From NCBI RefSeq assembly GCF_000024025.1, contig NC_013131.1:3162001-3226000 (forward strand): 64,000 nt of DNA. The letters run 5' to 3'. How positions within the stretch are numbered: the stretch's first letter is position 1; each line of letters opens with the position of its first letter. The position numbers and the translations under genes were made by a program. Source of the stretch: Catenulispora acidiphila DSM 44928 (lineage in GTDB: Bacteria; Actinomycetota; Actinomycetes; Streptomycetales; Catenulisporaceae). Below the pieces are notes generated by a model that did no database searches, had not been told where the DNA came from, and was given only the letters and a program-made list of their open reading frames with translations. Below are positions 1-64,000 of this stretch, one piece after another.

Positions 1-99
1 CGCGAGGCGGTCCGACAGGAATAGGCCCAGGTTTTCGCGCCTGCTCGTGCACCGCTCCGCCCGGGACGCGACCGGCGGAGGAAAGTCATGCCGACCTGG

Positions 100-444
100 T
101 CAGGCGGGGTCCGGTTCGACGAAGAACCAGTGCTCGACGAGTCGGCCGTCGAGGACTCGGACCATGTCCATGCCGCGTGTCTCGGCGCCGTCGGAGCCCG
201 GGGCGCCATGGACCCGGTAGAGGTTGGCGACCCATTCGCCGTTCTCGACGGTTCGCTCGGTGACGACCTCCAGGCCGGCTGCCATGAGATGCGCCCATTT
301 CTGCCGCCAGTCGGTGTGGCTGACGGTCTGCCCCTGGTCGCGCGACTGCGGGGCGATCAACGCGAGGGCGGCGTCCATGTCGCCTTCGGCGCGGGCCCTG
401 ATGATCGCCCGCACGACGTCGCCCGGTCCCATCGTTGTAGCCAT
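100..444 (-). CDS. NTF2/SnoaL-like small protein
   Basis: A 114-residue protein of the NTF2-like alpha+beta barrel type. The N-terminal helix (GDVVRAIIRARAEGDMDAAL) is followed by a central Trp-rich part and a C-terminal VRVLDGRLVEHWFFVEPDP strand, the usual SnoaL-like ending. The family holds polyketide cyclases, small isomerases and many proteins of unknown substrate, and nothing here fixes the reaction. The ATG at 444 has a strong GGGAGGGG ribosome site about 7 nt upstream. It diverges from the TetR gene at 537, with two operator-like palindromes between them, so it is probably the main target of that repressor. The product is probably cytoplasmic, as no signal peptide is seen. Confidence 0.8.
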   Translation of the reverse strand: MATTMGPGDVVRAIIRARAEGDMDAALALIAPQSRDQGQTVSHTDWRQKWAHLMAAGLEVVTERTVENGEWVANLYRVHGAPGSDGAETRGMDMVRVLDGRLVEHWFFVEPDPA

Positions 445-462
445 TCGATGTCCCCTCCCTTG

Positions 463-518
463 AAACGGGGAGCTGTCCCCGCTTTCTGGTGTGAGATGCT
501 ACGGGGACTGCTCCCCGT
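463..518. promoter_or_regulatory. Two copies of a TetR-type operator
   Basis: The divergent intergenic region has two copies, in opposite orientation, of the dyad ACGGGGA-N4-TCCCCGT. One lies at 465-481 (centre GCTG, last base imperfect), the other at 501-518 (centre CTGC, perfect 7-bp arms). Both extend outward as AAACGGGGAG. The arrangement fits autoregulation by the TetR protein starting at 537 and control of the gene starting at 444. Binding is inferred, not shown. Confidence 0.7.
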
Positions 519-536
519 TTAGCAAGGAGGCTCGGC

Positions 537-1130
537 ATGCCGCCGTCGCCGCGTCGCGCTGACGCCGCACGCAACCGCCAGCGCCTGCTCACGGCCGCCG
601 ACACCGTGTTGAACGGCCATGGCGCGGGCGCGTCGCTCGATGAGATCGCCAGGGTCGCGGGAGTCGGCAATGCCACCCTCTACCGGCACTTCCCGACCCG
701 CGGGCGGTTGATCGAGGCCGTCTACGAACAGCGGATCACAGAGCTGTGCGACAAGGCACGGGAGCTCACGGTGGCGCCGGACCCCGGTACGGCGCTGACG
801 GCGTGGCTGCGCGCAGTCGCGGCACACGTCGCCACCAGCCGCCTGCTCAGGGAGGCGTTCCTCGCCGACCACCCGGGCCCCGCCGGCGTCGAGCCACCGC
901 AGGCGGCGGCGTGGCACGAGGCGCTCTTCGACGCCGCCGCGCCGCTCCTGGCTCGCGCCCAGGACGCGGAGGCCGTACGGCCCGACATCGACATCGCGGA
1001 GTTGCTCATGTTCCTGACCGCCGCCACTCAAGCTGCCCCTCAGCGTGCCGACCGCGCCCTGGAAGTGCTCATGGAGGGCGTCCTCCCACGACCTGTCCTG
1101 CCCCGCCCCGGCGCGGGGACCAGCGGTTAG
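537..1130 (+). CDS. TetR/AcrR family transcriptional regulator
   Basis: A 197-residue repressor. The N-terminal DNA-binding domain (about residues 8-60) shows the family pattern: RNRQRLLTAADTVL, then the helix-turn-helix ASLDEIARVAGVGNATLYRHF. The C-terminal ligand-binding part is all-helical and cannot be assigned a ligand. The ATG is preceded by AAGGAGG with ideal spacing. It diverges from the NTF2-like gene and shares the double operator with it, so it probably represses both. It is convergent with the MFS gene that follows. Confidence 0.92.
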   Translation: MPPSPRRADAARNRQRLLTAADTVLNGHGAGASLDEIARVAGVGNATLYRHFPTRGRLIEAVYEQRITELCDKARELTVAPDPGTALTAWLRAVAAHVATSRLLREAFLADHPGPAGVEPPQAAAWHEALFDAAAPLLARAQDAEAVRPDIDIAELLMFLTAATQAAPQRADRALEVLMEGVLPRPVLPRPGAGTSG

Positions 1131-1257
1131 CGGCCGGTCGGCGAAATCCATGGCCGCGCGGCGGGAGCACGAGTAGGCGGCGAACACGCCGATTCGGCAA
1201 CGCGCCGATCTGGCAGCCGCAGATCCCCATGACCACCGTGTCGGATGAATCCCCGGG

Positions 1258-2619
1258 TCAGACGTCGTATTCGCCACAGCTCGCCGCTGCCGGGACCGCG
1301 ACACACGCCGGCACCGGCTGCGGTACGCGCTCCGCCGCGGTGGCCGTGCCGCGCGCGGCTAGGCGGCCGAGCAGCCACAGGGCGACCAGCCCGGTCCCGG
1401 CGATGGAGACCACGGCGCCGACTGCCATTCCCCAGCGCACGCCGGCGTGCTGGCAGATCCAGCCGGTCACCGGACCGCCGATCGGCGTGCCGCCCATCGC
1501 GACCACTGTGTAGACGGCCATCACCCGGCCGCGAACCGCCTCGTGGACCTCGGACTGCACGTAGCCGCTCACCGCGGTGTTGAGCATCATCAGTCCGAAG
1601 CCGGCTGGTACGAGCAGCGCCAGGAACACGACGTAGGCCGGAGCCAGTGCGGCAGCCGTCTCGGCGGCTCCGAACAACACCGCTCCGACCACAACCTTGC
1701 TCACTCGCGGCGCCGCCTTTCGCGCCGCCAAGAGCGTTCCGGCGATCGTGCCGACCCCGAGGGCGGTGGACATGAAGCCGAGCCCGCGCGAGCCGACGCT
1801 GTAGACCTGGCCGGCGAACAACGTCAGCGTGATCGGGAAGTTCACCCCGAACGTCATCACCAACCCGAAGACGGCCAGGACCGCCAGAAGCCTCGGTCGG
1901 CCCGCCACATAGCGCAAGCCCGCTGTGCCGGCGCCCTTCCACGGCGTTGATCCCCGCACCATCGTTCTCGGGCTCGGCCGGATCACCGCCAATCCGGCTA
2001 TCACCAAGGCGAAGGACGCCGTGTTGATCACGAACACCCAGCCGGTGCCCACGGCGGCGATCAGCAGCCCGGCGACGGCCGGGCCGATCAGGCGTGCCAT
2101 GGTGAGCGAGAGGATGTTCAATCCGGCGGCGTTCGGTATCAGCGCACTGCCGACCAGCTCGGTGACGAACGACAACCGTGCCGGGTTCTCCACGGTGAAC
2201 ACACAGCCCAGCCAGAAGGACAAGAAGTAGATCAGCCACAGGGGCGCGTGGCCGGTGAGGACGGCGACGCTGAGGATCGCCGCCTGGACCGCGTAGAGCG
2301 TCTGCGCGGTGAGCAGCAGGACGCGTCGGTCGTAGCGGTCGGAGAGGACACCACCCCACAGGCCGAACAGCAGCACTGGCGCGAACTGCAGTCCGGTGGT
2401 CCAGCCGACCGCGGTTCCGCTGTGGGTACGGGTCAGCACGAACCAGTCCAGGGCGACCCCTTGCATCGCCGTGCCGATGTTGGAGATCAGGCCGCTCGAC
2501 AGGTAGATGCGGTAGTCGCGGACGGCCAGTGCCGCGAATGCCTTGTGGCTCGACGGAAGCGGTGCGGGCAGGTATCCGTCAGGTGTGTGCGGACTGGTCG
2601 CGGCGGGCGTGTGGGTCAT
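1258..2619 (-). CDS. MFS transporter (MFS_3/EntS-like)
   Basis: A 453-residue, about 12-helix major facilitator. The N-terminal stretch after a 25-residue polar leader reads FAALAVRDYRIYLSSGLISN, typical of the MFS_3 group that includes the enterobactin exporter EntS. The loop 2-3 signature GGVLSDRYDRR is present, as is the second-half loop GLGFMSTALGVGTIAGTLLA. Members are mostly drug or siderophore exporters; the substrate here is unknown. It lies 124 bp downstream of the DUF1684 gene on the same strand, so the two may share a transcript. Confidence 0.88.
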   Translation of the reverse strand: MTHTPAATSPHTPDGYLPAPLPSSHKAFAALAVRDYRIYLSSGLISNIGTAMQGVALDWFVLTRTHSGTAVGWTTGLQFAPVLLFGLWGGVLSDRYDRRVLLLTAQTLYAVQAAILSVAVLTGHAPLWLIYFLSFWLGCVFTVENPARLSFVTELVGSALIPNAAGLNILSLTMARLIGPAVAGLLIAAVGTGWVFVINTASFALVIAGLAVIRPSPRTMVRGSTPWKGAGTAGLRYVAGRPRLLAVLAVFGLVMTFGVNFPITLTLFAGQVYSVGSRGLGFMSTALGVGTIAGTLLAARKAAPRVSKVVVGAVLFGAAETAAALAPAYVVFLALLVPAGFGLMMLNTAVSGYVQSEVHEAVRGRVMAVYTVVAMGGTPIGGPVTGWICQHAGVRWGMAVGAVVSIAGTGLVALWLLGRLAARGTATAAERVPQPVPACVAVPAAASCGEYDV

Positions 2620-2743
2620 GCCGGTCGTCCTCGCTGGGGAACTCGTAGGGCAGCCGGCGCTGAGTCAGACCTGCAAGCGGCCGCCGGACAGCACATCGGC
2701 CCATCGACAGCTCCCCGGCCAGGCGGAACGGGCTCTCGTCAGC

Positions 2744-3562
2744 TCAGCGGCGTTCGTGCGGGATCTTCTCGCCGGTCTCGACGGCGACCTGGAGCCGGTT
2801 CTCTGCCGGCGGCAGCGGGCAGGTCGCCAGGTCGGTGTAGGCGCAGGGCAGGTTCACCGCGCGGTTGAAGTCCAACCACACTGTTCCGTCGGCGGCCGGC
2901 GGATCGATCTGCAGCGATCGGTTGGCCGCGTAGGTGCTCACGCCGGAGGTGGCGTCGGTGAACAGCGCCAGGAGGCTGCCTGGGGCGTGCCCCTCGAAGA
3001 CGGTCAGGCTCAGGCTGTGTCCGGCGAGGTCGAACTCGACGCGGCCCGGCGCGTCGTAGACGTGCTGGAGGCCTTCGACGGCGGCGCCGACGGTGGTGGG
3101 ACGAGGGTGGTCGAAAGCCACGTAGCGACCGGTGACCGCCCACCGCGAGTCCGGCTCGTAAGCCGGGGTCCCGTTGTAGGCCAGGCGAAGCGGGTTCTCG
3201 GGGTGGCGGGGGCGCACGATGTCGTGGCCGCCGCGCTTGGCGACCTCGATGACTGCGTCTCCGGAGACGGGGAAGAGGCTGGCTCGCTCGCCGATGACCC
3301 CGAAGCTGTACTCGCCGTGCACAGCCGCTCCGTCGACGATCAGTTCCTCGCCCTCGGCCAGGACGACCCGGACGCCGTCGGGGCCGGTGGACCACGCGCC
3401 GGGGGCGTCGGGGAAACGTTGGGGCTCCTCGTGCAGCCAGTGCAGGCTGGTGACCGCGAGGAAGCCGTGCGGGTCGGCCAGCCGGTCTTCGTGGCCGCTG
3501 TGCCACTCCCGCCAGGTCTGAGCGAAGGCGTCCACGTCTGCTGCCACGTCCTGGACGGTCAT
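2744..3562 (-). CDS. DUF1684 family protein
   Basis: A 272-residue cytoplasmic protein of the DUF1684 family. Diagnostic parts are the N-terminal FAQTWREWHSGHEDRLADPH followed by GFLAVTSLHWL, and the C-terminal block VWLDFNRAVNLPCAYTD leading into TCPLPPAENRLQVAVE. The conserved Cys-Ala-Tyr and Cys-Pro-Leu-Pro-Pro-Ala-Glu-Asn segments are intact. Function is unknown. The ATG at 3562 was chosen over an upstream one at 3670 because GAAGGGA sits 7 nt before it and family similarity begins there. The upstream extension is low-complexity. Confidence 0.85.
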   Translation of the reverse strand: MTVQDVAADVDAFAQTWREWHSGHEDRLADPHGFLAVTSLHWLHEEPQRFPDAPGAWSTGPDGVRVVLAEGEELIVDGAAVHGEYSFGVIGERASLFPVSGDAVIEVAKRGGHDIVRPRHPENPLRLAYNGTPAYEPDSRWAVTGRYVAFDHPRPTTVGAAVEGLQHVYDAPGRVEFDLAGHSLSLTVFEGHAPGSLLALFTDATSGVSTYAANRSLQIDPPAADGTVWLDFNRAVNLPCAYTDLATCPLPPAENRLQVAVETGEKIPHERR

Positions 3563-3793
3563 GTTCGGTGTCCCTTCAGAGGACCCACTCGAATGTCTAT
3601 TGAATGACTCGAGTTTGTGGGTGCTTTCATCATGACGGGACGGACGCCGGGACTGCCATCGCCGTCTCATGCTCTGGACGCCGCAGGTCCAATTCGCGGC
3701 CTGAGGGGGTCGCGCACCTCGGCGTGAGATGTTCTACCATTTCGATAAGTTCCATATGGATTACAGGTCGAGCAGGCCGGGAAGGAGACGGAC

Positions 3794-3874
3794 GTGGACC
3801 GCGACTCCGGTACGTACTCCCGCCGTCATATCGACCTCCGGCGCAGCGCCAGCGCCCTGTGTCCCGGTCGCTGA
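3794..3874 (+). CDS. Cysteine-type leader peptide 1
   Basis: A 26-codon open frame with GTG start and a good ribosome site (AAGGAG at 3782-3787). The peptide contains SRRHIDLRRSASALC followed by Pro-Gly-Arg and a stop. The R-H-(I/V)-D-L-R-x-x-S-A-L-C pattern is the hallmark of short actinobacterial leader peptides found before sulfur-assimilation genes, where ribosome stalling at Cys codons reports cysteine charging. A perfect 8-bp hairpin (3890-3906) follows the stop by 15 nt. The next gene is the DinB-fold protein at 4095. It is too short for normal gene callers. The role is inferred from family pattern. Confidence 0.75.
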   Translation: MDRDSGTYSRRHIDLRRSASALCPGR

Positions 3875-3889
3875 GTCCACGCCGCTGAC

Positions 3890-3906
3890 CAGGTGCTGAG
3901 CACCTG
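3890..3906 (+). terminator. Hairpin after leader peptide 1 (candidate attenuator)
   Basis: CAGGTGCT-G-AGCACCTG forms a perfect 8-bp stem only 15 nt after the stop of leader peptide 1. No U-run follows, so it could act as a Rho-dependent or translational control element rather than a classical terminator. The 188 nt from here to the next start hold no other gene. Confidence 0.45.
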
Positions 3907-4094
3907 AACCGGGAAGCCTGGCTGTCCGCCGTTCCCCGACGCGGCGCGCCCGCGCCCGCACTCGCGTCCGCACCATGATCTGCGAAAGCCCATGGCACAC
4001 AGCCGCATCGCGTCGGTGGGCCGGGCGCGGGTCGTCAGTGCTCTGCTTCGCATCCCCACCTCCGCTGAACCACGCCACGACAGGACCAGAGGCG

Positions 4095-5015
4095 ATGACG
4101 ATGACCATGACAACGACCACGACACCGACACCGACAACGACCCAGGCCACTGCGTCACGGGTACGGCCTCGGACCCGCAAGCCGCCGAAGCCGCTCCGAC
4201 CGCTTCCGGAGCCGTATCGCCTGACCTGGTGGACCCGGCCCGGGCAGCCGACTTTCGACGACGTCTGCGATGCCCTGGCGTTCCAGCACTTCATCCTGGA
4301 CGAACTGCTCCAGCCGGTCAGGGAGTCCCAGTGGCGGGCTCCGACCCCGTCGGCCCGGTGGCGGGTCGCCGATCTGCTGGGCCAGGTCATCGCGAGTGCC
4401 GAACACGTGGTCCAGACGGCGCACGCCTCGCAGCCCCGGCGCCGGGCGCCGGTCCTGGACGCCTTGGACTGGTATCAGGGGTCTGGTTCGCTCTCCACGC
4501 TCACCGTCGAACAGGCCCGTGCCGTCGCCGGCTCGGCGCCCGGGGCGCGATTTGCTGAGCTGGCCGAGCTCGCCGAGTTGGCCAGGCTGCACCGGGTCGC
4601 GGCCTCGACAGCGGCGGCGATACTGCGCTCGGGGGAGCCGGGGCTCGTCCTGCGCGGCGCGGCCGGCGGCATCACGCTGGCCGATTACACGGTGACGCGT
4701 CTGGTGGGAGCCGTCGTGCACGGCCTGGATCTCGCCGACGCGCTCGGCCGTCCAGGGCGCGCCCACGGTCCGGCCGTGCGCCTGGTCGGCGGCTACTTCG
4801 CCGCGCTCGGAGAGCGTCGCGGCCCGGCCGGGTCCCGATCGGCGCCGATCGCCCTGGGCACGGACGGCTCGCTCATCGCGCTTCATGCCAAGCGTCCGGC
4901 GACGATCGTCCCGGCGATCAGCTGGATCCAGGCGGCTACCGGTCGCCGTCCCGCCGGAAGGCTTCTGCCGGACTCCCATCAGTGGCTCGCAGACCTCTTA
5001 CCGCTGGCCACCTGA
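4095..5015 (+). CDS. DinB-fold mycothiol-dependent enzyme-like protein (maleylpyruvate isomerase N-terminal type)
   Basis: About 306 residues. After a Thr-rich N-terminus, the region around residues 55-260 fits the four-helix DinB/MDMPI fold of mycothiol-dependent enzymes: FDDVCDALAFQHFILDELLQ, then RAPTPSARWRVADLLGQVI with the usual downstream His (AEHVV), and later VTRLVGAVVHGLDLADALG. This family catalyses thiol-dependent isomerisation or transfer; the substrate is unknown. ATGs at 4095, 4101 and 4107 are all possible. The AGAGG at 4088-4092 is best spaced for 4101. Position behind a Cys-type leader peptide links it to sulfur or thiol metabolism. It is convergent with the TetR gene downstream. 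Confidence 0.7.
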   Translation: MTMTMTTTTTPTPTTTQATASRVRPRTRKPPKPLRPLPEPYRLTWWTRPGQPTFDDVCDALAFQHFILDELLQPVRESQWRAPTPSARWRVADLLGQVIASAEHVVQTAHASQPRRRAPVLDALDWYQGSGSLSTLTVEQARAVAGSAPGARFAELAELAELARLHRVAASTAAAILRSGEPGLVLRGAAGGITLADYTVTRLVGAVVHGLDLADALGRPGRAHGPAVRLVGGYFAALGERRGPAGSRSAPIALGTDGSLIALHAKRPATIVPAISWIQAATGRRPAGRLLPDSHQWLADLLPLAT

Positions 5016-5053
5016 GACGTGGAGGTGCGGGGCGATGCCGGACGGATGGCTAC

Positions 5054-5593
5054 CTACCTTGGGCGATGCGGCTGCGCGCGCAGCCCGTCGAGGAAGACGG
5101 TGATCAGGGGATCGTCGGTGCGGATTCCGGGGCGGCAGACGACCACGCTCAGCATCTCGAGCACCTGGGCGGGAGTGAGGTCTCGGCGCAGCTCGCCCTG
5201 CTTCTGCGCGTGAATGACGGCTTGAAGGATGAGCGCGTCGCTTCGGGCCGCGAGGGTGTCGATTTCGGGCGTGTCCAAGGGGATCTCGCTGAGTGACTTG
5301 GTGAGGGCCAAGGGCAGGCTCACACAGCGCTCGATGATGTCGACGAGGGCTTCCCAGCCGGAAGCCGTGGTGCCGAGCACGTCTTGGGCGTGCTGGTGGA
5401 GGCGGTGCAGGCTGTCGGTGGCGATCTCGTACAGCAGGCTCTGCCGGTCGGGGAAGTGGCGGTAGAGCGTGCCGACGCCGAGCCCGGCTGAGCGCGCGAT
5501 CTCCTCCATCGAGACCGCCGGGCCGTATTCGGTGAACAGGTCGACGGCGGCGCTGAGGATCAGCTCGCGGTTGCGGCGCGCGTCGGATCGCAC
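5054..5593 (-). CDS. TetR family transcriptional regulator
   Basis: About 179 residues from a GTG at 5593 (VRSDARRNRELILSA). A TTG at 5620 would add nine residues. The helix-turn-helix VSMEEIARSAGLGVGTLYRHF is canonical. The remaining helices form a ligand domain of the SCO-type TetR_C group with no assignable ligand. It diverges from the LLM gene at 5696. Two 20-bp direct repeats lie in the gap, so it is probably the repressor of that enzyme and of itself. Confidence 0.88.
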   Translation of the reverse strand: MRSDARRNRELILSAAVDLFTEYGPAVSMEEIARSAGLGVGTLYRHFPDRQSLLYEIATDSLHRLHQHAQDVLGTTASGWEALVDIIERCVSLPLALTKSLSEIPLDTPEIDTLAARSDALILQAVIHAQKQGELRRDLTPAQVLEMLSVVVCRPGIRTDDPLITVFLDGLRAQPHRPR

Positions 5594-5623
5594 GGGCGGC
5601 CTTTCGACAGGGTTCGACAAGCG

Positions 5624-5686
5624 GAATATCGGATTCAGGTTAGTGTAGGCTGCCGACGCAGAAGCGGAACTTCATATTCAGGTTAG
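5624..5686. promoter_or_regulatory. Two 20-bp direct repeats between TetR and LLM genes
   Basis: Copies at 5624-5643 and 5667-5686 agree at 16 of 20 positions (consensus GAAYWTCRKATTCAGGTTAG), with ATTCAGGTTAG fully conserved. Their period is 43 bp, about four helical turns, which puts both on one face of the helix. The second copy ends 9 bp before the GTG of the LLM gene and would block its promoter or ribosome site. This is a probable operator for the divergent TetR protein. Confidence 0.65.
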
Positions 5687-5695
5687 GGGACCGGC

Positions 5696-6586
5696 GTGCG
5701 GTGGGGACTTTTCGCAGGCGGCGAAGCACTGAGCGTGGACGAGCACATCGGAAGGGCCCGCGCGGTGGCCGCGGCCGGCCTGGACGCGATGTTCTTCGGA
5801 CAGGTGGGGTCCTGGGACGCGATCGCTTTGGCCTCCGTGTGCGGGCGGGAGGCGCCGGGGCTCGAGGTCGGGGTCGCCGTCACGCAGACCTTTCCGCGGC
5901 ACCCGCTGGCCCTGGCCGCCCAGGCGCTGACCGCCCAGGGGATCAGTGGCAACCGGTTCACGCTGGGCGTCGGGCCGAGTCACCCCGCCGTCATCGAGGG
6001 GCAGTTCGGGATCGCCTATGACAGGCCCGCGCAGCACACCCGCGAATACCTGGAGGCGCTGGGCTCGCTGCTCGACGGCCGGCCGACCGAATACCGGGGC
6101 GAGCGGATCACCGCGGTGGGGCGCGTGGACGCTCCGGGAGCGCAGCGGCCCTCGCTGCTGCTCTCGGCGCTCGGCCCGGTCATGCTGCGCACCGCCGGCG
6201 AGCTGGCCGACGGTACCACCACGGTCTGGGCCGGTCCGCGCGTCATCGGCGAGCATGTGGCACCTCTGATCAACCGCGCCGCGCAGGAGGCGGGACGTCC
6301 CGCGCCGAGGATCGTGGCCCTGGTCGTCGCGGCCTTGACCGACGATCCGGACGAGGCCAGGCGCGCCTTGGCCGAGCGGTACGCGATGGCGTCGCAGATG
6401 CCTGCCTACCAGGAGATCCTCGGCCGCCAGGGCAAGTCGAACGTCGGAGACACCCTCGTCGCGGGCGATGAGAAGACCCTGGAGCGAGAGCTGCGAGCCT
6501 ATGCCGACGCCGGGACGACCGATCTGCTGGTCGGTCCGTTCGGGGACGCCGAGCGCATGATCGAGTTCCTGGGCTCGATCCGCTGA
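5696..6586 (+). CDS. LLM-class F420-dependent oxidoreductase
   Basis: A 296-residue luciferase-like TIM-barrel protein. The start MRWGLFAGG, the strand GLDAMFFGQVGSWDAI, the loop VAVTQTFPRHPLALAAQALT, and the FTLGVGPSHPAVIEGQFG block are typical of F420-dependent LLM enzymes related to methylene-tetrahydromethanopterin reductase. No ligand-specific residues can be read. The GTG start has GGGGA 5 nt upstream. It differs clearly from the SsuD-type FMNH2 enzymes further on and is separately controlled, by the divergent TetR protein. It ends 16 bp from the convergent flavin reductase gene. Confidence 0.88.
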   Translation: MRWGLFAGGEALSVDEHIGRARAVAAAGLDAMFFGQVGSWDAIALASVCGREAPGLEVGVAVTQTFPRHPLALAAQALTAQGISGNRFTLGVGPSHPAVIEGQFGIAYDRPAQHTREYLEALGSLLDGRPTEYRGERITAVGRVDAPGAQRPSLLLSALGPVMLRTAGELADGTTTVWAGPRVIGEHVAPLINRAAQEAGRPAPRIVALVVAALTDDPDEARRALAERYAMASQMPAYQEILGRQGKSNVGDTLVAGDEKTLERELRAYADAGTTDLLVGPFGDAERMIEFLGSIR

Positions 6587-6602
6587 GGCGGATGCGGGGA
6601 CC

Positions 6603-7184
6603 TCACCCCTGCTCGTCCAGGTTGCGGAAGCCGCTTCGGTGAAAGACCAGCGGTGCCACCGAGGGGTCGGCTCCGATGTCGTGGACGCGCAGCAGGAGGA
6701 TGTCGTGGTCGCCCGCCGGGTATTCGGCCTCCAGCGAGCACTCGATCCAGGCGCCGGCTCCCTCGACGAACACCGCTCCGTCGGCTGAGGCGCGGAAGTC
6801 CAGGTCGGCGAACCGGTCCGCGGACCTGGAGGCCAGACGCAGGCATGCCTGTTCGTGCTGCGCGGCGAGGATGCTGATGCCCAGACGCGGCCGGCTCCGC
6901 AGGACCGGCCAGGTGGAGGACTTCAGGTCCGCGCACACCGACACCAGCGCGGGTTCCAGGGAGACCGAGGTGAAGGAGTTGGCGGCCAGGCCCACCGGGC
7001 TGCCGTCGACGAGGACTGCGACCGCGGTGACGCCGGTCGGAAAGGACGCGAACATGGTCCGCAGTTCTTTGGCGGTCGGGGCGGTCGGGCCTGTCGGGCC
7101 CGTCGGGGTGATCTGAGCGGTCGGGGCGGCTATCGGGCTCGGCGCGGTCACGGACGGGATCTGGATCTGGGCGTGGACGCTCAC
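6603..7184 (-). CDS. Flavin reductase-like domain protein
   Basis: A 193-residue protein of the FMN-binding split-barrel flavin reductase family. After a Pro/Thr-rich leader (repeats of PTGPTGPTAPTA) the domain begins LRTMFASFPTGVTAVAVLVD, followed by GLAANSFTSVSLEPALVSVC and a C-terminal AGDHDILLLRVHDIG with the conserved GDH. Such enzymes make reduced FMN for two-component monooxygenases, so it probably supplies the SsuD-like enzymes of the operon at 9.6-22.8 kb, although it is encoded separately. The GTG at 7184 is chosen for its AAGGAG spaced 7 nt upstream. Confidence 0.85.
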   Translation of the reverse strand: MSVHAQIQIPSVTAPSPIAAPTAQITPTGPTGPTAPTAKELRTMFASFPTGVTAVAVLVDGSPVGLAANSFTSVSLEPALVSVCADLKSSTWPVLRSRPRLGISILAAQHEQACLRLASRSADRFADLDFRASADGAVFVEGAGAWIECSLEAEYPAGDHDILLLRVHDIGADPSVAPLVFHRSGFRNLDEQG

Positions 7185-7433
7185 AATGGCTCCTTGTCGG
7201 CGTCTCATTCTCCAGGTCACCCATAGACATGGTGCTCTTTATGCGCGACCGTGTCCGGGACGGTGATCGGCGATGAGACAGGTGGGGACGATGCGGCTGG
7301 ATTCGCTGCGCTGCGGGAGGCCGGGCGGACGCATGCGGTGCTCGGCGAGGCACTGCGTGAGTGCCGTGAGTGCCAGGGGTGCCGCGGCCAGGCGTCCGGT
7401 GCCGCGGACGCCGAGAAGGGGCGTGGTTCAAAG

Positions 7434-7450
7434 GATACCTTCAGGAGTCT
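7434..7450 (+). promoter_or_regulatory. 17-bp element upstream of the Rrf2 gene, shared with the sulfur operon
   Basis: GATACCTTCAGGAGTCT overlaps the AT-rich patch that is the likely promoter of the Rrf2 gene (TATTTT and CTAGAGT follow directly). A 14-of-17 match on the opposite strand lies at 9158-9174, immediately upstream of the sulfur operon leader peptide. It is a candidate binding site for the Rrf2 regulator. The rest of the 358-bp gap (7185-7542) holds no convincing gene. Confidence 0.5.
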
Positions 7451-7542
7451 ATTTTGCTAGAGTCCTTCGGTGTCAACCCCGCGACGTCCGGCGCGCTCAC
7501 CGTCCGGACGTTCTCCGAGAACTCTTGCGAGGACCGGTGCCC

Positions 7543-7980
7543 ATGCGTGTCTCGGCCAGAACCGATTACGCCGTCCGCGTCCTGATCGAGCTCGCCGCGG
7601 CCGATTCCCGGCCGGTGACCTGCGAGGCCATCGCCGAATCGCAGCAGATCCCGTACCGCTTCCTGAAGGCGGTCGTCCGCGATCTGCGCGTGGCCGGCCT
7701 GGTGCGCAGCCAGCGCGGCTGTGAAGGCGGCTACTGGATCGGCCGGGAAGCCGCCGAGATCGCGCTGGCCGACGTCGTGCGCGCGGTCGACGGCGAGTTG
7801 CTCACCGTGAACGACGTGCCGCCGGCTGACGTCGCCTATCCCGCACCGGCCGCCGGGCTGGGTCTGTTCTGGCTCGCCCTGGGTGCGCGCGTCGAGGACC
7901 TCTTCGGCGCTGTCAGCATCGCCGACCTGCTGAACCAGACCGCTCACGCCGCGTTGGGCGCGCCCGCCCTGCGGACGTGA
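7543..7980 (+). CDS. Rrf2 family transcriptional regulator (CymR-like?)
   Basis: A 145-residue protein with the Rrf2 winged helix: MRVSARTDYAVRVLIELAA, IAESQQIPYRFLKAVVRDL and the wing VRSQRGCEGGYWIGREA. The three-Cys cluster loop used by IscR, NsrR and RirA to hold an iron-sulfur cluster is missing. It therefore resembles cluster-free members such as CymR, the cysteine-metabolism repressor of Firmicutes. Immediately downstream are the cupin and DsbA-like genes, then the organosulfur operon, which supports a role in sulfur control (inference). ATG 7543 is fixed by the start of family similarity. Confidence 0.85.
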   Translation: MRVSARTDYAVRVLIELAAADSRPVTCEAIAESQQIPYRFLKAVVRDLRVAGLVRSQRGCEGGYWIGREAAEIALADVVRAVDGELLTVNDVPPADVAYPAPAAGLGLFWLALGARVEDLFGAVSIADLLNQTAHAALGAPALRT

Positions 7981-8002
7981 CAGGACCCTTAGGAGTCACG
8001 AC

Positions 8003-8422
8003 ATGACCGACCACTGGCACGCCCCACTGCGCCACATCAAGGCCGCCGACCTGTCCGGGAACACGGGCCAGACCTCCGGGATGACCCGCCTGGAGGCGGT
8101 GTCCGGCAAGACCGTCGGCGCCGAGAAGGTGTGGATGGGCCAGACCCACGTCGCCCCGGACACCAACTCCGGCGACCACCACCACGGGGAGGCCGAGACG
8201 GCCATCTACGTGGTGTCCGGGAACCCGGTCTTCGTGTTCGCCGAGGGCGAGGAGGAGGTCAGGATCCAGACCGGTCCCGGCGACTACGTCTTCGTGCCGC
8301 CGTTCGTGCCGCACCGCGAGGAGAACCCGAACGCCGAGGAGGCGGTGGTGGTGATCGCGCGCAGCAGCCAGGAGGGGATCGTGGTCAACCTGCCGAGCCT
8401 GTGGGCGCCGGTGGCGACGTGA
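8003..8422 (+). CDS. Small cupin protein
   Basis: A 139-residue single-domain cupin. Motif 1 is visible as SGDHHHGEAETAIYVVSG (His-His-His, Glu metal ligands) and motif 2 as GPGDYVFVPPFVPHREENP (His). It is likely a metal-binding dioxygenase-like or sensor protein of unknown substrate. It lies 22 bp after the Rrf2 gene and overlaps the next gene by 4 bp (GTGA), so the three form one operon. Cupins of this size occur in sulfur-metabolic clusters (for example cysteine dioxygenase-like folds), but the sequence does not identify it as one. Confidence 0.85.
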   Translation: MTDHWHAPLRHIKAADLSGNTGQTSGMTRLEAVSGKTVGAEKVWMGQTHVAPDTNSGDHHHGEAETAIYVVSGNPVFVFAEGEEEVRIQTGPGDYVFVPPFVPHREENPNAEEAVVVIARSSQEGIVVNLPSLWAPVAT

Positions 8423-9180
8423 GCGCGCCGCGGCTGCGGGTGGTGGAGTTCACCGATCCGGCATGCCCCTGGGCTTGGGGATCGGAGCCGAAGTTCCGCC
8501 GGCTGCGCGCGGCGCTCGGGCCGGACGTGCGGTGGCGGCGGGTGTTCGGGATCCTGTTCGACGACGGCGAGCCGCCCGCGCCGGACCCGGCCGCCGAGGC
8601 CGCCTGGTATCTGAGCGAGGTCCGGGAGATCGCGGCCCACACCGGTGCGCCGGTTCCCGAACGCCTGGCCTGGGTGATCGCGAGCAGTTGGCCGGCCTCG
8701 CTGGCCGCCAAGGCCGCCGAGCGTCAGGGCTCGGAGATCGCCGACGCCGTCCTGTGGCGGCTGCGGGAGACGACGTTCGCCGACGGCGAGCCCGCGGACA
8801 CCCCCGAGCGCGTCCTGGCCGCTGTCCGCCGACTGCCGGGGCTGAACGCCGACCGGCTGGCCGCCGACGCCGCGGCGCCGCAGACCCTGGCCGCCGTGCG
8901 CGCCGACTGGGCCGAGACCCGCGCGCCGTGCCGGGAGGTGCTGGAGCTCGACGTGCCCGGACGGCATCCGGGGCGGGCCAAACCGCTGGGCGAGGAGCCG
9001 GCGGACGGCTTCCGCTACGCCTTGCCCACGCTGGTCTTCCACGGGCCCGCGGGGCGCGCCGTCGTGCCCGGGTGGCGTGCCGAATCAGAGTACTTCGACG
9101 CCGTCCGCGCCGTGGCGCCCGGGCTCGCCGCCGCCCCCGCCGGCGTCTCGTCTCATAAGACATCTGTAGGTATCAATTGA
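8419..9180 (+). CDS. DsbA/FrnE-like thioredoxin-fold protein
   Basis: A 253-residue protein with the DsbA-like thioredoxin fold. The N-terminal strand LRVVEFTDPACPWAWGSEPK carries CPWAW in place of the redox CxxC, so only one active-site Cys remains. The helical insertion and the cis-Pro strand (YALPTLVFHG) follow the FrnE/polyketide-isomerase pattern. A thiol-dependent (glutathione- or mycothiol-like) transferase or isomerase role is more likely than disulfide exchange. The GTG at 8419 overlaps the cupin stop. The 3' end of the gene contains the 17-bp element at 9158-9174 that may control the next operon. Confidence 0.78.
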   Translation: MSAPRLRVVEFTDPACPWAWGSEPKFRRLRAALGPDVRWRRVFGILFDDGEPPAPDPAAEAAWYLSEVREIAAHTGAPVPERLAWVIASSWPASLAAKAAERQGSEIADAVLWRLRETTFADGEPADTPERVLAAVRRLPGLNADRLAADAAAPQTLAAVRADWAETRAPCREVLELDVPGRHPGRAKPLGEEPADGFRYALPTLVFHGPAGRAVVPGWRAESEYFDAVRAVAPGLAAAPAGVSSHKTSVGIN

Positions 9181-9181
9181 C
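9158..9181. promoter_or_regulatory. Promoter-proximal element of the organosulfur operon
   Basis: AGACATCTGTAGGTATC at 9158-9174 is the reverse complement of the Rrf2-upstream element at 7434-7450, with 14 of 17 matches. TTGACA at 9176-9181 could be a -35 box for the leader transcript, though no clear -10 follows. The site lies inside the last codons of the DsbA-like gene, just 30 bp before the leader peptide. Confidence 0.45.
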
Positions 9182-9203
9182 AGAGCTGCGACTTCACGCC
9201 ACG

Positions 9204-9302
9204 ATGAGCTCCATGACTCGCATCCACCCCGGCGTGGTCTGCCGCTACGTCGACTTCCGGCGTACCTCCAGCGCCCTGTGTTGCGCCAGCGCTAGCCGCT
9301 GA
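9204..9302 (+). CDS. Cysteine-type leader peptide 2 (organosulfur operon)
   Basis: A 32-codon frame (ATG 9204; a second ATG at 9213 is in frame). The peptide contains CRYVDFRRTSSALCC followed by Ala-Ser-Ala-Ser-Arg and a stop. It matches the actinobacterial sulfur leader-peptide pattern R-(H/Y)-V-D-(L/F)-R-R-x-S-S-A-L-C. The tandem Cys codons TGT TGC at 9279-9284 lie near the end, as needed for a ribosome-stalling cysteine sensor. It precedes an eleven-gene organosulfur uptake and oxidation operon by 261 bp. The leader RNA between holds mutually exclusive hairpins (see 9463-9506). Confidence 0.85.
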   Translation: MSSMTRIHPGVVCRYVDFRRTSSALCCASASR

Positions 9303-9371
9303 GTCTTCCGGCGAGCCCGCGCCTCGCCACCCGGCCGTTCTCCCCTGAGCCGAACCTGTCTGTGCTGAACC

Positions 9372-9396
9372 GGATCGCCGCGTGCCGGCGCGATCC
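9372..9396 (+). other. Leader RNA hairpin A
   Basis: GGATCGC at 9372-9378 pairs perfectly with GCGATCC at 9390-9396, giving a 7-bp stem in the untranslated leader of the organosulfur operon. It is one of several structured segments between leader peptide 2 and the substrate-binding protein gene. Its role is unknown. Confidence 0.4.
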
Positions 9397-9462
9397 CGCC
9401 TCAAGCCAGGCGTTGCGGCGACTCCACGGCGTCGCCCGACCCGCTTTCCCCCCGAACTTTCG

Positions 9463-9506
9463 CACAGTGCTGTGACCAGCCCGCCGCAGCGGCGGGCGCA
9501 CAGCAC
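9463..9506 (+). terminator. Candidate attenuator with alternative hairpins
   Basis: Two structures compete here. CACAG (9463-9467) can pair with CTGTG (9470-9474). Alternatively, GTGCTGTG (9467-9474) pairs perfectly with CACAGCAC (9499-9506), enclosing the perfect 9-bp stem GCCCGCCGC/GCGGCGGGC (9479-9497). The larger fold has 17 base pairs with one small internal loop. It is followed about 18 nt later by a pyrimidine-rich stretch (9525-9545). It ends 57 nt before the SBP start and does not cover its ribosome site, which suggests transcriptional control. No reading of which state is default is possible from sequence. Confidence 0.55.
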
Positions 9507-9563
9507 GTGTCGCCGCACCCACCGACTTCTTCGTTTCCGACCTTTCCGAGAGGCGATTCCGCC

Positions 9564-11120
9564 ATGCCTGCCTTCCCGTCCTCGCTCGTGAAACCGGGCC
9601 GCCGCCTGGCCGCCGCCGCGGTCGTCCTGTCCCTGGCCGCCTGCGGCGGCACCGCCACCGCCGGCAGCACGGCCGAGCAGTCCGGCGGCGGCGCGGCCAC
9701 GGCCTCCGGCACGCTGAAGTGGGGCTGGGCCCTGCCGACCTCGTGGGACCCGGTGACCTCCTCCGCGGGCTGGGACGTCCACGCCCTTTCGCTGGTCTAC
9801 GCCGGCCTCACTCAGGAGGACGCCGCGGGCAACGCCGTCCCGGCGCTGGCGAGTTCCTGGAAATACAACACCGCCGGAACCGAGATCACCTTCACGCTGC
9901 GGCCGAACCTGACGTTCAGCGACGGGACGCCGCTGGACGCCACCGCCGTGAAGGCGAACATCGAGCGTGGCCGCGACGAGAAGGACTCGCTGATCGCCTC
10001 GCAGCTGACGAGCGTCAAGCAGGTGAGCGCGCCGAGTCCGGACACGGTGGTGGTCGACCTGGCCCAGCCGAACTTCCAGATCCCGACCCTGTTCGCCGGC
10101 AAGACCGGCATGCTCGTCAGCCCGGCCGCGTTCACCGGCAACCGGGCGGGACTGGCGCTCAAACCGGTGGGAGCAGGGCCTTTCACGCTCTCTTCCTACG
10201 TCCAGAACTCCAAAGCCTCGCTGGTCCGCAACCCCAAATTCTGGAACGCCTCGCAGATCCACATAGCGAACTTCGAGCTCTACCCGCTCCCCGACCCCTC
10301 CACCGCCGTGGCCGGTCTGACCTCCGGGCAGTACAGCGTCGCGCAGATCCCCGGGAACCTGGTGGCCGCGGCCAAGTCCGCCGGGCTCAAGGTGCAGGTG
10401 ATCCCGTCGCTGGTGGTGTCGGTCCTGGACGTCAACAACACGATCGCGCCGTTCGACGATCCGAACGTCGACCAGGCGCTGAAGTACGCGGTGGACCGCA
10501 AGGCGCTGTTGCAGACCGCGAACTTCGGCGTCGGCGACGTCTCCTATCAGCCGTTCCCGAAGGGTTACGTGGGATACAGCGATGCGGTCGGCGAGCCCTA
10601 CGCGTACAACCCGGATAAAGCAAAGACACTTCTGGCAGCGTCCAAGTACGGCGCCCATCCGGCCGTCACCATCACCACCAGCACGGCAGCGGGGGTTCCC
10701 GAGCAGCTTCAGGCTCAGCTGCAAGCGGTGGGCTTCACCGTCAAGATCGAGGTGATCCCGGCTGCGCAGTTCACGCAGATCGTCTACGTCCAGCACTCCC
10801 GCGCTCTGACCGTCGACGCCTTTGCCGGCCGTGACTCCACGGCCCAGGCGTTCCAGGTGTTGTTCGGCAAGGCGGGGCTGCTCAACCCCGGACGCGGTGT
10901 CAGCCCCGATCTCCAGGCGGCGGTCGACAAGATCAGCACCACGCCGCTGGACAGCCCGGACTACCCGGCGGTGGTTCAGGCGGCGACCGCGCTGGCGGTG
11001 CAGCAGGAGCCGAACGTGTTCCTCTACACCGTGCCGCGCATCCTGGCGCACTCCTCCTCGGTCTCCGACCTTCCGGCCGACACCGTGGTGCAGCGCTTCG
11101 AAGGGGTGACGGCCAAGTGA
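9564..11120 (+). CDS. ABC transporter substrate-binding lipoprotein, SBP family 5 (Opp/Dpp/Gsi type)
   Basis: A 518-residue lipoprotein: basic start (VKPGRRLAAAAVV), lipobox LSLAAC with Cys27, then a Gly/Ala/Thr linker. The mature domain shows the family 5 signature (SDGTPLDATAVKANIERGRD) and DVNNTIAPFDDPNVDQALKY with the AVDRKALL helix. Family 5 proteins bind peptides, nickel, glutathione or opines. Here the operon context points to an organosulfur ligand such as an S-containing peptide, sulfoxide or sulfonate (inference). ATG 9564 has GAGAGG upstream. The stop overlaps the permease start by 4 bp. It would sit on the outer face of the membrane. Confidence 0.9.
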   Translation: MPAFPSSLVKPGRRLAAAAVVLSLAACGGTATAGSTAEQSGGGAATASGTLKWGWALPTSWDPVTSSAGWDVHALSLVYAGLTQEDAAGNAVPALASSWKYNTAGTEITFTLRPNLTFSDGTPLDATAVKANIERGRDEKDSLIASQLTSVKQVSAPSPDTVVVDLAQPNFQIPTLFAGKTGMLVSPAAFTGNRAGLALKPVGAGPFTLSSYVQNSKASLVRNPKFWNASQIHIANFELYPLPDPSTAVAGLTSGQYSVAQIPGNLVAAAKSAGLKVQVIPSLVVSVLDVNNTIAPFDDPNVDQALKYAVDRKALLQTANFGVGDVSYQPFPKGYVGYSDAVGEPYAYNPDKAKTLLAASKYGAHPAVTITTSTAAGVPEQLQAQLQAVGFTVKIEVIPAAQFTQIVYVQHSRALTVDAFAGRDSTAQAFQVLFGKAGLLNPGRGVSPDLQAAVDKISTTPLDSPDYPAVVQAATALAVQQEPNVFLYTVPRILAHSSSVSDLPADTVVQRFEGVTAK

Positions 11121-12289
11121 CGGCCGGCGCCGAGGATGTGGAAGACGTCGCAGACCTCGACGACCTCGAAGACCTCGCAGATCTCGAGAACCTCGCAGAT
11201 CTCGACGCGCCGGGCCGCGTCACGGGGATCATCTTCAGGGTCCTGAAATTCGCGGCGATCCCGGTGACGGTGTTCCTTGTCGCCTCGTTCGTCACCTTTG
11301 GTCTGGGAGCGCTAGGCGGGGCGAACCCGGCCGCGACCGCGCTCGGCGACACCGCGACTCCGGCCGACATCGCCCGCGTCAACCACCAGTTCGGCCTGGA
11401 CCGGCCGTTCCTCGTCCAGTACGCGAGCTGGCTCGGGCACGCCCTGACCGGGAACCTGGGCCGCTCGTACTTCACCTCGATCCCGGTGTCGACGAGCATC
11501 GGCCAGGCCCTTCCGGTGGACCTCTCGATCGCGGTGCTGGCACTGCTCCTGGCCGCCGCGGTGGGGGCGGCGGCCGGGATCAGCGCGGCCCGCCGGGCCG
11601 GCGGCTGGTGGGACCGTACGGTCACGGTCGCCGCCTCCGGGCTGGCCACCGTGCCGCCGTTCCTGGTGGGCATCGCGCTCATTGTGGTCTTCTCGGTGTT
11701 CCTCAAGGTGCTGCCGTCCGGCGGCTACGTCCCCTTGGGTCAGAACCCGGCCCAGTGGCTGCGTTTCGCGATCCTGCCGGCGCTCGCGCTGAGTGTGGAG
11801 AGCGCGGCGGCGGTCGCCCGGCAGTTGCGGACCTCGCTGGTCGGCGCGCTGGGGGAGAACTACGCGGTCGGCGCCGCCGCGCGGGGTCTGTCGTCGCGCC
11901 GGGTGCTGTACCGGCACGTCCTGCGCAACGCGGCCGGTCCGGCGCTGACGGTGCTGGGGTTGGAGGTGCCGAACCTGATCGGCGGCGCGGTGATCGCCGA
12001 GAAGATCTTCGTGCTGCCGGGGGTCGCGCAACTCGCGCTGCAAGCCGGCTCCACGCACGACATCCCTGTGGTGCAGGGCACGCTGTTGGTCACGATCACC
12101 GTGGTGCTGATCAGCAACCTCGCCGTCAACGCCGCACTGGTCCGGCTCAACCCGCGGGCCCGGCGCCGGACGGTGTGGCGGCGCGCGAGTCTGCCGATCA
12201 CGGGCCCGGCGGCCGTCGCGGGTCGTTCGGGCCGTCCGGGCGGCCCGGGCGCAGCGGGAACAGCGGGAACAGCGGGGGCGACCTCATGA
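11117..12289 (+). CDS. ABC transporter permease (DppB/GsiC type) with acidic N-terminal repeat
   Basis: A 390-residue permease. After an unusual acidic stretch (residues about 3-30, repeats of D-L-x-D-L-A-D), six membrane segments follow. The first is FAAIPVTVFLVASFVTFGLG. The family motif PATALGDTATPADIARVNHQFGLD (in parts) and the EAA-like loop (ENYAVGAAARGLSSRRVLYR) are present. It forms the import channel with the next permease. The GTG start overlaps the SBP stop (GTGA), and the end overlaps the next ATG (ATGA). The C-terminus is also unusual, with a Gly/Ala/Pro-rich tail. No internal Met offers a shorter start before the first membrane segment. Confidence 0.9.
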   Translation: MTAGAEDVEDVADLDDLEDLADLENLADLDAPGRVTGIIFRVLKFAAIPVTVFLVASFVTFGLGALGGANPAATALGDTATPADIARVNHQFGLDRPFLVQYASWLGHALTGNLGRSYFTSIPVSTSIGQALPVDLSIAVLALLLAAAVGAAAGISAARRAGGWWDRTVTVAASGLATVPPFLVGIALIVVFSVFLKVLPSGGYVPLGQNPAQWLRFAILPALALSVESAAAVARQLRTSLVGALGENYAVGAAARGLSSRRVLYRHVLRNAAGPALTVLGLEVPNLIGGAVIAEKIFVLPGVAQLALQAGSTHDIPVVQGTLLVTITVVLISNLAVNAALVRLNPRARRRTVWRRASLPITGPAAVAGRSGRPGGPGAAGTAGTAGATS

Positions 12290-13170
12290 GGATCCTGCGA
12301 AAGACGTGGCAGTTCCGTTCGGCGCGGATCGCGGTCGCGGTCATCGCCCTGATCGCGGTCCTGGCGGTCTTCGGCCGGGCGCTGGCTCCGCACGACCCGC
12401 TGGCGCAGAACCCGGCCGCGGCGCTGCGCGGTCCGGGCGCCGGGCACTGGCTGGGCACCGACTACCTCGGCCGCGACGTGCTGTCCCGGCTGATGGCCGG
12501 GACCGGCGCCTCGGTGGTCGGGGCGCTGGAGGCGGTGGCCATCGGGCTGGCCGCCGGGGTCCTGCCCGGTCTGGCCTCGGTGTGGCTCGGACCGGCCTTC
12601 GAGTGGGTCTCGGCGCGGATCGTCGACGCCTTGCTGACGCTGCCGTACGTGGTGTTCGCGGTCGCGGTCACCGGCGTGCTGGGCAACGGCCTGACCGTGG
12701 CCATGGCCGCGATCGGCATGCTCCTGGCGCCCCGGTTCTTCCGGATCACCCGGGCGGCGGCGCTGAGCCAGGCGGGCTCGCAGTACGTCGAGGCGGCCGA
12801 GCTCGCCGGCGCCTCGCGCTGGTGGATCCTGCGGCGGCACATCTGGGGCAAGATCAGCCCGACGATCGCCGTGACCACCGCGCAGGCCTTGGCCGCCGCG
12901 CTGTTGACGGTCTCCTCGCTGGCCTTCCTGGGCCTGGGCGTCGAGCCGCCGCTGCCGACCTGGGGCGAGATCCTCAGCAGCGATCTGACCTACCTGTCGG
13001 TGCAGCCGTGGGCGCCGCTGGTCCCGGGTCTGCTCATCATGGCCGCCGCCGCAGCGCTGAACGCCCTGGCCGACGCGGTCCGGGACGGCTCGGCGGCCGT
13101 CGACCTCCCGCGTCCCCCAGCGGCCGTACCGGAAAAGGAGCACGCCGATGTCAGCCTCGCAGCTGTCTGA
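12286..13170 (+). CDS. ABC transporter permease (DppC/GsiD type)
   Basis: A 294-residue permease of the DppC type. The N-terminal membrane segment (IAVAVIALIAVLAVFGRALA) is followed by the family hallmark APHDPLAQNPAAALRGPGAG and HWLGTDYLGRDVLSRLMAG, then the EAA loop SQYVEAAELAGASRWWILRR. The Asp-Pro-Leu and Gly-Thr-Asp-x-x-Gly-Arg-Asp motifs are complete. It pairs with the upstream permease. The ATG overlaps the upstream stop by 4 bp, and its 3' end overlaps the ATPase gene by 23 bp, showing tight translational coupling. Confidence 0.92.
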   Translation: MRILRKTWQFRSARIAVAVIALIAVLAVFGRALAPHDPLAQNPAAALRGPGAGHWLGTDYLGRDVLSRLMAGTGASVVGALEAVAIGLAAGVLPGLASVWLGPAFEWVSARIVDALLTLPYVVFAVAVTGVLGNGLTVAMAAIGMLLAPRFFRITRAAALSQAGSQYVEAAELAGASRWWILRRHIWGKISPTIAVTTAQALAAALLTVSSLAFLGLGVEPPLPTWGEILSSDLTYLSVQPWAPLVPGLLIMAAAAALNALADAVRDGSAAVDLPRPPAAVPEKEHADVSLAAV

Positions 13171-14053
13171 CACCGCGCCGGTGGACAGCCGTCCGCCGGC
13201 CACCCATCCCCTGGGTGCCCGCGAGCAGCAAACCGCCTCGACGGACGGTCGGCCGACCGTCCTGTCCGTCGCCGATCTGAGGGTCGAAGCCGGCGGCACC
13301 GAACTGGTCCGCGGCGTCTCCTTCACCGTCGGCCGCGGCGAGATCGTCGGCCTGGTCGGTGCCTCCGGCAGCGGCAAGACCCTGACCTGCCGGGCGGTCC
13401 TGGGCCTGCTCGCACCCGGCTGCGTCCGCACCGCCGGCGAGGTCCGCCTGGGCGAGTCCGACCTCACCGCGCTGGACAGGCGCGGCTGGGACGCGGTGCG
13501 CGGCGCTCGCGTCGGTACCGTCTTCCAGGACCCGGCCTCCTACCTCAACCCCTCGGTCACCGTGGGCCGGCAGGTCACCGAGGCACTGCGGCTCAAGGCC
13601 GGTCTGGACCGGCGGGCCACGCGCACGCGGGCTCTGGACCTGCTGACCTCGGTCGGTCTGCGCGACCCCGAGACCGTCTACCACGCCTATCCGCACGAAC
13701 TGTCCGGCGGCATGGCGCAGCGGGTCCTGATCGCGATCGCCGTGTCCGGCGATCCGGAGCTGCTGGTCGCCGACGAGCCCACGAGCTCGCTGGACGCCCT
13801 GGTCCAGGCCGGTGTGCTGGGACTGCTGCGCCGGCTGGTCGCCGAGCGCGGCCTGGCGCTGCTGCTGGTCACCCACGATCTGGCCGTCGTCGCCGAACTC
13901 TGCGACCGGGTCCTGGTCTGCGACGCCGGGCAGATCGTGGAGCAGGGCTCGGCGGCCTCCGTGGTGGGCGCTCCGGCCCACCCCCGTACCAGGGCCCTGA
14001 TCGATGCCGCCGCCGTGTGGCACCGCGAGCCGGCCGCCGGGGGAGTGCGATGA
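13148..14053 (+). CDS. ABC transporter ATPase 1 (DppD/OppD type)
   Basis: A 301-residue nucleotide-binding subunit. The Walker A motif GASGSGKT is at residues 71-78, the Q-loop VFQDPASYLNP follows, the signature LSGGMAQRV and Walker B LLVADEPTSSLD are intact, and the switch His sits in LLLVTHDLAVV. The N-terminal 37 residues are a Pro/Thr-rich extension without fold. This is half of the ATPase pair that powers the Opp-type importer. The gene starts within the permease gene (23-bp overlap) and ends in an ATGA overlap with ATPase 2. Confidence 0.93.
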   Translation: MSASQLSDTAPVDSRPPATHPLGAREQQTASTDGRPTVLSVADLRVEAGGTELVRGVSFTVGRGEIVGLVGASGSGKTLTCRAVLGLLAPGCVRTAGEVRLGESDLTALDRRGWDAVRGARVGTVFQDPASYLNPSVTVGRQVTEALRLKAGLDRRATRTRALDLLTSVGLRDPETVYHAYPHELSGGMAQRVLIAIAVSGDPELLVADEPTSSLDALVQAGVLGLLRRLVAERGLALLLVTHDLAVVAELCDRVLVCDAGQIVEQGSAASVVGAPAHPRTRALIDAAAVWHREPAAGGVR

Positions 14054-14832
14054 CCCTCCTCGACGTCCAGGGCCTCACCGTCGCCTACGACCGGCGCCGG
14101 AACGTGCTGACCGACGTGGCGCTCAGCGTCGGCGTCGGCGAGATCGTCGGCGTGGTCGGCGAGACCGGTTCGGGCAAGACCACGCTGGCGCGCGCTGTCG
14201 CCGGGCTGGTTCCGGTCCGGGCCGGCACGATCGGCTTGGCGGGCACCGACCTGGCCGGGCTGCGGGGGCGGGCGCTGCGCGACTTCCGCCGCACCGGGCG
14301 GCTCCAACTGGTCTTCCAGGATCCGCTGCGGGCGCTGGACCCGGATTGGGACGTCAGTGCCCTGGTCGGGGAGCAGCTGGCGGTGGCCGGGACGGTTCCC
14401 GTCGCCGAGCGTGCCGAGCGAGTCGCGGACGCCTTGCGCGCCGTGGGCCTGGACCCGGGGCTGGCCGTACGCCGTCCCGCGCAACTGTCCGGCGGACAGC
14501 GCCAGCGCGTCCTGCTGGCCCGGGCCCTGGTCGGCAAGCCCGCCCTGCTGATCGCCGACGAACCGGTCAGCGCTCTGGACGCCACGTCGCGCAACGACGT
14601 CCTGGCTCTGCTGGCCGGGCTGCGGGAGCACTCCGGCACCTCGCAGCTGGTGATCTCGCACGACCTGCCCTCGCTGGCGGGCCTGGCCGACCGGATCGCG
14701 GTGCTCTACCGCGGCCGGATCGTCGAGCACGGCCCGGTCCGGCGCGTCCTGGAAGAACCCTCACACCCGTACACCGCGCGGCTGGTCGCCGCGACGCCCC
14801 GGCTGCGCCGCCTCCGCCCGGCCGCCGCCTGA
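14050..14832 (+). CDS. ABC transporter ATPase 2 (DppF/OppF type)
   Basis: A 260-residue ATPase. Walker A GETGSGKT is at residues 37-44, the Q-loop reads LVFQDPLRALDPDWDV, the signature is LSGGQRQRVLLARAL, Walker B LLIADEPVSALD and the switch His VISHDLPSL. The EEPSHPYTARLVAATPR tail is the DppF/OppF C-terminal signature (SHPYT). It is the partner of ATPase 1. The ATG at 14050 overlaps the previous stop by 4 bp. A 33-bp gap with AAGGA leads to the next gene. Confidence 0.93.
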   Translation: MTLLDVQGLTVAYDRRRNVLTDVALSVGVGEIVGVVGETGSGKTTLARAVAGLVPVRAGTIGLAGTDLAGLRGRALRDFRRTGRLQLVFQDPLRALDPDWDVSALVGEQLAVAGTVPVAERAERVADALRAVGLDPGLAVRRPAQLSGGQRQRVLLARALVGKPALLIADEPVSALDATSRNDVLALLAGLREHSGTSQLVISHDLPSLAGLADRIAVLYRGRIVEHGPVRRVLEEPSHPYTARLVAATPRLRRLRPAAA

Positions 14833-14865
14833 CCTCCCCGGCACAAGCGAGAAGGACAGAGAACC

Positions 14866-15990
14866 GTGTCAAACCCGAGCAAGCACATAGAGTTCATCGG
14901 TATCACCGGCACCCGCCCCGGCAGCGAGAGCGAAACCGCGCTCGCCGACGGTCCGGTGATCCAACCCGGCTACTTGCAGGAACTCGCCCTCGCCCACGAG
15001 GAGTCCGGCTTCGACCGGGTCCTGATCGCGCATTCCTCGGCCTCGCCCGACGGCTTCGTCATCGCCGACCAGGTCCTGTCCCGCACCTCCCGCATCGGGG
15101 TCCTGCTGGCACACCGCCCCGGCTTCGTCTCGCCGACCTACGCCGCGCGCAAGTACGCCACCCTGGACGCCTTCCACCCCGGCCGGGTCGCTCTGCACAC
15201 CATCACCGGCGGCGACGACCGGGAGCAGGCCCGGGACGGCGACCTGGCCGACAAGGCCACCCGCTACCGCCGCACCGATGAGTTCCTGGCCGTCGTGCGC
15301 AAGGAGTGGGAGAGCGCGGATCCCTTCGATTTCGAGGGCGAGTTCTACACCGTGCGCGGCGGCTGGTCCGCGATCCGGCCCGAGCCCGGCGCGATCCCGG
15401 TCTACTTCGGCGGCGCCTCCGAGGACGCGATCCGGGTCGGGGGCAAGCACGCCGACGTCTACGCGTTCTGGGGCGAGCCGCTGGCCGGGATCGCCGAGCG
15501 GATCGGCGAGGTACGCGCCGCCGCCGCGCCGTTCAGCCGCGACCCGCGCTTCAGCGTCAGCCTGCGCCCGATCCCGGCCGCCACCGAGGCCGAGGCCTGG
15601 GACCGGGCCGCCGAGGTGCTGCGCCTGACCAAGGAACGGGCCGGCCAGGCGCGCAAGGCGTGGGGCTGGGGCGGGGACAAGAAGGACTTCGCCGCCGCGC
15701 GCGGCTCGCAGCGGCTGCTGGAGTACGCCGCCGCCGGGGACGTTCACGACAAGCGGCTGTGGACCGCGGTGGCCAAGGAGACCGGCGCCGCCGGCAACTC
15801 CACCGCTTTGGTCGGCAGCTACGAGCAGGTCGCCGAGGCGCTCCTGGAGTACGTGGCCCTCGGTGTCAGCACTCTGCTGATCCGCGGTTTCTCGCCGCTG
15901 GCTGACGCCCGGGACTACGGCACGCTCATCGGGCTGGTGCGCGCGCAGCACGAGAACGCGCCGCTGGCCGGCGTCGGCGCGGGCGCCTGA
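14866..15990 (+). CDS. LLM-class FMNH2-dependent monooxygenase (SsuD-like paralogue 1)
   Basis: A 374-residue bacterial luciferase-like TIM barrel of the alkanesulfonate monooxygenase group. The blocks IEFIGITGTRPGSESE, IAHRPGFVSPTYAARKYATL and RVALHTITGGDDREQARDGD match SsuD/NtaA-type enzymes, as do IPVYFGGASEDAIRVGGKHA and the C-terminal GNSTALVGSYEQVAEALLEY. Family members use reduced FMN and oxygen to cleave C-S or C-N bonds. It shares closest architecture with the second paralogue at 19736 and is more distant from SsuD at 21624. The GTG start is preceded by AAGGA. The exact organosulfur substrate is not readable. Confidence 0.88.
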   Translation: MSNPSKHIEFIGITGTRPGSESETALADGPVIQPGYLQELALAHEESGFDRVLIAHSSASPDGFVIADQVLSRTSRIGVLLAHRPGFVSPTYAARKYATLDAFHPGRVALHTITGGDDREQARDGDLADKATRYRRTDEFLAVVRKEWESADPFDFEGEFYTVRGGWSAIRPEPGAIPVYFGGASEDAIRVGGKHADVYAFWGEPLAGIAERIGEVRAAAAPFSRDPRFSVSLRPIPAATEAEAWDRAAEVLRLTKERAGQARKAWGWGGDKKDFAAARGSQRLLEYAAAGDVHDKRLWTAVAKETGAAGNSTALVGSYEQVAEALLEYVALGVSTLLIRGFSPLADARDYGTLIGLVRAQHENAPLAGVGAGA

Positions 15991-15996
15991 CCCCTG

Positions 15997-18507
15997 ATGC
16001 CGCCGCCGCACAGCGCCGCGCCGGTCGTCGCCGCGCCGATCGCGCCTGCCGGACCGATTGCGCCCGCCGCACCGGTCGCCGCCGGACCGATTGCGCCTGC
16101 CGCACCGGTCGCCGCCGGACCGATCGCGCCTGCCGGACCGATCGTCGCCGCGCCGATCGCGCCCGCCGCCTCGACCGCCGCCGCGCCGATCGCGCCCGCA
16201 CCGACGCTCTCGCCGACGACCTCGCCGACCACCTCGCACTGGGGCGCGTTCAGCGTGCGCCCCGACGCCGAGGCCGATGGCGGGATCGCGGTGCTCCCAC
16301 ATCCCGCGGACCCGGCGCCTTCCCCGTTGCTCGCGAACGTCCCGGGAGCGCTGCGCCACCGCACCAGGGTTCGCCGGCCCGCGGTCCGACGCGGCTGGCT
16401 GGAGCGCGGACCCGGCCCGGATTCGCGGCGCGGCCGGGAGGCGTTCGTCGAAGTCGGCTGGGACGAGGCGCTGGATCTGGCCGCCGCCGAGGTGGACCGG
16501 GTGCGCACCGGGCCCGGTCCGCGGGCGGTGTTCGGCGGCTCGTACGGGTGGGCGAGCGCCGGCCGCTTCCACCACGCGCAAAGCCAGGTGCACCGGTTCC
16601 TGAACCTGGCCGGCGGGTTCACCGCCTCGCGCAACTCCTACAGCCTGGGGACCTCGCTGGTCGTGCTCCCGCACATCGTCGGCGACGCCGAAGCGGTGCT
16701 GCGTGCCGGATCGTCCTGGCCGACCATCACCGAGAACACCGAGCTGGTCCTCGCCTTCGGCGGCATCCCGGCCAAGAACGTGTTCGTCACTCCCGGCGGC
16801 GTCACCCGGCACGTCACACCCGGGGCGCTGGAGGCGCTGTCCGCCCACATCGCCCTCATCAGCCCGCTGCGCGCCGACCTGCCGGACGGTCTGGACGCCA
16901 CCTGGTATCCGATCGCCCCGGCCACCGACGTCGCCCTGATGCTGGCTCTGGCGCACACCCTCATCGTCGAGGACCTGCACGACCGCGCGTTCCTGGACCG
17001 GTACACCGTCGGCTTCGCAGAGTTCGAACACTACGTGCGCGGCGGCGACGGGACGCCGAAGGACGCCGCCTGGGCCGCCGCGCTCTGCGGTATCGACGCC
17101 GCGGACATCAGAGCTCTGGCACGCCGGATGGCCGCCTCGCGCACCCTGATCACCGTCACCTGGTCCCTGCAGCGGATCCAGCACGGCGAGCAGCCGGTGT
17201 GGGCCGCGATCGCCCTGGCCGCGCTCCTGGGCCAGATCGGCCTGCCCGGCGGCGGCTTCGGCCACGGCTACGGCAGCATGGGCGACGTCGGCGACCACGG
17301 CCCGCAGCGGCGGCTCCCGTACCTGCCCCAGGGCCGCAACCCCGTGGCCGAGTACATCCCGGTCGCACGGATCGCCGACATGCTCCTGAACCCCGGCGCC
17401 GACTACGACTACAACGGCGCGCGCCGGACCTACCCCGACATCCGCCTCGTGTATTGGGCAGGCGGCAATCCGTTCCACCACCATCAAGACCTCGGGCGGC
17501 TGCGCCGAGCCTTCGCCCGACCCGACACCGTCATCGTCCACGAGCCCTTCTGGACCGCCACCGCGCGGCACGCGGACATCGTCTTCCCCGCCACGACACC
17601 CCTGGAGCGCGAGGACCTCGGCGGCGGACGCCGCGACACCCACCTGATCGCGATGCACCAGGCCGTCGCCCCGGTCGGCGAAGCACGCGATGACTATGCG
17701 ATCTTGTCCGATCTCGCCGCGCGGCTCGGATTCGGCGAAGAGTTCACCGAAGGCCGCACCGCGCGCGAATGGCTGGTCCATCTCTACGAAGGCTGGCGTG
17801 CCGACCTGAGCGCCGAAGGCCATGCCGTCCCGCCTTTCGAAGAGTTCTGGCATGCCGGGGACTACCTCCTGCCGGCCGGACCAAGCCACTTCACCCTGTT
17901 CGAGGATTTCCGCGCCGACCCCGACGCGCACCGGCTGCGCACCCCCAGCGGACGCATCGAGATCGTCTCGGAAACGGTGCGCGGCTTCGGATATCCGGAC
18001 TGTCCGGGGCATCCGGCGTGGCTGGAACCCGATGAACACCCCACCGCCGGCACGCCGCTGGTCCTGATCGCCAACCAGCCCGCCACCCGGCTGCACAGCC
18101 AGCTCGACGTCGGCGCACTGAGTCAGGGCTCGAAGATCCACGGTCGCGAGCCGGTCCGGATCCATCCGGCCGACGCCGCCGCCCGCGGCATCGCCGACGG
18201 CGACCTGGTCCGGATCTTCAACAGCCGGGGCGCCTGTCTGGCCGGGGCGGTGCTCGCCGACGGGCTGCGCCCCGGGGTCGTGCAGCTGCCCACCGGCGCC
18301 TGGTTCGACCCGGTATCAGGGTTCGACGACGAGCCGTGGTGCGCGCACGGCAACCCCAACGTCCTCACCGCGGACATCCCGTCCTCACGGCTGTCGCAGG
18401 GCTGCACCGGCCAGCACGCGCTGGTCGACGTCGAGCGCTTCGACGGCGAACCGCCGCCGGTCACCGTCACCGAACCGCCGGTCCTGCTGCGAAAGGAAGA
18501 TCTGTGA
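15997..18507 (+). CDS. Molybdopterin oxidoreductase, BisC/TorA (DMSO reductase) family
   Basis: An 836-residue molybdoenzyme. The family core begins SHWGAFSVRP (about residue 80), followed by GGSYGWASAGRFHHAQSQ and ASRNSYSLGTSLVVLP, where Ser216 sits at the molybdenum ligand position of DMSO and biotin sulfoxide reductases. The bis-MGD contacts continue with WSLQRIQHGEQPVWA and YWAGGNPFHHHQDL, and the C-terminal domain (NQPATRLHSQLD) is complete. There is no Tat signal and no N-terminal [4Fe-4S] domain, so a cytoplasmic sulfoxide or N-oxide reductase is likely. The first 75 residues are an Ala/Pro repeat. The gene is 6 bp after the LLM gene and overlaps the next by 4 bp. Confidence 0.9.
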   Translation: MPPPHSAAPVVAAPIAPAGPIAPAAPVAAGPIAPAAPVAAGPIAPAGPIVAAPIAPAASTAAAPIAPAPTLSPTTSPTTSHWGAFSVRPDAEADGGIAVLPHPADPAPSPLLANVPGALRHRTRVRRPAVRRGWLERGPGPDSRRGREAFVEVGWDEALDLAAAEVDRVRTGPGPRAVFGGSYGWASAGRFHHAQSQVHRFLNLAGGFTASRNSYSLGTSLVVLPHIVGDAEAVLRAGSSWPTITENTELVLAFGGIPAKNVFVTPGGVTRHVTPGALEALSAHIALISPLRADLPDGLDATWYPIAPATDVALMLALAHTLIVEDLHDRAFLDRYTVGFAEFEHYVRGGDGTPKDAAWAAALCGIDAADIRALARRMAASRTLITVTWSLQRIQHGEQPVWAAIALAALLGQIGLPGGGFGHGYGSMGDVGDHGPQRRLPYLPQGRNPVAEYIPVARIADMLLNPGADYDYNGARRTYPDIRLVYWAGGNPFHHHQDLGRLRRAFARPDTVIVHEPFWTATARHADIVFPATTPLEREDLGGGRRDTHLIAMHQAVAPVGEARDDYAILSDLAARLGFGEEFTEGRTAREWLVHLYEGWRADLSAEGHAVPPFEEFWHAGDYLLPAGPSHFTLFEDFRADPDAHRLRTPSGRIEIVSETVRGFGYPDCPGHPAWLEPDEHPTAGTPLVLIANQPATRLHSQLDVGALSQGSKIHGREPVRIHPADAAARGIADGDLVRIFNSRGACLAGAVLADGLRPGVVQLPTGAWFDPVSGFDDEPWCAHGNPNVLTADIPSSRLSQGCTGQHALVDVERFDGEPPPVTVTEPPVLLRKEDL

Positions 18508-19724
18508 CCACCACGACCACGGACCCCGCGCCGATCCCTCCAGCCGTCGAGCTGATCCCGCCGGCGTTCGACCAGCTCCCCGAGGTGACGGCGTTCCTGG
18601 CCGCACATGCCGAGGAGCACGATCGCCAAGCGTCCTTCCCGTTCGACGGCGTCGAGCGGGTCCACCGTGCCGGACTGCTGACCGCGACGGTCGGCGAACG
18701 CCACGGCGGCGCCGGGGTGCGGCTGGCCGGGACCGTCCGCATCTTGCGCGCCCTGGGCGCCGGCGATCCCTCGGTGGCGCTGGTCTCGGCGATGACCCTG
18801 TTCACCCATGCCCTTCAGGACTCGAACCCGACCTGGCCGCAGGAGTACTACCGCCGGCTGCTGGCCGAATCCTCCGGCGCCCCGGCGCTCGTCAACGCGC
18901 TGCGCGTCGAGCCGGATCTGGGCACCCCGGCCCGCGGCGGGCTGCCGGCCACGACGGCGCGCGCCGACGGCGGGGACTGGGTGCTCACCGGACGCAAGAT
19001 CTTCTCCACCGGCGCGCCCGGCCTTCGCTGGCTGGCGGTGTGGGCGCGGACCGACGAGGAACCGCCCCGAGTCGGCTCGTTCCTAGTCCCGGCCGACACC
19101 GCGGGCTTGAGCGTCGAACCCACCTGGGACCATCTGGGCCTGCGCGCCAGCGGCAGCCACGACGTGATCCTGGACCGGGTCCGGATCCCGCGCGAGGCGA
19201 CCGCCGGCCTGGCCGACCCCGTCGCCGATCCCCGGCGCGACCCGGCGCTGATCGCCTGGAACAACCTCGGGCTCACCGCGCTCTACCTCGGCGTCGCCGA
19301 AGCCGCCCGCGACTGGCTCATCGGCTTCCTGCACGAGCGCACGCCCTCGGCGCTGGGCCGTCCGCTGGCCACGCTGCCCCGTTTCCAGGCCGAGGTCGGC
19401 GAGATCGAGGCCGCGCTGGCCGGCGCGCTCACCCTGGTCGAGGCGCTGGCCGAGCGGGTCGACGCCGGGGACCGGCGGGCCGCCGAGACCAGCGGCGCCG
19501 CCAAGCTGATCGGCACCCGCGCCGCGATCGGCGCGGTCGAGCGGGCCGTCGCGCTGATCGGCAACAACGCCCTGACCCGCCGCAACCCGCTGGAGCGGCA
19601 CCTTCGCGACGTCCTGTGCTCCCGGGTGCACACCCCGCAGGACGACACCATCACCGCCTCGCTCGGCGCCGCCGCCCTGGCCCGCCCCACCGACGACCCC
19701 GCCAAGAACCGCCCCGCTGAATAA
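18504..19724 (+). CDS. Acyl-CoA dehydrogenase-fold flavin monooxygenase (SfnB/DszC-like)
   Basis: A 406-residue protein with the acyl-CoA dehydrogenase fold: N-terminal helices (VERVHRAGLLTATVGERHGG), a middle beta domain (WVLTGRKIFSTGAPGLRWLA) and C-terminal helices (IERAVALIGNNALTRRNPLE in near form). The GRKIFSTGAPG segment is typical of the DszC/SfnB/MsuC branch, which uses reduced flavin to oxygenate sulfur compounds rather than desaturate acyl-CoAs. The position among SsuD-like genes supports that branch. The GTG at 18504 overlaps the molybdoenzyme stop (GTGA). A dehydrogenase role cannot be excluded. Confidence 0.82.
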   Translation: MTTTTTDPAPIPPAVELIPPAFDQLPEVTAFLAAHAEEHDRQASFPFDGVERVHRAGLLTATVGERHGGAGVRLAGTVRILRALGAGDPSVALVSAMTLFTHALQDSNPTWPQEYYRRLLAESSGAPALVNALRVEPDLGTPARGGLPATTARADGGDWVLTGRKIFSTGAPGLRWLAVWARTDEEPPRVGSFLVPADTAGLSVEPTWDHLGLRASGSHDVILDRVRIPREATAGLADPVADPRRDPALIAWNNLGLTALYLGVAEAARDWLIGFLHERTPSALGRPLATLPRFQAEVGEIEAALAGALTLVEALAERVDAGDRRAAETSGAAKLIGTRAAIGAVERAVALIGNNALTRRNPLERHLRDVLCSRVHTPQDDTITASLGAAALARPTDDPAKNRPAE

Positions 19725-19735
19725 GGAGAGATCCC

Positions 19736-20890
19736 ATGCCCGTCGAGTTCATCGGCATGATCGGCACCAAGCCGGGCTCGGAGACGTTCCGCGCCCCCGG
19801 CCCGATCATCGACCCCGACTACACCCGCCGCTTCGCGCGCGCCCACGAGGACGCCGGCTTCGACCGCATCCTCATCGGCTACGGCTCCGGCTTCCCTGAG
19901 GGCAGCCAGGTCGCCGCCTACGCGGCGGCACACACCGAGCGGCTGAGCCTGCTCATCGCGCACCGGCCCGGCTTCGTCGCGCCGACCCTGGCCGCCCGGC
20001 AGTTCGCCACCCTCGACCAGTTCACCGGCGGCCGCGTCGCGGTGCACACCATCACCGGCGGCCACGACACCGAACAGCGCCGGGACGGCGACTACCTGAC
20101 CAAGGACGAGCGCTACGCGCGCACCGAAGAGTATCTCGGCATCCTGCGCCGGACCTGGACCGAGCAGGAGCCCTTCGACCACGAAGGCGAGTACTACCGG
20201 TTCGAGGGCCACCACGCCGAGGTCAAGCCGGTCACCCGGATCCCGCTGTACTTCGGCGGCTCCTCCGAGGCGGCGTACCGGGTCGGCGGCAAGCACGCGG
20301 ACACCTTCGCGCTGTGGGGCGAGCCGCTGGCCGAGACCGCCGAGCAGATCGCCTCGGTGCGCGCCGCGGCGGCCGCCGCCGGGCGGATCGACACGCCGGG
20401 CATCTCCGTGTCCTTCCGACCGATCCTCGGCGCGACCGAGGACCTGGCGTGGGAGCGGGCCGAACGCATCCTGGAGCAGATCAAGGGCGGAGGCGGCGGC
20501 GCGTTCTGGTCGGCGAAGAAGGCGCCGTGGCGCACCCCGGGCCAAGCGCCGGAGAACGTCGGCTCGCAGCGTCTGCTCGCCGCCGCCGAGAAGGGCGACC
20601 GCCACGACCGCGCGCTCTGGACCGCCACGGCCAAGGCCTCCGGCGCCGGCGGCAACTCCACGGCGCTCGTCGGGACGCCGGAGACGGTGGCCCAGGCGCT
20701 CCTGGACTACGTGGACATCGGTGTCACGACCCTGCTCATCCGGGGCTACGACCCGCTGGACGACGCGATCGACTACGGCCGCCACCTCATCCCGCTGGTG
20801 CGCGCGGAGGTCGCCCGGCGTGAGAATCAGGGCTCTGGCACGGCCGGCTCCGCCGCGGCCGAGCCCGTTCTGAGCGGGGCCGCCCGGTGA
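19736..20890 (+). CDS. LLM-class FMNH2-dependent monooxygenase (SsuD-like paralogue 2)
   Basis: A 384-residue luciferase-like enzyme, paralogous to the protein at 14866 (shared blocks VEFIGMIGTKPGSE, IAHRPGFVAPTLAARQFATL, AVHTITGGHDTEQRRDGDYL, GNSTALVGTPETVAQALLDY). The duplication within one operon suggests two related substrates or successive steps. The ATG at 19736 has a strong AAGGAG. The C-terminal tail (about 20 residues, Ala/Gly/Ser-rich) extends past the fold. The stop overlaps the hydrolase start by 4 bp. Confidence 0.88.
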   Translation: MPVEFIGMIGTKPGSETFRAPGPIIDPDYTRRFARAHEDAGFDRILIGYGSGFPEGSQVAAYAAAHTERLSLLIAHRPGFVAPTLAARQFATLDQFTGGRVAVHTITGGHDTEQRRDGDYLTKDERYARTEEYLGILRRTWTEQEPFDHEGEYYRFEGHHAEVKPVTRIPLYFGGSSEAAYRVGGKHADTFALWGEPLAETAEQIASVRAAAAAAGRIDTPGISVSFRPILGATEDLAWERAERILEQIKGGGGGAFWSAKKAPWRTPGQAPENVGSQRLLAAAEKGDRHDRALWTATAKASGAGGNSTALVGTPETVAQALLDYVDIGVTTLLIRGYDPLDDAIDYGRHLIPLVRAEVARRENQGSGTAGSAAAEPVLSGAAR

Positions 20891-21627
20891 CACACAGCTG
20901 GCTTCCCGAAGGCCCGGCCGCCGTCCGCGGCACGGTCGTGATCCTGCCCGGCCGTGGCGAGCACGGCGGCGTGTACGAGCGTTTCGGACGTCGCCTGGCC
21001 TACGACGCCTACGCGGTGCACGCGGTCGATGCCGGTGACGCGGGCGCGACGCTCGCCGAGACGGTGGCCAAACTCGCCGCCGACGCCGTAGGACCGGTGG
21101 TGCTCGCCGGTTCGGACACCGGCGCCCTGCACGCGCTGGCCCTGGCCGTCTCCGGCACCGGGGCGCTCGGCGGCCTGATCCTGGTGGGCCTGCCGGGTCC
21201 GGACCTGCCCGAGGCACCGGCGGACTGGCAGCAGGAGCTCGAAGCCCGCACCGCCTGCCCGACGCACCGGGCCCGCCTCGACGGTGACGCGGACTTCGTC
21301 AGGGGAGCGCTGTCCGAGCCGGTGTCCGCCGAGTTGTCGGCCGTGCTCGGCGATCCGGCGCTGGACGTCCTGACGACGCCCGCGCTCGTCCTGCACGGCG
21401 CGGACGACCGGCTCGCCCCGGCGTCGGCGGCCTCCGCCCTGGCCGACCGGCTGCCCGGCGCCGAACTCGTGCTGGCCCGGACCGCCTCGCACGACGTGCT
21501 CAACGACGCGATCCACCGCACCGTCGCCGCACACGTCGTGCAGTGGCTGGAGCGGCTGCGCGCCGACGGCCCGGCCCGGCCGCTGCTGGCGGTCCGGCCC
21601 GCGGCCGCACCGGCGGCGTCGCGGTGA
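20887..21627 (+). CDS. Alpha/beta hydrolase with Asp in the nucleophile elbow
   Basis: A 246-residue alpha/beta-hydrolase. The oxyanion region is LPGRGEHGGVY (residues 20-30). The nucleophile elbow reads LAGSDTGALHAL, so the Sm-x-Nu-x-Gly position is Asp77 rather than Ser, as in epoxide hydrolases and haloalkane dehalogenases. The acid (HGADDRLAP, Asp173 or Asp174) and base (SHDVLND, His202) are in place. The substrate is unknown. The operon context suggests hydrolysis of an ester, epoxide or thioester-like intermediate of organosulfur breakdown (inference). It is coupled on both sides by GTGA overlaps. Confidence 0.82.
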   Translation: MTHSWLPEGPAAVRGTVVILPGRGEHGGVYERFGRRLAYDAYAVHAVDAGDAGATLAETVAKLAADAVGPVVLAGSDTGALHALALAVSGTGALGGLILVGLPGPDLPEAPADWQQELEARTACPTHRARLDGDADFVRGALSEPVSAELSAVLGDPALDVLTTPALVLHGADDRLAPASAASALADRLPGAELVLARTASHDVLNDAIHRTVAAHVVQWLERLRADGPARPLLAVRPAAAPAASR

Positions 21628-22757
21628 CGACCGACAGCCGCGGTCCCCGTCCTGGCGACGGGGACCGCGGCCCGAGGGTCCACTGGTACCTCCCCACCGC
21701 CGGCGACGGCCGGGACATCGTCGGCTGGGCCCACTCCCGCACCGCGACCGACGACCCGCGCGCCGTCGGCCGCCCGCCGGATCCGGGCTACCTGGCCGAC
21801 GTGGCCCGGGCCGCCGAGCGCCTGGGCTTCGAGTCGGTCCTGACCCCGACCGGGACCTGGTGCGAGGACGCCTGGATCACCACGGCGGCCCTGACCGCGC
21901 AGACCAGTACCCTGACATTCATCGTCGCCCTGCGGCCGGACTCGATCGCCCCCACGCTCGCCGCGCAGATGGCGGCGACCTTCCACCGCCAGTCCGGCGG
22001 CCGGCTGGCGCTGAACATCGTCACCGGTAGCGACGAACAGGAGCAGCGCCGCTTCGGCGACCGGCTCGAGCACGACCGGCGCTATGAGCGCACCGAGGAG
22101 TTTCTCAGGGTACTGCGAGGAGCCTGGGGAGCCGAGCCGTTCGATTTCCGCGGCGAGCACTACGACGTCACCGGCGCGACCGTCGGCCGCCGGCTCGACG
22201 GCCCGCCGCCGACGGTCTACCTCGGCGGCGCCTCGCCTGCGGCGGCGGATGTCTCGGCCCGCCACGCCGACGTCCACCTGGCGTGGGGCGAACCGCCGAA
22301 GGCGGTGGCGGCGCAGCTCGACGGCGTCCGCGAACGCGCCGCCGCACTGGACCGCCCGGCGCCGGAGTTCGGCATCCGGCTGCACGTCATCACCCGCGAC
22401 ACCGCAGCCGAGGCGTGGGCGCAGGCCGACCGCATGTTGGCCGCCCTGGACCCGGAGGCGATCGCCGTGGCCCGCCGCCGCTTCGCCGCCTCGACCTCGG
22501 TGGGCCAGCGCCGGATGACCGCCCTGACCGACGGCGGAGCCGACCGGCTGGAGGTCGCCCCGAATCTGTGGGCGGGCTTCGCGCTGGTCCGCCGCCACGC
22601 CGGTACCGCACTGGTCGGCAGCCACCAGCAGGTCGCCGAGCGGATCGCGGAGTACCGGGCGCTCGGTGTGGAGCACTTCATCCTCTCCGGCCAGCCGCAT
22701 CTGGAGGAGGCGTACACCGTCGGCGAGGAGTTGCTGCCGCTCTTGCGGAAGCTGTAG
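21624..22757 (+). CDS. ssuD: FMNH2-dependent alkanesulfonate monooxygenase
   Basis: A 377-residue protein closely resembling E. coli SsuD along its length. Conserved blocks are WYLPTAGDGRDI, VLTPTGTWCEDAWITTA (Cys80 matching the conserved Cys54 of E. coli), FIVALRPDSIAPTLAAQMAA, NIVTGSDEQEQRRFGD, HLAWGEPPKAVAAQL, FGIRLHVITRDTAAEAW and the end GVEHFILSGQPHLEEAYTVG. It cleaves alkanesulfonates to aldehyde and sulfite with reduced FMN and oxygen. The GTG start overlaps the hydrolase stop. This is the last gene of the organosulfur operon. No SsuABC transporter is present; the Opp-type importer stands in its place. Confidence 0.93.
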   Translation: MTTDSRGPRPGDGDRGPRVHWYLPTAGDGRDIVGWAHSRTATDDPRAVGRPPDPGYLADVARAAERLGFESVLTPTGTWCEDAWITTAALTAQTSTLTFIVALRPDSIAPTLAAQMAATFHRQSGGRLALNIVTGSDEQEQRRFGDRLEHDRRYERTEEFLRVLRGAWGAEPFDFRGEHYDVTGATVGRRLDGPPPTVYLGGASPAAADVSARHADVHLAWGEPPKAVAAQLDGVRERAAALDRPAPEFGIRLHVITRDTAAEAWAQADRMLAALDPEAIAVARRRFAASTSVGQRRMTALTDGGADRLEVAPNLWAGFALVRRHAGTALVGSHQQVAERIAEYRALGVEHFILSGQPHLEEAYTVGEELLPLLRKL

Positions 22758-22968
22758 ACGCCACCTGTCCGCCAGGCTGAACCAGCAAGCCATCACCCTT
22801 ATCGTGAGACCACCACGCCGAAGAGGTTCCGAGGGCAGGTATGGAACGCGAACTGCTCGACGAGTTCTGGCCGAGTCGGCGCATGTGGTGCTTTGACGAG
22901 ATGTGTAGCCGGCCGCGCGCCGCGCGGCTCATTCATCGGCTGTCCCTCTCTCCCTTAAGGAAGCACCC

Positions 22969-23457
22969 ATGTCCGTCACCGAGCAATATCTGCTGAACAA
23001 TGAGGCCTACGCCGCCGCCTTCACCGGTCCGCTGCCGCTGCCGCCTTCCGGCCAGGTGGCCGTTGTCGCCTGCATGGACGCCCGGCTCAACGTCTACGCG
23101 ACCCTGGGCTTGAAGGACGGTGAGGCGCACGTCATCCGCAACGCCGGAGGCGTGATCACCGAGGACGCGATCCGGTCCCTGGCGATCAGTCAGCGACTGC
23201 TGGGCACGCGCGAGATCATCCTGATCCACCACACCGACTGCGGCATGCTGACGTTCACCGACGATGTCTTCAAGCAGCAGATCCAAGATGAGATCGGCAT
23301 CAAACCCGCCTGGTCCGCCGAAGCGTTCAGCGACCTGGACGACGACGTGCGCCAGTCCGTCAGGCGCATCCAGGCCAGCGCGTTCATCCCGCACACCGAT
23401 GCCGTACGCGGCTTCATCTTCGACGTCGCCACCGGACGGCTGAACGAAGTGAAGTAG
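22969..23457 (+). CDS. Beta-class carbonic anhydrase-like protein
   Basis: A 162-residue beta-carbonic anhydrase. Zinc ligands Cys35, His88 and Cys91 and the Asp37-Arg39 dyad are in VVACMDARLN and LIHHTDCGML. The RNAGGVITEDAIRSLAIS helix is intact. This short form is like mycobacterial Rv1284, which is needed in sulfur-poor or acidic settings. It interconverts CO2 and bicarbonate. It lies 211 bp after ssuD with its own AAGGA site and 50 bp before the amino-acid type ABC operon. The gap 22758-22968 holds no gene that I can support. Confidence 0.9.
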   Translation: MSVTEQYLLNNEAYAAAFTGPLPLPPSGQVAVVACMDARLNVYATLGLKDGEAHVIRNAGGVITEDAIRSLAISQRLLGTREIILIHHTDCGMLTFTDDVFKQQIQDEIGIKPAWSAEAFSDLDDDVRQSVRRIQASAFIPHTDAVRGFIFDVATGRLNEVK

Positions 23458-23507
23458 ACAGTCGGCGGCCTTCCGTCTCCGTTCCAGACATCCCGCATGG
23501 AGCTGCC

Positions 23508-24392
23508 ATGTTCCGCCCCACACTCCGTACCGCGCTCGCCCTCGGTGCCGGAGCCGCCCTGGCCCTGGCTGCCGCCGCGTGTTCACCGGCGAGTTCGAAG
23601 CCTGCCGCGACCGGGACGAGTACCGGGTCTGGTGCCCCCGACTGCTCGCCCGCGACCTTGCACCTGGTCGCCAAGGGCACGCTCACCATCGCCACCGACA
23701 CCCCGGCCTACGCGCCCTGGTTCGACAACAACACCCCGTCCGACGGCAAGGGTTTCGAGAGCGCTGTGGCCTACGCGGTCGCCGCGAAGCTCGGCTTCAC
23801 GCAGAGCCAGGTGAAGTGGGTCACCGAGCCCTTCGACAACAGCTACGCGCCGGGCCCGAAGAACTTCGACTTCGACCTGAACCAGATCTCGATCACCGAC
23901 GAGCGCAAGAAGGCCGTGGACTTCTCCTCCGGGTACTACACGGTCACGCAAGGCGTCATCACGTTGAAGACCTCGAAATACGCCGGCGCCACCTCCCTGG
24001 CGGGCTTGAAGCCGGCCAAGATCGGGGTTCAGGTCGGCACCACGAGCATGCAGGCCGTGCAGGGCAAGATCGCGCCCTCGCAGCAGCCTGCCGTGTTCAC
24101 CACCACCGACGACGAGGTCAACGCGCTCAAGAACGGCCAGATCGACGCGCTGGTCACCGACCTGCCGACCGTGTTCTACCTCACCGCCTCCTCGATCGAC
24201 AACGGCAAGGTCGTCGGGCAGTTCGACTACACCGACTCCGGTGTCGAGCAGTTCGGTGCGCTGTTCGCTAAGGGCAATCCGCTGGTCGGCTGCGTCGACG
24301 GCGCCATCGATCAGCTCAAGTCCGGTGGCGAACTGGCCGCGCTCACCACGCAGTGGCTGTCCACGTCCGCGAACGCGCCGAAGCTCGGTTAG
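23508..24392 (+). CDS. ABC transporter substrate-binding lipoprotein, polar amino-acid type
   Basis: A 294-residue lipoprotein with lipobox ALAAAAC (Cys25) and SBP family 3 fold: KGTLTIATDTPAYAPWFDNN, the KGFESAVAYAVAAKLGF helix, DFDLNQISITDERKKAVDFS and VQVGTTSMQAVQGK. Family 3 proteins bind polar amino acids, including cystine; the ligand here is not readable. It begins a three-gene importer operon after the carbonic anhydrase gene. Given the sulfur genes upstream, a cystine or sulfur-amino-acid ligand is possible, but no Cys-type leader peptide precedes it. Confidence 0.9.
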   Translation: MFRPTLRTALALGAGAALALAAAACSPASSKPAATGTSTGSGAPDCSPATLHLVAKGTLTIATDTPAYAPWFDNNTPSDGKGFESAVAYAVAAKLGFTQSQVKWVTEPFDNSYAPGPKNFDFDLNQISITDERKKAVDFSSGYYTVTQGVITLKTSKYAGATSLAGLKPAKIGVQVGTTSMQAVQGKIAPSQQPAVFTTTDDEVNALKNGQIDALVTDLPTVFYLTASSIDNGKVVGQFDYTDSGVEQFGALFAKGNPLVGCVDGAIDQLKSGGELAALTTQWLSTSANAPKLG

Positions 24393-24401
24393 CCTCGCTC
24401 C

Positions 24402-25295
24402 GTGTCCACGACCGCATCCCCGGCGCCGCCGGGCTCTCCGGAGCCCGGCGTCCGTCAGCCCAGCACGCGCCACCTGCAACGCCAGGCCTATCGGCAGCGC
24501 AAGAACCGCCGTGATCGCATGATCGCGATCGGCTGCACGGCTGGCTTCGCCGCGGTGGTCGGCGTCTTGGTGGTCACCTCGCCCGGGTGGCCGCGCTTCC
24601 GTGAGTCGTTCCTGTCCTGGTCGGTCTTCCGCTCCTCGATGCCCGACATCCTGCGCGGCTTCTGGCTGAACATCCAGATTTTCATGGTCGCCGAGCCGAT
24701 CATCCTGATCCTGGGCCTCGGCGTGGCGCTGATCCGCACCACCAAGTCCCCGGGGCTGTTGCCCTTCCGCCTGACCGCGACCCTGTACGCCGACGTCTTC
24801 CGCGGCGTCCCGACCCTGCTGCTAATCCTGGTCGTCGGTTTCGGTATTCCGGCGCTCCAGCTCAGCGGGACGCCCAAGGACCCTGTGGTGCTCGGGGTGG
24901 TCGCGTTGACGCTGTCGTACGTCGCCTACGTCTCTGAAGTCTTCCGTGCCGGTCTGGACTCGGTCCATCCGTCGCAGCGCGCTGCGGCCACGGCACTGGG
25001 CTTGTCGGAGCGGCAGACGTTGCGGTTCGTGGTTCTTCCGCAGGCGATCCGCAACGTCGTGCCGCCGTTGTTGAACGACTTCTCGGCGCTGCAGAAGGAC
25101 ACGGCTCTGGTTTCGACGCTCGGCGTGGTCGAATCCTTGCGACAGGCTCAGATCCACGAGTCGCTGACGTTCAACTACACGCCCTACGTCGGCGCGGCGC
25201 TGCTGTTCATCGCGGTCACCGTGCCGCTGGCACGCTACACCGACCGCCTGGCACGGCGCGCCGCCGCACGGCAGCAGGCAGGGGGAGCCCGATGA
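24402..25295 (+). CDS. ABC transporter permease, polar amino-acid (HisM/GlnP) type
   Basis: A 297-residue permease with a roughly 45-residue cytoplasmic N-terminus, then membrane segments starting RMIAIGCTAGFAAVVGVLVV. The family hallmarks are GFWLNIQIFMVAEPIILILG, TLYADVFRGVPTLLLI and the EAA loop RAAATALGLSERQTLRFVVL followed by PQAIRNVVPPLLNDF. A GTG start lies 9 bp after the SBP stop. The 3' end overlaps the ATPase ATG by 4 bp. Confidence 0.9.
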   Translation: MSTTASPAPPGSPEPGVRQPSTRHLQRQAYRQRKNRRDRMIAIGCTAGFAAVVGVLVVTSPGWPRFRESFLSWSVFRSSMPDILRGFWLNIQIFMVAEPIILILGLGVALIRTTKSPGLLPFRLTATLYADVFRGVPTLLLILVVGFGIPALQLSGTPKDPVVLGVVALTLSYVAYVSEVFRAGLDSVHPSQRAAATALGLSERQTLRFVVLPQAIRNVVPPLLNDFSALQKDTALVSTLGVVESLRQAQIHESLTFNYTPYVGAALLFIAVTVPLARYTDRLARRAAARQQAGGAR

Positions 25296-26050
25296 GCACC
25301 GAGGCCCTCGACGCCAACGCACTGCTGCGGCTGCGCGGCGTCCACAAGCGCTTCGACGACCGCACCGTCCTGGACTCGATCGACCTCGATGTGGCCGCAC
25401 ATCAGGTGGTGTGCCTGATCGGCGGTTCGGGCTCGGGCAAGTCCACCCTCCTGCGCTGCGTCGACCTGCTGGTCGAGGTGGACGACGGCACCATCCACCT
25501 CGGCGCCACCGAGCTCACCGACCCGGCCCTCGACCAGCGCCTGGCGCGCCGTCGCATCGGCGTGGTGTTCCAGGCCTACAACCTGTTCCCGCACCTGAGC
25601 GTGCTGGACAACGTAGCCCTCGCCCCGCGCCGGGTCCTGGGCCGCTCGCGGGACCAGGCCGAGTCCGAGGCGATGGCCCTGCTGACCCGCCTGGGTCTGG
25701 CAGACAAGGCCCGGGACTACCCCGACCGGCTGTCCGGAGGGCAGCAGCAACGCGCGGCGATCGCCCGCTCCCTGGCGACCGAACCCGAGGTCCTGCTCTT
25801 CGACGAGATCACCTCGGCCCTCGACCCCGAACTGGTCGGCGAGGTCCTGGACGTGGTCGCAGACCTCAAGGACCGCGGCTTCACCATCCTGATGGCCACC
25901 CACGAGATGGACTTCGCCCGGCACGCGGCCGACCAGGTCTGCTTCCTGGACAACGGCGTCATCCGCGAACGCGGCGAGCCGGACCAGATCCTGACCGAGC
26001 CCCGGGAAGCCGCGACCCAACGGTTTCTGGCCCGGCTGCTGAACCGTTGA
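25292..26050 (+). CDS. ABC transporter ATPase, polar amino-acid (GlnQ) type
   Basis: A 252-residue ATPase with Walker A GGSGSGKST, Q-loop VVFQAYNLFPHLSVLDN, signature LSGGQQQRAAIARSLA, Walker B LLFDEITSALDPELVGEVL and switch His MATHEMDFAR. The AYNLFPHL and EITSALDPE forms are typical of GlnQ/HisP-type subunits. It energises the importer with the two upstream genes. It is convergent with the SDR gene, 42 bp away. A GC-rich palindrome (CGCGGCGCCGCG, 26080-26091) lies in the gap and may help terminate transcription. Confidence 0.93.
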   Translation: MSTEALDANALLRLRGVHKRFDDRTVLDSIDLDVAAHQVVCLIGGSGSGKSTLLRCVDLLVEVDDGTIHLGATELTDPALDQRLARRRIGVVFQAYNLFPHLSVLDNVALAPRRVLGRSRDQAESEAMALLTRLGLADKARDYPDRLSGGQQQRAAIARSLATEPEVLLFDEITSALDPELVGEVLDVVADLKDRGFTILMATHEMDFARHAADQVCFLDNGVIRERGEPDQILTEPREAATQRFLARLLNR

Positions 26051-26092
26051 TCCGGGTCGGTAGTCCTAGCCGGCCGCGGCGCGGCGCCGCGT

Positions 26093-26851
26093 TCAGATGA
26101 TGAGCGCCCCGCCGGTCGCATCGATCCACTGCCCGGTTACCCACCGGCTGTCGTCGGAGGCCAGGAACGCGGCGATGTCAGCGATCTCGGCGGGATCGGC
26201 GACGCGGTTCAGGGGCGATAGGGCTGCGGTCGCTGCGAGAGCTTGGTCGTTGCCGCGGAGCCAGGTCGCGTTGACGTCGGTGTCGACGACGCCCGGCGCG
26301 ATCGTGTTGACGGTGATGCCGCGCGTGCCGAGATCCTTGGCGAGGTTGACGGTGAAGACGTCGATCGCTCCTTTGGACATCGCGTAGGCGATGAGTTCGG
26401 ACATCGCCGCCGTGCGGGTCAGGCCGGTGGAGATGTTGATGACCCGTCCTCCGTCCCGCAGGCGGGTCAGGCCCTCCTGGGTGACGAAGAACGGCGCCTT
26501 GGCGTTGACCGCGAAGACCTTGTCGAACTCGTCGGGGTCGATGGCGCCGAGGTGTCCGTAGGGTCCGGGCACGGCCGCGTTGTTGACGATGATGTCGACG
26601 CCCTCCGCGCGGGCGTCGAAGGCTGCCCACAGGGTGCGGGCGTCGCCGGGTATGCCGAGTTCGGCCTGGATGGCGAAGGCTTCGGCGCCGGCCGCCTCGA
26701 TCGTGGCGACGGTTTGCTTCGCAGCGTCCTCATTGGCGTTGTAGTGGACGGCGACGCGCGCGCCGTCCGCCGCCAGCCGAAGGGCGATGCCCTGCCCGAT
26801 GCCCCGGCTCGCGCCGGTGACCAGTGCCGTCTTACCTGTGAGTGTGCCCAT
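26093..26851 (-). CDS. Short-chain dehydrogenase/reductase (SDR)
   Basis: A 252-residue classical SDR: cofactor motif TGASRGIGQGIAL (TGxxxGxG), NNAAVPGPYG, catalytic Ser in INISTGLTRTA, Tyr-x-x-x-Lys as YAMSKGA, and the PG loop IAPGVVDTDVNA. The NYNANEDAAK-like region after beta-2 (VHYNANEDAAK) suggests NADP preference. The substrate is unknown. ATG 26851 has GGGGAGG upstream; an earlier ATG at 26968 would run across the operators and into the TetR gene and is rejected. It is divergent from the TetR gene with two operators between. Confidence 0.9.
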   Translation of the reverse strand: MGTLTGKTALVTGASRGIGQGIALRLAADGARVAVHYNANEDAAKQTVATIEAAGAEAFAIQAELGIPGDARTLWAAFDARAEGVDIIVNNAAVPGPYGHLGAIDPDEFDKVFAVNAKAPFFVTQEGLTRLRDGGRVINISTGLTRTAAMSELIAYAMSKGAIDVFTVNLAKDLGTRGITVNTIAPGVVDTDVNATWLRGNDQALAATAALSPLNRVADPAEIADIAAFLASDDSRWVTGQWIDATGGALII

Positions 26852-26870
26852 GGCGACGTCCTCCCCATTT

Positions 26871-26925
26871 CTATAACGTCCGTTAGCAAAAGGGAGCGTA
26901 GCACATTCACTAACGAGCGTTATAG
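26871..26925. promoter_or_regulatory. Paired TetR operators, TAACG-N2-CGTTA
   Basis: Two palindromes, TAACGTCCGTTA (26874-26885) and TAACGAGCGTTA (26911-26922), sit between the divergent SDR and TetR genes. Their flanks match as well, so the 16-bp units at 26871-26886 and 26910-26925 are inverted repeats of each other (CTATAACG outermost). The second unit ends 9 bp before the TetR GTG. Autoregulation and repression of the SDR gene are strongly suggested. Confidence 0.8.
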
Positions 26926-26934
26926 AATCAGCCC

Positions 26935-27537
26935 GTGACATCGACCCCGCGTGGACGCCCCCGCTCATTCGACCGCGACGCGGCCCTGGACCAGGCCGTG
27001 CGCGCCTTCTGGGAAAACGGATACGAGGCGACGTCGATGGCTGACCTCAAAGAGCGAATGGGCATCACGGCGCCGAGCATCTACGCCGCATTCGGCGACA
27101 AGCAGGCACTGTTCACCCAAGCCGTCGAGCAGTACGGCCACACCTACGGCGAGTTCGTCGAACGCGCCCTGGCCGAGGAGCCCACAGCCCGCGAGGGCGT
27201 GGCACGGATGCTCCGCGAAGTCGCGGTGGAATACGCCAGCGACGAACATCCGCACGGCTGCTTGGTGATCAGCGGAGCATCCAACTGCACGTCAGAGGAA
27301 GCCAAGGCACTGCTACGCAGCCAACGGCTGGCCAACACCGCCGCCCTGACCCAGCTGATCCAGAACGACGTCGACGCCGGCATCCTTCCGCCGACGACGA
27401 ACGCCCTCGCCGTGGCGCAGTACTACGGCGCGGTCATGCAGGGCATGTCACAACAGGCACGCGACGGAGTCGGACCCGACGGACTCACGGCGATCGCCGA
27501 GATGGCGATCGCCGCTTGGCCCGCTGTCGGCGAGTGA
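26935..27537 (+). CDS. TetR family transcriptional regulator
   Basis: A 200-residue TetR protein of the group with GRPRSFDRDAALDQAVRAFW, helix-turn-helix YEATSMADLKERMGITAPSIY and AAFGDKQALFTQAVEQYG. The C-terminal TetR_C domain carries CLVISGASNCTSEEAKALLR. The group often controls a neighbouring SDR or oxidoreductase, as here. The GTG start follows the second operator directly. Two Cys residues in the ligand domain (HPHGCLVI and SNCTSEE) could sense electrophiles; this is inference only. Confidence 0.92.
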   Translation: MTSTPRGRPRSFDRDAALDQAVRAFWENGYEATSMADLKERMGITAPSIYAAFGDKQALFTQAVEQYGHTYGEFVERALAEEPTAREGVARMLREVAVEYASDEHPHGCLVISGASNCTSEEAKALLRSQRLANTAALTQLIQNDVDAGILPPTTNALAVAQYYGAVMQGMSQQARDGVGPDGLTAIAEMAIAAWPAVGE

Positions 27538-27658
27538 CATCAGCCGCCGACTTGTAAGGGTGTAGCGGTTCGTGGTCACCGCGCGACTGCGATCACCGCG
27601 TTGTTCCCGGTATCCGGCGCCGGGCATCCTGCGCTCGTCATCGGGCGACCGTTCCGCG

Positions 27659-30007
27659 TCATCCGACCGGTGCCAGGGCCCGGGCGAGTCCGTCCCGAGC
27701 CAAGCCCGCGACGTGCCGGTAGCCGCGCGGTTCGGCCAGTGCGAGCGCCTGCCGGAACTGGTCCACGGCACGGTCCGGGTCGCCGGCCGCCAGACAGCTG
27801 CGGGCGAAGGCTTCGCGCAGGTAGATCTCCCGATAGACGTCGCCGAAATCGGTGGCCCAGGCCAATGCCGCCTCATGCCGGTCCAGAGCTTCGGCATGGC
27901 GGCCGAGCCGGCTCAGTGCTTCTGCGACATCGCCTTGGCAGATGGCCGCGAATGAGGCGTCTTGGTTGTCTCGGCACGCCGCCTCGGCTTCCTGGAAGTA
28001 CGTCACCGCTCCCGGTAGGTCTCCATCGGACAGGCGGGCACGGCCCAGTACCCGCAGGCTCGTGATGCGCGGCGTCGGGTCCTGGGCCGTGGCCAGCACG
28101 TCCCGGGCGACATCAGCGGCCTCCGCGACGCGCCCCAGCGCGAGAAGGGAGTGGTGGGCTGTGAGCACAGCAGCGATGGCGACCTCGGTCGGATACCGGT
28201 CGGCCAGCGGCAGCTGACGAGCCTCCGCGAGCAAGTCCAGGGCCCGCGTGAACTCACCGCGGTCCTCGGCGACGGCGGCCACTCCGCGGATCGCGATGAT
28301 CCGCATCCCGACGGCGCCGGACCGGGCCGCGATGTCGGCAGCGGCTGCGAAGTCCGCCGCGGCAGAGTCCAGCCGACCCGTGAAGTAGGCGGCGAGCCCC
28401 CGGCTGTATTCGAGCGCGGCCTGAATCGAGAGGTTCCCCAGACGCTCGGCGGCCTGGACCCCGATGTCGGCGATCCAGCGCCACAGCTCCCATCGGCCAT
28501 AGCGGCCCAGCAGGTCCCCGATCAGCAGCGCGAACTGGGCGGTGAGGTCGTCGCGGCCTCGGCGCACGGTCTGCTCGACGACCCGCACGAGGGTGGCTTC
28601 CTCGTCGCGATACCAGGACATGGCCTGTTCCGGGGTGCTGATGTCGGGGACCTCGGCCGGAACGTGACGTACCGGCAAGACGTGCTCGGGGACGACGTCC
28701 AAGGCCCGCACTCCGCAGGTCACCGTGTGCAGGTAGAAATCGGTCAACCTGTCCAGCGCGGTGTCCCGGCCCTCGGCCGACTCCTCGCGCCGGGCGGCCT
28801 CGGCGGCCCGCTGCCGGATCAGGTCGTGGAAGCGGTAGCGCTGGGCGGCTGGTTCTTCCAGCAGGTTCGCGTCCACCAGATCGTCCAGCAAAGCCCGGGC
28901 CTCGGTCACCGGCCGTCCGGCCAGCGCCGCGGCGGCGAACGGGCCGATCAGCGTTCCGGGGTACAGGCCGAGCAGCAGGAACATCTGGCGCTGGTCGCCG
29001 CCCAGCCGGGCCAGGGAAGCGTCGATGACCTTCCCCAGCCCCGCCTCGTCGGACGGCGGCGGGCTCTCCAGCAGGTCGGCGACCGACCACGCCGGCCGGT
29101 GGCGCAGCCGCGCGGCGGCCACCCGGATGGACAGCGGCAAACCGCCGTACCGCCGCATCAGCTCGGCCACCGTCTCCGGGTCGGCAGCCGTGCCGGGTCC
29201 CAGCGCGACGGTGAACAGATCGGCCGCGTCGGCCGGACCCAGCGGGGCCAGGGACAGCGGCTGGACACCGTCCAACCCGACCATCCGGACCCGGCTGGTG
29301 ATCAGCACGGTGTTCCGGCCCGCACCCGGCAACAGGGCCCGGACGTGGTCGGCGTCCGCGGCGTTGTCGAGGATGACGATCGCGCGCTGCCGGGCCAGTT
29401 CGGAGCGCCACTGCGCGGACCGGCCCGCCAGATCGTCGGGGATGCGCCCGCCCGGAACCCCGAGCGCCCGCAACAATCCGAGCAGTGCCTCCGTCGGCTC
29501 GACCGGGTCCCGGCCGGGCGTGAAACCGTGCAGGTCCACATACAACTGGCAGTCGGGGAATTCGGGCGTCAGCAGGTGCGCGACCTTGACCGCCAGCGCG
29601 GTCTTGCCGACGCCGCCCATACCGTCGATCGCCACCGCCTGTCCGGCCCTCGCCAGCCGGGACACGGTCTCGACCTCGGCCCGCCGGGCGGTGAACCCGG
29701 CGACGTCCCGCGGCAGGTCGTTGCGCGGCACGCGGCTCGCCGCCGCCGGCCTGTCGGCGGCGAAAGGCCGGCCGGGTGCCCGCCGCTCCCGCTCGGCGGC
29801 CTCCCACAGCGGCCGCAGCGGACGGGGGTCGTGCCCGGTGAACCGGCAGAACGCCACCACGACGTTCCACGACGGCGTCGCCTGACCGGCCAGGTACCGC
29901 GACAACGAGGAGTTGCTGACGTGGATGGCCTGCTCGACCGCACGCAGACTGCGACCCGACTCCGCCTTGATCTTCCGCAGGCTCCCGGCCAGGTCGTCGT
30001 GGCTCAC
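27659..30007 (-). CDS. HTH-NB-ARC-TPR regulator (STAND ATPase)
   Basis: A 782-residue multidomain protein. Residues 5-60 form an XRE-type helix-turn-helix (RSLRAVEQAIHVSNSSLSRY). The NB-ARC ATPase follows, with Walker A DGMGGVGKTAL at about 128-138, Walker B QRAIVILDNAADADHVRALL, LLITSR-like NTVLITSRVR and the GLPL motif YGGLPLSIRVAAARLR. Winged-helix and TPR repeats fill the second half (residues about 400-780). Such AfsR-related proteins without the SARP output domain are common in actinomycetes. They are thought to switch on ligand-driven nucleotide exchange; the ligand and target are unknown. It is monocistronic and convergent with the TetR gene. Confidence 0.88.
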   Translation of the reverse strand: MSHDDLAGSLRKIKAESGRSLRAVEQAIHVSNSSLSRYLAGQATPSWNVVVAFCRFTGHDPRPLRPLWEAAERERRAPGRPFAADRPAAASRVPRNDLPRDVAGFTARRAEVETVSRLARAGQAVAIDGMGGVGKTALAVKVAHLLTPEFPDCQLYVDLHGFTPGRDPVEPTEALLGLLRALGVPGGRIPDDLAGRSAQWRSELARQRAIVILDNAADADHVRALLPGAGRNTVLITSRVRMVGLDGVQPLSLAPLGPADAADLFTVALGPGTAADPETVAELMRRYGGLPLSIRVAAARLRHRPAWSVADLLESPPPSDEAGLGKVIDASLARLGGDQRQMFLLLGLYPGTLIGPFAAAALAGRPVTEARALLDDLVDANLLEEPAAQRYRFHDLIRQRAAEAARREESAEGRDTALDRLTDFYLHTVTCGVRALDVVPEHVLPVRHVPAEVPDISTPEQAMSWYRDEEATLVRVVEQTVRRGRDDLTAQFALLIGDLLGRYGRWELWRWIADIGVQAAERLGNLSIQAALEYSRGLAAYFTGRLDSAAADFAAAADIAARSGAVGMRIIAIRGVAAVAEDRGEFTRALDLLAEARQLPLADRYPTEVAIAAVLTAHHSLLALGRVAEAADVARDVLATAQDPTPRITSLRVLGRARLSDGDLPGAVTYFQEAEAACRDNQDASFAAICQGDVAEALSRLGRHAEALDRHEAALAWATDFGDVYREIYLREAFARSCLAAGDPDRAVDQFRQALALAEPRGYRHVAGLARDGLARALAPVG

Positions 30008-30127
30008 CGTGCCGTCCCTCCCCTGTCGACTGGTCAGCGTCGATCGTACATACCGCCGGCCGCCGGACCGGGGCCCGGCGGCCGGCTCAGGTGGCTTCGA
30101 TGTGTTCGGACTTTGATACGCGTCGGC

Positions 30128-31735
30128 TCAGACCGAGATGGGCTCCTCGCTCCGCTGCCCGGCGTGCTTGGGCGCCTTCTCCTTCTCGGGAGCGGCCGGC
30201 AGCGGCGGCTCGTGGCGCAGGACGCTCATCACGTACAGGCCGGTGAGGGTCAGCAGGACCGCGCCGGTGACGGCGGCGACGTGGAAGCCGACGGTGTAGG
30301 CGTCGCGGGCGGCACCGAGCAGGTGCCGGCTCACCGGGCCGGGGTACTGGTCCGCGACGGCCACGGCGCTGCCCAGGGTCTGGTGGCTCTGGGCGATCGC
30401 GTCGGCGGGTATACCGGCCGGGGTCTGCCCGCTCATCTTGTGGTGGTAGACGGCGGCGCCGATGCTGCCGAGCAGGGCCATGCCCAGGGCGCTGCCGAGT
30501 TCGGAGCCGGTCTCGTTCAGCGCCGACGCGGAGCCGGCGCGTTCGGCCGAGGCGGCGGTCATGACCATGGTGCCGGCGATGGTCTGGGCCGCGACCATGC
30601 CGCAGGCCACCGCGCCCGCGCCGATCAGCAGCACGGCCACCGGGTTGCCGGGGCGGACCAGCAGCAGGACGGCCGCCCCGGCGGCGGCGATCAGGAAGCC
30701 GCCGCCGATGAGCGTCGCCGGGCGGATTCTCGTCGTCAGCGTTCCGGTGACGGCCATGCCGACGCTGACGGCCGGGAGCACGGCCAGCGACCACAGCGCC
30801 GCGGTGAACGGCCGCATCCCGGCCACCGACTGCAGGTACTGCGTGTTGTAGAGGCTGAATCCGATCATGACGAAGTTGCCGAGCGCGTTGACCAGCACTG
30901 GTACGCGGAAGGCCGTGGTGCCGAACAAGGCGGTGTCGATCAGCGGATCGGCGGCGGTGCGCTGCCGGATCAGGAACGCGATGCCCAAGGCGATCCCGAG
31001 GGCGACGGCGGCCAGCGCGCCGGCGCTGTACCCGTCGACCGCGAGCTGCTTGACCCCGTACACGGTTGGCAGAACCGCGGCGATGGACAGCACCGAGCCG
31101 GCATAGTCGAAGCGGCGGCCGTCGGCCGGCATCTTGAACTCCGGCAGCAGGATCGGCCCGAGGACCAGCAGCAGGGCCATGGCCGGCAGGTTGATCAGGA
31201 AGACCGAGCCCCACCAGAAGTGGTCCAACAGCAGACCGCCGACGACCGGGCCCAGGGTGGCGCCGCCGACGATTCCCCCGGTCCACAGGCCGATCGCGCT
31301 GTTGCGCTGCTTCTCGTCGTGGAACATGTTGCGGATCAGGGCCATCGTCGAGGGCATCAGCGTGGCGCCGGCCAGGCCGAGCAGCGCCCGGCTGGCGATC
31401 AGCAGATCCGCGCTGCCAGCGTAGGCGGCGACGGCCGACGCCCCGCCGAAGGCCGCGGTACCCGCCAACAGCAGTCGGCGACGGCCGATCCGGTCACCGA
31501 CCGCCCCCATCGTGATCAGCACCCCCGCCAGGGCGAAACCGTACGCGTCCATGATCCACAGCTGCTGTGTAGCGCTGGGCTTCAGCGACGCGCTGATAAA
31601 CGGCAGCCCGAACAACAACACCGACATGTCCATCGAGATCAGCAGGCACGGAAGAACCAGCACCGCCAACCCGATCCACTCCTTGCGACCCGCCCGGCGA
31701 GGCGGAGTCGGCGATATCAGTCCATTGTCGATCAT
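30128..31735 (-). CDS. MFS drug exporter, DHA2 family (14 TM, EmrB/QacA type)
   Basis: A 535-residue exporter with about 14 membrane segments. Typical DHA2 parts are LVLPCLLISMDMSVLLFGLP (first helix with the Asp-Met-Ser-Val motif), LITMGAVGDRIGRRRLLLAG (loop 2-3) and the motif C helix GGATLGPVVGGLLLDHF. The C-terminus is charged (PEKEKAPKHAGQ). Proton-driven drug efflux is expected; the substrate is unknown. ATG 31735 has GAGGAG upstream. It lies 10 bp after the DUF4097 gene and is presumably cotranscribed with it. Confidence 0.92.
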   Translation of the reverse strand: MIDNGLISPTPPRRAGRKEWIGLAVLVLPCLLISMDMSVLLFGLPFISASLKPSATQQLWIMDAYGFALAGVLITMGAVGDRIGRRRLLLAGTAAFGGASAVAAYAGSADLLIASRALLGLAGATLMPSTMALIRNMFHDEKQRNSAIGLWTGGIVGGATLGPVVGGLLLDHFWWGSVFLINLPAMALLLVLGPILLPEFKMPADGRRFDYAGSVLSIAAVLPTVYGVKQLAVDGYSAGALAAVALGIALGIAFLIRQRTAADPLIDTALFGTTAFRVPVLVNALGNFVMIGFSLYNTQYLQSVAGMRPFTAALWSLAVLPAVSVGMAVTGTLTTRIRPATLIGGGFLIAAAGAAVLLLVRPGNPVAVLLIGAGAVACGMVAAQTIAGTMVMTAASAERAGSASALNETGSELGSALGMALLGSIGAAVYHHKMSGQTPAGIPADAIAQSHQTLGSAVAVADQYPGPVSRHLLGAARDAYTVGFHVAAVTGAVLLTLTGLYVMSVLRHEPPLPAAPEKEKAPKHAGQRSEEPISV

Positions 31736-31745
31736 GGCGCTCTCC

Positions 31746-32468
31746 TCAATGCCCGGCGTCGGCCGGGACGGCGGCGGATGGCTGTTCCAGGCTGCGGGCG
31801 GTGACGTCGCCGTCGGCGGTGGTGGCGTGGATGCGGAGCTCGGCTTCGGCGCCGGCGGAGTTCTGAAGCGAGTTGTGGATACGGCCGTTGGGCGCCCCGG
31901 CGTCGAGGGTGGCCGACACCCCGCCGACGGCGCCGACGGTGATCTGACCGGACTGCGTGCGCAGGGTGACGGTCCCGCGTGTGGCCTCGGCGACGGCGAT
32001 GTCACCGCGCTGAGTACTGAGCTCGGCCGAACCGCCCAGGCGGCCGACGGTGATACCGCCGTCCTGCATGGCCAGGCGGCCACTGGCGATTTCCTCAAGC
32101 TGCACGGAACCAACCGCGCCTTCATAGGTGACATCGCCAAGCGATCCGATACCGCGGAAGTCGGCAACCGCGGCCTTGGCCTCGACACGGGAGCCCAGCG
32201 GCAGCCAGACGGTCACCGCGACCGATCCAGGATCGATGCCGAGGACACGGTGCCCGGCAGGCTCGCCATCGACCCGCAGGACACCGCCGCCGTTACTGAT
32301 CAGGACCCGCTGAGCCGCCCTCACATCGCGGCTCTCGGCGGCATCACCGGGCCGGACCTCCACCTCGGCATCGAAGCGGTCGGCGGCGATGAGACGAATG
32401 CTGCCCACAGAAATGTCGAGGACGACACAGAAGGGCAAGGCGACCGGAACGGTCTCTGGTGCGTTCAT
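31746..32468 (-). CDS. DUF4097 family beta-helix protein
   Basis: A 240-residue protein of the DUF4097 (adhesin-like) type. The body is a ladder of short beta repeats: VEAKAAVADFRGIGSLGDV, VQLEEIASGRLAMQDGGI, SAELSTQRGDIAVAEATRG, TVTLRTQSGQITVGAVGG, and LRIHATTADGDVTARSL at the end. No signal peptide or membrane helix is seen, so it is cytoplasmic or leaves by an unknown path. It precedes the DHA2 exporter in one operon, a common actinomycete pairing whose function is unknown. Confidence 0.85.
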   Translation of the reverse strand: MNAPETVPVALPFCVVLDISVGSIRLIAADRFDAEVEVRPGDAAESRDVRAAQRVLISNGGGVLRVDGEPAGHRVLGIDPGSVAVTVWLPLGSRVEAKAAVADFRGIGSLGDVTYEGAVGSVQLEEIASGRLAMQDGGITVGRLGGSAELSTQRGDIAVAEATRGTVTLRTQSGQITVGAVGGVSATLDAGAPNGRIHNSLQNSAGAEAELRIHATTADGDVTARSLEQPSAAVPADAGH

Positions 32469-33179
32469 GCGGCCATGGTCGGATTACCCGTCATCGCCGC
32501 ACAGGGCCGGAGCGGGGCACGGGGCAGCCGACCGCCCGCGACACCTATACTCACCAGCCCGTTCACCGATGCGGCACGGTGCCCCGTAATTGCCCCAACT
32601 GGGGCGCAGCAGCCCACACCTGCCGGAGCGATCGAACAACGGGCCACCTCAAACCGCTACAGACATATCAGTGGCGTTCACATGGGGGACCATTCGGCGC
32701 CTCATGCACCACGCGAATCGGGCGCGACCATGAGCGGTACCAGCGGGACACTTCAACCCCCGGAACCGCTGTCAGGCTGTGGATCTAGACTCCGCCCGTG
32801 ACCGCATATCGCTATCTACCACCGCGGTCCGTATCGCCGAAGACGAGCTGGTCGATGCGTTCCGGCGAACTCGCCGCCGACGGCCAAGGTCCCGGCAGGG
32901 CGCCCACAACGCGTTGACGAAAGGCTGTCGCCGGCGCGGCCCGATCGGTTCAGAGCCTCTGCCGACGAGTGAGTGATCGCGGCCGTGCCAAGGCTGTTGT
33001 GCGCCGGCAACCAACACCTCGGTCGACAACGGCTGCCCCGGCTGCCCCCGCCCGAACTCCTGACGTCGATCAGCGCTTTCGGTGCACGGCGGCGTTCATC
33101 TGATCCTGGCGGGGTCCGTCGCAGAAAGTTTCCTCGAAGTGTTGTTCCGCGCATCGCAACCCTCTACCATTTCGACGTA

Positions 33180-33193
33180 TTGAAGCGCTTCGA
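33180..33193. promoter_or_regulatory. LacI-type operator 1, sugar ABC operon
   Basis: TTGAAGCGCTTCGA has the perfect core GAAGCGCTTC (33182-33191) and one flank mismatch to the second copy. The central CG-containing palindrome with flanking A/T-to-G/C steps is typical of LacI/GalR family operators. It lies 227 bp before the SBP start. Confidence 0.6.
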
Positions 33194-33370
33194 CGATCCT
33201 CGCGCCCCATAGCGCGACACAGAGTGCGGAGAAGGCGGTTTCCTTGCCGCCCGTTCTGTGGGGCGGTCGCTGCGTGAGCAGACAGGCTCGGTGAGTGTGG
33301 CTGCTCTCGTCCCTAGGCATGCCCTAGGGCTGGCGCGCGATGCGTTTTCGACACCTGGTCGGCAAGCGGC

Positions 33371-33386
33371 ATCGAAGCGCTTCGAT
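33371..33386. promoter_or_regulatory. LacI-type operator 2, sugar ABC operon
   Basis: ATCGAAGCGCTTCGAT is a perfect 16-bp palindrome 33 bp before the ATG of the sugar-binding lipoprotein gene. It shares the core with the copy at 33180-33193, 191 bp upstream, a spacing that would allow looping. No LacI gene lies in the window, so the regulator must be encoded elsewhere. Confidence 0.75.
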
Positions 33387-33419
33387 CAAGAGCGGGATTC
33401 TCGATCTGGAGGGTGTCCG

Positions 33420-34715
33420 ATGTTCCTATCGCGCAGCAGTCGGCGGAGGGCGGTCGCGATATCGGCCGCGCTCGCCGCCGTGTCGTTGGGTGTGGCCGGG
33501 TGCGGCAAGTCGACCGCGTCGGGTTCGTCGTCGAAGGTGCTCAAGCTCTGGCACTACGAGGCCGCCGACAGCGCGATGGGTGTCGCGTGGAACCAGGCGA
33601 TCAAGGAGTTCGAGCAGAAGCACCCCGGCGTGACGGTGCGGTTCGAGCAGAAGACCTTCGAGCAGTTGGAGAAGACGGCGCCGATGGTGCTGAACTCCTC
33701 CGACGCCCCGGACATCTTGGAGTACAACAAGGGCGACGCGACCGCGGGGCTGCTGGCCAAACAGGGACTGCTCACCGACCTGTCCGGGGCGGTCGCCCAG
33801 TACGGGTGGGACAAGAAGATCACCGGCAACATCGCCGCGACCTCCCGGTACACGAACGGGGTCATGGGCTCCGGCCCGTGGTACGGCATCCCGGACTACG
33901 GCGAGTACGGCATGGTCTATTACAACAAGGACATGTTCGCCAAGTACGGCGTCAAGGTGCCCACCACGTTCGCGGAGTTCACCGCCGCCATGGACACCTT
34001 CGTCAAGGCCGGCGTCACGCCGCTGGCCAGCGCGGGCGCGGAGTACCCGGCGCAGCAGTACCTGTACAACCTCGCCCTGTCCAAGGCCGACCAGAACTGG
34101 GTCAACCAGTACCAGATCGCCGGCAAGGCGGACTTCAAGGACGCGGCTTGGACCGGCGCCGCGACCACGCTGGCCGACTGGGTCAAGAAGGGCTACATCG
34201 CCAAGGACTCGGTGAGCCAGAAGGCCACCGACATGGGCAACGCCTTCGAATCCGGCAAGAGCCCGATGATGGTCTCCGGCAGTTGGTGGTACGGCACCTT
34301 CGAGTCCGAGATCAAGGGCTTCGCCTGGGACACGTTCCTGTGGCCCGGCAACAAGCTGGTCCCCGGCTCCGGCGGCAACCTGTGGGTGATCCCGAAGAAC
34401 TCCAAGAACGCCGCCCTCGCCGAGGACTTCATCGACATCACGCTCCAGCCGGACATCCAGGCCCTGCTGGCCAACAAGGGGGCGGTCCCGGTCGCGGCCA
34501 ACGCCTCGGACATCACCGATCCGAAGGCCAAAGAGCTCGTTCAGAACTTCCAGACCCTGCAAGCCTCCAACGGCCTGGCGTATTACCCGGACTGGCCGGT
34601 ACCAGGGTTCTACGACAACCTCACCGCCGCGACCCAGGACCTCATGAACGGCAAGAGTCCTGACTCGGTCTTGAGCGGTCTGCAGAGCGCTTACAACCAA
34701 GGCCTGTCGCAGTAA
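33420..34715 (+). CDS. Sugar ABC transporter substrate-binding lipoprotein (SBP family 1)
   Basis: A 431-residue lipoprotein: signal SSRRRAVAISAALAAV, lipobox LGVAGC (Cys28), then the family 1 fold with VLKLWHYEAADSAMGVAW, FEQKHPGVTVRFEQKTFEQL, YGIPDYGEYGMVYYNKDMFA and the C-terminal FIDITLQPDIQALLANKGAV. The ligand is probably an oligosaccharide (CUT1 class). ATG 33420 has GGAGGG upstream; no ATPase gene follows, so a shared MsiK-like ATPase is expected. Stop and next start overlap as TAATG. Confidence 0.92.
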   Translation: MFLSRSSRRRAVAISAALAAVSLGVAGCGKSTASGSSSKVLKLWHYEAADSAMGVAWNQAIKEFEQKHPGVTVRFEQKTFEQLEKTAPMVLNSSDAPDILEYNKGDATAGLLAKQGLLTDLSGAVAQYGWDKKITGNIAATSRYTNGVMGSGPWYGIPDYGEYGMVYYNKDMFAKYGVKVPTTFAEFTAAMDTFVKAGVTPLASAGAEYPAQQYLYNLALSKADQNWVNQYQIAGKADFKDAAWTGAATTLADWVKKGYIAKDSVSQKATDMGNAFESGKSPMMVSGSWWYGTFESEIKGFAWDTFLWPGNKLVPGSGGNLWVIPKNSKNAALAEDFIDITLQPDIQALLANKGAVPVAANASDITDPKAKELVQNFQTLQASNGLAYYPDWPVPGFYDNLTAATQDLMNGKSPDSVLSGLQSAYNQGLSQ

Positions 34716-35635
34716 TGGCGCTTCCCCTTGTCCCCGGTCGGCGCCGCAACCCCGACCGGGGCTACCCGTTCTTCCTGATACCGGCCGCGGTGCTGTTCAC
34801 GGCCGTGATCGCGGTGCCGTTCGTCATGAACGTCGGCCTGAGCTTCACCAAATGGCAGGGCGTCGGGCCGCTGCACTGGATCGGCTTGGGCAACTACCAG
34901 CGGCTGTGGCACGACCGGACGTTTTGGGCCGCCTTCGAGCACAACGTCGCCATCGTCATCGCGATGGCCTTGATCCCGACGGCGCTCGGCCTGGTCGTCG
35001 CCACCGCGCTGTTCGACTACATCGGAAAGCGTTTCGGCCCGCGCACCGCGAGCGTCCTGCGGGCCTGCGTCTACCTCCCGCAGGTGATGCCGTTGGCGGT
35101 GATGGGCGTCGTGTGGGGTTGGATCCTCGCGCCCGGCGACGGCGTGCTCAACTCCGCGTTGCGCGACATCGGCCTGGGCTCGCTCGGGCACGACTGGCTC
35201 GGGGACCCGCACACCGCGCTCTACACCGTGATGGCGATCCTGGTCTGGATCCAGCTCGGCTTCCCGGTGGTCGTGTTCATGGCCGGGCTGCAACGCACCG
35301 ACCCGGCGCTGAACGAGGCCGCCGAACTCGACGGAGCCGGCTGGTGGCGCCGGTTCTGGCACGTCGTCGTCCCGCAGATCAGGCCGGAGATCTATGTCGT
35401 GCTGCTGATGTGCACCATCGCCGCGCTCAAGGCCTTCGCGCCGATCTATGTGCTCACCCGCGGCGGGCCCGGCATCTCCACCGACATCCCGTCCTACTAC
35501 TCCTACCAGAACTTCTTCGAGAAGACCCAGGTTGGCTACGGCGCGGCGATCGCCACCGTCCTGACCCTGCTCACCCTGACCGTGACGACGGCCTTCATCA
35601 TCGTGCAGAACCGCCACCAGGACCAGGAGCGCTGA
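34715..35635 (+). CDS. Sugar ABC transporter permease 1 (MalF/CebF type)
   Basis: A 306-residue permease. The first membrane segment (FFLIPAAVLFTAVIAVPFVM) is followed by NVGLSFTKWQGVGPLHWIG, the LGNYQRLWHDRTFWAAFEHN pattern and the EAA loop NEAAELDGAGWWRRFWHVVV. It forms the heteromeric channel with permease 2. Its ATG overlaps the SBP stop by 1 bp, which ties their translation. Confidence 0.92.
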   Translation: MALPLVPGRRRNPDRGYPFFLIPAAVLFTAVIAVPFVMNVGLSFTKWQGVGPLHWIGLGNYQRLWHDRTFWAAFEHNVAIVIAMALIPTALGLVVATALFDYIGKRFGPRTASVLRACVYLPQVMPLAVMGVVWGWILAPGDGVLNSALRDIGLGSLGHDWLGDPHTALYTVMAILVWIQLGFPVVVFMAGLQRTDPALNEAAELDGAGWWRRFWHVVVPQIRPEIYVVLLMCTIAALKAFAPIYVLTRGGPGISTDIPSYYSYQNFFEKTQVGYGAAIATVLTLLTLTVTTAFIIVQNRHQDQER

Positions 35636-35638
35636 GGC

Positions 35639-36529
35639 ATGGCGACTTCCACCGCCGACCCGATCGACGACCGCCCGGCGCCGCGGCCTCCGGCGCCGAC
35701 CGGGGCGCGCAGGCGGCGCGGCGGCCACGCGGTCCTGGCCGGCTTCATCCTGCTCGCCGTGTTCATGATCGCCCCGTTCGCGATCGTCGTGATGAACGCG
35801 GTGAAGTCGAAGTCCGACTACGCCGCGCACGGCCCGCTAGCGCTGCCGCACGGCATCGACTTCGGGAACGTCAAGACGTTCTGGAACCTGGTCGACTTCG
35901 GCCATGTACTGATGAACAGTGTCCTGATCAGCGGCTGTGTCGCCCTGTGCGCGGTGCTCCTGTCGGTACTCAACGCCTTCGCGCTCGGCATCGGCCGCGT
36001 CAGAGGACGGACCTGGATCCTGCTGGCCTTCCTGATCGCCAACCTGCTGCCGCAGGAGGGCCTGGTCTATCCCCTGTACTGGCTGGCGAAGCAGACGAAC
36101 ATGTACGACAGCAAGCTCACGGTGATCATCGTGTTCACCGTCATCCAGAGCGCGTTCGGTACCTACCTGCTCTCCTCGGTCCTCAGCGCCTTCCCCCGGG
36201 AGATCCTGGAGGCCGCCCGCATGGACGGCGCCGGCAAGTGGCGCTTGTTGTGGCAGGTCGTGGTCCCGGTCAGCCGGCCCACCCTGGTGGTCCTGATGAC
36301 GTTCTTCTTCATCTGGACCTGGAACGAGTTCCTGCTCCCGCTGATCCTCCTCGTGTCCAACGAGAACCAGACGGTGCCGGTGGCCCTCGGCGTGGCGCAG
36401 GGCGAGCACATCGTGGACGTGACCATGCAGGCCGCCTCCGGGCTGCTCGGAATCGTACCGGCGGTGGTCTTCTTCCTGATCTTCCAACGCACACTGACAC
36501 GCGGCGTCACCGTCGGCGCGGTCAAATAG
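35639..36529 (+). CDS. Sugar ABC transporter permease 2 (MalG/CebG type)
   Basis: A 296-residue permease. A cytoplasmic N-terminus of about 35 residues leads to HAVLAGFILLAVFMIAPFAI and VVMNAVKSKSDYA. The EAA loop is LEAARMDGAGKWRLLWQVVV, and the last segments include TFFFIWTWNEFLLPLILLVS, the typical CUT1 form. It starts 3 bp after permease 1. The operon ends here, with no glycoside hydrolase or ATPase attached. Confidence 0.92.
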   Translation: MATSTADPIDDRPAPRPPAPTGARRRRGGHAVLAGFILLAVFMIAPFAIVVMNAVKSKSDYAAHGPLALPHGIDFGNVKTFWNLVDFGHVLMNSVLISGCVALCAVLLSVLNAFALGIGRVRGRTWILLAFLIANLLPQEGLVYPLYWLAKQTNMYDSKLTVIIVFTVIQSAFGTYLLSSVLSAFPREILEAARMDGAGKWRLLWQVVVPVSRPTLVVLMTFFFIWTWNEFLLPLILLVSNENQTVPVALGVAQGEHIVDVTMQAASGLLGIVPAVVFFLIFQRTLTRGVTVGAVK

Positions 36530-36541
36530 GCCCGGCTCGGC

Positions 36542-37618
36542 ATGCAGGTCTCAGGAGCTGATGCTCAAAAGCGCATTCCCTTGCCACACAACACGGAGAA
36601 CGCTGCGTCGGGCGGGATCTTTCGGGTGCGTAAGGGAAGGGACGGGCACGGAGAAAGCCAGATCCTTAAGATCCTGCGGCCACCGGCGGTGGACTCCGGA
36701 GCCGGTACGTCCGCCTGGCCGACGAGCGAGGCACCCGACCACTTCAACTTCTGGCGGCGCGAGGTTGCGGCGTATGAGTCCGGCTTCGCCAACTCCGCGT
36801 TCGCGGACGCGGGTATTCGCGCGCCAAGCGTGATAGCCGTCGACGCCCGGGCGGATGGTTCGATCGAGCTCTGGCTTGAGGATGTCGAAGGGCACTCCGG
36901 CTTCGACCTGTCCACCGAGCGCCTTGGCCGATTCGCGTACGAGCTCGCGGCCGGTCAGGCACGCTGGGTCGAGCGTGTCCCGCCGCCAGATGAACTGCCC
37001 TGGCTGTCCCGACGCTGGCTGGCGCAGTATGTCAGCGGCGGCCCGCACAGCAAGGTCCTCATCGACGACACCGACTGGGACACCTCGATCGCCCAAGTGT
37101 GGCCGACGAAGACACGGCTCTCGCTACGCCGCCTGTGGGAGTCGCGCGCGTCGGTACTGGCTGCGGCAGAGGCGTTCCCGCGCACGCTGTGCCACCTGGA
37201 CCTGTGGCCCGCCAACCTCATCGAGGACACCACCGGTACCTCCGTATTGATCGACTGGGCCTTCGTCGGCGAAGGAGCCATCGGCGAGGATCCATCCAAC
37301 CTGATCATCGACAGCGTGACAGACGGCCTGATGGACATCGCGCAGCTACCGGACATCGCCGAGGCGATCAGCGACGGATACATCGCGGGCCTATCCGACG
37401 CCGGCAGCCACAGCTCCGCGAACGAGATCCGCACCGCGATCGCCACCTGCGGCGCCGCCAAGTACAGCTGGCTCGCCGCTCTGGCCATCGCCTCCGCGGC
37501 CAGCGGTACCACCGGCGGGCAATCCTCCGACGAGGACGACGCGGCAGCCGAGAGCCTCGAACGCATCACGCCACTGGCGGAACTCCTGGCTCAGTGGGCT
37601 GACACGACCATGCGGTAA
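36542..37618 (+). CDS. APH-fold phosphotransferase family protein
   Basis: A 358-residue kinase-like protein. The catalytic block LCHLDLWPANLIEDTTGTS contains the HxDxxxxN motif, and SVLIDWAFVGEGAIGEDPSN holds the metal-binding Asp. The N-terminal lobe has SQILKILRP with a Lys that may bind ATP. The family includes aminoglycoside phosphotransferases and choline/fructosamine kinases; nothing here fixes a substrate. The ribosome site before the ATG is weak. It lies 12 bp after the sugar permease but with no functional link visible. Confidence 0.8.
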   Translation: MQVSGADAQKRIPLPHNTENAASGGIFRVRKGRDGHGESQILKILRPPAVDSGAGTSAWPTSEAPDHFNFWRREVAAYESGFANSAFADAGIRAPSVIAVDARADGSIELWLEDVEGHSGFDLSTERLGRFAYELAAGQARWVERVPPPDELPWLSRRWLAQYVSGGPHSKVLIDDTDWDTSIAQVWPTKTRLSLRRLWESRASVLAAAEAFPRTLCHLDLWPANLIEDTTGTSVLIDWAFVGEGAIGEDPSNLIIDSVTDGLMDIAQLPDIAEAISDGYIAGLSDAGSHSSANEIRTAIATCGAAKYSWLAALAIASAASGTTGGQSSDEDDAAAESLERITPLAELLAQWADTTMR

Positions 37619-38201
37619 CAGCCTGAGTGGCGTCCGCGCCCACAATGCAGGCGGCAGGCCGTTTCGCGGCTGTGAGCGGTCGCGGCGACGTAAGGGCTGG
37701 CTACCGTCGCCTCGGCCCTGGAACACATCGACGCTCTAGGTCGCCAGGACACAGCGCATCTCGCGCAAGCCGCCGTCAACCGCATCCGCCCCGCCGAGAC
37801 ACCGTCGGCATGTGCGGCTTCCTCCACCCCCACCAGCCGGCCCGGCCCTGATCCGCCCGGCAGACGCGCGCCACCGTGCGGGCGGTCGAGCCGTCGATCG
37901 CGGCGGCGGCCAGGCCCGCGGTGAAGTGACTCCTGCCCGAGGATGCCTTGGGCTGCCGGCGGTGGGTATGAACACGACGACGAGCGCTGAGGTGGGGCCT
38001 GAGCGGGGTCGCCTTTCCGTTCTCTCCGGGCCGCGCGTCTTTGGGTGCGAACCCTTGTCTGCGAAGAGAGATCGGAGTGCTCCTGCCGCGCTGGCTTCCG
38101 CCACCGTCACGCTCGAGCCGATCCTCGAGACCGCACCCTCGGCCGCCGCGACTGGACGTTGAATCAGATGTCGAACGTCTAAGCGCGTGGATCGGAGTGA
38201 C
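37619..38201. other. 583-bp intergenic region
   Basis: No supported gene. Overlapping frames on both strands run up to 180 codons but have no ribosome sites, family motifs or consistent codon bias. It holds the promoter region of the ABC exporter. I see no clear mobile-element end. Confidence 0.55.
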
Positions 38202-40163
38202 GTGACGAACCTGACCACATCCGAGACAGCCAAGAGCGGGAAGCCAAGAGCCGCCGTCCCGCAGCAGAGCGGGGAGCCCGACCCGCTGTTTGGCTCGGGC
38301 ATCAGCTACAAGATGGGGCACAATCGCCACTACGAGAACTACCTGACGTCCAACGTCCGGGACGCGCTGAAGGCTCTGCCGCGGTTGATCGGGATGTGTG
38401 TGCGGCTGTCGCTGCGTGCTGATCGCCGCTCCACGTACCTGCTTATCGGCGCGCAGCTCGCGCTCGGGGCCAGCACCGCGTTCGGGCTGTTGGCGACCAA
38501 CGGAGTGCTGCGGGCCCTGCTGGCCGAAGGGCCGTCACCGCAGCGGGTGAAGGCTGCGGCGCCGGCGATCGTGCTGGTGTGCCTGGCGGGCGTATTGACC
38601 TCGGTGCTGACCGCGGCCTCCACCCGTGCACAAGGCACGCTCGGCCCGAAGGTGGAGTCGCTGGCGATGACCGAGCTGCTGGAGTCCTCGGTGCGGGTGG
38701 AGCTGCTGGACTTCCAGCACGCCGAGTACCACGACTCGCTGGACGCCGGGCAGTGGGGAGCCGCGTGGGCCGATGACCTGCTGACCTACGTGGTCAACAC
38801 CATCGAGGCACTGATGGCGCTGACCGCCGCGTTCGGCGTCCTCACCGTGCTTAATCCGCTGCTGCTGCCCCTGCTCCCGATCGCCGTCGTGCCCCGAGCC
38901 ATGTCCACGGTGCTGTCCGTCAAGCGGCGCAACGCCTCTCGGCACGCCTGGCTGTCCAAGAGCCGGCAGATCCGACAACTCGTCGACGTCCTCACCACCA
39001 AGAAGACCGCCGTGGAGATCCGCGGACACGGCGCCGGCGACTTCCTGTTGCCGCACTACCGCCGGATGCAGACCTCATACATGGGGGAGCAGACCCGGCT
39101 GTCCAGGGCCGACGCGAAAGGCGGGGTCCTCTCCGACGCCGGATACGGCGCATCGCTGGCCCTGATCTACGGCCTGTTGACCCTACTGTTCTGGAAGGGG
39201 ATGGTGCCGTTGTCCACCGCCGGTGCCGCGGCCTACGCCATCCGCACCGGCACCGGCCAGATCAGTAGCATGGTCCGCAACGTCACCTACCTGTTCCAGT
39301 ACGGGCTCTACCTCACCGACTGGGAGAAGGCTCTCCAGGACTCCGAGCACAAAGCCATCCCCTCCGGCGGGACTCCCGTCGCCGCGCCGGCCCGGATCAC
39401 CGCCGAAAACCTCACCTTCGCCTACCCCGGCGCCGCCACTCCGGCGCTGAGGGACGTGAACATGACCATCGCCCAGGGCGAAGTCATCGCACTGGTCGGC
39501 GCCAACGGCTCGGGCAAGTCCACCTTGGCGCTACTGCTCGCCGGGCTGTACCTCCCGGACCAGGGCGAGGTGCTCTGGGACGGCGTCCCCACCGGCCAAG
39601 CCGACCGCAACCAGCTGCTCTCAAACGTGGCGATTCTCAGCCAGGACTTCCCGCGGTGGGGCATCAGCCTGGCCGCGAACATCGCCATCGGCCGCCACCA
39701 GACACCCGCCACCCCCGAGCTGCTGAACCGCGCCGCCGAGGCCGCCGGCGCCACCGAGCTGATCTCCAAGTACCCCGCCGGGTGGAACACCCTGCTGGCC
39801 ACCGACCAGTACGGCGGCGTCGACCTGTCCGGAGGCCAGTGGCAGAAGATCGCCCTGGGACGGATGCACTACCGGGACGCCAGCTTCCTGGTGATGGACG
39901 AGCCCACCGCCTCCCTGGACCCGGCCGCCGAAGCCGAGGTCTTCGCGAAGGTGCGCGAACTGGCCGGCGGCCGCACCGTCTTGCTCATCACGCACAGGCT
40001 GAGCAGCACCAGGCGAGCCGACCGCATCTACGTCCTCGACCACGGCCAGGTCGTGGAGAGCGGAACTCATGAGGAGCTGATGACCGCAGGCCTCGGCTAC
40101 AGCGTCCTGTTCAAAATGCAGGCCGCGCAGTTCCTCCCGACCGACGAAACGAGCGCCGCATGA
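38202..40163 (+). CDS. ABC exporter, fused membrane and ATPase domains
   Basis: About 653 residues. Residues about 70-380 form a six-helix exporter membrane domain (STYLLIGAQLALGASTAFGL, FGVLTVLNPLLLPLLPIAVV, LALIYGLLTLLFWKG). The ATPase domain has Walker A GANGSGKST, Q-loop AILSQDFPRWGISLAANI, signature LSGGQWQKIALGRM, Walker B FLVMDEPTASLDP and His LITHRLSSTR. It resembles half-transporters that export peptides or antibiotics as homodimers. GTG 38202 is preferred to one at 38187 because GGAG lies 5 nt upstream. No biosynthetic partner gene is next to it. Confidence 0.9.
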   Translation: MTNLTTSETAKSGKPRAAVPQQSGEPDPLFGSGISYKMGHNRHYENYLTSNVRDALKALPRLIGMCVRLSLRADRRSTYLLIGAQLALGASTAFGLLATNGVLRALLAEGPSPQRVKAAAPAIVLVCLAGVLTSVLTAASTRAQGTLGPKVESLAMTELLESSVRVELLDFQHAEYHDSLDAGQWGAAWADDLLTYVVNTIEALMALTAAFGVLTVLNPLLLPLLPIAVVPRAMSTVLSVKRRNASRHAWLSKSRQIRQLVDVLTTKKTAVEIRGHGAGDFLLPHYRRMQTSYMGEQTRLSRADAKGGVLSDAGYGASLALIYGLLTLLFWKGMVPLSTAGAAAYAIRTGTGQISSMVRNVTYLFQYGLYLTDWEKALQDSEHKAIPSGGTPVAAPARITAENLTFAYPGAATPALRDVNMTIAQGEVIALVGANGSGKSTLALLLAGLYLPDQGEVLWDGVPTGQADRNQLLSNVAILSQDFPRWGISLAANIAIGRHQTPATPELLNRAAEAAGATELISKYPAGWNTLLATDQYGGVDLSGGQWQKIALGRMHYRDASFLVMDEPTASLDPAAEAEVFAKVRELAGGRTVLLITHRLSSTRRADRIYVLDHGQVVESGTHEELMTAGLGYSVLFKMQAAQFLPTDETSAA

Positions 40164-40441
40164 CCTCCGCCACCCCGAACGTCACCGGCAGCGATGCGAG
40201 GTGGACAGACTGTGACGGCGTGCATCGATGTCGAGGCCGACCGGTGACCGCTCGGACAGATACGTCGGCATGCCAGTCTCACGAACCTCGCGACTCCTTG
40301 CGGGAAGGGTTGTGGAACACGGTGATGACCGATCGACCCGTGGTTGGCGATCCGGGCGTCGAGAAGGGAGCGGAGGCGGTTCCCCGGAGGGCGTCACCGC
40401 CGAGGCAGGCTGTCAACGGCCGCGTCATCGACGTCGGCGGA

Positions 40442-41017
40442 TCACCGCGGGCCGTCCAAGGACCGCAGGCCGTGGTCGATGAAATCGACCATCCAGGAGA
40501 AGCTGTCCTCGACGTCGGCGTCGATCTGGAAGCCGTTGGCGGCCTCCAGCGTCGCGAACCCGTGGAGCATGCTGCGCACCATCCGCAGGGCGTGGATCTT
40601 CTGGCCCGGATCGATGTGGTACCCGTGCAGCATGGCCGCCCACGAGGCCAGTACCCGGTCGACCGCCGCGATGAGCGGGTCATCGGGCCCGGTCGGGCGG
40701 GCTGCGTTGCCTGCCGCGTACCGACCGGGGTGCTGCGTCACGTACTTCCGCATCGCCCGCGCGCCGGCGGTGAGGGCGTCGCCGCCTGCCCGGCCCTGAG
40801 TCGCGTCGCGAACGGTGTCGGCGAGCTCGTTCGCGGCTTGCACGCCGATGCGGTGGAGGAGGTCGGCCTGGCTGGCGACGTGCTTGTAGAGCGAGGGGGT
40901 CCTGACTCCGAGCCGCTCGGCGACCAAGGCCATGCTGAGGTTGGCGAACCCGACCTCGTCGGCCAGTGCGGCACCGGCCTCGGTGACGGTTGCCGGGGCG
41001 AGCCCGGCCCTAGGCAT
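40442..41017 (-). CDS. TetR family transcriptional regulator (TetR_C WHG type)
   Basis: A 191-residue regulator with AGLAPATVTEAGAALADEVG, helix-turn-helix LSMALVAERLGVRTPSLYKHV and the C-terminal domain VDRVLASWAAMLHGYHIDP. The form LYKHVASQADLLHRI followed by a WHG-type domain is common in actinomycetes. Its ATG lies inside the last codons of the upstream hydrolase gene (8-bp overlap), so the two are cotranscribed and translationally coupled. It probably controls that operon through the inverted repeat at 41866-41900. Confidence 0.88.
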   Translation of the reverse strand: MPRAGLAPATVTEAGAALADEVGFANLSMALVAERLGVRTPSLYKHVASQADLLHRIGVQAANELADTVRDATQGRAGGDALTAGARAMRKYVTQHPGRYAAGNAARPTGPDDPLIAAVDRVLASWAAMLHGYHIDPGQKIHALRMVRSMLHGFATLEAANGFQIDADVEDSFSWMVDFIDHGLRSLDGPR

Positions 41018-41846
41018 GGGCCAGCGTCCGGTCCAGGAACGGCAGGGTGAGTGCGAGGACCTGATCGGGCATCTGGACGTGCGGGTAGTGCCCGGCGTCT
41101 GTGATGACCGCCAGTTCGCCGAGGTCCCGCGGCAGGTCGGCGATGATCTTCTCGCCCTCGGCACGGGGATCCGCCCAGTCGGGGTCGGCACTGCCCTCGA
41201 TGATCAGGACCGGGCACTTGACGCCGGCCAGCTGCTCACCGGCGTCGGTCGGGCTGGTCTTGCACATGGCCCGCAGCACCTCCATCCGGCCGGGCTCGCT
41301 CAACTTCGCCTCGATGCGGGCCAATTCACTGCCCCAGTCAGCGGGCTTGGTCGGCAGTGCCACGTCCAGGTACTTCGTCCAGTTCCCCAGCTTTCCCCGC
41401 ATGATGACCAGCGCCATCTGGGTGTAACCGGCTCGGAAGCGCTTGACCCGCACCAGTCCGCCGAGGTCGAACGACTGCGCGCGGGTGAACGGCGCCAGTT
41501 CGACGATACCGGCGATCACCTCCGGGGCGGTGGCGGCCGCGATCGTCGCAGCGCCTCCGCTGATCGACTGGCCGATGATCACGGCGGGCCCGCCGAGATG
41601 GCGAACGACGGCGACCAGGTCGCCCGCGATGTCGGTGCGACTGTAGCCATCCCAGCCAAGGCTCGAATCGCCGCAACCGCGGATGTCGACGTTGGCGACC
41701 CGGTAGCCCTCCGCGGCCAAGGCCGGGGCGAGGAACCGGTAGGAGTGGCGGCTGTCGCCGATGCCGTGCGCCAACACGACGAGGGGTCCCTGCCCGGCCA
41801 CGTCGTAGGCGATGGTGTTGCCGGCGATGTCCAGGTGCTCGGTCAT
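41010..41846 (-). CDS. Alpha/beta hydrolase
   Basis: A 278-residue alpha/beta-hydrolase. The oxyanion motif is VVLAHGIGDSRHSYRFLAP, the nucleophile elbow VIIGQSISGGAATIAAA (Ser), the acid in LIIEGSADPDWAD and the base in ITDAGHYPHVQMP. The RVANVDIRGCGDSSLGWDGY block after the oxyanion strand is typical of esterase and C-C hydrolase groups. The substrate is unknown. ATG 41846 has GGAG at 7 nt and matches the start of similarity. It is the first gene of a two-gene operon with a TetR regulator. Confidence 0.9.
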   Translation of the reverse strand: MTEHLDIAGNTIAYDVAGQGPLVVLAHGIGDSRHSYRFLAPALAAEGYRVANVDIRGCGDSSLGWDGYSRTDIAGDLVAVVRHLGGPAVIIGQSISGGAATIAAATAPEVIAGIVELAPFTRAQSFDLGGLVRVKRFRAGYTQMALVIMRGKLGNWTKYLDVALPTKPADWGSELARIEAKLSEPGRMEVLRAMCKTSPTDAGEQLAGVKCPVLIIEGSADPDWADPRAEGEKIIADLPRDLGELAVITDAGHYPHVQMPDQVLALTLPFLDRTLAHA

Positions 41847-41865
41847 GGCGCTCTCCATCAGGTCG

Positions 41866-41900
41866 GCTAATGCGAATAGCTTGAAGCTAGCATCGTTAGC
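41866..41900. promoter_or_regulatory. Inverted repeat upstream of hydrolase-TetR operon
   Basis: The half-site GCTAA-N6-TAGCTT (41866-41882) is mirrored by AAGCTA-N6-TTAGC (41884-41900). Both arms match fully outside the N6. It sits 20 bp before the hydrolase start and is the best candidate operator for the TetR protein of the operon. Confidence 0.65.
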
Positions 41901-42050
41901 CAGCGGGGTCAAAGGTACTGCTCACGCTGACTTTCTCGGCGTCGGCGTCGGCGTCTGTGCTGACGCAGACGCTGACGCAGACGCCACCACCGCGACCCGC
42001 GAGGACGCCGCGCGCGGCGACGGACGGGACTGCCTCGTCGTACGCGGGTG

Positions 42051-43034
42051 TCAGTCGCGCACGTGGACGGTGAGCTCGTTCGGATCCTTGCCGGTGAGGT
42101 AGGCGGCGCTCAGAATGGAGGCGGTGTCGCCGCGCATGGCGACCGAGGTCGGGCCCTCCAGTCCGTCGGCGGCGGTCAGGACGACGGTGTGCGTGCCGTC
42201 GGGTTGGACGAGGGCGACCTGGTTGACCGTGTCCAGGGCGGCCAGGATCTGGTCGCCGTGGCCGGTGAAGGCGAAGTCGTCGATTCCGGGCAGGCCGGTG
42301 GCGGTGATCCGGGCCGGGCCGGCGGTCCCGTCCGGGAGGATCGGGACGCGCACGATGGTGCCCCGGTCCAGGTTGGTGGCCCACACGGCGCCGCCGTGAA
42401 TCTTCAGGCCGTTGGCGCCGAGGAATCCGACCGGGGCCAGCGCGGGGTCGGCGGTCCAGGCGGTGGCGGTGCCGCCGGCGGCGGGCACGCTCCAGATGGC
42501 GCCCTCGGAGTCGGTGGCATAGAGGGTGCGGGTGCGAGCGTCCAGGGCCAGGCCGTTGGGCAGGCTGTTGGCCGGGAGCGCGGCGATGCGCTCGGGCCGG
42601 CCGCCGGGATGCATGCGCCACACCCCGGTGAGATCAGCCGTGCCGGTGGCGTAAAGGAAGTACAGGGTGCCGTCGTGATCCCGGGTGATACCCAACGTCA
42701 GCGGGAAGCCCAGGGCCGGGGTGTGGATGCCGCTGTCGGCCGGCAGGGGCAGGGTGGCCAGGATCCGGACGGCGCCGCCGTGGGAGACCTCGGCGACCTG
42801 TCGGGCTTTGGCGAAGGTGACGTACTGGTCGCCGTTGGGAGCCAGAACGACGTTCTCAGGCGTTTGGCCCGCGTCCAAGTCGAAGTGGTGGACGGCAACG
42901 CGCGGATCGGCCGCCGGGGCAGGGGCGGCCGACGCCTGAGTCGCGCTGACGGCCGTGGCAGCGAAAGCGGCTGCGGAGATCAGAGCCGCGGCTGACAGCG
43001 TGGTCTTGGTTGTTCTGGAGAGCTTGGCGATCAT
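42051..43034 (-). CDS. Secreted beta-propeller (SMP-30/NHL-like) protein
   Basis: A 327-residue exported protein. The signal peptide KLSRTTKTTLSAAALISAAA ends near ASAAPAPAA. The mature part has propeller blades: FDLDAGQTPENVVLAPNGDQ, FPLTLGITRDHDGTLYFLY, LPNGLALDARTRTLYATDS, VGFLGANGLKIHGGAVWATN, and GIDDFAFTGHGDQILAALD. It is like the SMP-30/gluconolactonase or NHL-repeat superfamily, with no catalytic assignment possible. ATG 43034 is chosen because GAAGGAA lies upstream and the signal peptide starts there. Confidence 0.85.
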   Translation of the reverse strand: MIAKLSRTTKTTLSAAALISAAAFAATAVSATQASAAPAPAADPRVAVHHFDLDAGQTPENVVLAPNGDQYVTFAKARQVAEVSHGGAVRILATLPLPADSGIHTPALGFPLTLGITRDHDGTLYFLYATGTADLTGVWRMHPGGRPERIAALPANSLPNGLALDARTRTLYATDSEGAIWSVPAAGGTATAWTADPALAPVGFLGANGLKIHGGAVWATNLDRGTIVRVPILPDGTAGPARITATGLPGIDDFAFTGHGDQILAALDTVNQVALVQPDGTHTVVLTAADGLEGPTSVAMRGDTASILSAAYLTGKDPNELTVHVRD

Positions 43035-43169
43035 GGTTCCTTCTCGGTTCTCAGTGTGCGGCAGCAGCACACTGACACACTGGGGATGGGCTGGTTCTGA
43101 TGCGGACTCCGGTGGATACCGGCCCTGCGGATACGCGATGAGCTGCACTCATCCGTTTCACGGATCCGA

Positions 43170-43691
43170 CTATGGGCCCGCGTGGAAGGAGTAACCACTC
43201 CCTGACGGGGGTACGCACCGCGAGGTCCGGATGCCCGGCGAAGCCGATGGTGAGCTGGATTCCGCCGGGGTGAGTACCGTGCCCGCCTCAAACCCCAGGT
43301 CGGCCGACCTGGCACCGGCAGGGGGCGTCGGGCTGTCGGAGCCTGCCGATACCGGGATCTTCGCCAAGAAGTCGTCGGTGTCGAAGCCCCGGTCGTCGAG
43401 CAGCAGCATGCTGTCATCCAGCAGAGGCAGGAGCCGCTGTGCGTGGACGGCGCCGAGCCAGGCGGAGACCCGCGGTTGGTTCGGGCCTCGGCCGAGCTGC
43501 AGTCGTCGAACGCCATGGTGCGCCGACGCCGCCAGCAGCGTGAGTTGGCGACCGGAGCGCAACTGTTGGTGCGTCAGAACAACCGCCGCACCCCGGCCCG
43601 CGTCGCCCACCTGCCCGACAGTCGTGCGGGAGGTACTTCCATCGCCCCTGGCCACAGGAGGGACCCACCAGGACAGCCCGCCGCACGGCAC
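43170..43691 (-). pseudogene. Possible IS4-type transposase remnant
   Basis: The minus strand encodes AVHAQRLLPLLDDSMLLLDD running into RGFDTDDFLAKI, which resembles the IS4-family catalytic segment (LLP.L..GMLVLADRGFD). The frame around it has no start or ribosome site, and the similarity breaks off on both sides. It lies in a 787-bp stretch (43035-43821) that otherwise holds only the ends of its two neighbours' control regions. The assignment rests on one motif. Confidence 0.4.
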
Positions 43692-43821
43692 GCCGGCGGA
43701 TGCGGGCGTGCCGTGCGCAGGCGTGCCGTGGGTGAGCGGGCCCGCGCCGCTCGGAGGGGGGCGGTGATTCGGGGACCGGGCCGGTGCCCCCCGTGCAGGC
43801 CACTGGTTCCCGGGCCGCTCG

Positions 43822-45765
43822 TCAGGCGGTCGTGCAGGTGCCGCCGTTGAGTGTGAAGCCGGTCGGGGCCGGGTTGGTGCTGCCCGCGGTGCCGAGGAAA
43901 CCGACGGTGACGGAGCCGCCGGCCGGGATGGAGCTGTTGTAGTCCGCCGGGGTCACGGTCACCTTGCTCCCGCTCTGCGCGGGGGTGCCGCCCCACATCT
44001 GGGTGATGGTCTGGCCCGCGGTGAAGGTGAAGGTGAGGGTCCAGCCGTTGAGGGCAGTGGTGCCGGTGTTGTGGATGTCTATCTGGCCCTGGAAACTGCC
44101 GGTCCAGCTCCCCGTGACCTGGTAGGTGACCCCGCAGGCTCCGGTACCAGTACCGCCCGAGGCGCTGGTGGTGACGGAGACGGTGGCGGAGCGGGTCGAG
44201 CGGTTGCCGGCCGCGTCGCGCGCGTAGACCGCGAAGGTGTAGGCAGTGCTCGCGGTCAGGCCGGTGACAGTGCCCTGGGTGGTGGTGGAGGACGTGGCAG
44301 CGGTCTCGGTGGTGCCGCTGACGCGTACCACGTCGTAACCGACCACGCCGACGTTGTCGGTGGAGGCCGGCCAGCTCAGCGTGGCGGAGGTGGCCGTGAT
44401 CCCGGTGGCCGTGGGTGTGCCGGGCGCGGTGGGCGCTTGGGTGTCCGATCCGGTGGAAGAGCCCACCGTGATGACGAAGGTGGTGACGCTCTGGGCGGGG
44501 AGCGTGGCGGTGAAGCTGCCGTTCGACACGCTGGGCGCGCTCGTGGAGGCCACGTTCCTGGACGCGTCCGTCACCCATGCGGACACGCTGGACGCCGTGG
44601 TGTTCGACAGCGTGAACTGCTGGCTCAGCGTGCTGGTCGCCGAGTTGACGGCGACGATGACCAGCGTGGAGGGCCCCTTGTAGACCGAGGTGAGGAGGTT
44701 CGTCTGGGGGTTCGCGGTCGCGTTGACACGCACGTATCCGGGGCGGACGAACTTCGAGAACTGCGCCATCAGGGCGCCGCGCTTGCTGATCTGCCCGTCC
44801 TCGCGCATGGGCCCGTAGCTGCGCCGGATGTACCACCACACGTACGCCTGGAACTCGGCGTCCACCATCGCGTGGTGCATGTGCTCCCCGACGCCGAGTG
44901 CCGCGGGCCACAGGTCGGCCGAGTCGGTGCTGTTGGGATAGTAGACCTCGGTCATCCACAGCTCCTTGCCCTGCCCCTTCTGCTGGAAGAGGGGGTAGGG
45001 GAAGTTCGCGTACGAGGTGCCGTAAAGGTGGGCCCCGAGGATGTCCAGGTTGGCCAGCGCCGTGGCGTCGTTGAGGATCGGGTCCGACATGCTCTTGACG
45101 TACTGGAAGGACTCCGGCGCGATGATCCTGGTGCCGATGGCGCCGGCGTTGTTCTGCAGGAAGGTGACGATCTCGCTCGCGGTCCACCACGTCCACGTCG
45201 AGGCGTAGTCGGGTTCGTTCTGCACCGAGATGGCGTACAGGTCCACCCCGTTGGTCTTCATGTACTGGTAGAAGGAATTCAGGTGCTGCGCGTAGGCGCC
45301 GTACATGTCATGCCGCAGGCGGTGGGCGTTGGTCTGGCTTCCGCGTGTGAAGGTCTCGACCATGCTGGCGGGGGGATTCCACGGCGACGCGAAGACGGTC
45401 GCCCCGAGCGCGACCGCCCGCTGCGCCGTCGCCAGCTCGCGGCTCCAGTTGTTCTGGTCCTCGTCAACGTGGATCCTCAGCATGGAGAACCCCAGCTGGC
45501 CCGTGCCGTTCCCGAACGCGGTGTCGCGCTGCGCGGCTGTCAGGTCGCCCGCCCACTCCGGGTGGTTCATGCCGCCGTAGCCCCGGATCGTCTGCCGCAA
45601 GGCGGACGGGTCGACGACCACCGCGGAGGCCGCCGCAGGTGCCGCGGTAGCCGCCATGGACGGTGCCGCGACCGCGAGCACCGGCACGGCACCGAGCGCC
45701 GCCAGTACGGTTCTCCGGCTGGGGAACTCCGGCCCTGTGGCCGTGGTCTCGTTGCGGGGGGTCAA
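43822..45765 (-). CDS. xynC: GH30_8 glucuronoxylanase with FnIII and CBM2
   Basis: A 647-residue secreted enzyme from a TTG at 45765 (GGAG 6 nt upstream). A Tat-like signal (SRRTVLAALGAVPVLAVAAP) precedes a GH30 subfamily 8 domain (about 50-435) closely resembling Bacillus XynC: RGYGGMNHPEWAGDLTAAQR, acid/base Glu184 in ISVQNEPDYA, nucleophile Glu273 in LWMTEVYYPNS, and YVWWYIRRSYGPM with the Arg that binds the glucuronic acid branch. A fibronectin III domain (about 441-530) and a family 2 cellulose-binding module (about 540-647) follow. It cleaves glucuronoxylan next to methylglucuronosyl branches. Two operator palindromes lie upstream. Confidence 0.93.
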   Translation of the reverse strand: MTPRNETTATGPEFPSRRTVLAALGAVPVLAVAAPSMAATAAPAAASAVVVDPSALRQTIRGYGGMNHPEWAGDLTAAQRDTAFGNGTGQLGFSMLRIHVDEDQNNWSRELATAQRAVALGATVFASPWNPPASMVETFTRGSQTNAHRLRHDMYGAYAQHLNSFYQYMKTNGVDLYAISVQNEPDYASTWTWWTASEIVTFLQNNAGAIGTRIIAPESFQYVKSMSDPILNDATALANLDILGAHLYGTSYANFPYPLFQQKGQGKELWMTEVYYPNSTDSADLWPAALGVGEHMHHAMVDAEFQAYVWWYIRRSYGPMREDGQISKRGALMAQFSKFVRPGYVRVNATANPQTNLLTSVYKGPSTLVIVAVNSATSTLSQQFTLSNTTASSVSAWVTDASRNVASTSAPSVSNGSFTATLPAQSVTTFVITVGSSTGSDTQAPTAPGTPTATGITATSATLSWPASTDNVGVVGYDVVRVSGTTETAATSSTTTQGTVTGLTASTAYTFAVYARDAAGNRSTRSATVSVTTSASGGTGTGACGVTYQVTGSWTGSFQGQIDIHNTGTTALNGWTLTFTFTAGQTITQMWGGTPAQSGSKVTVTPADYNSSIPAGGSVTVGFLGTAGSTNPAPTGFTLNGGTCTTA

Positions 45766-45832
45766 CGTAGTCTCCTGGATCTCGGCGATGGATGACTCGG
45801 GTCCGGGCTTCTCGCTCAGTGGACCCTGGAGC

Positions 45833-45844
45833 GGGAGCGCTCCC
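45833..45844. promoter_or_regulatory. CebR-like operator upstream of xylanase
   Basis: GGGAGCGCTCCC is a perfect palindrome. Read on the gene strand with flanks it is TGGGAGCGCTCCCG, one base from the CebR box TGGGAGCGCTCCCA known from Streptomyces cellulose regulation. It lies about 70 bp before the xylanase TTG. CebR would link xylanase expression to cello-oligosaccharides. Confidence 0.75.
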
Positions 45845-45947
45845 ACTCCAGGCTGGGACTCAGGCATTCCGTGTCTCGCCCGGTATGGGGAGAAGCCATG
45901 CGTGGTCCGAAAGCGGCGGCGCGGGCCGGACTCTCGACGTACCGCAT

Positions 45948-45963
45948 GTGTTACCGGTAACAC
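45948..45963. promoter_or_regulatory. Second xylanase-upstream palindrome
   Basis: GTGTTACCGGTAACAC is a perfect 16-bp palindrome about 105 bp upstream of the CebR-like box. The GTTACCGGTAAC core is typical of LacI-family operators of xylose, arabinose or xylan genes in actinomycetes. No LacI gene is in the window. Confidence 0.65.
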
Positions 45964-46189
45964 TCTCCCGGCCCCCCCGCATCGCGGTGAACGCCGAGGA
46001 CGCGCACGTGCCCCGCTAGCGCTGACATTTCTGCACGCCACAAAGGTCTTCGGTCTTCCTCCGAAGCGAACCCGCGCCGCCGCTCCGCTCCCGAAACTGC
46101 CAACCCACGGCGAAGGCGTCAAGGGCGTACCTGCGCGGGGGCGATAGACACTTGTGCGAGCTCAGAAGCCTTGCCTGGTCAGCCATCAC

Positions 46190-46498
46190 TCAAGCACTAG
46201 CTGACCGGACTGTTGTAGCCCTTTCCCGAAGACGCACGGTGCGAAAGTTTCGCGCCGCACGTTGCTCAGGTGGGGCACCGATGCTGGTGGCGTCGTTCAG
46301 GACTGCGGCCGGGAGGTCGTCGGCGACGTGGTGGCTGACACGGACGTCGGGGTACTTGGCGTATTCGGTCGCCCAGGACATGTCCCGCGCACGACCATGG
46401 TGGGGACGCAGGACGCGCTCAGGGCGCGCATGGAGACCGAGCGAGCTGTTCCTGGTCTTCTCGCCGTTGCGGAAGATCAAAGCTGTGGGCGACATCAC
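46190..46498 (-). pseudogene. Possible universal stress protein fragment
   Basis: The minus strand encodes WATEYAKYPDVRVSHHVADD followed by LPAAVLNDATSIGA, which resembles the middle of universal stress proteins (YPDV.V...V..D.PA.VL..A). The nucleotide-binding G-x2-G-x9-G end is absent, and no ribosome site precedes the frame. It is part of the 975-bp stretch 45766-46740, otherwise holding only the xylanase operators and the stressosome promoter. Confidence 0.35.
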
Positions 46499-46740
46499 AG
46501 CAGTGTCGACGGGCGGTCCCGGTCGTGGTGGGCCGCAGCTGTGAGTGGTCGCGTGCGCCCAAGGTTGCGAAGATCACGGCGGCGCCCGCGCCCGTTCGGT
46601 TATGGACGGCGATTCGTGGGCACCCGTCCGGGGCGGCCCCGTCGATCGCCACCGTACAGCGCCTTTGAGGTGCGGTGCAGTGTCATAGAATCGCGGGGCC
46701 GGCACCGCTGGCCTGTGATTACGTGAGGGTGGGATTTGAA

Positions 46741-47592
46741 TTGAGTCAAGATTCCGCAAGTCATCTGCGTGGGATGATGACCGCTAGGCGCGATGACCTG
46801 ACGGCCGGCTGGATCGAGGTAGTGGCGCGAACACTGGCCTCTCGGATCAGCCGGGCGGAGTTGGACCGCGAGCTGCACGAACTGTACGGCGCGGTGGTCG
46901 AGGCCCTGGGCAGCGGGTTGGACACCGATGACGAGGCGTGGTCCGAGGTGCGCGCGCTGCTGGTGGAGTTGTCCCGCAACCGGGCTCGGCAGGGTTTCAC
47001 CCCGGCGGAGACCGCGATCAGCGTGTTCGCTCTGAAGGCCGGACTGGAACAGTCGGTGGAGGAGGGCTCGGCCGCCGACGTCGCGGCGTACCTGGCGCTG
47101 AGCCGGCTGACCGACAGCCTCGGCATGTTCACGGTGGACAGTTACGCCGAGACCCGGGAGCAGATCATCAGCTCCCAGACCGAGGAGCTGCTGGAGCTGT
47201 CCACGCCGGTGGTCAAGCTGTGGGACGGGGTGATCGGAGTCCCGCTGGTCGGGACCCTGGACTCGGCCCGGACGCAGGTGGTCATGGAGAAGTTGTTGCA
47301 GGCTCTGGTCGACACCGGTTCGGCGCACGCCATCATCGACATCACCGGTGTGCCGGCGGTGGACACCGAAGTGGCGCAGCACCTGCTGAAGACCGTGGTC
47401 GCGGCGCGGCTGATGGGCGCGGAGTGCATCGTGTCCGGGATCCGGCCGCAGATCGCGCAGACGATCGTGGCCCTGGGCATCGAGTTCGGCGACATCATCA
47501 CCAAGGCCACGCTGGCCGACGCCCTGCGGCACGCGCTGCGCGGGGCGGGGGAGACGGCCGCCGGCCGGGGAACGGGGGCGTCTCGGGCATGA
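46741..47592 (+). CDS. rsbR: RsbR-like stressosome protein (N-terminal RsbRD + STAS)
   Basis: About 283 residues. The N-terminal helical domain (DDLTAGWIEVVARTLASRIS, LVELSRNRARQGFTPAETAI) is of the RsbRD type. The C-terminal STAS domain (about 150-275) shows VPLVGTLDSARTQVVMEKLL, HAIIDITGVPAVDTEVAQHL (with the phospho-Thr position in AVDT), and GAECIVSGIRPQIAQTIVAL. It is a scaffold and sensor of the stressosome. The TTG at 46741 is preferred (GGTGGGA upstream); GTG codons just before it, or the Met at residue 12, are possible. It overlaps rsbS by 4 bp. Confidence 0.88.
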   Translation: MSQDSASHLRGMMTARRDDLTAGWIEVVARTLASRISRAELDRELHELYGAVVEALGSGLDTDDEAWSEVRALLVELSRNRARQGFTPAETAISVFALKAGLEQSVEEGSAADVAAYLALSRLTDSLGMFTVDSYAETREQIISSQTEELLELSTPVVKLWDGVIGVPLVGTLDSARTQVVMEKLLQALVDTGSAHAIIDITGVPAVDTEVAQHLLKTVVAARLMGAECIVSGIRPQIAQTIVALGIEFGDIITKATLADALRHALRGAGETAAGRGTGASRA

Positions 47593-47966
47593 GCGAGCGG
47601 CTTCCTATCCTGCGGATCGGCGAGAACCTGCTGGTGTCGATCCAGGTGGACCTGGACGATCAGACGGTGCTGAACCTGCAGGACGATCTGGCTGAGCAGG
47701 TGGTCAAGCACGGCGCCCGCGGCGTGATCATCGATATCACGGCCGCCGAGATCGTCGACTCCTTCGTCGGCCGGATGCTGGCGACCATCGCCTCCATCAG
47801 CCGTCTGCTGGACGCGGAGACCGTCGTGGTGGGGATGCGTCCGGCGGTCGCCATCACGCTGGTGGAGTTGGGGCTCTCGCTGGGAGACGTGCGTACCGCG
47901 CTGAACCTGGAGCGAGGCCTGGCCATCCTGTCGGAGCGCTCCTCGGCGAGGGTGGCGGAACGGTGA
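47589..47966 (+). CDS. rsbS: RsbS-like STAS antagonist
   Basis: A 125-residue single STAS domain: ILRIGENLLVSIQVDLDDQT, GARGVIIDITAAEIVDSFVG (Ser of the DSF motif is the phosphorylated residue in RsbS) and ETVVVGMRPAVAITLVELGL. It binds RsbR to form the stressosome core and sequesters RsbT. ATG overlaps rsbR stop (ATGA), and its stop overlaps the GTG of rsbT. Confidence 0.92.
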   Translation: MSERLPILRIGENLLVSIQVDLDDQTVLNLQDDLAEQVVKHGARGVIIDITAAEIVDSFVGRMLATIASISRLLDAETVVVGMRPAVAITLVELGLSLGDVRTALNLERGLAILSERSSARVAER

Positions 47967-48391
47967 GGCCGATGGGGCCGGGGACGGCGGCCGGGCCGAT
48001 CCGCACCCAGCCCATCGCCGCCTCCGACGACGTCGTCCGGGCCCGCCAGCTGGCCCGGACGCTGGCGGTGGAGTGCGGATTGTCGTTGGTGGAGCAGACC
48101 AAGCTGGTGACCGCGGCCAGCGAACTGGCGCGCAACACGCTGGTCTACGGCGGCGGCGGCCGCATGGACGGGGAGATGCTCAAACGTCCCGGCGGGCGCG
48201 GTGTCCGGCTCACGTTCGCCGACGAGGGCCCGGGCATCCCCGACACCGATCTCGCTCTGCGCGACGGGTGGTCCTCCGGCACCGGCATGGGCTTGGGCCT
48301 GTCCGGTGCGCGTCGGCTCGTGGACGAGTTCGACCTGAACACCGGCGCGGGCCAGGGCACGATCGTGACGGTCATCAAATGGACGCGCTAG
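47963..48391 (+). CDS. rsbT: RsbT-like serine/threonine switch kinase
   Basis: A 142-residue GHKL kinase. The N box is VTAASELARNTLVYGGGG, the G1 box FADEGPGIPD and the G2 box SSGTGMGLGLSGARRLVDEF. In stressosomes RsbT phosphorylates RsbS and RsbR and then activates a PP2C phosphatase. The last 13 bp overlap the next gene. The start is GTG. Confidence 0.92.
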   Translation: MRPMGPGTAAGPIRTQPIAASDDVVRARQLARTLAVECGLSLVEQTKLVTAASELARNTLVYGGGGRMDGEMLKRPGGRGVRLTFADEGPGIPDTDLALRDGWSSGTGMGLGLSGARRLVDEFDLNTGAGQGTIVTVIKWTR

Positions 48392-49461
48392 TCGCCTCGC
48401 CTTCGGAAGGAGCGTGGCTCCGGCAGGAGGTCACGCTCGCCGCCCAGGCCAGGCGCATAGCCGCGGAACTGGGCCGGCGGATCGGCCTGTCCGCCGGGCG
48501 GGTGGCGGAGATCGAGCTGGCGGTGACCGAGGTGGCGGTCAACCTCCTGCACCACGCCGACGACGGCGCGCTGCTGCTGCGGCTGACCGGCGCCGATCCC
48601 GCCGTGGCGGTGGAGCTGCTCGCCGTGGATCACGGCCCGGGTATCGCGGACCTGACGCACAGCCGCCGCTCCGGTGTCTCCACAGGCGGCACTCCAGGGC
48701 TCGGTCTGGGCGTCGTGGAACGCATGGCGGACGTCTTCGACGTGCACTCGCTCATGGGCCAGGGGACCGTCCTGGTGGCTCGCTTCCGCGACCGCTCCGC
48801 TGCCCTGGACGTCAAGTCCCTGTTCTCTGAGCCTTTGGTGGCCGGCCTGACCCGGCCCATCAGCGGAGAGCAGATCTGTGGAGACATCTGGGCCGCCAAG
48901 CCCGTCTCGCACGCCGCACACCCCGAACACCCCGAACACGACGGTCAGCAACTGGTGATGCTCTGCGACGGGCTCGGCCACGGGGTGCTGGCGGCCCGGG
49001 CCAGCGGCCAGGCGCGGACCACGTTCCATCGCAGCGCTGCGGTGGAACCGAAGGATCTCATCGTGGAGATGCATCAAGCTCTGGCCGGTACCCGTGGCGG
49101 CGCGGCCGCGGTAGCCAGGATCGACTGGCGTCGCCGCCGGATCGAGCTGTGCGGAATCGGGAACGTCAGCGCCTTCGTCGTGACGGGGACCTCCCGCTCG
49201 GCTCTGCTGTCCGCGCCGGGTATCGTCGGCCATCACCTGCCGCGGGTTCGGAGCCACGGAGCCGATTTGCCGGCCGGCTCCAGCGTGGTTCTCCACTCCG
49301 ACGGTCTGACCGAACGATGGAGTCTGGCGAAGATGCCGGCCCTGTTCGACGCGTCCAGCACCGTGGTCGCCGCCCATTTGCTGCGCGAGGCCGGAGTGCG
49401 CCGGGACGACGCGAGTGTGGTGGTCATCAAGGATCCTGCGATTGCGGGCTCCACCTCATGA
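48379..49461 (+). CDS. GHKL ATPase plus SpoIIE/RsbX-like phosphatase
   Basis: A 360-residue protein with two parts. Residues 1-140 form a GHKL kinase domain (IELAVTEVAVNLLHHADDGA, VDHGPGIADL, GTPGLGLGVVERMADVFDVH). Residues 160-355 form a short PP2C/SpoIIE-like domain (LVMLCDGLGHGVLAARASGQ, ELCGIGNVSAFVV, VLHSDGLTERWSL, RDDASVVVIKD). It resembles the RsbX-like proteins that reset stressosomes. The ATG lies inside rsbT (13-bp overlap). Confidence 0.88.
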   Translation: MDALVASPSEGAWLRQEVTLAAQARRIAAELGRRIGLSAGRVAEIELAVTEVAVNLLHHADDGALLLRLTGADPAVAVELLAVDHGPGIADLTHSRRSGVSTGGTPGLGLGVVERMADVFDVHSLMGQGTVLVARFRDRSAALDVKSLFSEPLVAGLTRPISGEQICGDIWAAKPVSHAAHPEHPEHDGQQLVMLCDGLGHGVLAARASGQARTTFHRSAAVEPKDLIVEMHQALAGTRGGAAAVARIDWRRRRIELCGIGNVSAFVVTGTSRSALLSAPGIVGHHLPRVRSHGADLPAGSSVVLHSDGLTERWSLAKMPALFDASSTVVAAHLLREAGVRRDDASVVVIKDPAIAGSTS

Positions 49462-51209
49462 CCGGCGCCATGGACACCACGCTTCATCTGGCAGCGATCG
49501 CCGGAGAGCAGGACGTCTTCGCTCTCCGGCGGGTCGCCCGGACCGTCTCGGAGATCGCCGGAACCGATCGCCAGGACCAGATCCGGCTGGCGACGGCGCT
49601 CAGTGAGCTGGGCCGGGACCGGTTGGGAAGCAGCGGGGTGACAGTGCGCTTCGCCCTCGTCGCCCGGCCCTCGCCGGCTTTGGAGGTGACGATCCGCTGG
49701 AGGGACGGCGCGCCCCCGGCCGCGGAGGCGCTGGATTCCGCCCGGCGGCTGGTCCGCGACCTGTCCAGCGAGGCGGCGGGCCGGCAGGGCAGCATCGTGC
49801 TGCGCCAGCCGGTCCCGCTCAGGGCGGACGGCTTCGCCGAAGCGGTGTCCCGGCTGTCCGAGGCGCTGGACGAGGAGCAGACCACCAACCGGGAAGACGA
49901 TCTGCGGGCCCAGACCAAAGACCTGATCCTCGCTCTCGAGCACGCCCGGGTTCAGAGCGAGGAACTCCAGCTTCTCAACGACGAGCTCGAGCAGACCAAT
50001 GCCGGTGTCCTGGCGCTGTACGCGGAGATCTCCTCCGAGCTGGAGCAGACCAACATCGGCGTCGTGGCGCTCCACGCCGAGCTGGAGGACAAGAGCCGGC
50101 AGCTGCGGGAGGCCAGTGAGACCAAGACCCGTTTCTGGGCCAACGTCAGCCACGAGTTGCGCAGCCCGCTGAACTCGGTGATCGGGCTCAGCCAACTGCT
50201 GGCCGACTCGACCCCCGAGGAACTGGGGGAGCAGCAGCGCCACCAGGTCGGCCTCATCGCCGCCTCGGGAGAGACGCTGCGCGTGCTGGTCGACGACCTG
50301 CTCGACGTGGCCAAGGCGGAGGCCGGACAGCTCATCCCGCAACTGGCTCCGGTCGACCTGGCTTTGTTGCTCGCGCAGATCGAATCCGTGGTCCAGCCGT
50401 CGGCTCCGAGCCCCGAGGTCGCCGTCCTGTTCCCCGATCCGGCCGGCCTGCCCACGCTGGTCACCGACGAGATGATGCTCACCAGGGTCCTGCGCAACCT
50501 GATCAGCAACAGCCTGAAGTTCACCAGCAGCGGCCACGTCCGGCTGAGCGTCCGATGCCTCGAGGAACCGCCAGGCACGGTCGAGTTCACCGTCGAGGAC
50601 ACCGGCATCGGCATCCCGCCGCAGGAGCAGACGAAGGTTTTCGAGGAGTTCCACCAGGTGCGAGGTGCTCACCAGCGCGGCAAAGCGGGCACCGGACTGG
50701 GCCTTCCCTATGCGCGCAGCCTGGTGATACTGCTCGGCGGTACCATCTCCCTGGCCAGCGAGGTCGGTCACGGAACGACGGTCACCGTCACCCTGCCGGG
50801 TTCTCCCGCGCAGGAGCCGGACGAACAAGCGCGACTGCCGCTGATCGCCAGCGCGGATGACGATCCGGCGTTCGCCGCCGTGTTCCGGCCGGTCCTGGAA
50901 GCCGTCGCCGAACGGGTGGTGCAGGTGCCCGGCGGCGTGGAGCTCCTGGAGTTCGTCATGCGGGAGAAGCCCGCGGCGATCATCATGGACTTGAACATGC
51001 CGGACGTGGATGGTTACGAAACGATCCGTCGCCTGGCTGATTCCGAAGAGACCGCAGCCGTGCCGGTCGTCGTCGTCACCGGCTATCCGCTGACGCACGT
51101 CGACCGCGCGCGTCTGGGACACGCCCGCGCGGTGCTGAACAAGGATGCCGTGGACGCCCAGGAACTACGTCGAGCGCTCGGTTCACGGTTCGAGGAGGGG
51201 ACAGCATGA
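49458..51209 (+). CDS. Hybrid sensor histidine kinase with receiver
   Basis: A 583-residue kinase. Residues 1-120 resemble a degenerate GHKL domain. A coiled coil follows (two near-repeats ELEQTNAGVLALYAEIS and ELEQTNIGVVALHAELE). HisKA has FWANVSHELRSPLNSVIGLS with the phospho-His, HATPase has NLISNSLKFTSSG, DTGIGIPPQEQTKVFEEF and GTGLGLPYA. A C-terminal receiver carries the Asp in AIIMDLNMPDVDGYETI. It has no membrane segment, so it senses an internal signal. It overlaps neighbours by 4 bp on both sides and belongs to the stress operon. Confidence 0.9.
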   Translation: MTGAMDTTLHLAAIAGEQDVFALRRVARTVSEIAGTDRQDQIRLATALSELGRDRLGSSGVTVRFALVARPSPALEVTIRWRDGAPPAAEALDSARRLVRDLSSEAAGRQGSIVLRQPVPLRADGFAEAVSRLSEALDEEQTTNREDDLRAQTKDLILALEHARVQSEELQLLNDELEQTNAGVLALYAEISSELEQTNIGVVALHAELEDKSRQLREASETKTRFWANVSHELRSPLNSVIGLSQLLADSTPEELGEQQRHQVGLIAASGETLRVLVDDLLDVAKAEAGQLIPQLAPVDLALLLAQIESVVQPSAPSPEVAVLFPDPAGLPTLVTDEMMLTRVLRNLISNSLKFTSSGHVRLSVRCLEEPPGTVEFTVEDTGIGIPPQEQTKVFEEFHQVRGAHQRGKAGTGLGLPYARSLVILLGGTISLASEVGHGTTVTVTLPGSPAQEPDEQARLPLIASADDDPAFAAVFRPVLEAVAERVVQVPGGVELLEFVMREKPAAIIMDLNMPDVDGYETIRRLADSEETAAVPVVVVTGYPLTHVDRARLGHARAVLNKDAVDAQELRRALGSRFEEGTA

Positions 51210-52822
51210 GCATCGCGGCGGTTCCCGACCGAGAGCCCGGACGCGTCTTGGTCGTCGATGACAACGCGGCCAACCGGTATGTCTTCGCCCAGTGGCTGCG
51301 CCGAGGCGGTCACGATGTCCAGGAGGCGGCCGACGGTGCCGAGGCCCTGGACCTGTTGGCCGGTGCGGGACCGCTGCCCGAGGTCGCCGTCCTCGACGTC
51401 GTGCTGCCCGACATGACCGGGTTCGAGCTGTGCCGGATCATCAAGAAGGCTGACGCGACGGCTGACATCCCCGTCGTGCACGTCTCCGCCTCGGCCATCT
51501 CGGTGGCCGAGCGGGCTCAGGGGTTGGAGGGCGGAGCGGACGCCTACCTGACCAAGCCCGTGGACCCGGAGGAACTGCTCGCCACCATCACCGCGGTGCT
51601 GCGGTACACCAGAGCCCGCCGCACGGCGCAGAACCTGGCTGAACGTCTGATGCTTCTCAACGAGGCGACGTTGCGGTTGCACGGCGCCACCGACTACCGG
51701 CAATTCGCCGCCGCGGCGGTCCAAGGGGTCCTCAGCGTCCTGGACACAGACTCCGCCAGCGTCTACCTGAGCTTGTCCGGACAGCCCGTGCGCACATTCC
51801 AGCTGGACGGGCACTCTCCCGTGGTCTCCGAGCCGCTCGCCCCCGATCTGCTCGAGCAGATCGCCGACCGGGTTCTCGGAACACGGACCGGCGCCCGGGT
51901 CGTCTCGATGCCGGTGGAGAAGTGGCGTCAGCTGGTACCGGGCCCGCCATTGGCGGGCGATGTCCTGATTGCCGTGGTCAAGGCGCACGGCGGCCGGCCG
52001 CCGGTCTGCGTCGCGATCTCCGGCGAGCGCACCGCGTCGGAGGACGACCACAGACTGCTGCTGCAGATCGCGCAGGCGTGCTCCCTTTCCCTGGAGTCCC
52101 TCCGCAACTACGCCGAGGAACACGCGCTCGCCCTGCAACTGCAGCGCTCGTTCTTGCCGGCTCGGCTGCCGCGTCCGACAGGCGTGGAGCTGGCGGTGCG
52201 CTACGTCCCGGCCAGCGCGCACACCGAGATCGGCGGCGACTTCTACGAAGCCATCGACACCGCCGGCGGCCTGCTGCTGGTCATCGGCGACGTCGCCGGC
52301 CACTCCCTGGAGGCGGCGATCGTGATGGGCGAGGTCCGCCACGCCTTGCGCGCGTTCGCCAGCGAGGGACACCCGCCGGAGTTGATTTTGGAACTGCTGG
52401 ACACTTTGCTCACCCGCGGCCGTCCCCGCCCGGCCACCGTCACGGTCTGCCTGGTGCTGGTCGAGCCGGGCCAGCGGCGCCTGCGCGTCGCCAACGCCGG
52501 CCACATCCCGCCGCTGCTGGTCGCCGACGGCACCACCCGGTTCGTCACCGAACACGGCCAGCTGCTCGGCATCGGGGGAGCCAGCTTCACGGCGACCACG
52601 GTCGAGCTGACCCGACCCGTGCGGCTCGTCATGTGCACCGACGGTCTGGTCGAGACGCGCACCACCTTGATCACCGAGAATCTCGACATCTTCGAGGCGG
52701 CTGTAGCGAAGGGCCCGGAGGATCTCGAGGAGTTGTGCGACGTCTTGCTCCAGACCTTCGGTCAGGGGAAAGACGACGACATCGCGTTGCTCGTCACGGA
52801 TCTCGAGCCGGTTCAGGACTGA
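51206..52822 (+). CDS. Response regulator-GAF-SpoIIE phosphatase
   Basis: A 538-residue protein. The receiver (residues 12-130) has VLVVDDNAANRYVFAQWL, phospho-Asp in EVAVLDVVLPDMTGFELC and Lys in DAYLTKPVDP. A GAF-like segment (about 150-290, ATLRLHGATDYRQFAAAAVQ onward) links to the PP2C domain: LQLQRSFLPARLPRP, IGGDFYEAIDTAGGLLLVIG (metal-binding Asp), DVAGHSLEAAIVMG, CTDGLVETR and GKDDDIALLVTD. It dephosphorylates STAS antagonists when its receiver is activated, probably by the upstream kinase. The STAS gene at 52942 is a likely target. Confidence 0.92.
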   Translation: MSIAAVPDREPGRVLVVDDNAANRYVFAQWLRRGGHDVQEAADGAEALDLLAGAGPLPEVAVLDVVLPDMTGFELCRIIKKADATADIPVVHVSASAISVAERAQGLEGGADAYLTKPVDPEELLATITAVLRYTRARRTAQNLAERLMLLNEATLRLHGATDYRQFAAAAVQGVLSVLDTDSASVYLSLSGQPVRTFQLDGHSPVVSEPLAPDLLEQIADRVLGTRTGARVVSMPVEKWRQLVPGPPLAGDVLIAVVKAHGGRPPVCVAISGERTASEDDHRLLLQIAQACSLSLESLRNYAEEHALALQLQRSFLPARLPRPTGVELAVRYVPASAHTEIGGDFYEAIDTAGGLLLVIGDVAGHSLEAAIVMGEVRHALRAFASEGHPPELILELLDTLLTRGRPRPATVTVCLVLVEPGQRRLRVANAGHIPPLLVADGTTRFVTEHGQLLGIGGASFTATTVELTRPVRLVMCTDGLVETRTTLITENLDIFEAAVAKGPEDLEELCDVLLQTFGQGKDDDIALLVTDLEPVQD

Positions 52823-52941
52823 GTCCTCGCTGCTGCTCCGGGCGGCGCTCGAGTACGCGGGTGAACTTTCTGGAATACAGTGACACCGGATAAGCCTTTG
52901 TCGAACACTCGCGCTGGCTCAGAACAACTGAAGGGCATGCC

Positions 52942-53265
52942 ATGCGGGAGTTCTCCTACCGGGTCCGCGAGCAGGATTCGGTCAGCGTGGTCGAGGTGTC
53001 CGGTGATGTGGACATGTCGGTGGCCGGGCAGCTGAGCGGAGTGCTCGAGCCGCTGGTCGCTGCCGGGGACGTGGTTGTGGACTGTACGGCGGTGACGTTC
53101 TTCGACTCCATGGGCTTGCGGGTGGCCGTGGACGCGATGAACAGGGCCGGGCAGGCCGGCACGGCGTTCTCCCTGGTGCCCTCGCAGATGGTCGCGCGGG
53201 TGCTGGAGCTGGCCGGGGTGAGCGGGCTCTTCGTCATCCACGACAGCGTCCCGACGTCAGCGTGA
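52942..53265 (+). CDS. STAS anti-sigma factor antagonist
   Basis: A 107-residue STAS protein of the RsbV/SpoIIAA type: FSYRVREQDSVSVVEVSGDV, VVVDCTAVTFFDSMGLRVAV (Ser of DSMG is the phosphorylation site) and FSLVPSQMVARVLELAGVSG. It would bind the anti-sigma kinase encoded at 53301 when dephosphorylated. It starts 119 bp after the phosphatase gene and converges with the kinase gene. Confidence 0.92.
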   Translation: MREFSYRVREQDSVSVVEVSGDVDMSVAGQLSGVLEPLVAAGDVVVDCTAVTFFDSMGLRVAVDAMNRAGQAGTAFSLVPSQMVARVLELAGVSGLFVIHDSVPTSA

Positions 53266-53300
53266 CGATCTGCTGAGCGCCGGAGCACGCCCGCGGCCGG

Positions 53301-53708
53301 TCAAAGCCGGTCGGCGGTCTGACCCACGGCCAGTCTGGCCCAGACGCATTTGCCGTCCCGGTGCTTCTCCACACCCCACGCCTCGGCCAGCCGCCCCACG
53401 ATCACCAGACCGACCCCGCCGGCGACCCGGGGGTCCGGCGAGCCGACGTGGGGTTCCCGGTCCGCCACCCCGTCGGCGACCTCGATGGTGACCTCCGACG
53501 CGGCCTTCCGGAGCCGCACGGTGAGCTCGGTGCCGGCATGGCGCACCGCGTTGGTGACCAGCTCGCTGGCGATCAGCGCCGCGGGCTCCTCCCAGTCCCC
53601 GAGCCGCCACGCCGAAAGCGTCTCCGCCACGAAGTCCCTGGCCAGCTGCGGCGCTGAGGTATGCGGGTGCAGAACCAGACTGCGTTCGGCCTGACCGTCT
53701 CCGCTCAC
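53301..53708 (-). CDS. ATP-binding anti-sigma regulatory protein (GHKL/RsbW type)
   Basis: About 135 residues from a GTG at 53708. The fold is HATPase_c_2: SAPQLARDFVAETLSAWRL, N box ASELVTNAVRHAGTELTVRL, G1 VADGVADREP (degenerate Asp-Gly), and GGVGLVIVGRLAEAWGVEKH. Streptomyces has many such proteins; some bind sigma factors, others do not. The start has no strong ribosome site. An upstream in-frame region to 53930 is low-complexity and was left out. Confidence 0.82.
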   Translation of the reverse strand: MSGDGQAERSLVLHPHTSAPQLARDFVAETLSAWRLGDWEEPAALIASELVTNAVRHAGTELTVRLRKAASEVTIEVADGVADREPHVGSPDPRVAGGVGLVIVGRLAEAWGVEKHRDGKCVWARLAVGQTADRL

Positions 53709-54499
53709 CCGTTGTCCACCCGCCCACGCTCCTTGCTCGAGAGAACGATCGCCCCGCTGACGGCGTTCATCGTTGTCGGTCTGACGATGACGCGGCGACG
53801 CCGGCGCGGACCGCCGCTCTGCGGCGGCTGACCCAAGAGAGCCCGTACGAGTTTTCCCACGTCCCGGCTGAACTGTACGTCGTCGGACCGAAGCCCGGCT
53901 TGCCGGGTTCCCGTCGGCGGACGCGGTCACCAGGGTCGAGTGCTCGACTGGTCGGTGAGGCGACGCCCGCTCACGGTCTGCTCGACGACGCGGACGACTT
54001 CGTCGCCCGCGCCTCGAAAGGATTCAGGTCCACAAGAGTTCGACACCTTCATGCCCAGATCACCTGCCTCATCAGCGCAGCCTTTCCAGGCGGACTGCTT
54101 CCGCCCTGCTGCCCGACACGGCTGGGCGCAAACGGTCGGGTTTGCCCGCCGGAGAGGATCCGGCCGGGACCGGCCGCGCGTCGGGAGGTCACTTCTTCTT
54201 GCTCCAGGTGTCCCAGGTGGCGCGGTCGTCCTACCCACCGACGGGTCGGTGCGGCTCCTCCGCCTTGCCAACCAGGTCAGGGGTCAGCCCCGGACTGCGG
54301 TCAAAGTCGCTGTGCCGCGAATCCGGGTGGCTTCAGGCTCCTGCATCGTGGGACCCCTATTCGGCCTATCCGGCGTCGACGATCTCGTGAACAGCCAGCC
54401 GGACCTCATAGCGACTCGTTACGATGGGCTCGCCGGACCAGTGGCGAACCCGATGGCCCCCCTCTACAACAAACTCCACAGACTGGCGCTGCTCGATTG
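53709..54499. other. 791-bp region, possible small ORF at its end
   Basis: Mostly without a supported gene; it contains the promoters of the two flanking genes. Near its end a plus-strand frame reads VNSQPDLIATRYDGLAGPVA and ends NKLHRLALLD with a stop overlapping the next start as TGATG (54498-54502). That junction suggests translational coupling to an upstream coding sequence, but no start, ribosome site or known family can be named. Confidence 0.4.
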
Positions 54500-55561
54500 A
54501 TGATTCGGCGTGGCCGCAGGCGTGAGGAAGCCGCCGCGGACGAGGAACCCTTCGACGTTCCGGGGCTGGCCGAAACGCCGTGGCATGAGCTGCGGGCCGT
54601 GGCGCCGGGTGTGTCCGCGGCGCCGGTCCCAGCGCTGATCCGGCAGTTCGTGCAGGGACCGGATCACGCCGGGGCCGCCCGACGCCTGGAGGAGCTCTAC
54701 CGGAACGACCACGGCGGACTGCTCGCGGAGTTCGTGCATCCGCTCGTTCCAGTACTCCTGGAGATCGCGCGCCGCGGCGATCGAGCGGTTCGCGGCCGGG
54801 CACTGGAGATGCTCGCTGACTTCACTCACGGAAGCCCGATGCACGCCCCGCCGGGTCAGACCCAGGTCGACGACGTGGCTGACGAAATGCGGCTGCGTGC
54901 GGAGCTCCGGAGCGGGATCGACCTCTACTACGAGGCCGTCGGCGACCACGGGCACACGGTACCCGCGCTGGAGTTGGCGTTCTTCGTCGAGGGGCATTCG
55001 GCTCGGCTCGAAGAGGTGATGGCCGGGCTGGCCGAGGGCGACCAGGCTGTTCGTCAGACGGTGGCCTGGATCCAGAACACCCCGTCGCGCGTCGACGAGC
55101 CGTTGGTGGTAGGCGCGACCACGACGTTCGTCGAAGGCGGCGAGGCGCTGCCCGTCCGCTTCGGGGTCACGACGGACGGTCAGCCCCGGGTCGAGACGCT
55201 CATGGTGCTGTCCCTGGGCGGCGACGCCTACGAGTTGGTCGCTTCTCCGTTGTACGTGCGCGGCCTCACGAGAGGAGACCGCTTCACCGTGGACTCCTCC
55301 GGAGGCGTCTCGGGGGTGACCCACACCGCTGGCGGAGTCACGATCCAGGTCCAGGACTACACCGGCGTCAGCCAGTACCTGATCGACCGGCTTCGGGTCA
55401 TGGCCGGTAAGCATGGTGGCGACGTCGACGCCCACGACGAGGTCATGGCCGCGCTGTGGATCCCCGACCGAACCGCTGTCCCGGCGGTGCGCGCGGAGTT
55501 GGAGCGGATGCGTCAGGGCGGGTTCGAGGCGTGGTGGCTTGCTGACCTGGCTGGCAGCTAG
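54500..55561 (+). CDS. DUF4265-containing protein with helical N-terminal domain
   Basis: A 353-residue protein. Residues 35-175 are a helical, HEAT-like region (ALIRQFVQGPDHAGAARRLE, FVHPLVPVLLEIARRGDRAV, GRALEMLADFTHGSP). The C-terminal part (about 205-350) is a DUF4265-like domain: ALPVRFGVTTDGQPRVETLM, YELVASPLYVRGLTRGDRFT, and a helix with MAALWIPDRTAVPAVRAELE. The function is unknown; similar proteins occur near toxin-immunity loci. Upstream coupling is TGATG. It is cytoplasmic. Confidence 0.72.
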   Translation: MIRRGRRREEAAADEEPFDVPGLAETPWHELRAVAPGVSAAPVPALIRQFVQGPDHAGAARRLEELYRNDHGGLLAEFVHPLVPVLLEIARRGDRAVRGRALEMLADFTHGSPMHAPPGQTQVDDVADEMRLRAELRSGIDLYYEAVGDHGHTVPALELAFFVEGHSARLEEVMAGLAEGDQAVRQTVAWIQNTPSRVDEPLVVGATTTFVEGGEALPVRFGVTTDGQPRVETLMVLSLGGDAYELVASPLYVRGLTRGDRFTVDSSGGVSGVTHTAGGVTIQVQDYTGVSQYLIDRLRVMAGKHGGDVDAHDEVMAALWIPDRTAVPAVRAELERMRQGGFEAWWLADLAGS

Positions 55562-55690
55562 TCGGCGCCTCCCCGAGGGTGCTGATAACCACCTGGGCGA
55601 GCTGGAATGTGGTCGGTTCGTGGAGTTGAAGCTGGTGCACCTGGTCGCCAGCCGGCTGTTTGCCTGGATGCTCTGTCCGTGATCCTTTCC

Positions 55691-55719
55691 ACTCACATCA
55701 TGACCCTGGAACGGCCGTG
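55691..55719. repeat. Copy 1 of a 29-bp repeat (ISAs1 end remnant)
   Basis: Begins ACTCACATCATGACCCTGGA and ends ACGGCCGTG. The same 29 bp recur at 57982-58010 with one mismatch, where they follow the stop of an ISAs1-type transposase remnant. This copy is a solitary end. The rest of the 336-bp gap 55562-55897 holds no gene. Confidence 0.6.
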
Positions 55720-55846
55720 GCAGCTGGCCCTGGCTTCAACTTCCGGTAAGCGGCGGCTGCGAATGTCATCCTGAACTGCTGCTCGCCGAGCTTGACCCCG
55801 GCACCAACAAGGCCGGCGTCGGACACACCGTCTGAGTGAGCCGATC

Positions 55847-55880
55847 GGTCCGGCCGGACGGTGTGCCGCCCGGCCGGACC
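55847..55880 (-). terminator. Strong hairpin after the beta-propeller gene
   Basis: GGTCCGGCCGG (55847-55857) pairs perfectly with CCGGCCGGACC (55870-55880), an 11-bp GC-rich stem with a 12-nt loop. It sits 18 bp past the stop of the minus-strand gene that ends at 55898, so it is the likely terminator for the sigma factor operon. No U-run is present, as usual in such high-GC DNA. Confidence 0.7.
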
Positions 55881-55897
55881 GCAATCCGTTCGGCTCG

Positions 55898-57157
55898 CTA
55901 CAGCTTGGTCGCCGATGGGTAGTCTGTCGCGGGGCCGGTGGTCGTGATGTACACCGAGCAGACCCGTTGGGCGTCGCCGGGGACGGCGATGTCCTGCGAG
56001 CCGACCTGGTCGCCGTACGGCGTCAGGAGCTTGATCTGCTGATGGACATCGCGTTGCTGCTGGTTCGACGTCGACCAGCGGACGATGCCGAGCAGCTGGT
56101 CGTGGGCGGTCCACCCGGTGAAGTCGAAATCCTGCGAGTGCGGCTTGCCGTCGACGCCCGCCGCGCCATGCTCGGCGTGGAAGATCAGCCGGTCCGCGGA
56201 GGTCGCGAGGTCGTACACTGCCAAGCCGGGGTTCCCCCACAAGGCCAGGTAGCGGCCGTCGGGAGAGAGAGTGGCGCTGGTCAGGTCGTTTTCGCCGAGA
56301 TGGCCGGGGACGTTCGACAGCCGGACGTTCCTGACCGTCTTTCCGCTGCCGTCGATGACCCGCATCTGCTTGGCGTTCTTGGACATGACGGTTACCGTGA
56401 AGGACGCCGTCGTGCCCGACACGTCGATGACGCGCCAGGCGCCGCCCGTGTGTTTCGGATCGATCAGGTCCCGAACGGATTGGGGGAGCGGAACGCTGGT
56501 CTTGGCGAAGCTGATCGGGTCGTAGAAGCTGATGCTGTCGGCTCCCGAGGCACTATCGGCGTGTCCTGCGGCCGCGTCGATCAAGGACCGGCCGTCGGCC
56601 GCCCATTTGAGGGACACCTGGGACGAGAACCGCCGGTACGCGACGGCCGGTACGTGCCCGGCTGCCACGTCGGCCCAGGGTGCCACCGCGTAGCTCGTCG
56701 TCCCGTCCAGTGTGATGCCGGTCTGGAGCAGCACGAGTTTGCCATCCGGCGACAACTCCATCATGGGAGCGGCCGAGCTCTTCACGTACTGCTTCGACGC
56801 CGGATTCCAGACGAACGTCGTCATCGACGGCTGTGCCACCGGGCCGTCGAAGCACGTGGCGTTGTACGCCAGCAGGGCCGTCGCCCCGGCCGTGTCGATC
56901 CCGACAGCCGGCGGGATCGGCGGTTGCGGGCTGCCGTGCCCGGGCCGCAGATAGATCGCCGCCGAAGCCGCGAGGCCGAGGACCGCCAGGGACGCGGCAG
57001 CCACCGCGGCGTGGTGCCGGCGGACGAGGCGCCGGCCCCGCATCATGGCGCGGTCGGCCATCCCCGTCAGCAACGGGTCGAAGTCTTCCTCGGCGGCGTA
57101 TGCGGTCAGGCCGGTGTGCAGTTCGGCTTCGGTGTACGTGGCGCCGGTCTCGTTCAC
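55898..57157 (-). CDS. Membrane-anchored beta-propeller protein, sigma partner
   Basis: A 419-residue protein. A cytoplasmic N-terminus (ETGATYTEAELHTGLTAYAA) of about 45 residues precedes one membrane segment (AVAAASLAVLGLAASAAIYL). The outer part has WD40-like blades: FVWNPASKQYVKSSAAPMME, LSPDGKLVLLQTGIT, VSLKWAADGRSLIDAAAG, ATLSPDGRYLALWGNPG. The architecture is that of membrane partners encoded after SigE-family ECF factors, often with an anti-sigma-like role, though no zinc-binding HxxxCxxC motif is present. The GTG overlaps the sigma gene stop (GTGA). Confidence 0.82.
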   Translation of the reverse strand: MNETGATYTEAELHTGLTAYAAEEDFDPLLTGMADRAMMRGRRLVRRHHAAVAAASLAVLGLAASAAIYLRPGHGSPQPPIPPAVGIDTAGATALLAYNATCFDGPVAQPSMTTFVWNPASKQYVKSSAAPMMELSPDGKLVLLQTGITLDGTTSYAVAPWADVAAGHVPAVAYRRFSSQVSLKWAADGRSLIDAAAGHADSASGADSISFYDPISFAKTSVPLPQSVRDLIDPKHTGGAWRVIDVSGTTASFTVTVMSKNAKQMRVIDGSGKTVRNVRLSNVPGHLGENDLTSATLSPDGRYLALWGNPGLAVYDLATSADRLIFHAEHGAAGVDGKPHSQDFDFTGWTAHDQLLGIVRWSTSNQQQRDVHQQIKLLTPYGDQVGSQDIAVPGDAQRVCSVYITTTGPATDYPSATKL

Positions 57158-57690
57158 GCGATCACCTCCCGGCCCGCGAGTTCGGCAGGCCTGTCTTCTT
57201 CTCGGATCATGACACGCAGGCCACGCAGGGCTTTGAACCGCTGCGTGCGCACCGTGGAGACGCTGACCCCCAGCACTTCGGCGGCTTCCTCGTCGGACCG
57301 GTCCTCGTAGTAGCTCAGGACGGTGACGGCTCGCTGCCCCCGGGGCAGGCGGCGGACCAGCGCCGCGACGTCGTGGCTCCGGGCCACAGCCTCGGCGAGG
57401 TCGGTGCCGGCGTCCGCGCGTTCCGGCAGCTCGGCCGTGCTCCGCTCGCGCCGCCAGGAGAACAGGCGGGTCCGGTCGACGTAGGCGTGATAGATGGTCT
57501 TGCGCACATATGCCTCGGCCCGCCCTCGGTCCTTGAGCTTGGGCCACCGGACCCACGTCACGGCCAACGCGCTTTGGACCAGGTCCGCAGCCTGCTCGGC
57601 GTCGCCGGTGAGGAGATACGCGGTCGATGTCAGCGCCCTCGATCGGGCCGCGACGAACGCGCGGAACTCCTGTTCCTGCTCTGCGTCCAA
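57154..57690 (-). CDS. ECF sigma factor, SigE family
   Basis: A 178-residue ECF sigma factor. Region 2 is FRAFVAARSRALTSTAYLLT and GDAEQAADLVQSALAVTWVR; region 4 is LPRGQRAVTVLSYYEDRSDE and AAEVLGVSVSTVRTQRFKAL. The SigE-family form (YLLTGD, ALAVTWVRWPKL) is common in Streptomyces. The TTG at 57690 is preferred to one at 57714 because GAGGGAGGG lies just upstream. It is cotranslated with the membrane beta-propeller protein. Confidence 0.9.
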   Translation of the reverse strand: MDAEQEQEFRAFVAARSRALTSTAYLLTGDAEQAADLVQSALAVTWVRWPKLKDRGRAEAYVRKTIYHAYVDRTRLFSWRRERSTAELPERADAGTDLAEAVARSHDVAALVRRLPRGQRAVTVLSYYEDRSDEEAAEVLGVSVSTVRTQRFKALRGLRVMIREEDRPAELAGREVIA

Positions 57691-57829
57691 CGGTTCCCTC
57701 CCTCGCTTCCCCAATCAACACGGGTTGGAGGCGCGGAATCATTGCCGTTGCCGGTCCCCAGCGCGGGCGTCACTGTGATCTTGACGGTGCTCGACGTTGG
57801 CAGTCCAGGGTGTTCGATAAGGCCAGCGA

Positions 57830-57990
57830 GGCATCTCCGCGTCCGCACCGGCTCGGACCCAGGATCATGGCCCCGCTCCGCAACTCGCCATCGGCGCGCT
57901 ACACCTGACAGGACGCGACGACACCGCCGCAGCCGCCCGCTGGGCCGCCCGCAGACCCGAACGCCCCTTCGAGATCCTCGGACTCACATC
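57830..57990 (+). pseudogene. ISAs1-type transposase C-terminal remnant
   Basis: The sequence encodes, in shifting frames, GPRIMAPLRN, then IGALHLTGRDDTAAAARWAA and RRPERPFEILGLTS and a stop at 57988-57990. This matches the C-terminal end of ISAs1 family transposases (R.MA.LRN.AIG...L.G..N.A.A.RW.AR...RPF.ILGL). At least one frameshift falls near 57890. The 5' portion is missing. The 29-bp repeat at 57982-58010 includes its last codons and the presumed element end. Confidence 0.7.
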
Positions 57991-58010
57991 ATGACCTTGG
58001 AACGGCCGTG
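57982..58010. repeat. Copy 2 of the 29-bp repeat (element end)
   Basis: ACTCACATCATGACCTTGGA continuing to ACGGCCGTG, one mismatch from copy 1 at 55691-55719 and in the same orientation. It joins the ISAs1 remnant directly to an IS3 transposase fragment, so it marks the boundary of an insertion into IS3. Confidence 0.65.
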
Positions 58011-58111
58011 ATCCGGGTGCACCAGTGGTGTCGGTTGAGTAGCTCGGTCTGCATTCGGCCCCGGAATGATTCCGTCATGGCGTTGTCGTAGCAGCCGCCG
58101 ACCGATCCCAG
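58008..58111 (-). pseudogene. IS3 family transposase (orfB) fragment
   Basis: The minus strand encodes LGSVGGCYDNAMTESFRGRM and QTELLNRHHWCTRITA, the last catalytic segment of IS3 family integrase-type transposases (the Glu in TESF is the third DDE residue). Both ends are cut: one by the ISAs1 end, the other by the cyclopropane synthase fragment. Confidence 0.8.
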
Positions 58112-58116
58112 CGGGT

Positions 58117-58406
58117 GTGAGGCCGTGCTGGCCATGGAACGCGCCGGATTCGAGGTCCGCGACGTCGAATCCCTGCGCGAGAACTACGCGCTGACCCTGA
58201 GGCACTGGGTCGCCAACCTCGAAGCGAACTGGGCCCAGGCCGTGGCGCTGGTCGGACCGGCCCGCGCCAGGATCTGGTGGCTGTACAGGGCCGCCGGCGC
58301 GCTCGGATTCGAGGACGGCGGCATCGCGGTCCACCAGGTGCTCGGCGTCGTGCCCGACAGCGCCGGCGGCGCCGGCATGCCCTCGACCCGCCGCGCGTGG
58401 GGGTAG
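58117..58406 (+). pseudogene. Cyclopropane-fatty-acyl-phospholipid synthase, C-terminal fragment
   Basis: A frame of about 94 residues begins MERAGFEVRDVESLRENYAL, followed by TLRHWVANLEANWAQAVALV and ALGFEDGGIAVHQVLGVVPD, the C-terminal end of cyclopropane synthase-type methyltransferases. The SAM-binding and catalytic parts are missing, replaced by IS debris at the 5' side. It is a truncated remnant. Confidence 0.8.
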
Positions 58407-58463
58407 AGGGCCACCATCGGCGGTGCCTCCTAACGTTCACCGGTGTCGAAGCCCCATAGGGTG

Positions 58464-58790
58464 TCAGCCCTCGTTGACGTGTGCTGCGATGCCCTGGCCG
58501 CGGTAGATCTCGTCGTAGTAGTGGATCACCAGGGGTCGGGTGAGCATGGCCTCGAAGGTCGCGGTGAAGCCGTGTTCGGTGCGCCAGGCGAGATAGTCGG
58601 TGTAGTTGTGTGGTTCGGTCCATTGGGTCAGGCCCGTGACGTGGTCGGCGTCGTTCTGGTCGCGCAGGATGCGGATCTGTTCGCAGCCTTCGTGCTTGAG
58701 GCTTTCGCCGAGGACGTCCAGCAGCAGCTGCGCGACGTCGTCGCCGCGGCCGGGTCGGGCGAAGAGCTCGGCGGTGACCAGTGTGCTCAT
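58464..58790 (-). CDS. Antibiotic biosynthesis monooxygenase (ABM)-domain protein
   Basis: A 108-residue ABM-fold protein: MSTLVTAELFARPGRGDDVA, then LLDVLGESLKHEGCEQIRIL, HVTGLTQWTEPHNYTDYLAW and TRPLVIHYYDEIYRG. The fold covers quinol monooxygenases, heme-degrading enzymes and proteins of unknown role. GGAGGAG lies before the ATG. It is 33 bp after the NTF2-like gene, under the MerR-type divergent promoter. Confidence 0.85.
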   Translation of the reverse strand: MSTLVTAELFARPGRGDDVAQLLLDVLGESLKHEGCEQIRILRDQNDADHVTGLTQWTEPHNYTDYLAWRTEHGFTATFEAMLTRPLVIHYYDEIYRGQGIAAHVNEG

Positions 58791-58823
58791 CTGAGTCTCC
58801 TCCTCCGTGGTGGTTCGGGACGC

Positions 58824-59192
58824 TCAGTACGGGGACGGCTGGTTGCGGATGATCGTCAGGCTGCTGATCCTGTCGTCGCGGAGGGCGATGTAGCTGGTCA
58901 TGATCAGGGGCTCGGGCAGGCCCGTCTTGTCGTAGTCGCCGTCGTACTCGGCGCGCACGATGATGTCGCCGTGGTGGTCGACGACCTCGCGGACCTTCAT
59001 GGTCACGCGGTCACCGACGAACTCCTTGGCCAGGAACGCCCGGATCGCGTCGGTGCCCCAGATCTCGCGCCGGTTGTCGTTGACGTAGGCGTCGGGGGCG
59101 AACGTCGCCGCGATGCGTTCGGTGTCGAAGGCGTTGACCGCGGCGATGTGCTCGGTCACGATGGCGGGCAGCGCGGTCGTTGTGCTGGTCAT
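58824..59192 (-). CDS. NTF2/SnoaL-like protein
   Basis: A 122-residue NTF2-like protein: AIVTEHIAAVNAFDTERIAA, FAPDAYVNDNRREIWGTDAI, FLAKEFVGDRVTMKVREVVD, and DRISSLTIIRNQPSPY at the end. It is probably a small cyclase, isomerase or scavenger without assignable substrate. ATG 59192 has AGAGGAT upstream; an earlier ATG at 59237 is closer to the operators and less likely. It is first in a two-gene operon divergent from the MerR gene. Confidence 0.85.
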   Translation of the reverse strand: MTSTTTALPAIVTEHIAAVNAFDTERIAATFAPDAYVNDNRREIWGTDAIRAFLAKEFVGDRVTMKVREVVDHHGDIIVRAEYDGDYDKTGLPEPLIMTSYIALRDDRISSLTIIRNQPSPY

Positions 59193-59252
59193 GGTGGGAT
59201 CCTCTCCGTGCGGGGTGATCTCGGGGTGATCTGGCATGTTCCAGCCTGACTG

Positions 59253-59319
59253 CTCACGTCATGTGAGGGTCAAGGCCTGGACGTCGGCTTGACCCTCACG
59301 TCGCGTGAGGGTTGACACT
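59253..59319. promoter_or_regulatory. Divergent MerR-type promoter with two dyads
   Basis: The dyad CCCTCAC-GTCGC-GTGAGGG (59293-59311) lies in a 19-bp spacer between TTGACC (59289-59294) and GACACT (59314-59319), the long spacer typical of MerR-activated promoters. A second dyad, CTCAC-GTCAT-GTGAG (59253-59267), covers the divergent promoter, whose TTGACC reads from 59272 on the minus strand. The -10 lies only 7 nt before the MerR ATG, so that mRNA would be leaderless. Confidence 0.7.
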
Positions 59320-59325
59320 GGAGAG

Positions 59326-60156
59326 ATGAGCCACGCGCTGACCATCGGCGACTTCTCCAAGGCCACGCACCTGAGCGTCCGGACGCTCAGGCATTATCAC
59401 CAGATCGGCCTCCTGGAGCCGGCCGACGTCGACCCGGACACCGGCTACCGCCGCTACGCGGCCGTGCAGATCCCCGCAGCCCAGGTGATCCGCCGATTCC
59501 GGGCCCTGGACATGCCGCTGGACGACATCCACGCCGTGCTGTCCGCACCCGACCTGCGGTCCCGTGACCAGCTCATCGCGGCCCACCTAGCCCGGATGGA
59601 GGCCGGCCTGGCCCGGACGCAGCAGGCCGTCGCCTCCCTGCGTGACCTGCTCGAACACGGGCCCGCGCCGGCCACGATCGGGCACCGGATCGCGACGGCG
59701 ACGCCCGCCGCGGCGATCAGCGCGCAGGTCGGCGTCGCCGACGTGCTGGAGTGGTACCAGGGAGCCCTGGGAGAGCTCCGCGCGACCTTGACCGCGCAGG
59801 GGCTCCGGCCGGACGGCCCGCCCGGCGGAATGTTCGCCGATGAACTGTTCGCCCAGGAGTACGGTCGGGCGACCGTCTTCTTCGCCTGCCACGGCCGGAT
59901 CCGGCCGATGGGCCGGGTCACCGCGACCACCGTGCCGGCCGCCGACCTCGCCACCATCGTCCACGCCGGTCCGCACGACGAGATCGACCGCGCCTACGGG
60001 ACACTCGCCGCCCACGTCGCCGACCACGAGGTGGCGGTCGACGGGCCCCTGCGCGAGTACTACCTCGTCGGCTCGGGCGACACCGCCGACGCGGCGGCGT
60101 GGCGGACCGAGATCGGCTGGCCGGTGTTCGCCACCGGGACCAGCGCGCCGGCCTGA
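59326..60156 (+). CDS. MerR family regulator with GyrI-like effector domain
   Basis: A 276-residue regulator. The MerR HTH is TIGDFSKATHLSVRTLRHYH followed by QIGLLEPADVDPDTGYRRYA. A coiled coil (LARMEAGLARTQQAVASLRD) leads to a GyrI/BmrR-like effector domain (about 150-275, with CHGRIRPMGRVTATTVPA and VAVDGPLREYYLVGSG). BmrR/TipA-like proteins bind drugs and twist promoters with long spacers, as found here. It probably activates itself and the NTF2-ABM operon. ATG 59326 is chosen over one at 59305, which lies in the operator. Confidence 0.9.
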   Translation: MSHALTIGDFSKATHLSVRTLRHYHQIGLLEPADVDPDTGYRRYAAVQIPAAQVIRRFRALDMPLDDIHAVLSAPDLRSRDQLIAAHLARMEAGLARTQQAVASLRDLLEHGPAPATIGHRIATATPAAAISAQVGVADVLEWYQGALGELRATLTAQGLRPDGPPGGMFADELFAQEYGRATVFFACHGRIRPMGRVTATTVPAADLATIVHAGPHDEIDRAYGTLAAHVADHEVAVDGPLREYYLVGSGDTADAAAWRTEIGWPVFATGTSAPA

Positions 60157-60529
60157 GGCGGACCCCGGCTGGCGCGCGGCGAATGACGCCGATCGCCCGG
60201 AATGGCGTCAGCGCGAGCCGACGTGGCGACCACGAAGACCTTGCCAGGCGGCAGAACAGATCACTACTCGCGGGATCGCCCGCCGCGGCGTCCTGCAGCA
60301 CGACGACAACCGGCTGACCGACCGCGGCGCCGGCACGCAGATCAGCCTGCGCACCGACGCCCGCCGGTGCCCGTTCACCGGCGACCACGACACCTGGGCG
60401 GCCAAACCGGGAGCCGGCCCCGACCCGTCCGCAGCCCTGTCCGCTGCGATCGCCGCACGCCCTCAACCAACGTGCTTGGGCAGTACAGGTAGGACAGCAG
60501 TCTCACCGATATTGCGCGGGAACCTACAG
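60157..60529. other. 373-bp region without a supported gene
   Basis: A plus-strand frame encodes LTDRGAGTQISLRTDARRCP and continues to FTGDHDTWAAKPG, but it lacks a start and ribosome site and matches no family I recognise. It is probably part of the same decayed element as the following pseudogenes. Confidence 0.5.
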
Positions 60530-60870
60530 CTATTGAATCTCGCGGCGGATCGAGACGAGGTTGTCCCTCCAATAGCCTGTCAGTGGGCTCAGCTGGACTG
60601 TCAGTCCACTGTGAGGTGCTTCTACCAGGATTCCTTGACCCAGGTACATGCCGACGTGTCCTGGTGCGGTCACGGTTCCGTCTGATCCTGGGACGAATAG
60701 CAGGTCGCCAGGCCGGAGTTTGGTTCGTCTCGTAGATCGGGAGGCCGACGGTGGATTGTGCGATGCTGCCGCGGGGGATCGTGATGCCTGCGGCGTGGTA
60801 GGCCATCATCATCAGGCCGGAGCAGTACCAGCCGTCGTCGGCGCTAAGCCTGCGAGCCAAGCGCCCGCTC
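60530..60870 (-). pseudogene. NlpC/P60 peptidase remnant (frameshifted)
   Basis: The minus strand encodes DDGWYCSGLMMMAYHAAGIT (catalytic Cys in YCSGL) and IPRGSIAQSTVGLPIYETN. After a frameshift near 60720 it continues LRPGDLLFVPGSDGTVTAPG, HVGMYLGQGILVEAPH (catalytic His) and WRDNLVSIRREIQ, stop at 60530. This is an NlpC/P60 cell-wall hydrolase of the type found in actinomycete conjugative elements. The N-terminus is missing. Confidence 0.82.
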
Positions 60871-60879
60871 AGCCCTCTG

Positions 60880-61211
60880 CCACAACCCCTTCGGGCCCGA
60901 TTTCGCTGGTTCACGGTGCCCGCGTCGCCGGCGACCCGGGCAACACGGCCCTACAGCTGCGGAATGCCGCAGTGGACAACGTCCTAGTGCTCCTGCTCAC
61001 CGACAGCACGTTCGTCAACGCGCAAGGCGGGACGGGCCAAACCACCGGCGTCTTTCCGGTGCAAATGCGATGGATCGCAGAGGACTGGAAGATCGGGGCC
61101 ATCGGCCGCACTGGTCAGCACTACTCCGGTCTGGCCGCCACCCCGGATACTCAGGACGCTGTGAAGCTCGGCTGGCTCGCCCTCATCGCGGCTACCGGCG
61201 GTGCCTTGTGA
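60880..61211 (+). pseudogene. Conjugal transfer protein C-terminal fragment (VirB8/NTF2-like)
   Basis: The frame encodes GNTALQLRNAAVDNVLVLLL, TGVFPVQMRWIAEDWKIGAI and ends AATGGAL. Proteins with such a VQM.W..DWK strand lie just before TrbL-like genes in actinomycete integrative elements. The N-terminal membrane part is missing and the 5' side abuts the NlpC remnant. The stop overlaps the GTG of the next remnant (GTGA), showing a former operon. Confidence 0.6.
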
Positions 61212-62020
61212 ACTTCGCCCGCGTGATCTTCGAGCCTCCCGGTCGGGCTCCGGCTGTTTCGATGGGGACATCGGCACGTGTCTTTCGGACGTGGCCGCGC
61301 TGCCTGGCCAGGCAGCCGACGCGGTGGCGTCCGGCGCTGAATCCGCAGTCGGCGATGTCGCCAGCTCGGCCTGAGATTCGATCTGCCATTCCTTCGCTGA
61401 CGCCTTCACCTCGGTGCTGAAGTGGTTCGGCGACGTGTTCGTCTCGATGCCCGATCCGGATCTCGGGTCCATCCATGGCGTGTACGCAATCAGCCTGACG
61501 CTCGGCATGATCGTCGCGGTCGTCCTGCTGATCGTGCAGGCGGGCTCCGTGGCGTGGACGCGTTCCGGCGCACCGATGGCGCAAGCATTGACCGGATTGC
61601 CGAAGGCGGTGCTGGCCTCGCTGCTAACGCTCGCCGTCTCCAGCCAGGTCATGGCGGCCTCCGACGACCTGGCGAACTGGATCGTGTCGTCCAGCGGCAG
61701 CAGCATGACGGGGTTCACTGAGCGGCTGACCATCTTGCTCGCACTCAATACACCGGCGGGGCCGGCGATTCCGTCGGTGCTGCTGTTGTTGTTCGGCCTG
61801 ATCGGCATCGTCGTCGTGCTGACGCTGTGGCTTGAGCTGGTGCTGCGCAACGCAGTGTTCTGCGCCATGGTGGCGGTCGCGCCGATCAGCGCTGCCGGCC
61901 AGATCGGTTCCTCGACCGCGGAGAGGTGGCGCAAGATGGCCAAGGGCGGGCTTCAGCTGGCCATGGTCTACGCCTTGGTGGGCGCAATAGGCCACGCCTG
62001 CGAAGGCGTCGAAACATACT
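61208..62020 (+). pseudogene. TrbL/VirB6-like conjugal transfer membrane protein remnant
   Basis: After a GTG at 61208 (VNFARVIFEPPG), a frameshift near 61250 leads into CFDGDIGTCLSDVAALPGQA. An in-frame TGA at 61372-61374 interrupts before DSICHSFADAFTSVLKWFGD. The rest is long and open: VYAISLTLGMIVAVVLLIVQ, LPKAVLASLLTLAVSSQVMA, LLLLFGLIGIVVVLTLWLEL, with about five membrane segments. The C-terminus is lost where the ArsR-SRPBCC segment begins. The frame runs on into arsR without a stop, so automated calls would fuse the two. Confidence 0.78.
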
Positions 62021-62076
62021 TAAGCGATCCCTTTACTATCTGGAGCCGTCGCTCTATAGTTAAGGATGTGCTTAAC
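62018..62076 (+). promoter_or_regulatory. ArsR gene promoter and operator; leaderless start
   Basis: TTTACT (62032-62037) and TATAGT (62055-62060) with a 17-bp spacer form a good promoter. The -10 ends 7 nt before the GTG at 62068, so the mRNA should be leaderless. Imperfect inverted repeats (ACTTAAG and ATCCCTTTACTAT at 62018-62039; ATAGTTAAGGAT and CTTAA at 62056-62075) cover both boxes and fit an ArsR operator. Confidence 0.65.
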
Positions 62077-62406
62077 CAAGAGCCGTCCCTGGACCGGGTC
62101 TTCCAGGCCCTGGCCGACCCGACCCGCCGCGCCATGGTCGAACGCCTGACACGCGGACCGGCTTCGGTCAGCGAGCTCGCGAAGCCGCTCCCGATGTCGC
62201 TCCCGGCCGTCGTCCAGCACCTCCAAGTGCTGGAGGCAGGCGGACTGGTGCGGTCGGAGAAGGTCGGACGCGTCCGCACCTGCCGCATCGAGCCGATCGC
62301 GCTGCGAGCGGCCGAGAACTGGCTCGGCGCGCAGCGCACGACCTGGGAGAGCCGTCTCGACCGTCTGGGCGACCTGCTCGCCGACGACCACAAGAACAAG
62401 GACTGA
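62068..62406 (+). CDS. ArsR family regulator (SRPBCC-paired type)
   Basis: A 112-residue winged-helix protein: LDRVFQALADPTRRAMVERL, ASVSELAKPLPMSLPAVVQH and LQVLEAGGLVRSEKVGRVRT. The form ADPTRR...LA.P..MSLPAV.QHL is that of metal-independent ArsR proteins that pair with SRPBCC genes. It is followed 5 bp later by its SRPBCC partner. The long frame upstream belongs to the TrbL remnant; this GTG start is supported by its own promoter. Confidence 0.9.
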   Translation: MLNQEPSLDRVFQALADPTRRAMVERLTRGPASVSELAKPLPMSLPAVVQHLQVLEAGGLVRSEKVGRVRTCRIEPIALRAAENWLGAQRTTWESRLDRLGDLLADDHKNKD

Positions 62407-62411
62407 CACCC

Positions 62412-62876
62412 ATGACCGAACGTTTCATCACCCACTCCACCTTCGTCCTCGAGCGCGTCTATGACGCCCCGGTCGAGCGCGTGTTCGCCGCCTGGGGCGA
62501 CCAGGAGGTCAAGCGGCGCTGGTTCTCCCCGACGATGGAAGTCGACTTCCGCGTCGGCGGCACCGAGCGCAGCACCTTCCGCAACCAGCCCGACGGCCCG
62601 CTGTTCACCTACGAAGCCGTCTTCCGCGACATCGTCCCCAACGAGCGCATAGTTCTGACGAATCACATGCACAGCGACCAGGACCGCATCGCGGTAAACC
62701 TCGTCAGCATCGAATTCGCACCCGAAAACGACGGCACACGCGTGACCATCACCGACCACGGCACATACCTCGACGGCAGGGATCGAGGCGACTGGCGCGA
62801 AGAAGGCGTCGGGCAGGAACTGGATCGCCTCGCGATAGAGCTCAGGCCCACGGCGCTCACGTCGACGATGGTCTAG
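62412..62876 (+). CDS. SRPBCC (AHSA1/Aha1-like) domain protein
   Basis: A 154-residue START-like protein: STFVLERVYDAPVERVFAAW, EVKRRWFSPTMEVDFRVGGT, TYEAVFRDIVPNERIVLTNH and GTRVTITDHGTYLDGRDRGD. Members bind hydrophobic ligands. They are commonly cotranscribed with an ArsR repressor, as here. The C-terminal tail ELRPTALTSTMV departs from the usual helix, so the last residues may be altered by the decay that follows. Confidence 0.85.
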   Translation: MTERFITHSTFVLERVYDAPVERVFAAWGDQEVKRRWFSPTMEVDFRVGGTERSTFRNQPDGPLFTYEAVFRDIVPNERIVLTNHMHSDQDRIAVNLVSIEFAPENDGTRVTITDHGTYLDGRDRGDWREEGVGQELDRLAIELRPTALTSTMV

Positions 62877-62894
62877 CACGGGGAGCAGTCCTAC

Positions 62895-63330
62895 GTCGCG
62901 CTCTGAGGCCTGGCCACGCTTCAGACGATCGGTACCTTCGCCGCCCGACTGTCGGAGGTCTACGCCTGGCTGGACGCGCACGGCGTCGAGCCGGCCGGCC
63001 CAGCGATCATCTGCTACCGCGTCATCGACATATGGCGCGAGCTGGACATCGAGGGGGAGTGCCCACCAAGGACCGCGAGCAGCCCGATGGCGGACTCGTC
63101 GCCGACGTCCTGCCCGCCGGACGCTACGTGTCGGTCACACACATCAGACACCCCGACGAGCGCATCGACGTCACCACCGGGACGCTCGCCTGGGCCCAAG
63201 CCCGCGGCCTCGCCTGGGATCAGCATCCGAGCGACACGGGCGACGTCTGGGGCGGCCGCCTCGAGGTCCAGCACGTCGGTCCGCTACAAGGGGCCGAGCT
63301 CGACAAGTGCGAGTCAGAACTCCGCGGGTC
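62895..63330 (+). pseudogene. GyrI-like effector-binding domain remnant (frameshifted)
   Basis: One frame encodes LQTIGTFAARLSEVYAWLDA, HGVEPAGPAIICYRVIDIWR and ELDIEGE. After a frameshift near 63055 another continues VADVLPAGRYVSVTHIRHPD, ALAWAQARGLAWDQHP-like TLAWAQARGLAWDQHPSD and WGGRLEVQHVGP. An in-frame stop lies near the 5' end too. This is a GyrI-like small-molecule-binding domain, without a start. Confidence 0.8.
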
Positions 63331-63437
63331 AGAGGGAGAGGAGCCCGCCTTCGGCGGCGCTGGATCCACCACCTTCGCTTCCCATCGCGTGTAAGAAGCG
63401 CCCGGACGGCGGTCGGTACCGCCATCCGGGCGTGCTC

Positions 63438-64000
63438 TCAGTGGTAGTTCACGTTGTGCAGGCGGGCCTTGTAGAACTCCGCGCCGTAGGACAGGCCGCG
63501 GGTGAAGGAGGGGTCGCCCACCGGGTCGAAGAACTGGACGTTCGGGTTGACCCAGTTGCGGGTGTCTCCGTGGTAGTCCTTGCCGGTCGCCTGGACCCAG
63601 AATGCCTCGCCGGACTGGTACATGGAGAACGACTTCACGCTTGAGTTCTCGTGGATCACGGTGACGACGTGCGTGGTCTTCTGGATGGAGATCACCGAGC
63701 CGCTGCGGGAGGCCAGCAGGAGGCCGGAGTCGTTGTAGGCCGCGTCGAGGCTGTGGCCCAGGCTCGAGCCGATACTGACATTGGTTCCGGCGCCGAGCCG
63801 GAAGGAGCGGTAGGTTCCGGAGATCGGGTACGACGTGGCCTTGTCCTGGCCGATCGCCCACAGGCGGTTTGCCACGTCGTCGAACCACAGGCCGTGGGCG
63901 CCGGGGAACGAGATCGTCTGCACCAGCGCGAGGGTGCTCGGGTCGCTGACCGCGGTCGGGGCGTAGACGCTCAGTTTTCCCGGGGTGGTGGAGGCGGTGA
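63438..64000 (-). CDS. DUF6528-like secreted beta-propeller, 3' part
   Basis: At least 187 residues; the 5' end lies beyond the window. The visible part has blades typical of actinomycete DUF6528 proteins: VQTISFPGAHGLWFDDVANR, LWAIGQDKATSYPI, LGHSLDAAYNDSGLLLASRS, and a Trp/Tyr-rich end DYHGDTRNWVNPNVQFF and YGAEFYKARLHNVNYH. Members are usually secreted; no catalytic role is known. Its start and signal peptide cannot be judged here. Confidence 0.75.
   Translation of the reverse strand, partial: TASTTPGKLSVYAPTAVSDPSTLALVQTISFPGAHGLWFDDVANRLWAIGQDKATSYPISGTYRSFRLGAGTNVSIGSSLGHSLDAAYNDSGLLLASRSGSVISIQKTTHVVTVIHENSSVKSFSMYQSGEAFWVQATGKDYHGDTRNWVNPNVQFFDPVGDPSFTRGLSYGAEFYKARLHNVNYH

Follow-up and report, generated by a model that had tools for sequence, protein, structure and literature searches.

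The predicted sulfur-scavenging operon at positions 9564-18507 of the analysed window is preceded by a short ORF encoding a cysteine leader peptide, which very probably responds to the supply of Cys-tRNA and through which translation probably turns the operon on under a shortage of cysteine. In the explanation we favour, to which we give about an even chance, control by an Rrf2-type regulator is combined with ribosome stalling at the UGU codon at position 9279, and the stalled ribosome would relieve what is most likely Rho-dependent termination in the spacer between the leader and the first gene. The features seen in the sequence are the leader, the promoter layout, the invariance of the UGU codon, the composition of the spacer, the gene context and the synteny with the Rrf2 gene. 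The window is the whole stretch of 64,000 nucleotides of Catenulispora acidiphila DSM 44928 and spans 3162001-3226000 of a genome that consists of one contig of 10,467,782 bases; all coordinates below are those of the window.

Leader peptide, promoter and operon

The predicted leader peptide MTRIHPGVVCRYVDFRRTSSALCCASASR (forward strand, 9213-9302; 29 aa) is judged to be real. The best start of its ORF was the second ATG, at 9213, with the stop codon at 9300. As described in the initial annotation, it carries tandem Cys codons, which are TGT TGC at 9279-9284. Its end reads ...ALC-C-ASASR-stop. The interval to which that annotation had been assigned (9303-9563) begins only downstream of the peptide. 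The promoter has the layout TTGACA-N17-CACGAT, with the -35 box TTGACA at 9177-9182 and the -10 box CACGAT at 9200-9205, both on the forward strand. Each of the 19 orthologous loci has the -35 box, at a distance of 35-37 nt 5′ of the leader ATG, and the -10 box, which was defined from ortholog alignments, was mostly CAGGAT in Streptomyces. The spacing of the two boxes placed the predicted transcript start at about 9213 in 19/19 orthologs. As the second ATG falls on this likely start of transcription, the peptide was taken to be 29 and not 32 aa long, and the mRNA is probably leaderless, starting at or next to ATG 9213. The start at 9213 was also favoured because the ATG matching 9204 is out of frame at the orthologous locus of genome G012.

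Leader, promoter and the same transporter gene were shared with genomes G007, G003, G009 and G012 (five family genomes including that of C. acidiphila), G007 being the closest species. A form in which the final Cys stands alone, MLTTHPGVVCRYVDLRRTSSALCR, or close variants of it, was found by search in 15 Streptomyces-type genomes, and 14 of these 15 loci were examined in full. Promoter and peptide were conserved among the orthologs; the spacer had diverged and could not be aligned. The TGT codon at 9279-9281 (forward strand), regarded here as the sensing Cys codon, corresponds to position 19 of the NCBIfam family NF042934. The second, tandem Cys codon, TGC at 9282-9284 (forward strand), was kept in the five close orthologs and missing in Streptomyces, where the orthologs end ALCR-stop, so that the tandem arrangement is not general. 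A run of Cys codons of the mycobacterial polycysteine type was absent, with two adjacent codons here and one in the Streptomyces orthologs.

The operon behind the leader lies on the forward strand. Its first gene (9564-11120) encodes the SBP_bac_5 lipoprotein of an ABC importer (PF00496, 226 bits) and is followed by the genes of two importer permeases and two ATPases (11117-14832; NCBIfam matches to Opp/Nik-type subunits), of a luciferase-like monooxygenase nearest to alkanesulfonate monooxygenase (14866-15990; TIGR03565, 189 bits, below the cut-off of 518) and of a molybdopterin S/N-oxide reductase of the BisC kind (15997-18507; TIGR00509, 955 bits, cut-off 1017.55). The earlier view of a Cys-codon leader placed, in a high-GC actinomycete, before an importer-oxygenase (sulfur) operon is supported. 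The BisC-type reductase gene is located directly behind the alkanesulfonate-monooxygenase-like gene, and the pair suggests that organic sulfoxides or sulfonates are used as a sulfur source.

The leader family and its putative sensing codon

The leader matched the NF042934 profile ('putative leader peptide') with 17.2 bits (E 0.0029), and thus did not reach the curated cut-off of 27 bits. The core motif is present, RYVDFRRTSSALC aligning to positions 7-19 of NF042934 with D, R and the final C, and we class the leader as a diverged relative of this family. The core R-x-V-D-L-x-R-x-x-S-x-x-C, the near-end position and the sulfur gene context are common to both; in contrast, the N-terminal half reads HPGVVCRY here and usually (L)LVARxH or LTKRRA, and the tandem Cys and the Rrf2-linked operator candidate set this leader apart. 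About 14 convincing relatives were found in the same genome, where they precede genes for cysH (PAPS reductase), CysK/M (cysteine synthase), SsuA (aliphatic sulfonate binding protein), SsuE, TauD, a sulfurtransferase and NtaA/DmoA-type monooxygenases. One of them, MDRDSGTYSRRHIDLRRSASALCPGR, lies inside the window at 3795-3875, has a GTG start and likewise a TGT codon for its final Cys, and precedes a gene (3975-5015) whose product carries the N-terminal domain of mycothiol maleylpyruvate isomerases; since mycothiol is synthesised from cysteine, this position fits the regulon. Among 102 genes located behind relatives of the leader, 27 encoded rhodaneses, 15 sulfite/nitrite reductases, 6 PAPS reductases and 5 PLP-dependent (cysteine synthase-like) proteins. 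Family members were present in 45 of 60 genomes across the class, and a phylum-wide sample of 198 genomes gave matches solely within this class. Searches of the window against Rfam yielded no match at gathering score.

The final Cys of the motif was encoded by TGT in 105/105 members (45 genomes) and in 14/14 further members, i.e. in 119/119 members found with the protein model. Cys codons lying upstream in the same motif were TGC in 65 and TGT in 8 cases (89% UGC; p 4e-40 versus the sensing codon), and flanking genes contained 461 TGC and 64 TGT codons. Independently of the protein model, 385 genomes were searched with a DNA pattern of the RAVDLCRV-type motif; the pattern with a final TGT was found in 124 of them and the pattern with a final TGC in none (0/385). 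Three relatives (L055, L057 and L164) have polycysteine ends (GCCCCCCSC or GCCCCCSC), and in all three the aligned sensing Cys was TGT and the Cys directly before it TGC. No mention of the UGU invariance was found in the searchable literature, the coverage of which did not extend to Canestrari 2020. This codon invariance is what is of real interest here and had been overlooked in the earlier description, as had the Rrf2 linkage and the C-rich spacer.

Asp -9 and Arg -6 were likewise invariant (105/105 members) and yet synonymously free, Asp -9 being encoded by GAC in 77 and GAT in 28 cases and Arg -6 by all four CGN codons as well as AGG; the peptide itself is therefore selected. The motif ending at UGU might accordingly be an arrest peptide, with a stall that needs the peptide as well as Cys-tRNA, an explanation which would also account for the single Cys codon found at the sensing place in most family members and for the retention of a rare codon at the very point of the presumed arrest. 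We consider it rather unlikely; Ser -3 was encoded by AGC in 55/66 cases (background 26%), so that part of the constraint may lie in the RNA. The AGC preference, weaker than the UGU invariance, may reflect such an RNA-level constraint; Ser -4 was mostly TCC.

It is conceivable, although we rate the chance as below even, that across the class Actinomycetes a strictly UGU-encoded Cys closing a conserved motif serves as a codon-specific, peptide-assisted Cys-tRNA sensor of the whole cysteine/sulfur regulon. Wobble decoding and the nascent peptide would together set the ribosome pause, neighbouring UGC codons would be read through, and the present locus would add an Rrf2-type repressor.

RNA structure and composition of the spacer

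The initial annotation had proposed a Cys-tRNA attenuator in which two mutually exclusive hairpins act as a switch. The longer one, a 17-pair hairpin, exists at exactly 9467-9506 on the forward strand (MFE of -34.3 kcal/mol for 9460-9510, z -5.2), and a 44-mer of the same stability occurred in 1 of 150 shuffled spacers and in about 0.15% of the 44-mers of the window. The CACAG/CTGTG hairpin, derived from the 12-nt palindrome CACAGTGCTGTG (forward strand, 9463-9474), cannot close its 2-nt loop and is negligible as RNA, with 4 pairs, -1.3 kcal/mol and a z of -1.0. In the fold of the whole leader RNA the long hairpin had a probability of 0.83 and the short one of 0.0000; the two therefore exclude each other on paper alone. 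Modelling of a ribosome block at the Cys codons, which are about 170 nt away, or at the stop codon changed neither hairpin. No U-tract follows the long hairpin, and no intrinsic terminator (hairpin plus U-tract) was detected in 9100-9640. A changed version of the long hairpin was retained in G007, the closest species (z -2.9); G003 (z +0.4) and G009 lacked it, and in G012 its retention was not clear. Across the family, 4 intrinsic terminators were counted with 2.2 expected, which is no excess. A classical transcription attenuator, with 9467-9506 as terminator and 9463-9474 as antiterminator, can point to a long hairpin that is present, stable and found in related form in the closest species, and is nevertheless very improbable; the two-hairpin switch was rejected, as folding, ribosome blocking and conservation were all against it. 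What stands of the original proposal is the cysteine leader peptide.

A second hairpin, GGATCGCCGCGTGCCGGCGCGATCC (forward strand, 9372-9396), is more conserved than any other part of the spacer. It was found in 4/5 close orthologs, with a U-A pair replaced by U-G as one change, and was thus better kept than the hairpin at 9467-9506; it was nearly unchanged in four loci of the same genus, and its core GCGTGCCGGC also occurred in G012. Alignment of the Streptomyces spacers revealed no conserved structure.

The untranslated spacer (forward strand, 9303-9563) is C-rich and G-poor and is a candidate Rho-loading region. Its C-G skew of 0.22 was attained by 0.8% of the stretches of the window, and values of 0.19-0.34 were obtained in 19/19 orthologs. 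The mean skew after the leader stop was 0.197 in 105 members versus 0.015 in other upstream regions of the own genome, the latter controls not being mapped 5′ UTRs; for the leaders of the own genome, the post-stop skew was 0.181 (p 1.3e-5). Pairing between leader and downstream RNA showed no excess over 78-105 family members (z +0.16). Because of the C-rich spacer, the lack of any excess of pairing or terminators and the presence of Rho among the proteins encoded by the genome, Rho-dependent attenuation was favoured over hairpin switching. Against the Rho step, Rho loading can be predicted only weakly from a C-rich composition, and the strong hairpins of this spacer could hinder Rho.

The main rival is translation attenuation: the ribosome-binding site of the first gene would be covered by folding of the leader or spacer RNA, and stalling of a ribosome at the Cys codons would hold it open. 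Such a mechanism, and not termination, is cited for the relatives of this leader at cysteine genes of M. smegmatis in PMC13236596 (citing Canestrari 2020), and the Shine-Dalgarno region at 9550-9557 was mostly paired in the predicted ensemble. Placing a model ribosome on the Cys codons or on the stop codon, however, did not open this region. Over 78 members, leaders paired no better with their own ribosome-binding site than with other such sites (difference -0.46, sem 0.62) or shuffled sites (-0.03, sem 0.39). The spacer is also long for this mechanism (261 nt here, median 143, up to about 450 in Streptomyces). Translation attenuation is thus considered unlikely, if less so than action of the nascent peptide.

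The Rrf2 regulator and a proposed two-tier control by cysteine

A gene for an Rrf2-family transcription regulator (PF02082 Rrf2, 101 bits) is located at 7543-7980 on the forward strand; its product is a candidate for an actinomycete cysteine regulator of the CymR type. In 18/18 genomes the best Rrf2 homologue was located 1.0-1.4 kb 5′ of the leader ortholog, and the regulator is probably a second tier of operon control besides the leader. The palindromic operator candidate GACATCTGTAGGTATC (9159-9174, no strand assigned), at which the Rrf2 protein is predicted to bind, ends 2 bp before the -35 box. Nearly all 19 orthologous promoters have a palindrome at this position, and in 7/19 it is a perfect 16-bp one, e.g. 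GACACCAATTGGTGTC. Over the whole window the motif had 10 matches at ≤2 mismatches with 9.2 expected, so that it is meaningful by its conserved position alone. A copy with one mismatch, GATACCTTCAGGAGTC, occurs at 7434-7449, shortly upstream of the Rrf2 gene; in relatives a palindrome was not regularly found before the Rrf2 gene itself (5 loci readable), and this copy may be due to chance.

Conservation of the Rrf2 gene and the palindrome would also agree with control by the Rrf2-type regulator alone, the leader being a bystander. Both the peptide and its codon are conserved, however, and the genome contains just three Rrf2 genes of this kind as against the approximately 14 relatives of the leader before sulfur genes, which makes this explanation the least credible of those considered.

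In the favoured explanation, i.e. Rrf2 control together with stalling at UGU and a Rho step, the Rrf2-type regulator encoded just upstream would act at the palindrome abutting the promoter as the first tier. At the second tier, the mRNA would begin at ATG 9213, so that a ribosome could load directly and translate the leader. When charged Cys-tRNA is scarce, the ribosome would stall at the UGU codon at 9279, and this stall may be reinforced by the peptide with its conserved sequence R-x-V-D-(L/F)-x-R-x-x-S-x-x-C. When cysteine is ample, the ribosome would reach the stop codon at 9300 and leave, exposing the C-rich untranslated spacer, which would most likely lead to Rho-dependent termination before 9564; a stalled ribosome would prevent this termination.

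The TnaC leader is subject to Rho-dependent attenuation and senses free tryptophan. The outline proposed here, a stalled ribosome shielding the RNA behind the stop codon from Rho, is shared with the tna operon (cited in PMC1262725), whereas TnaC has no sequence relation to the present leader. In the uORFC-8-2 motif before cysS of Rhodobacterales (PMC8632094), tandem Cys codons are likewise located in a uORF; that motif, however, includes an intrinsic terminator with a run of U residues, and most of its Cys codons are UGC. The mycobacterial polycysteine short ORFs (Shell 2015, PMC4633059; Canestrari 2020, as cited in PMC13236596) have in common with this locus a leaderless uORF, which is predicted here, Cys codons near its end and cysteine or sulfur genes behind it. 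According to the same sources they contain runs of Cys codons, in contrast to the one sensing UGU and one UGC, the 261-nt spacer and the Rrf2 tier found here. Cys leader peptides without terminators, possibly Rho-dependent, were proposed for Actinobacteria, including the mycobacterial cys leaders (Seliverstov 2005, PMC1262725); the Cys leader peptide, the lack of a conserved terminator and the possible Rho step are common to these and the present leader, but theirs belong to other organisms and operons (cys, cbs).

The 2005 proposal of actinomycete cysteine leader peptides came without a mechanism. A synonymous codon that does not vary (124:0) in an otherwise synonymously free motif indicates exactly which base matters, and the mechanism becomes testable by a single U-to-C change. 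The leader family helps in the annotation of dozens of sulfur operons, and this locus illustrates how such a leader may be paired with an Rrf2-type regulator.
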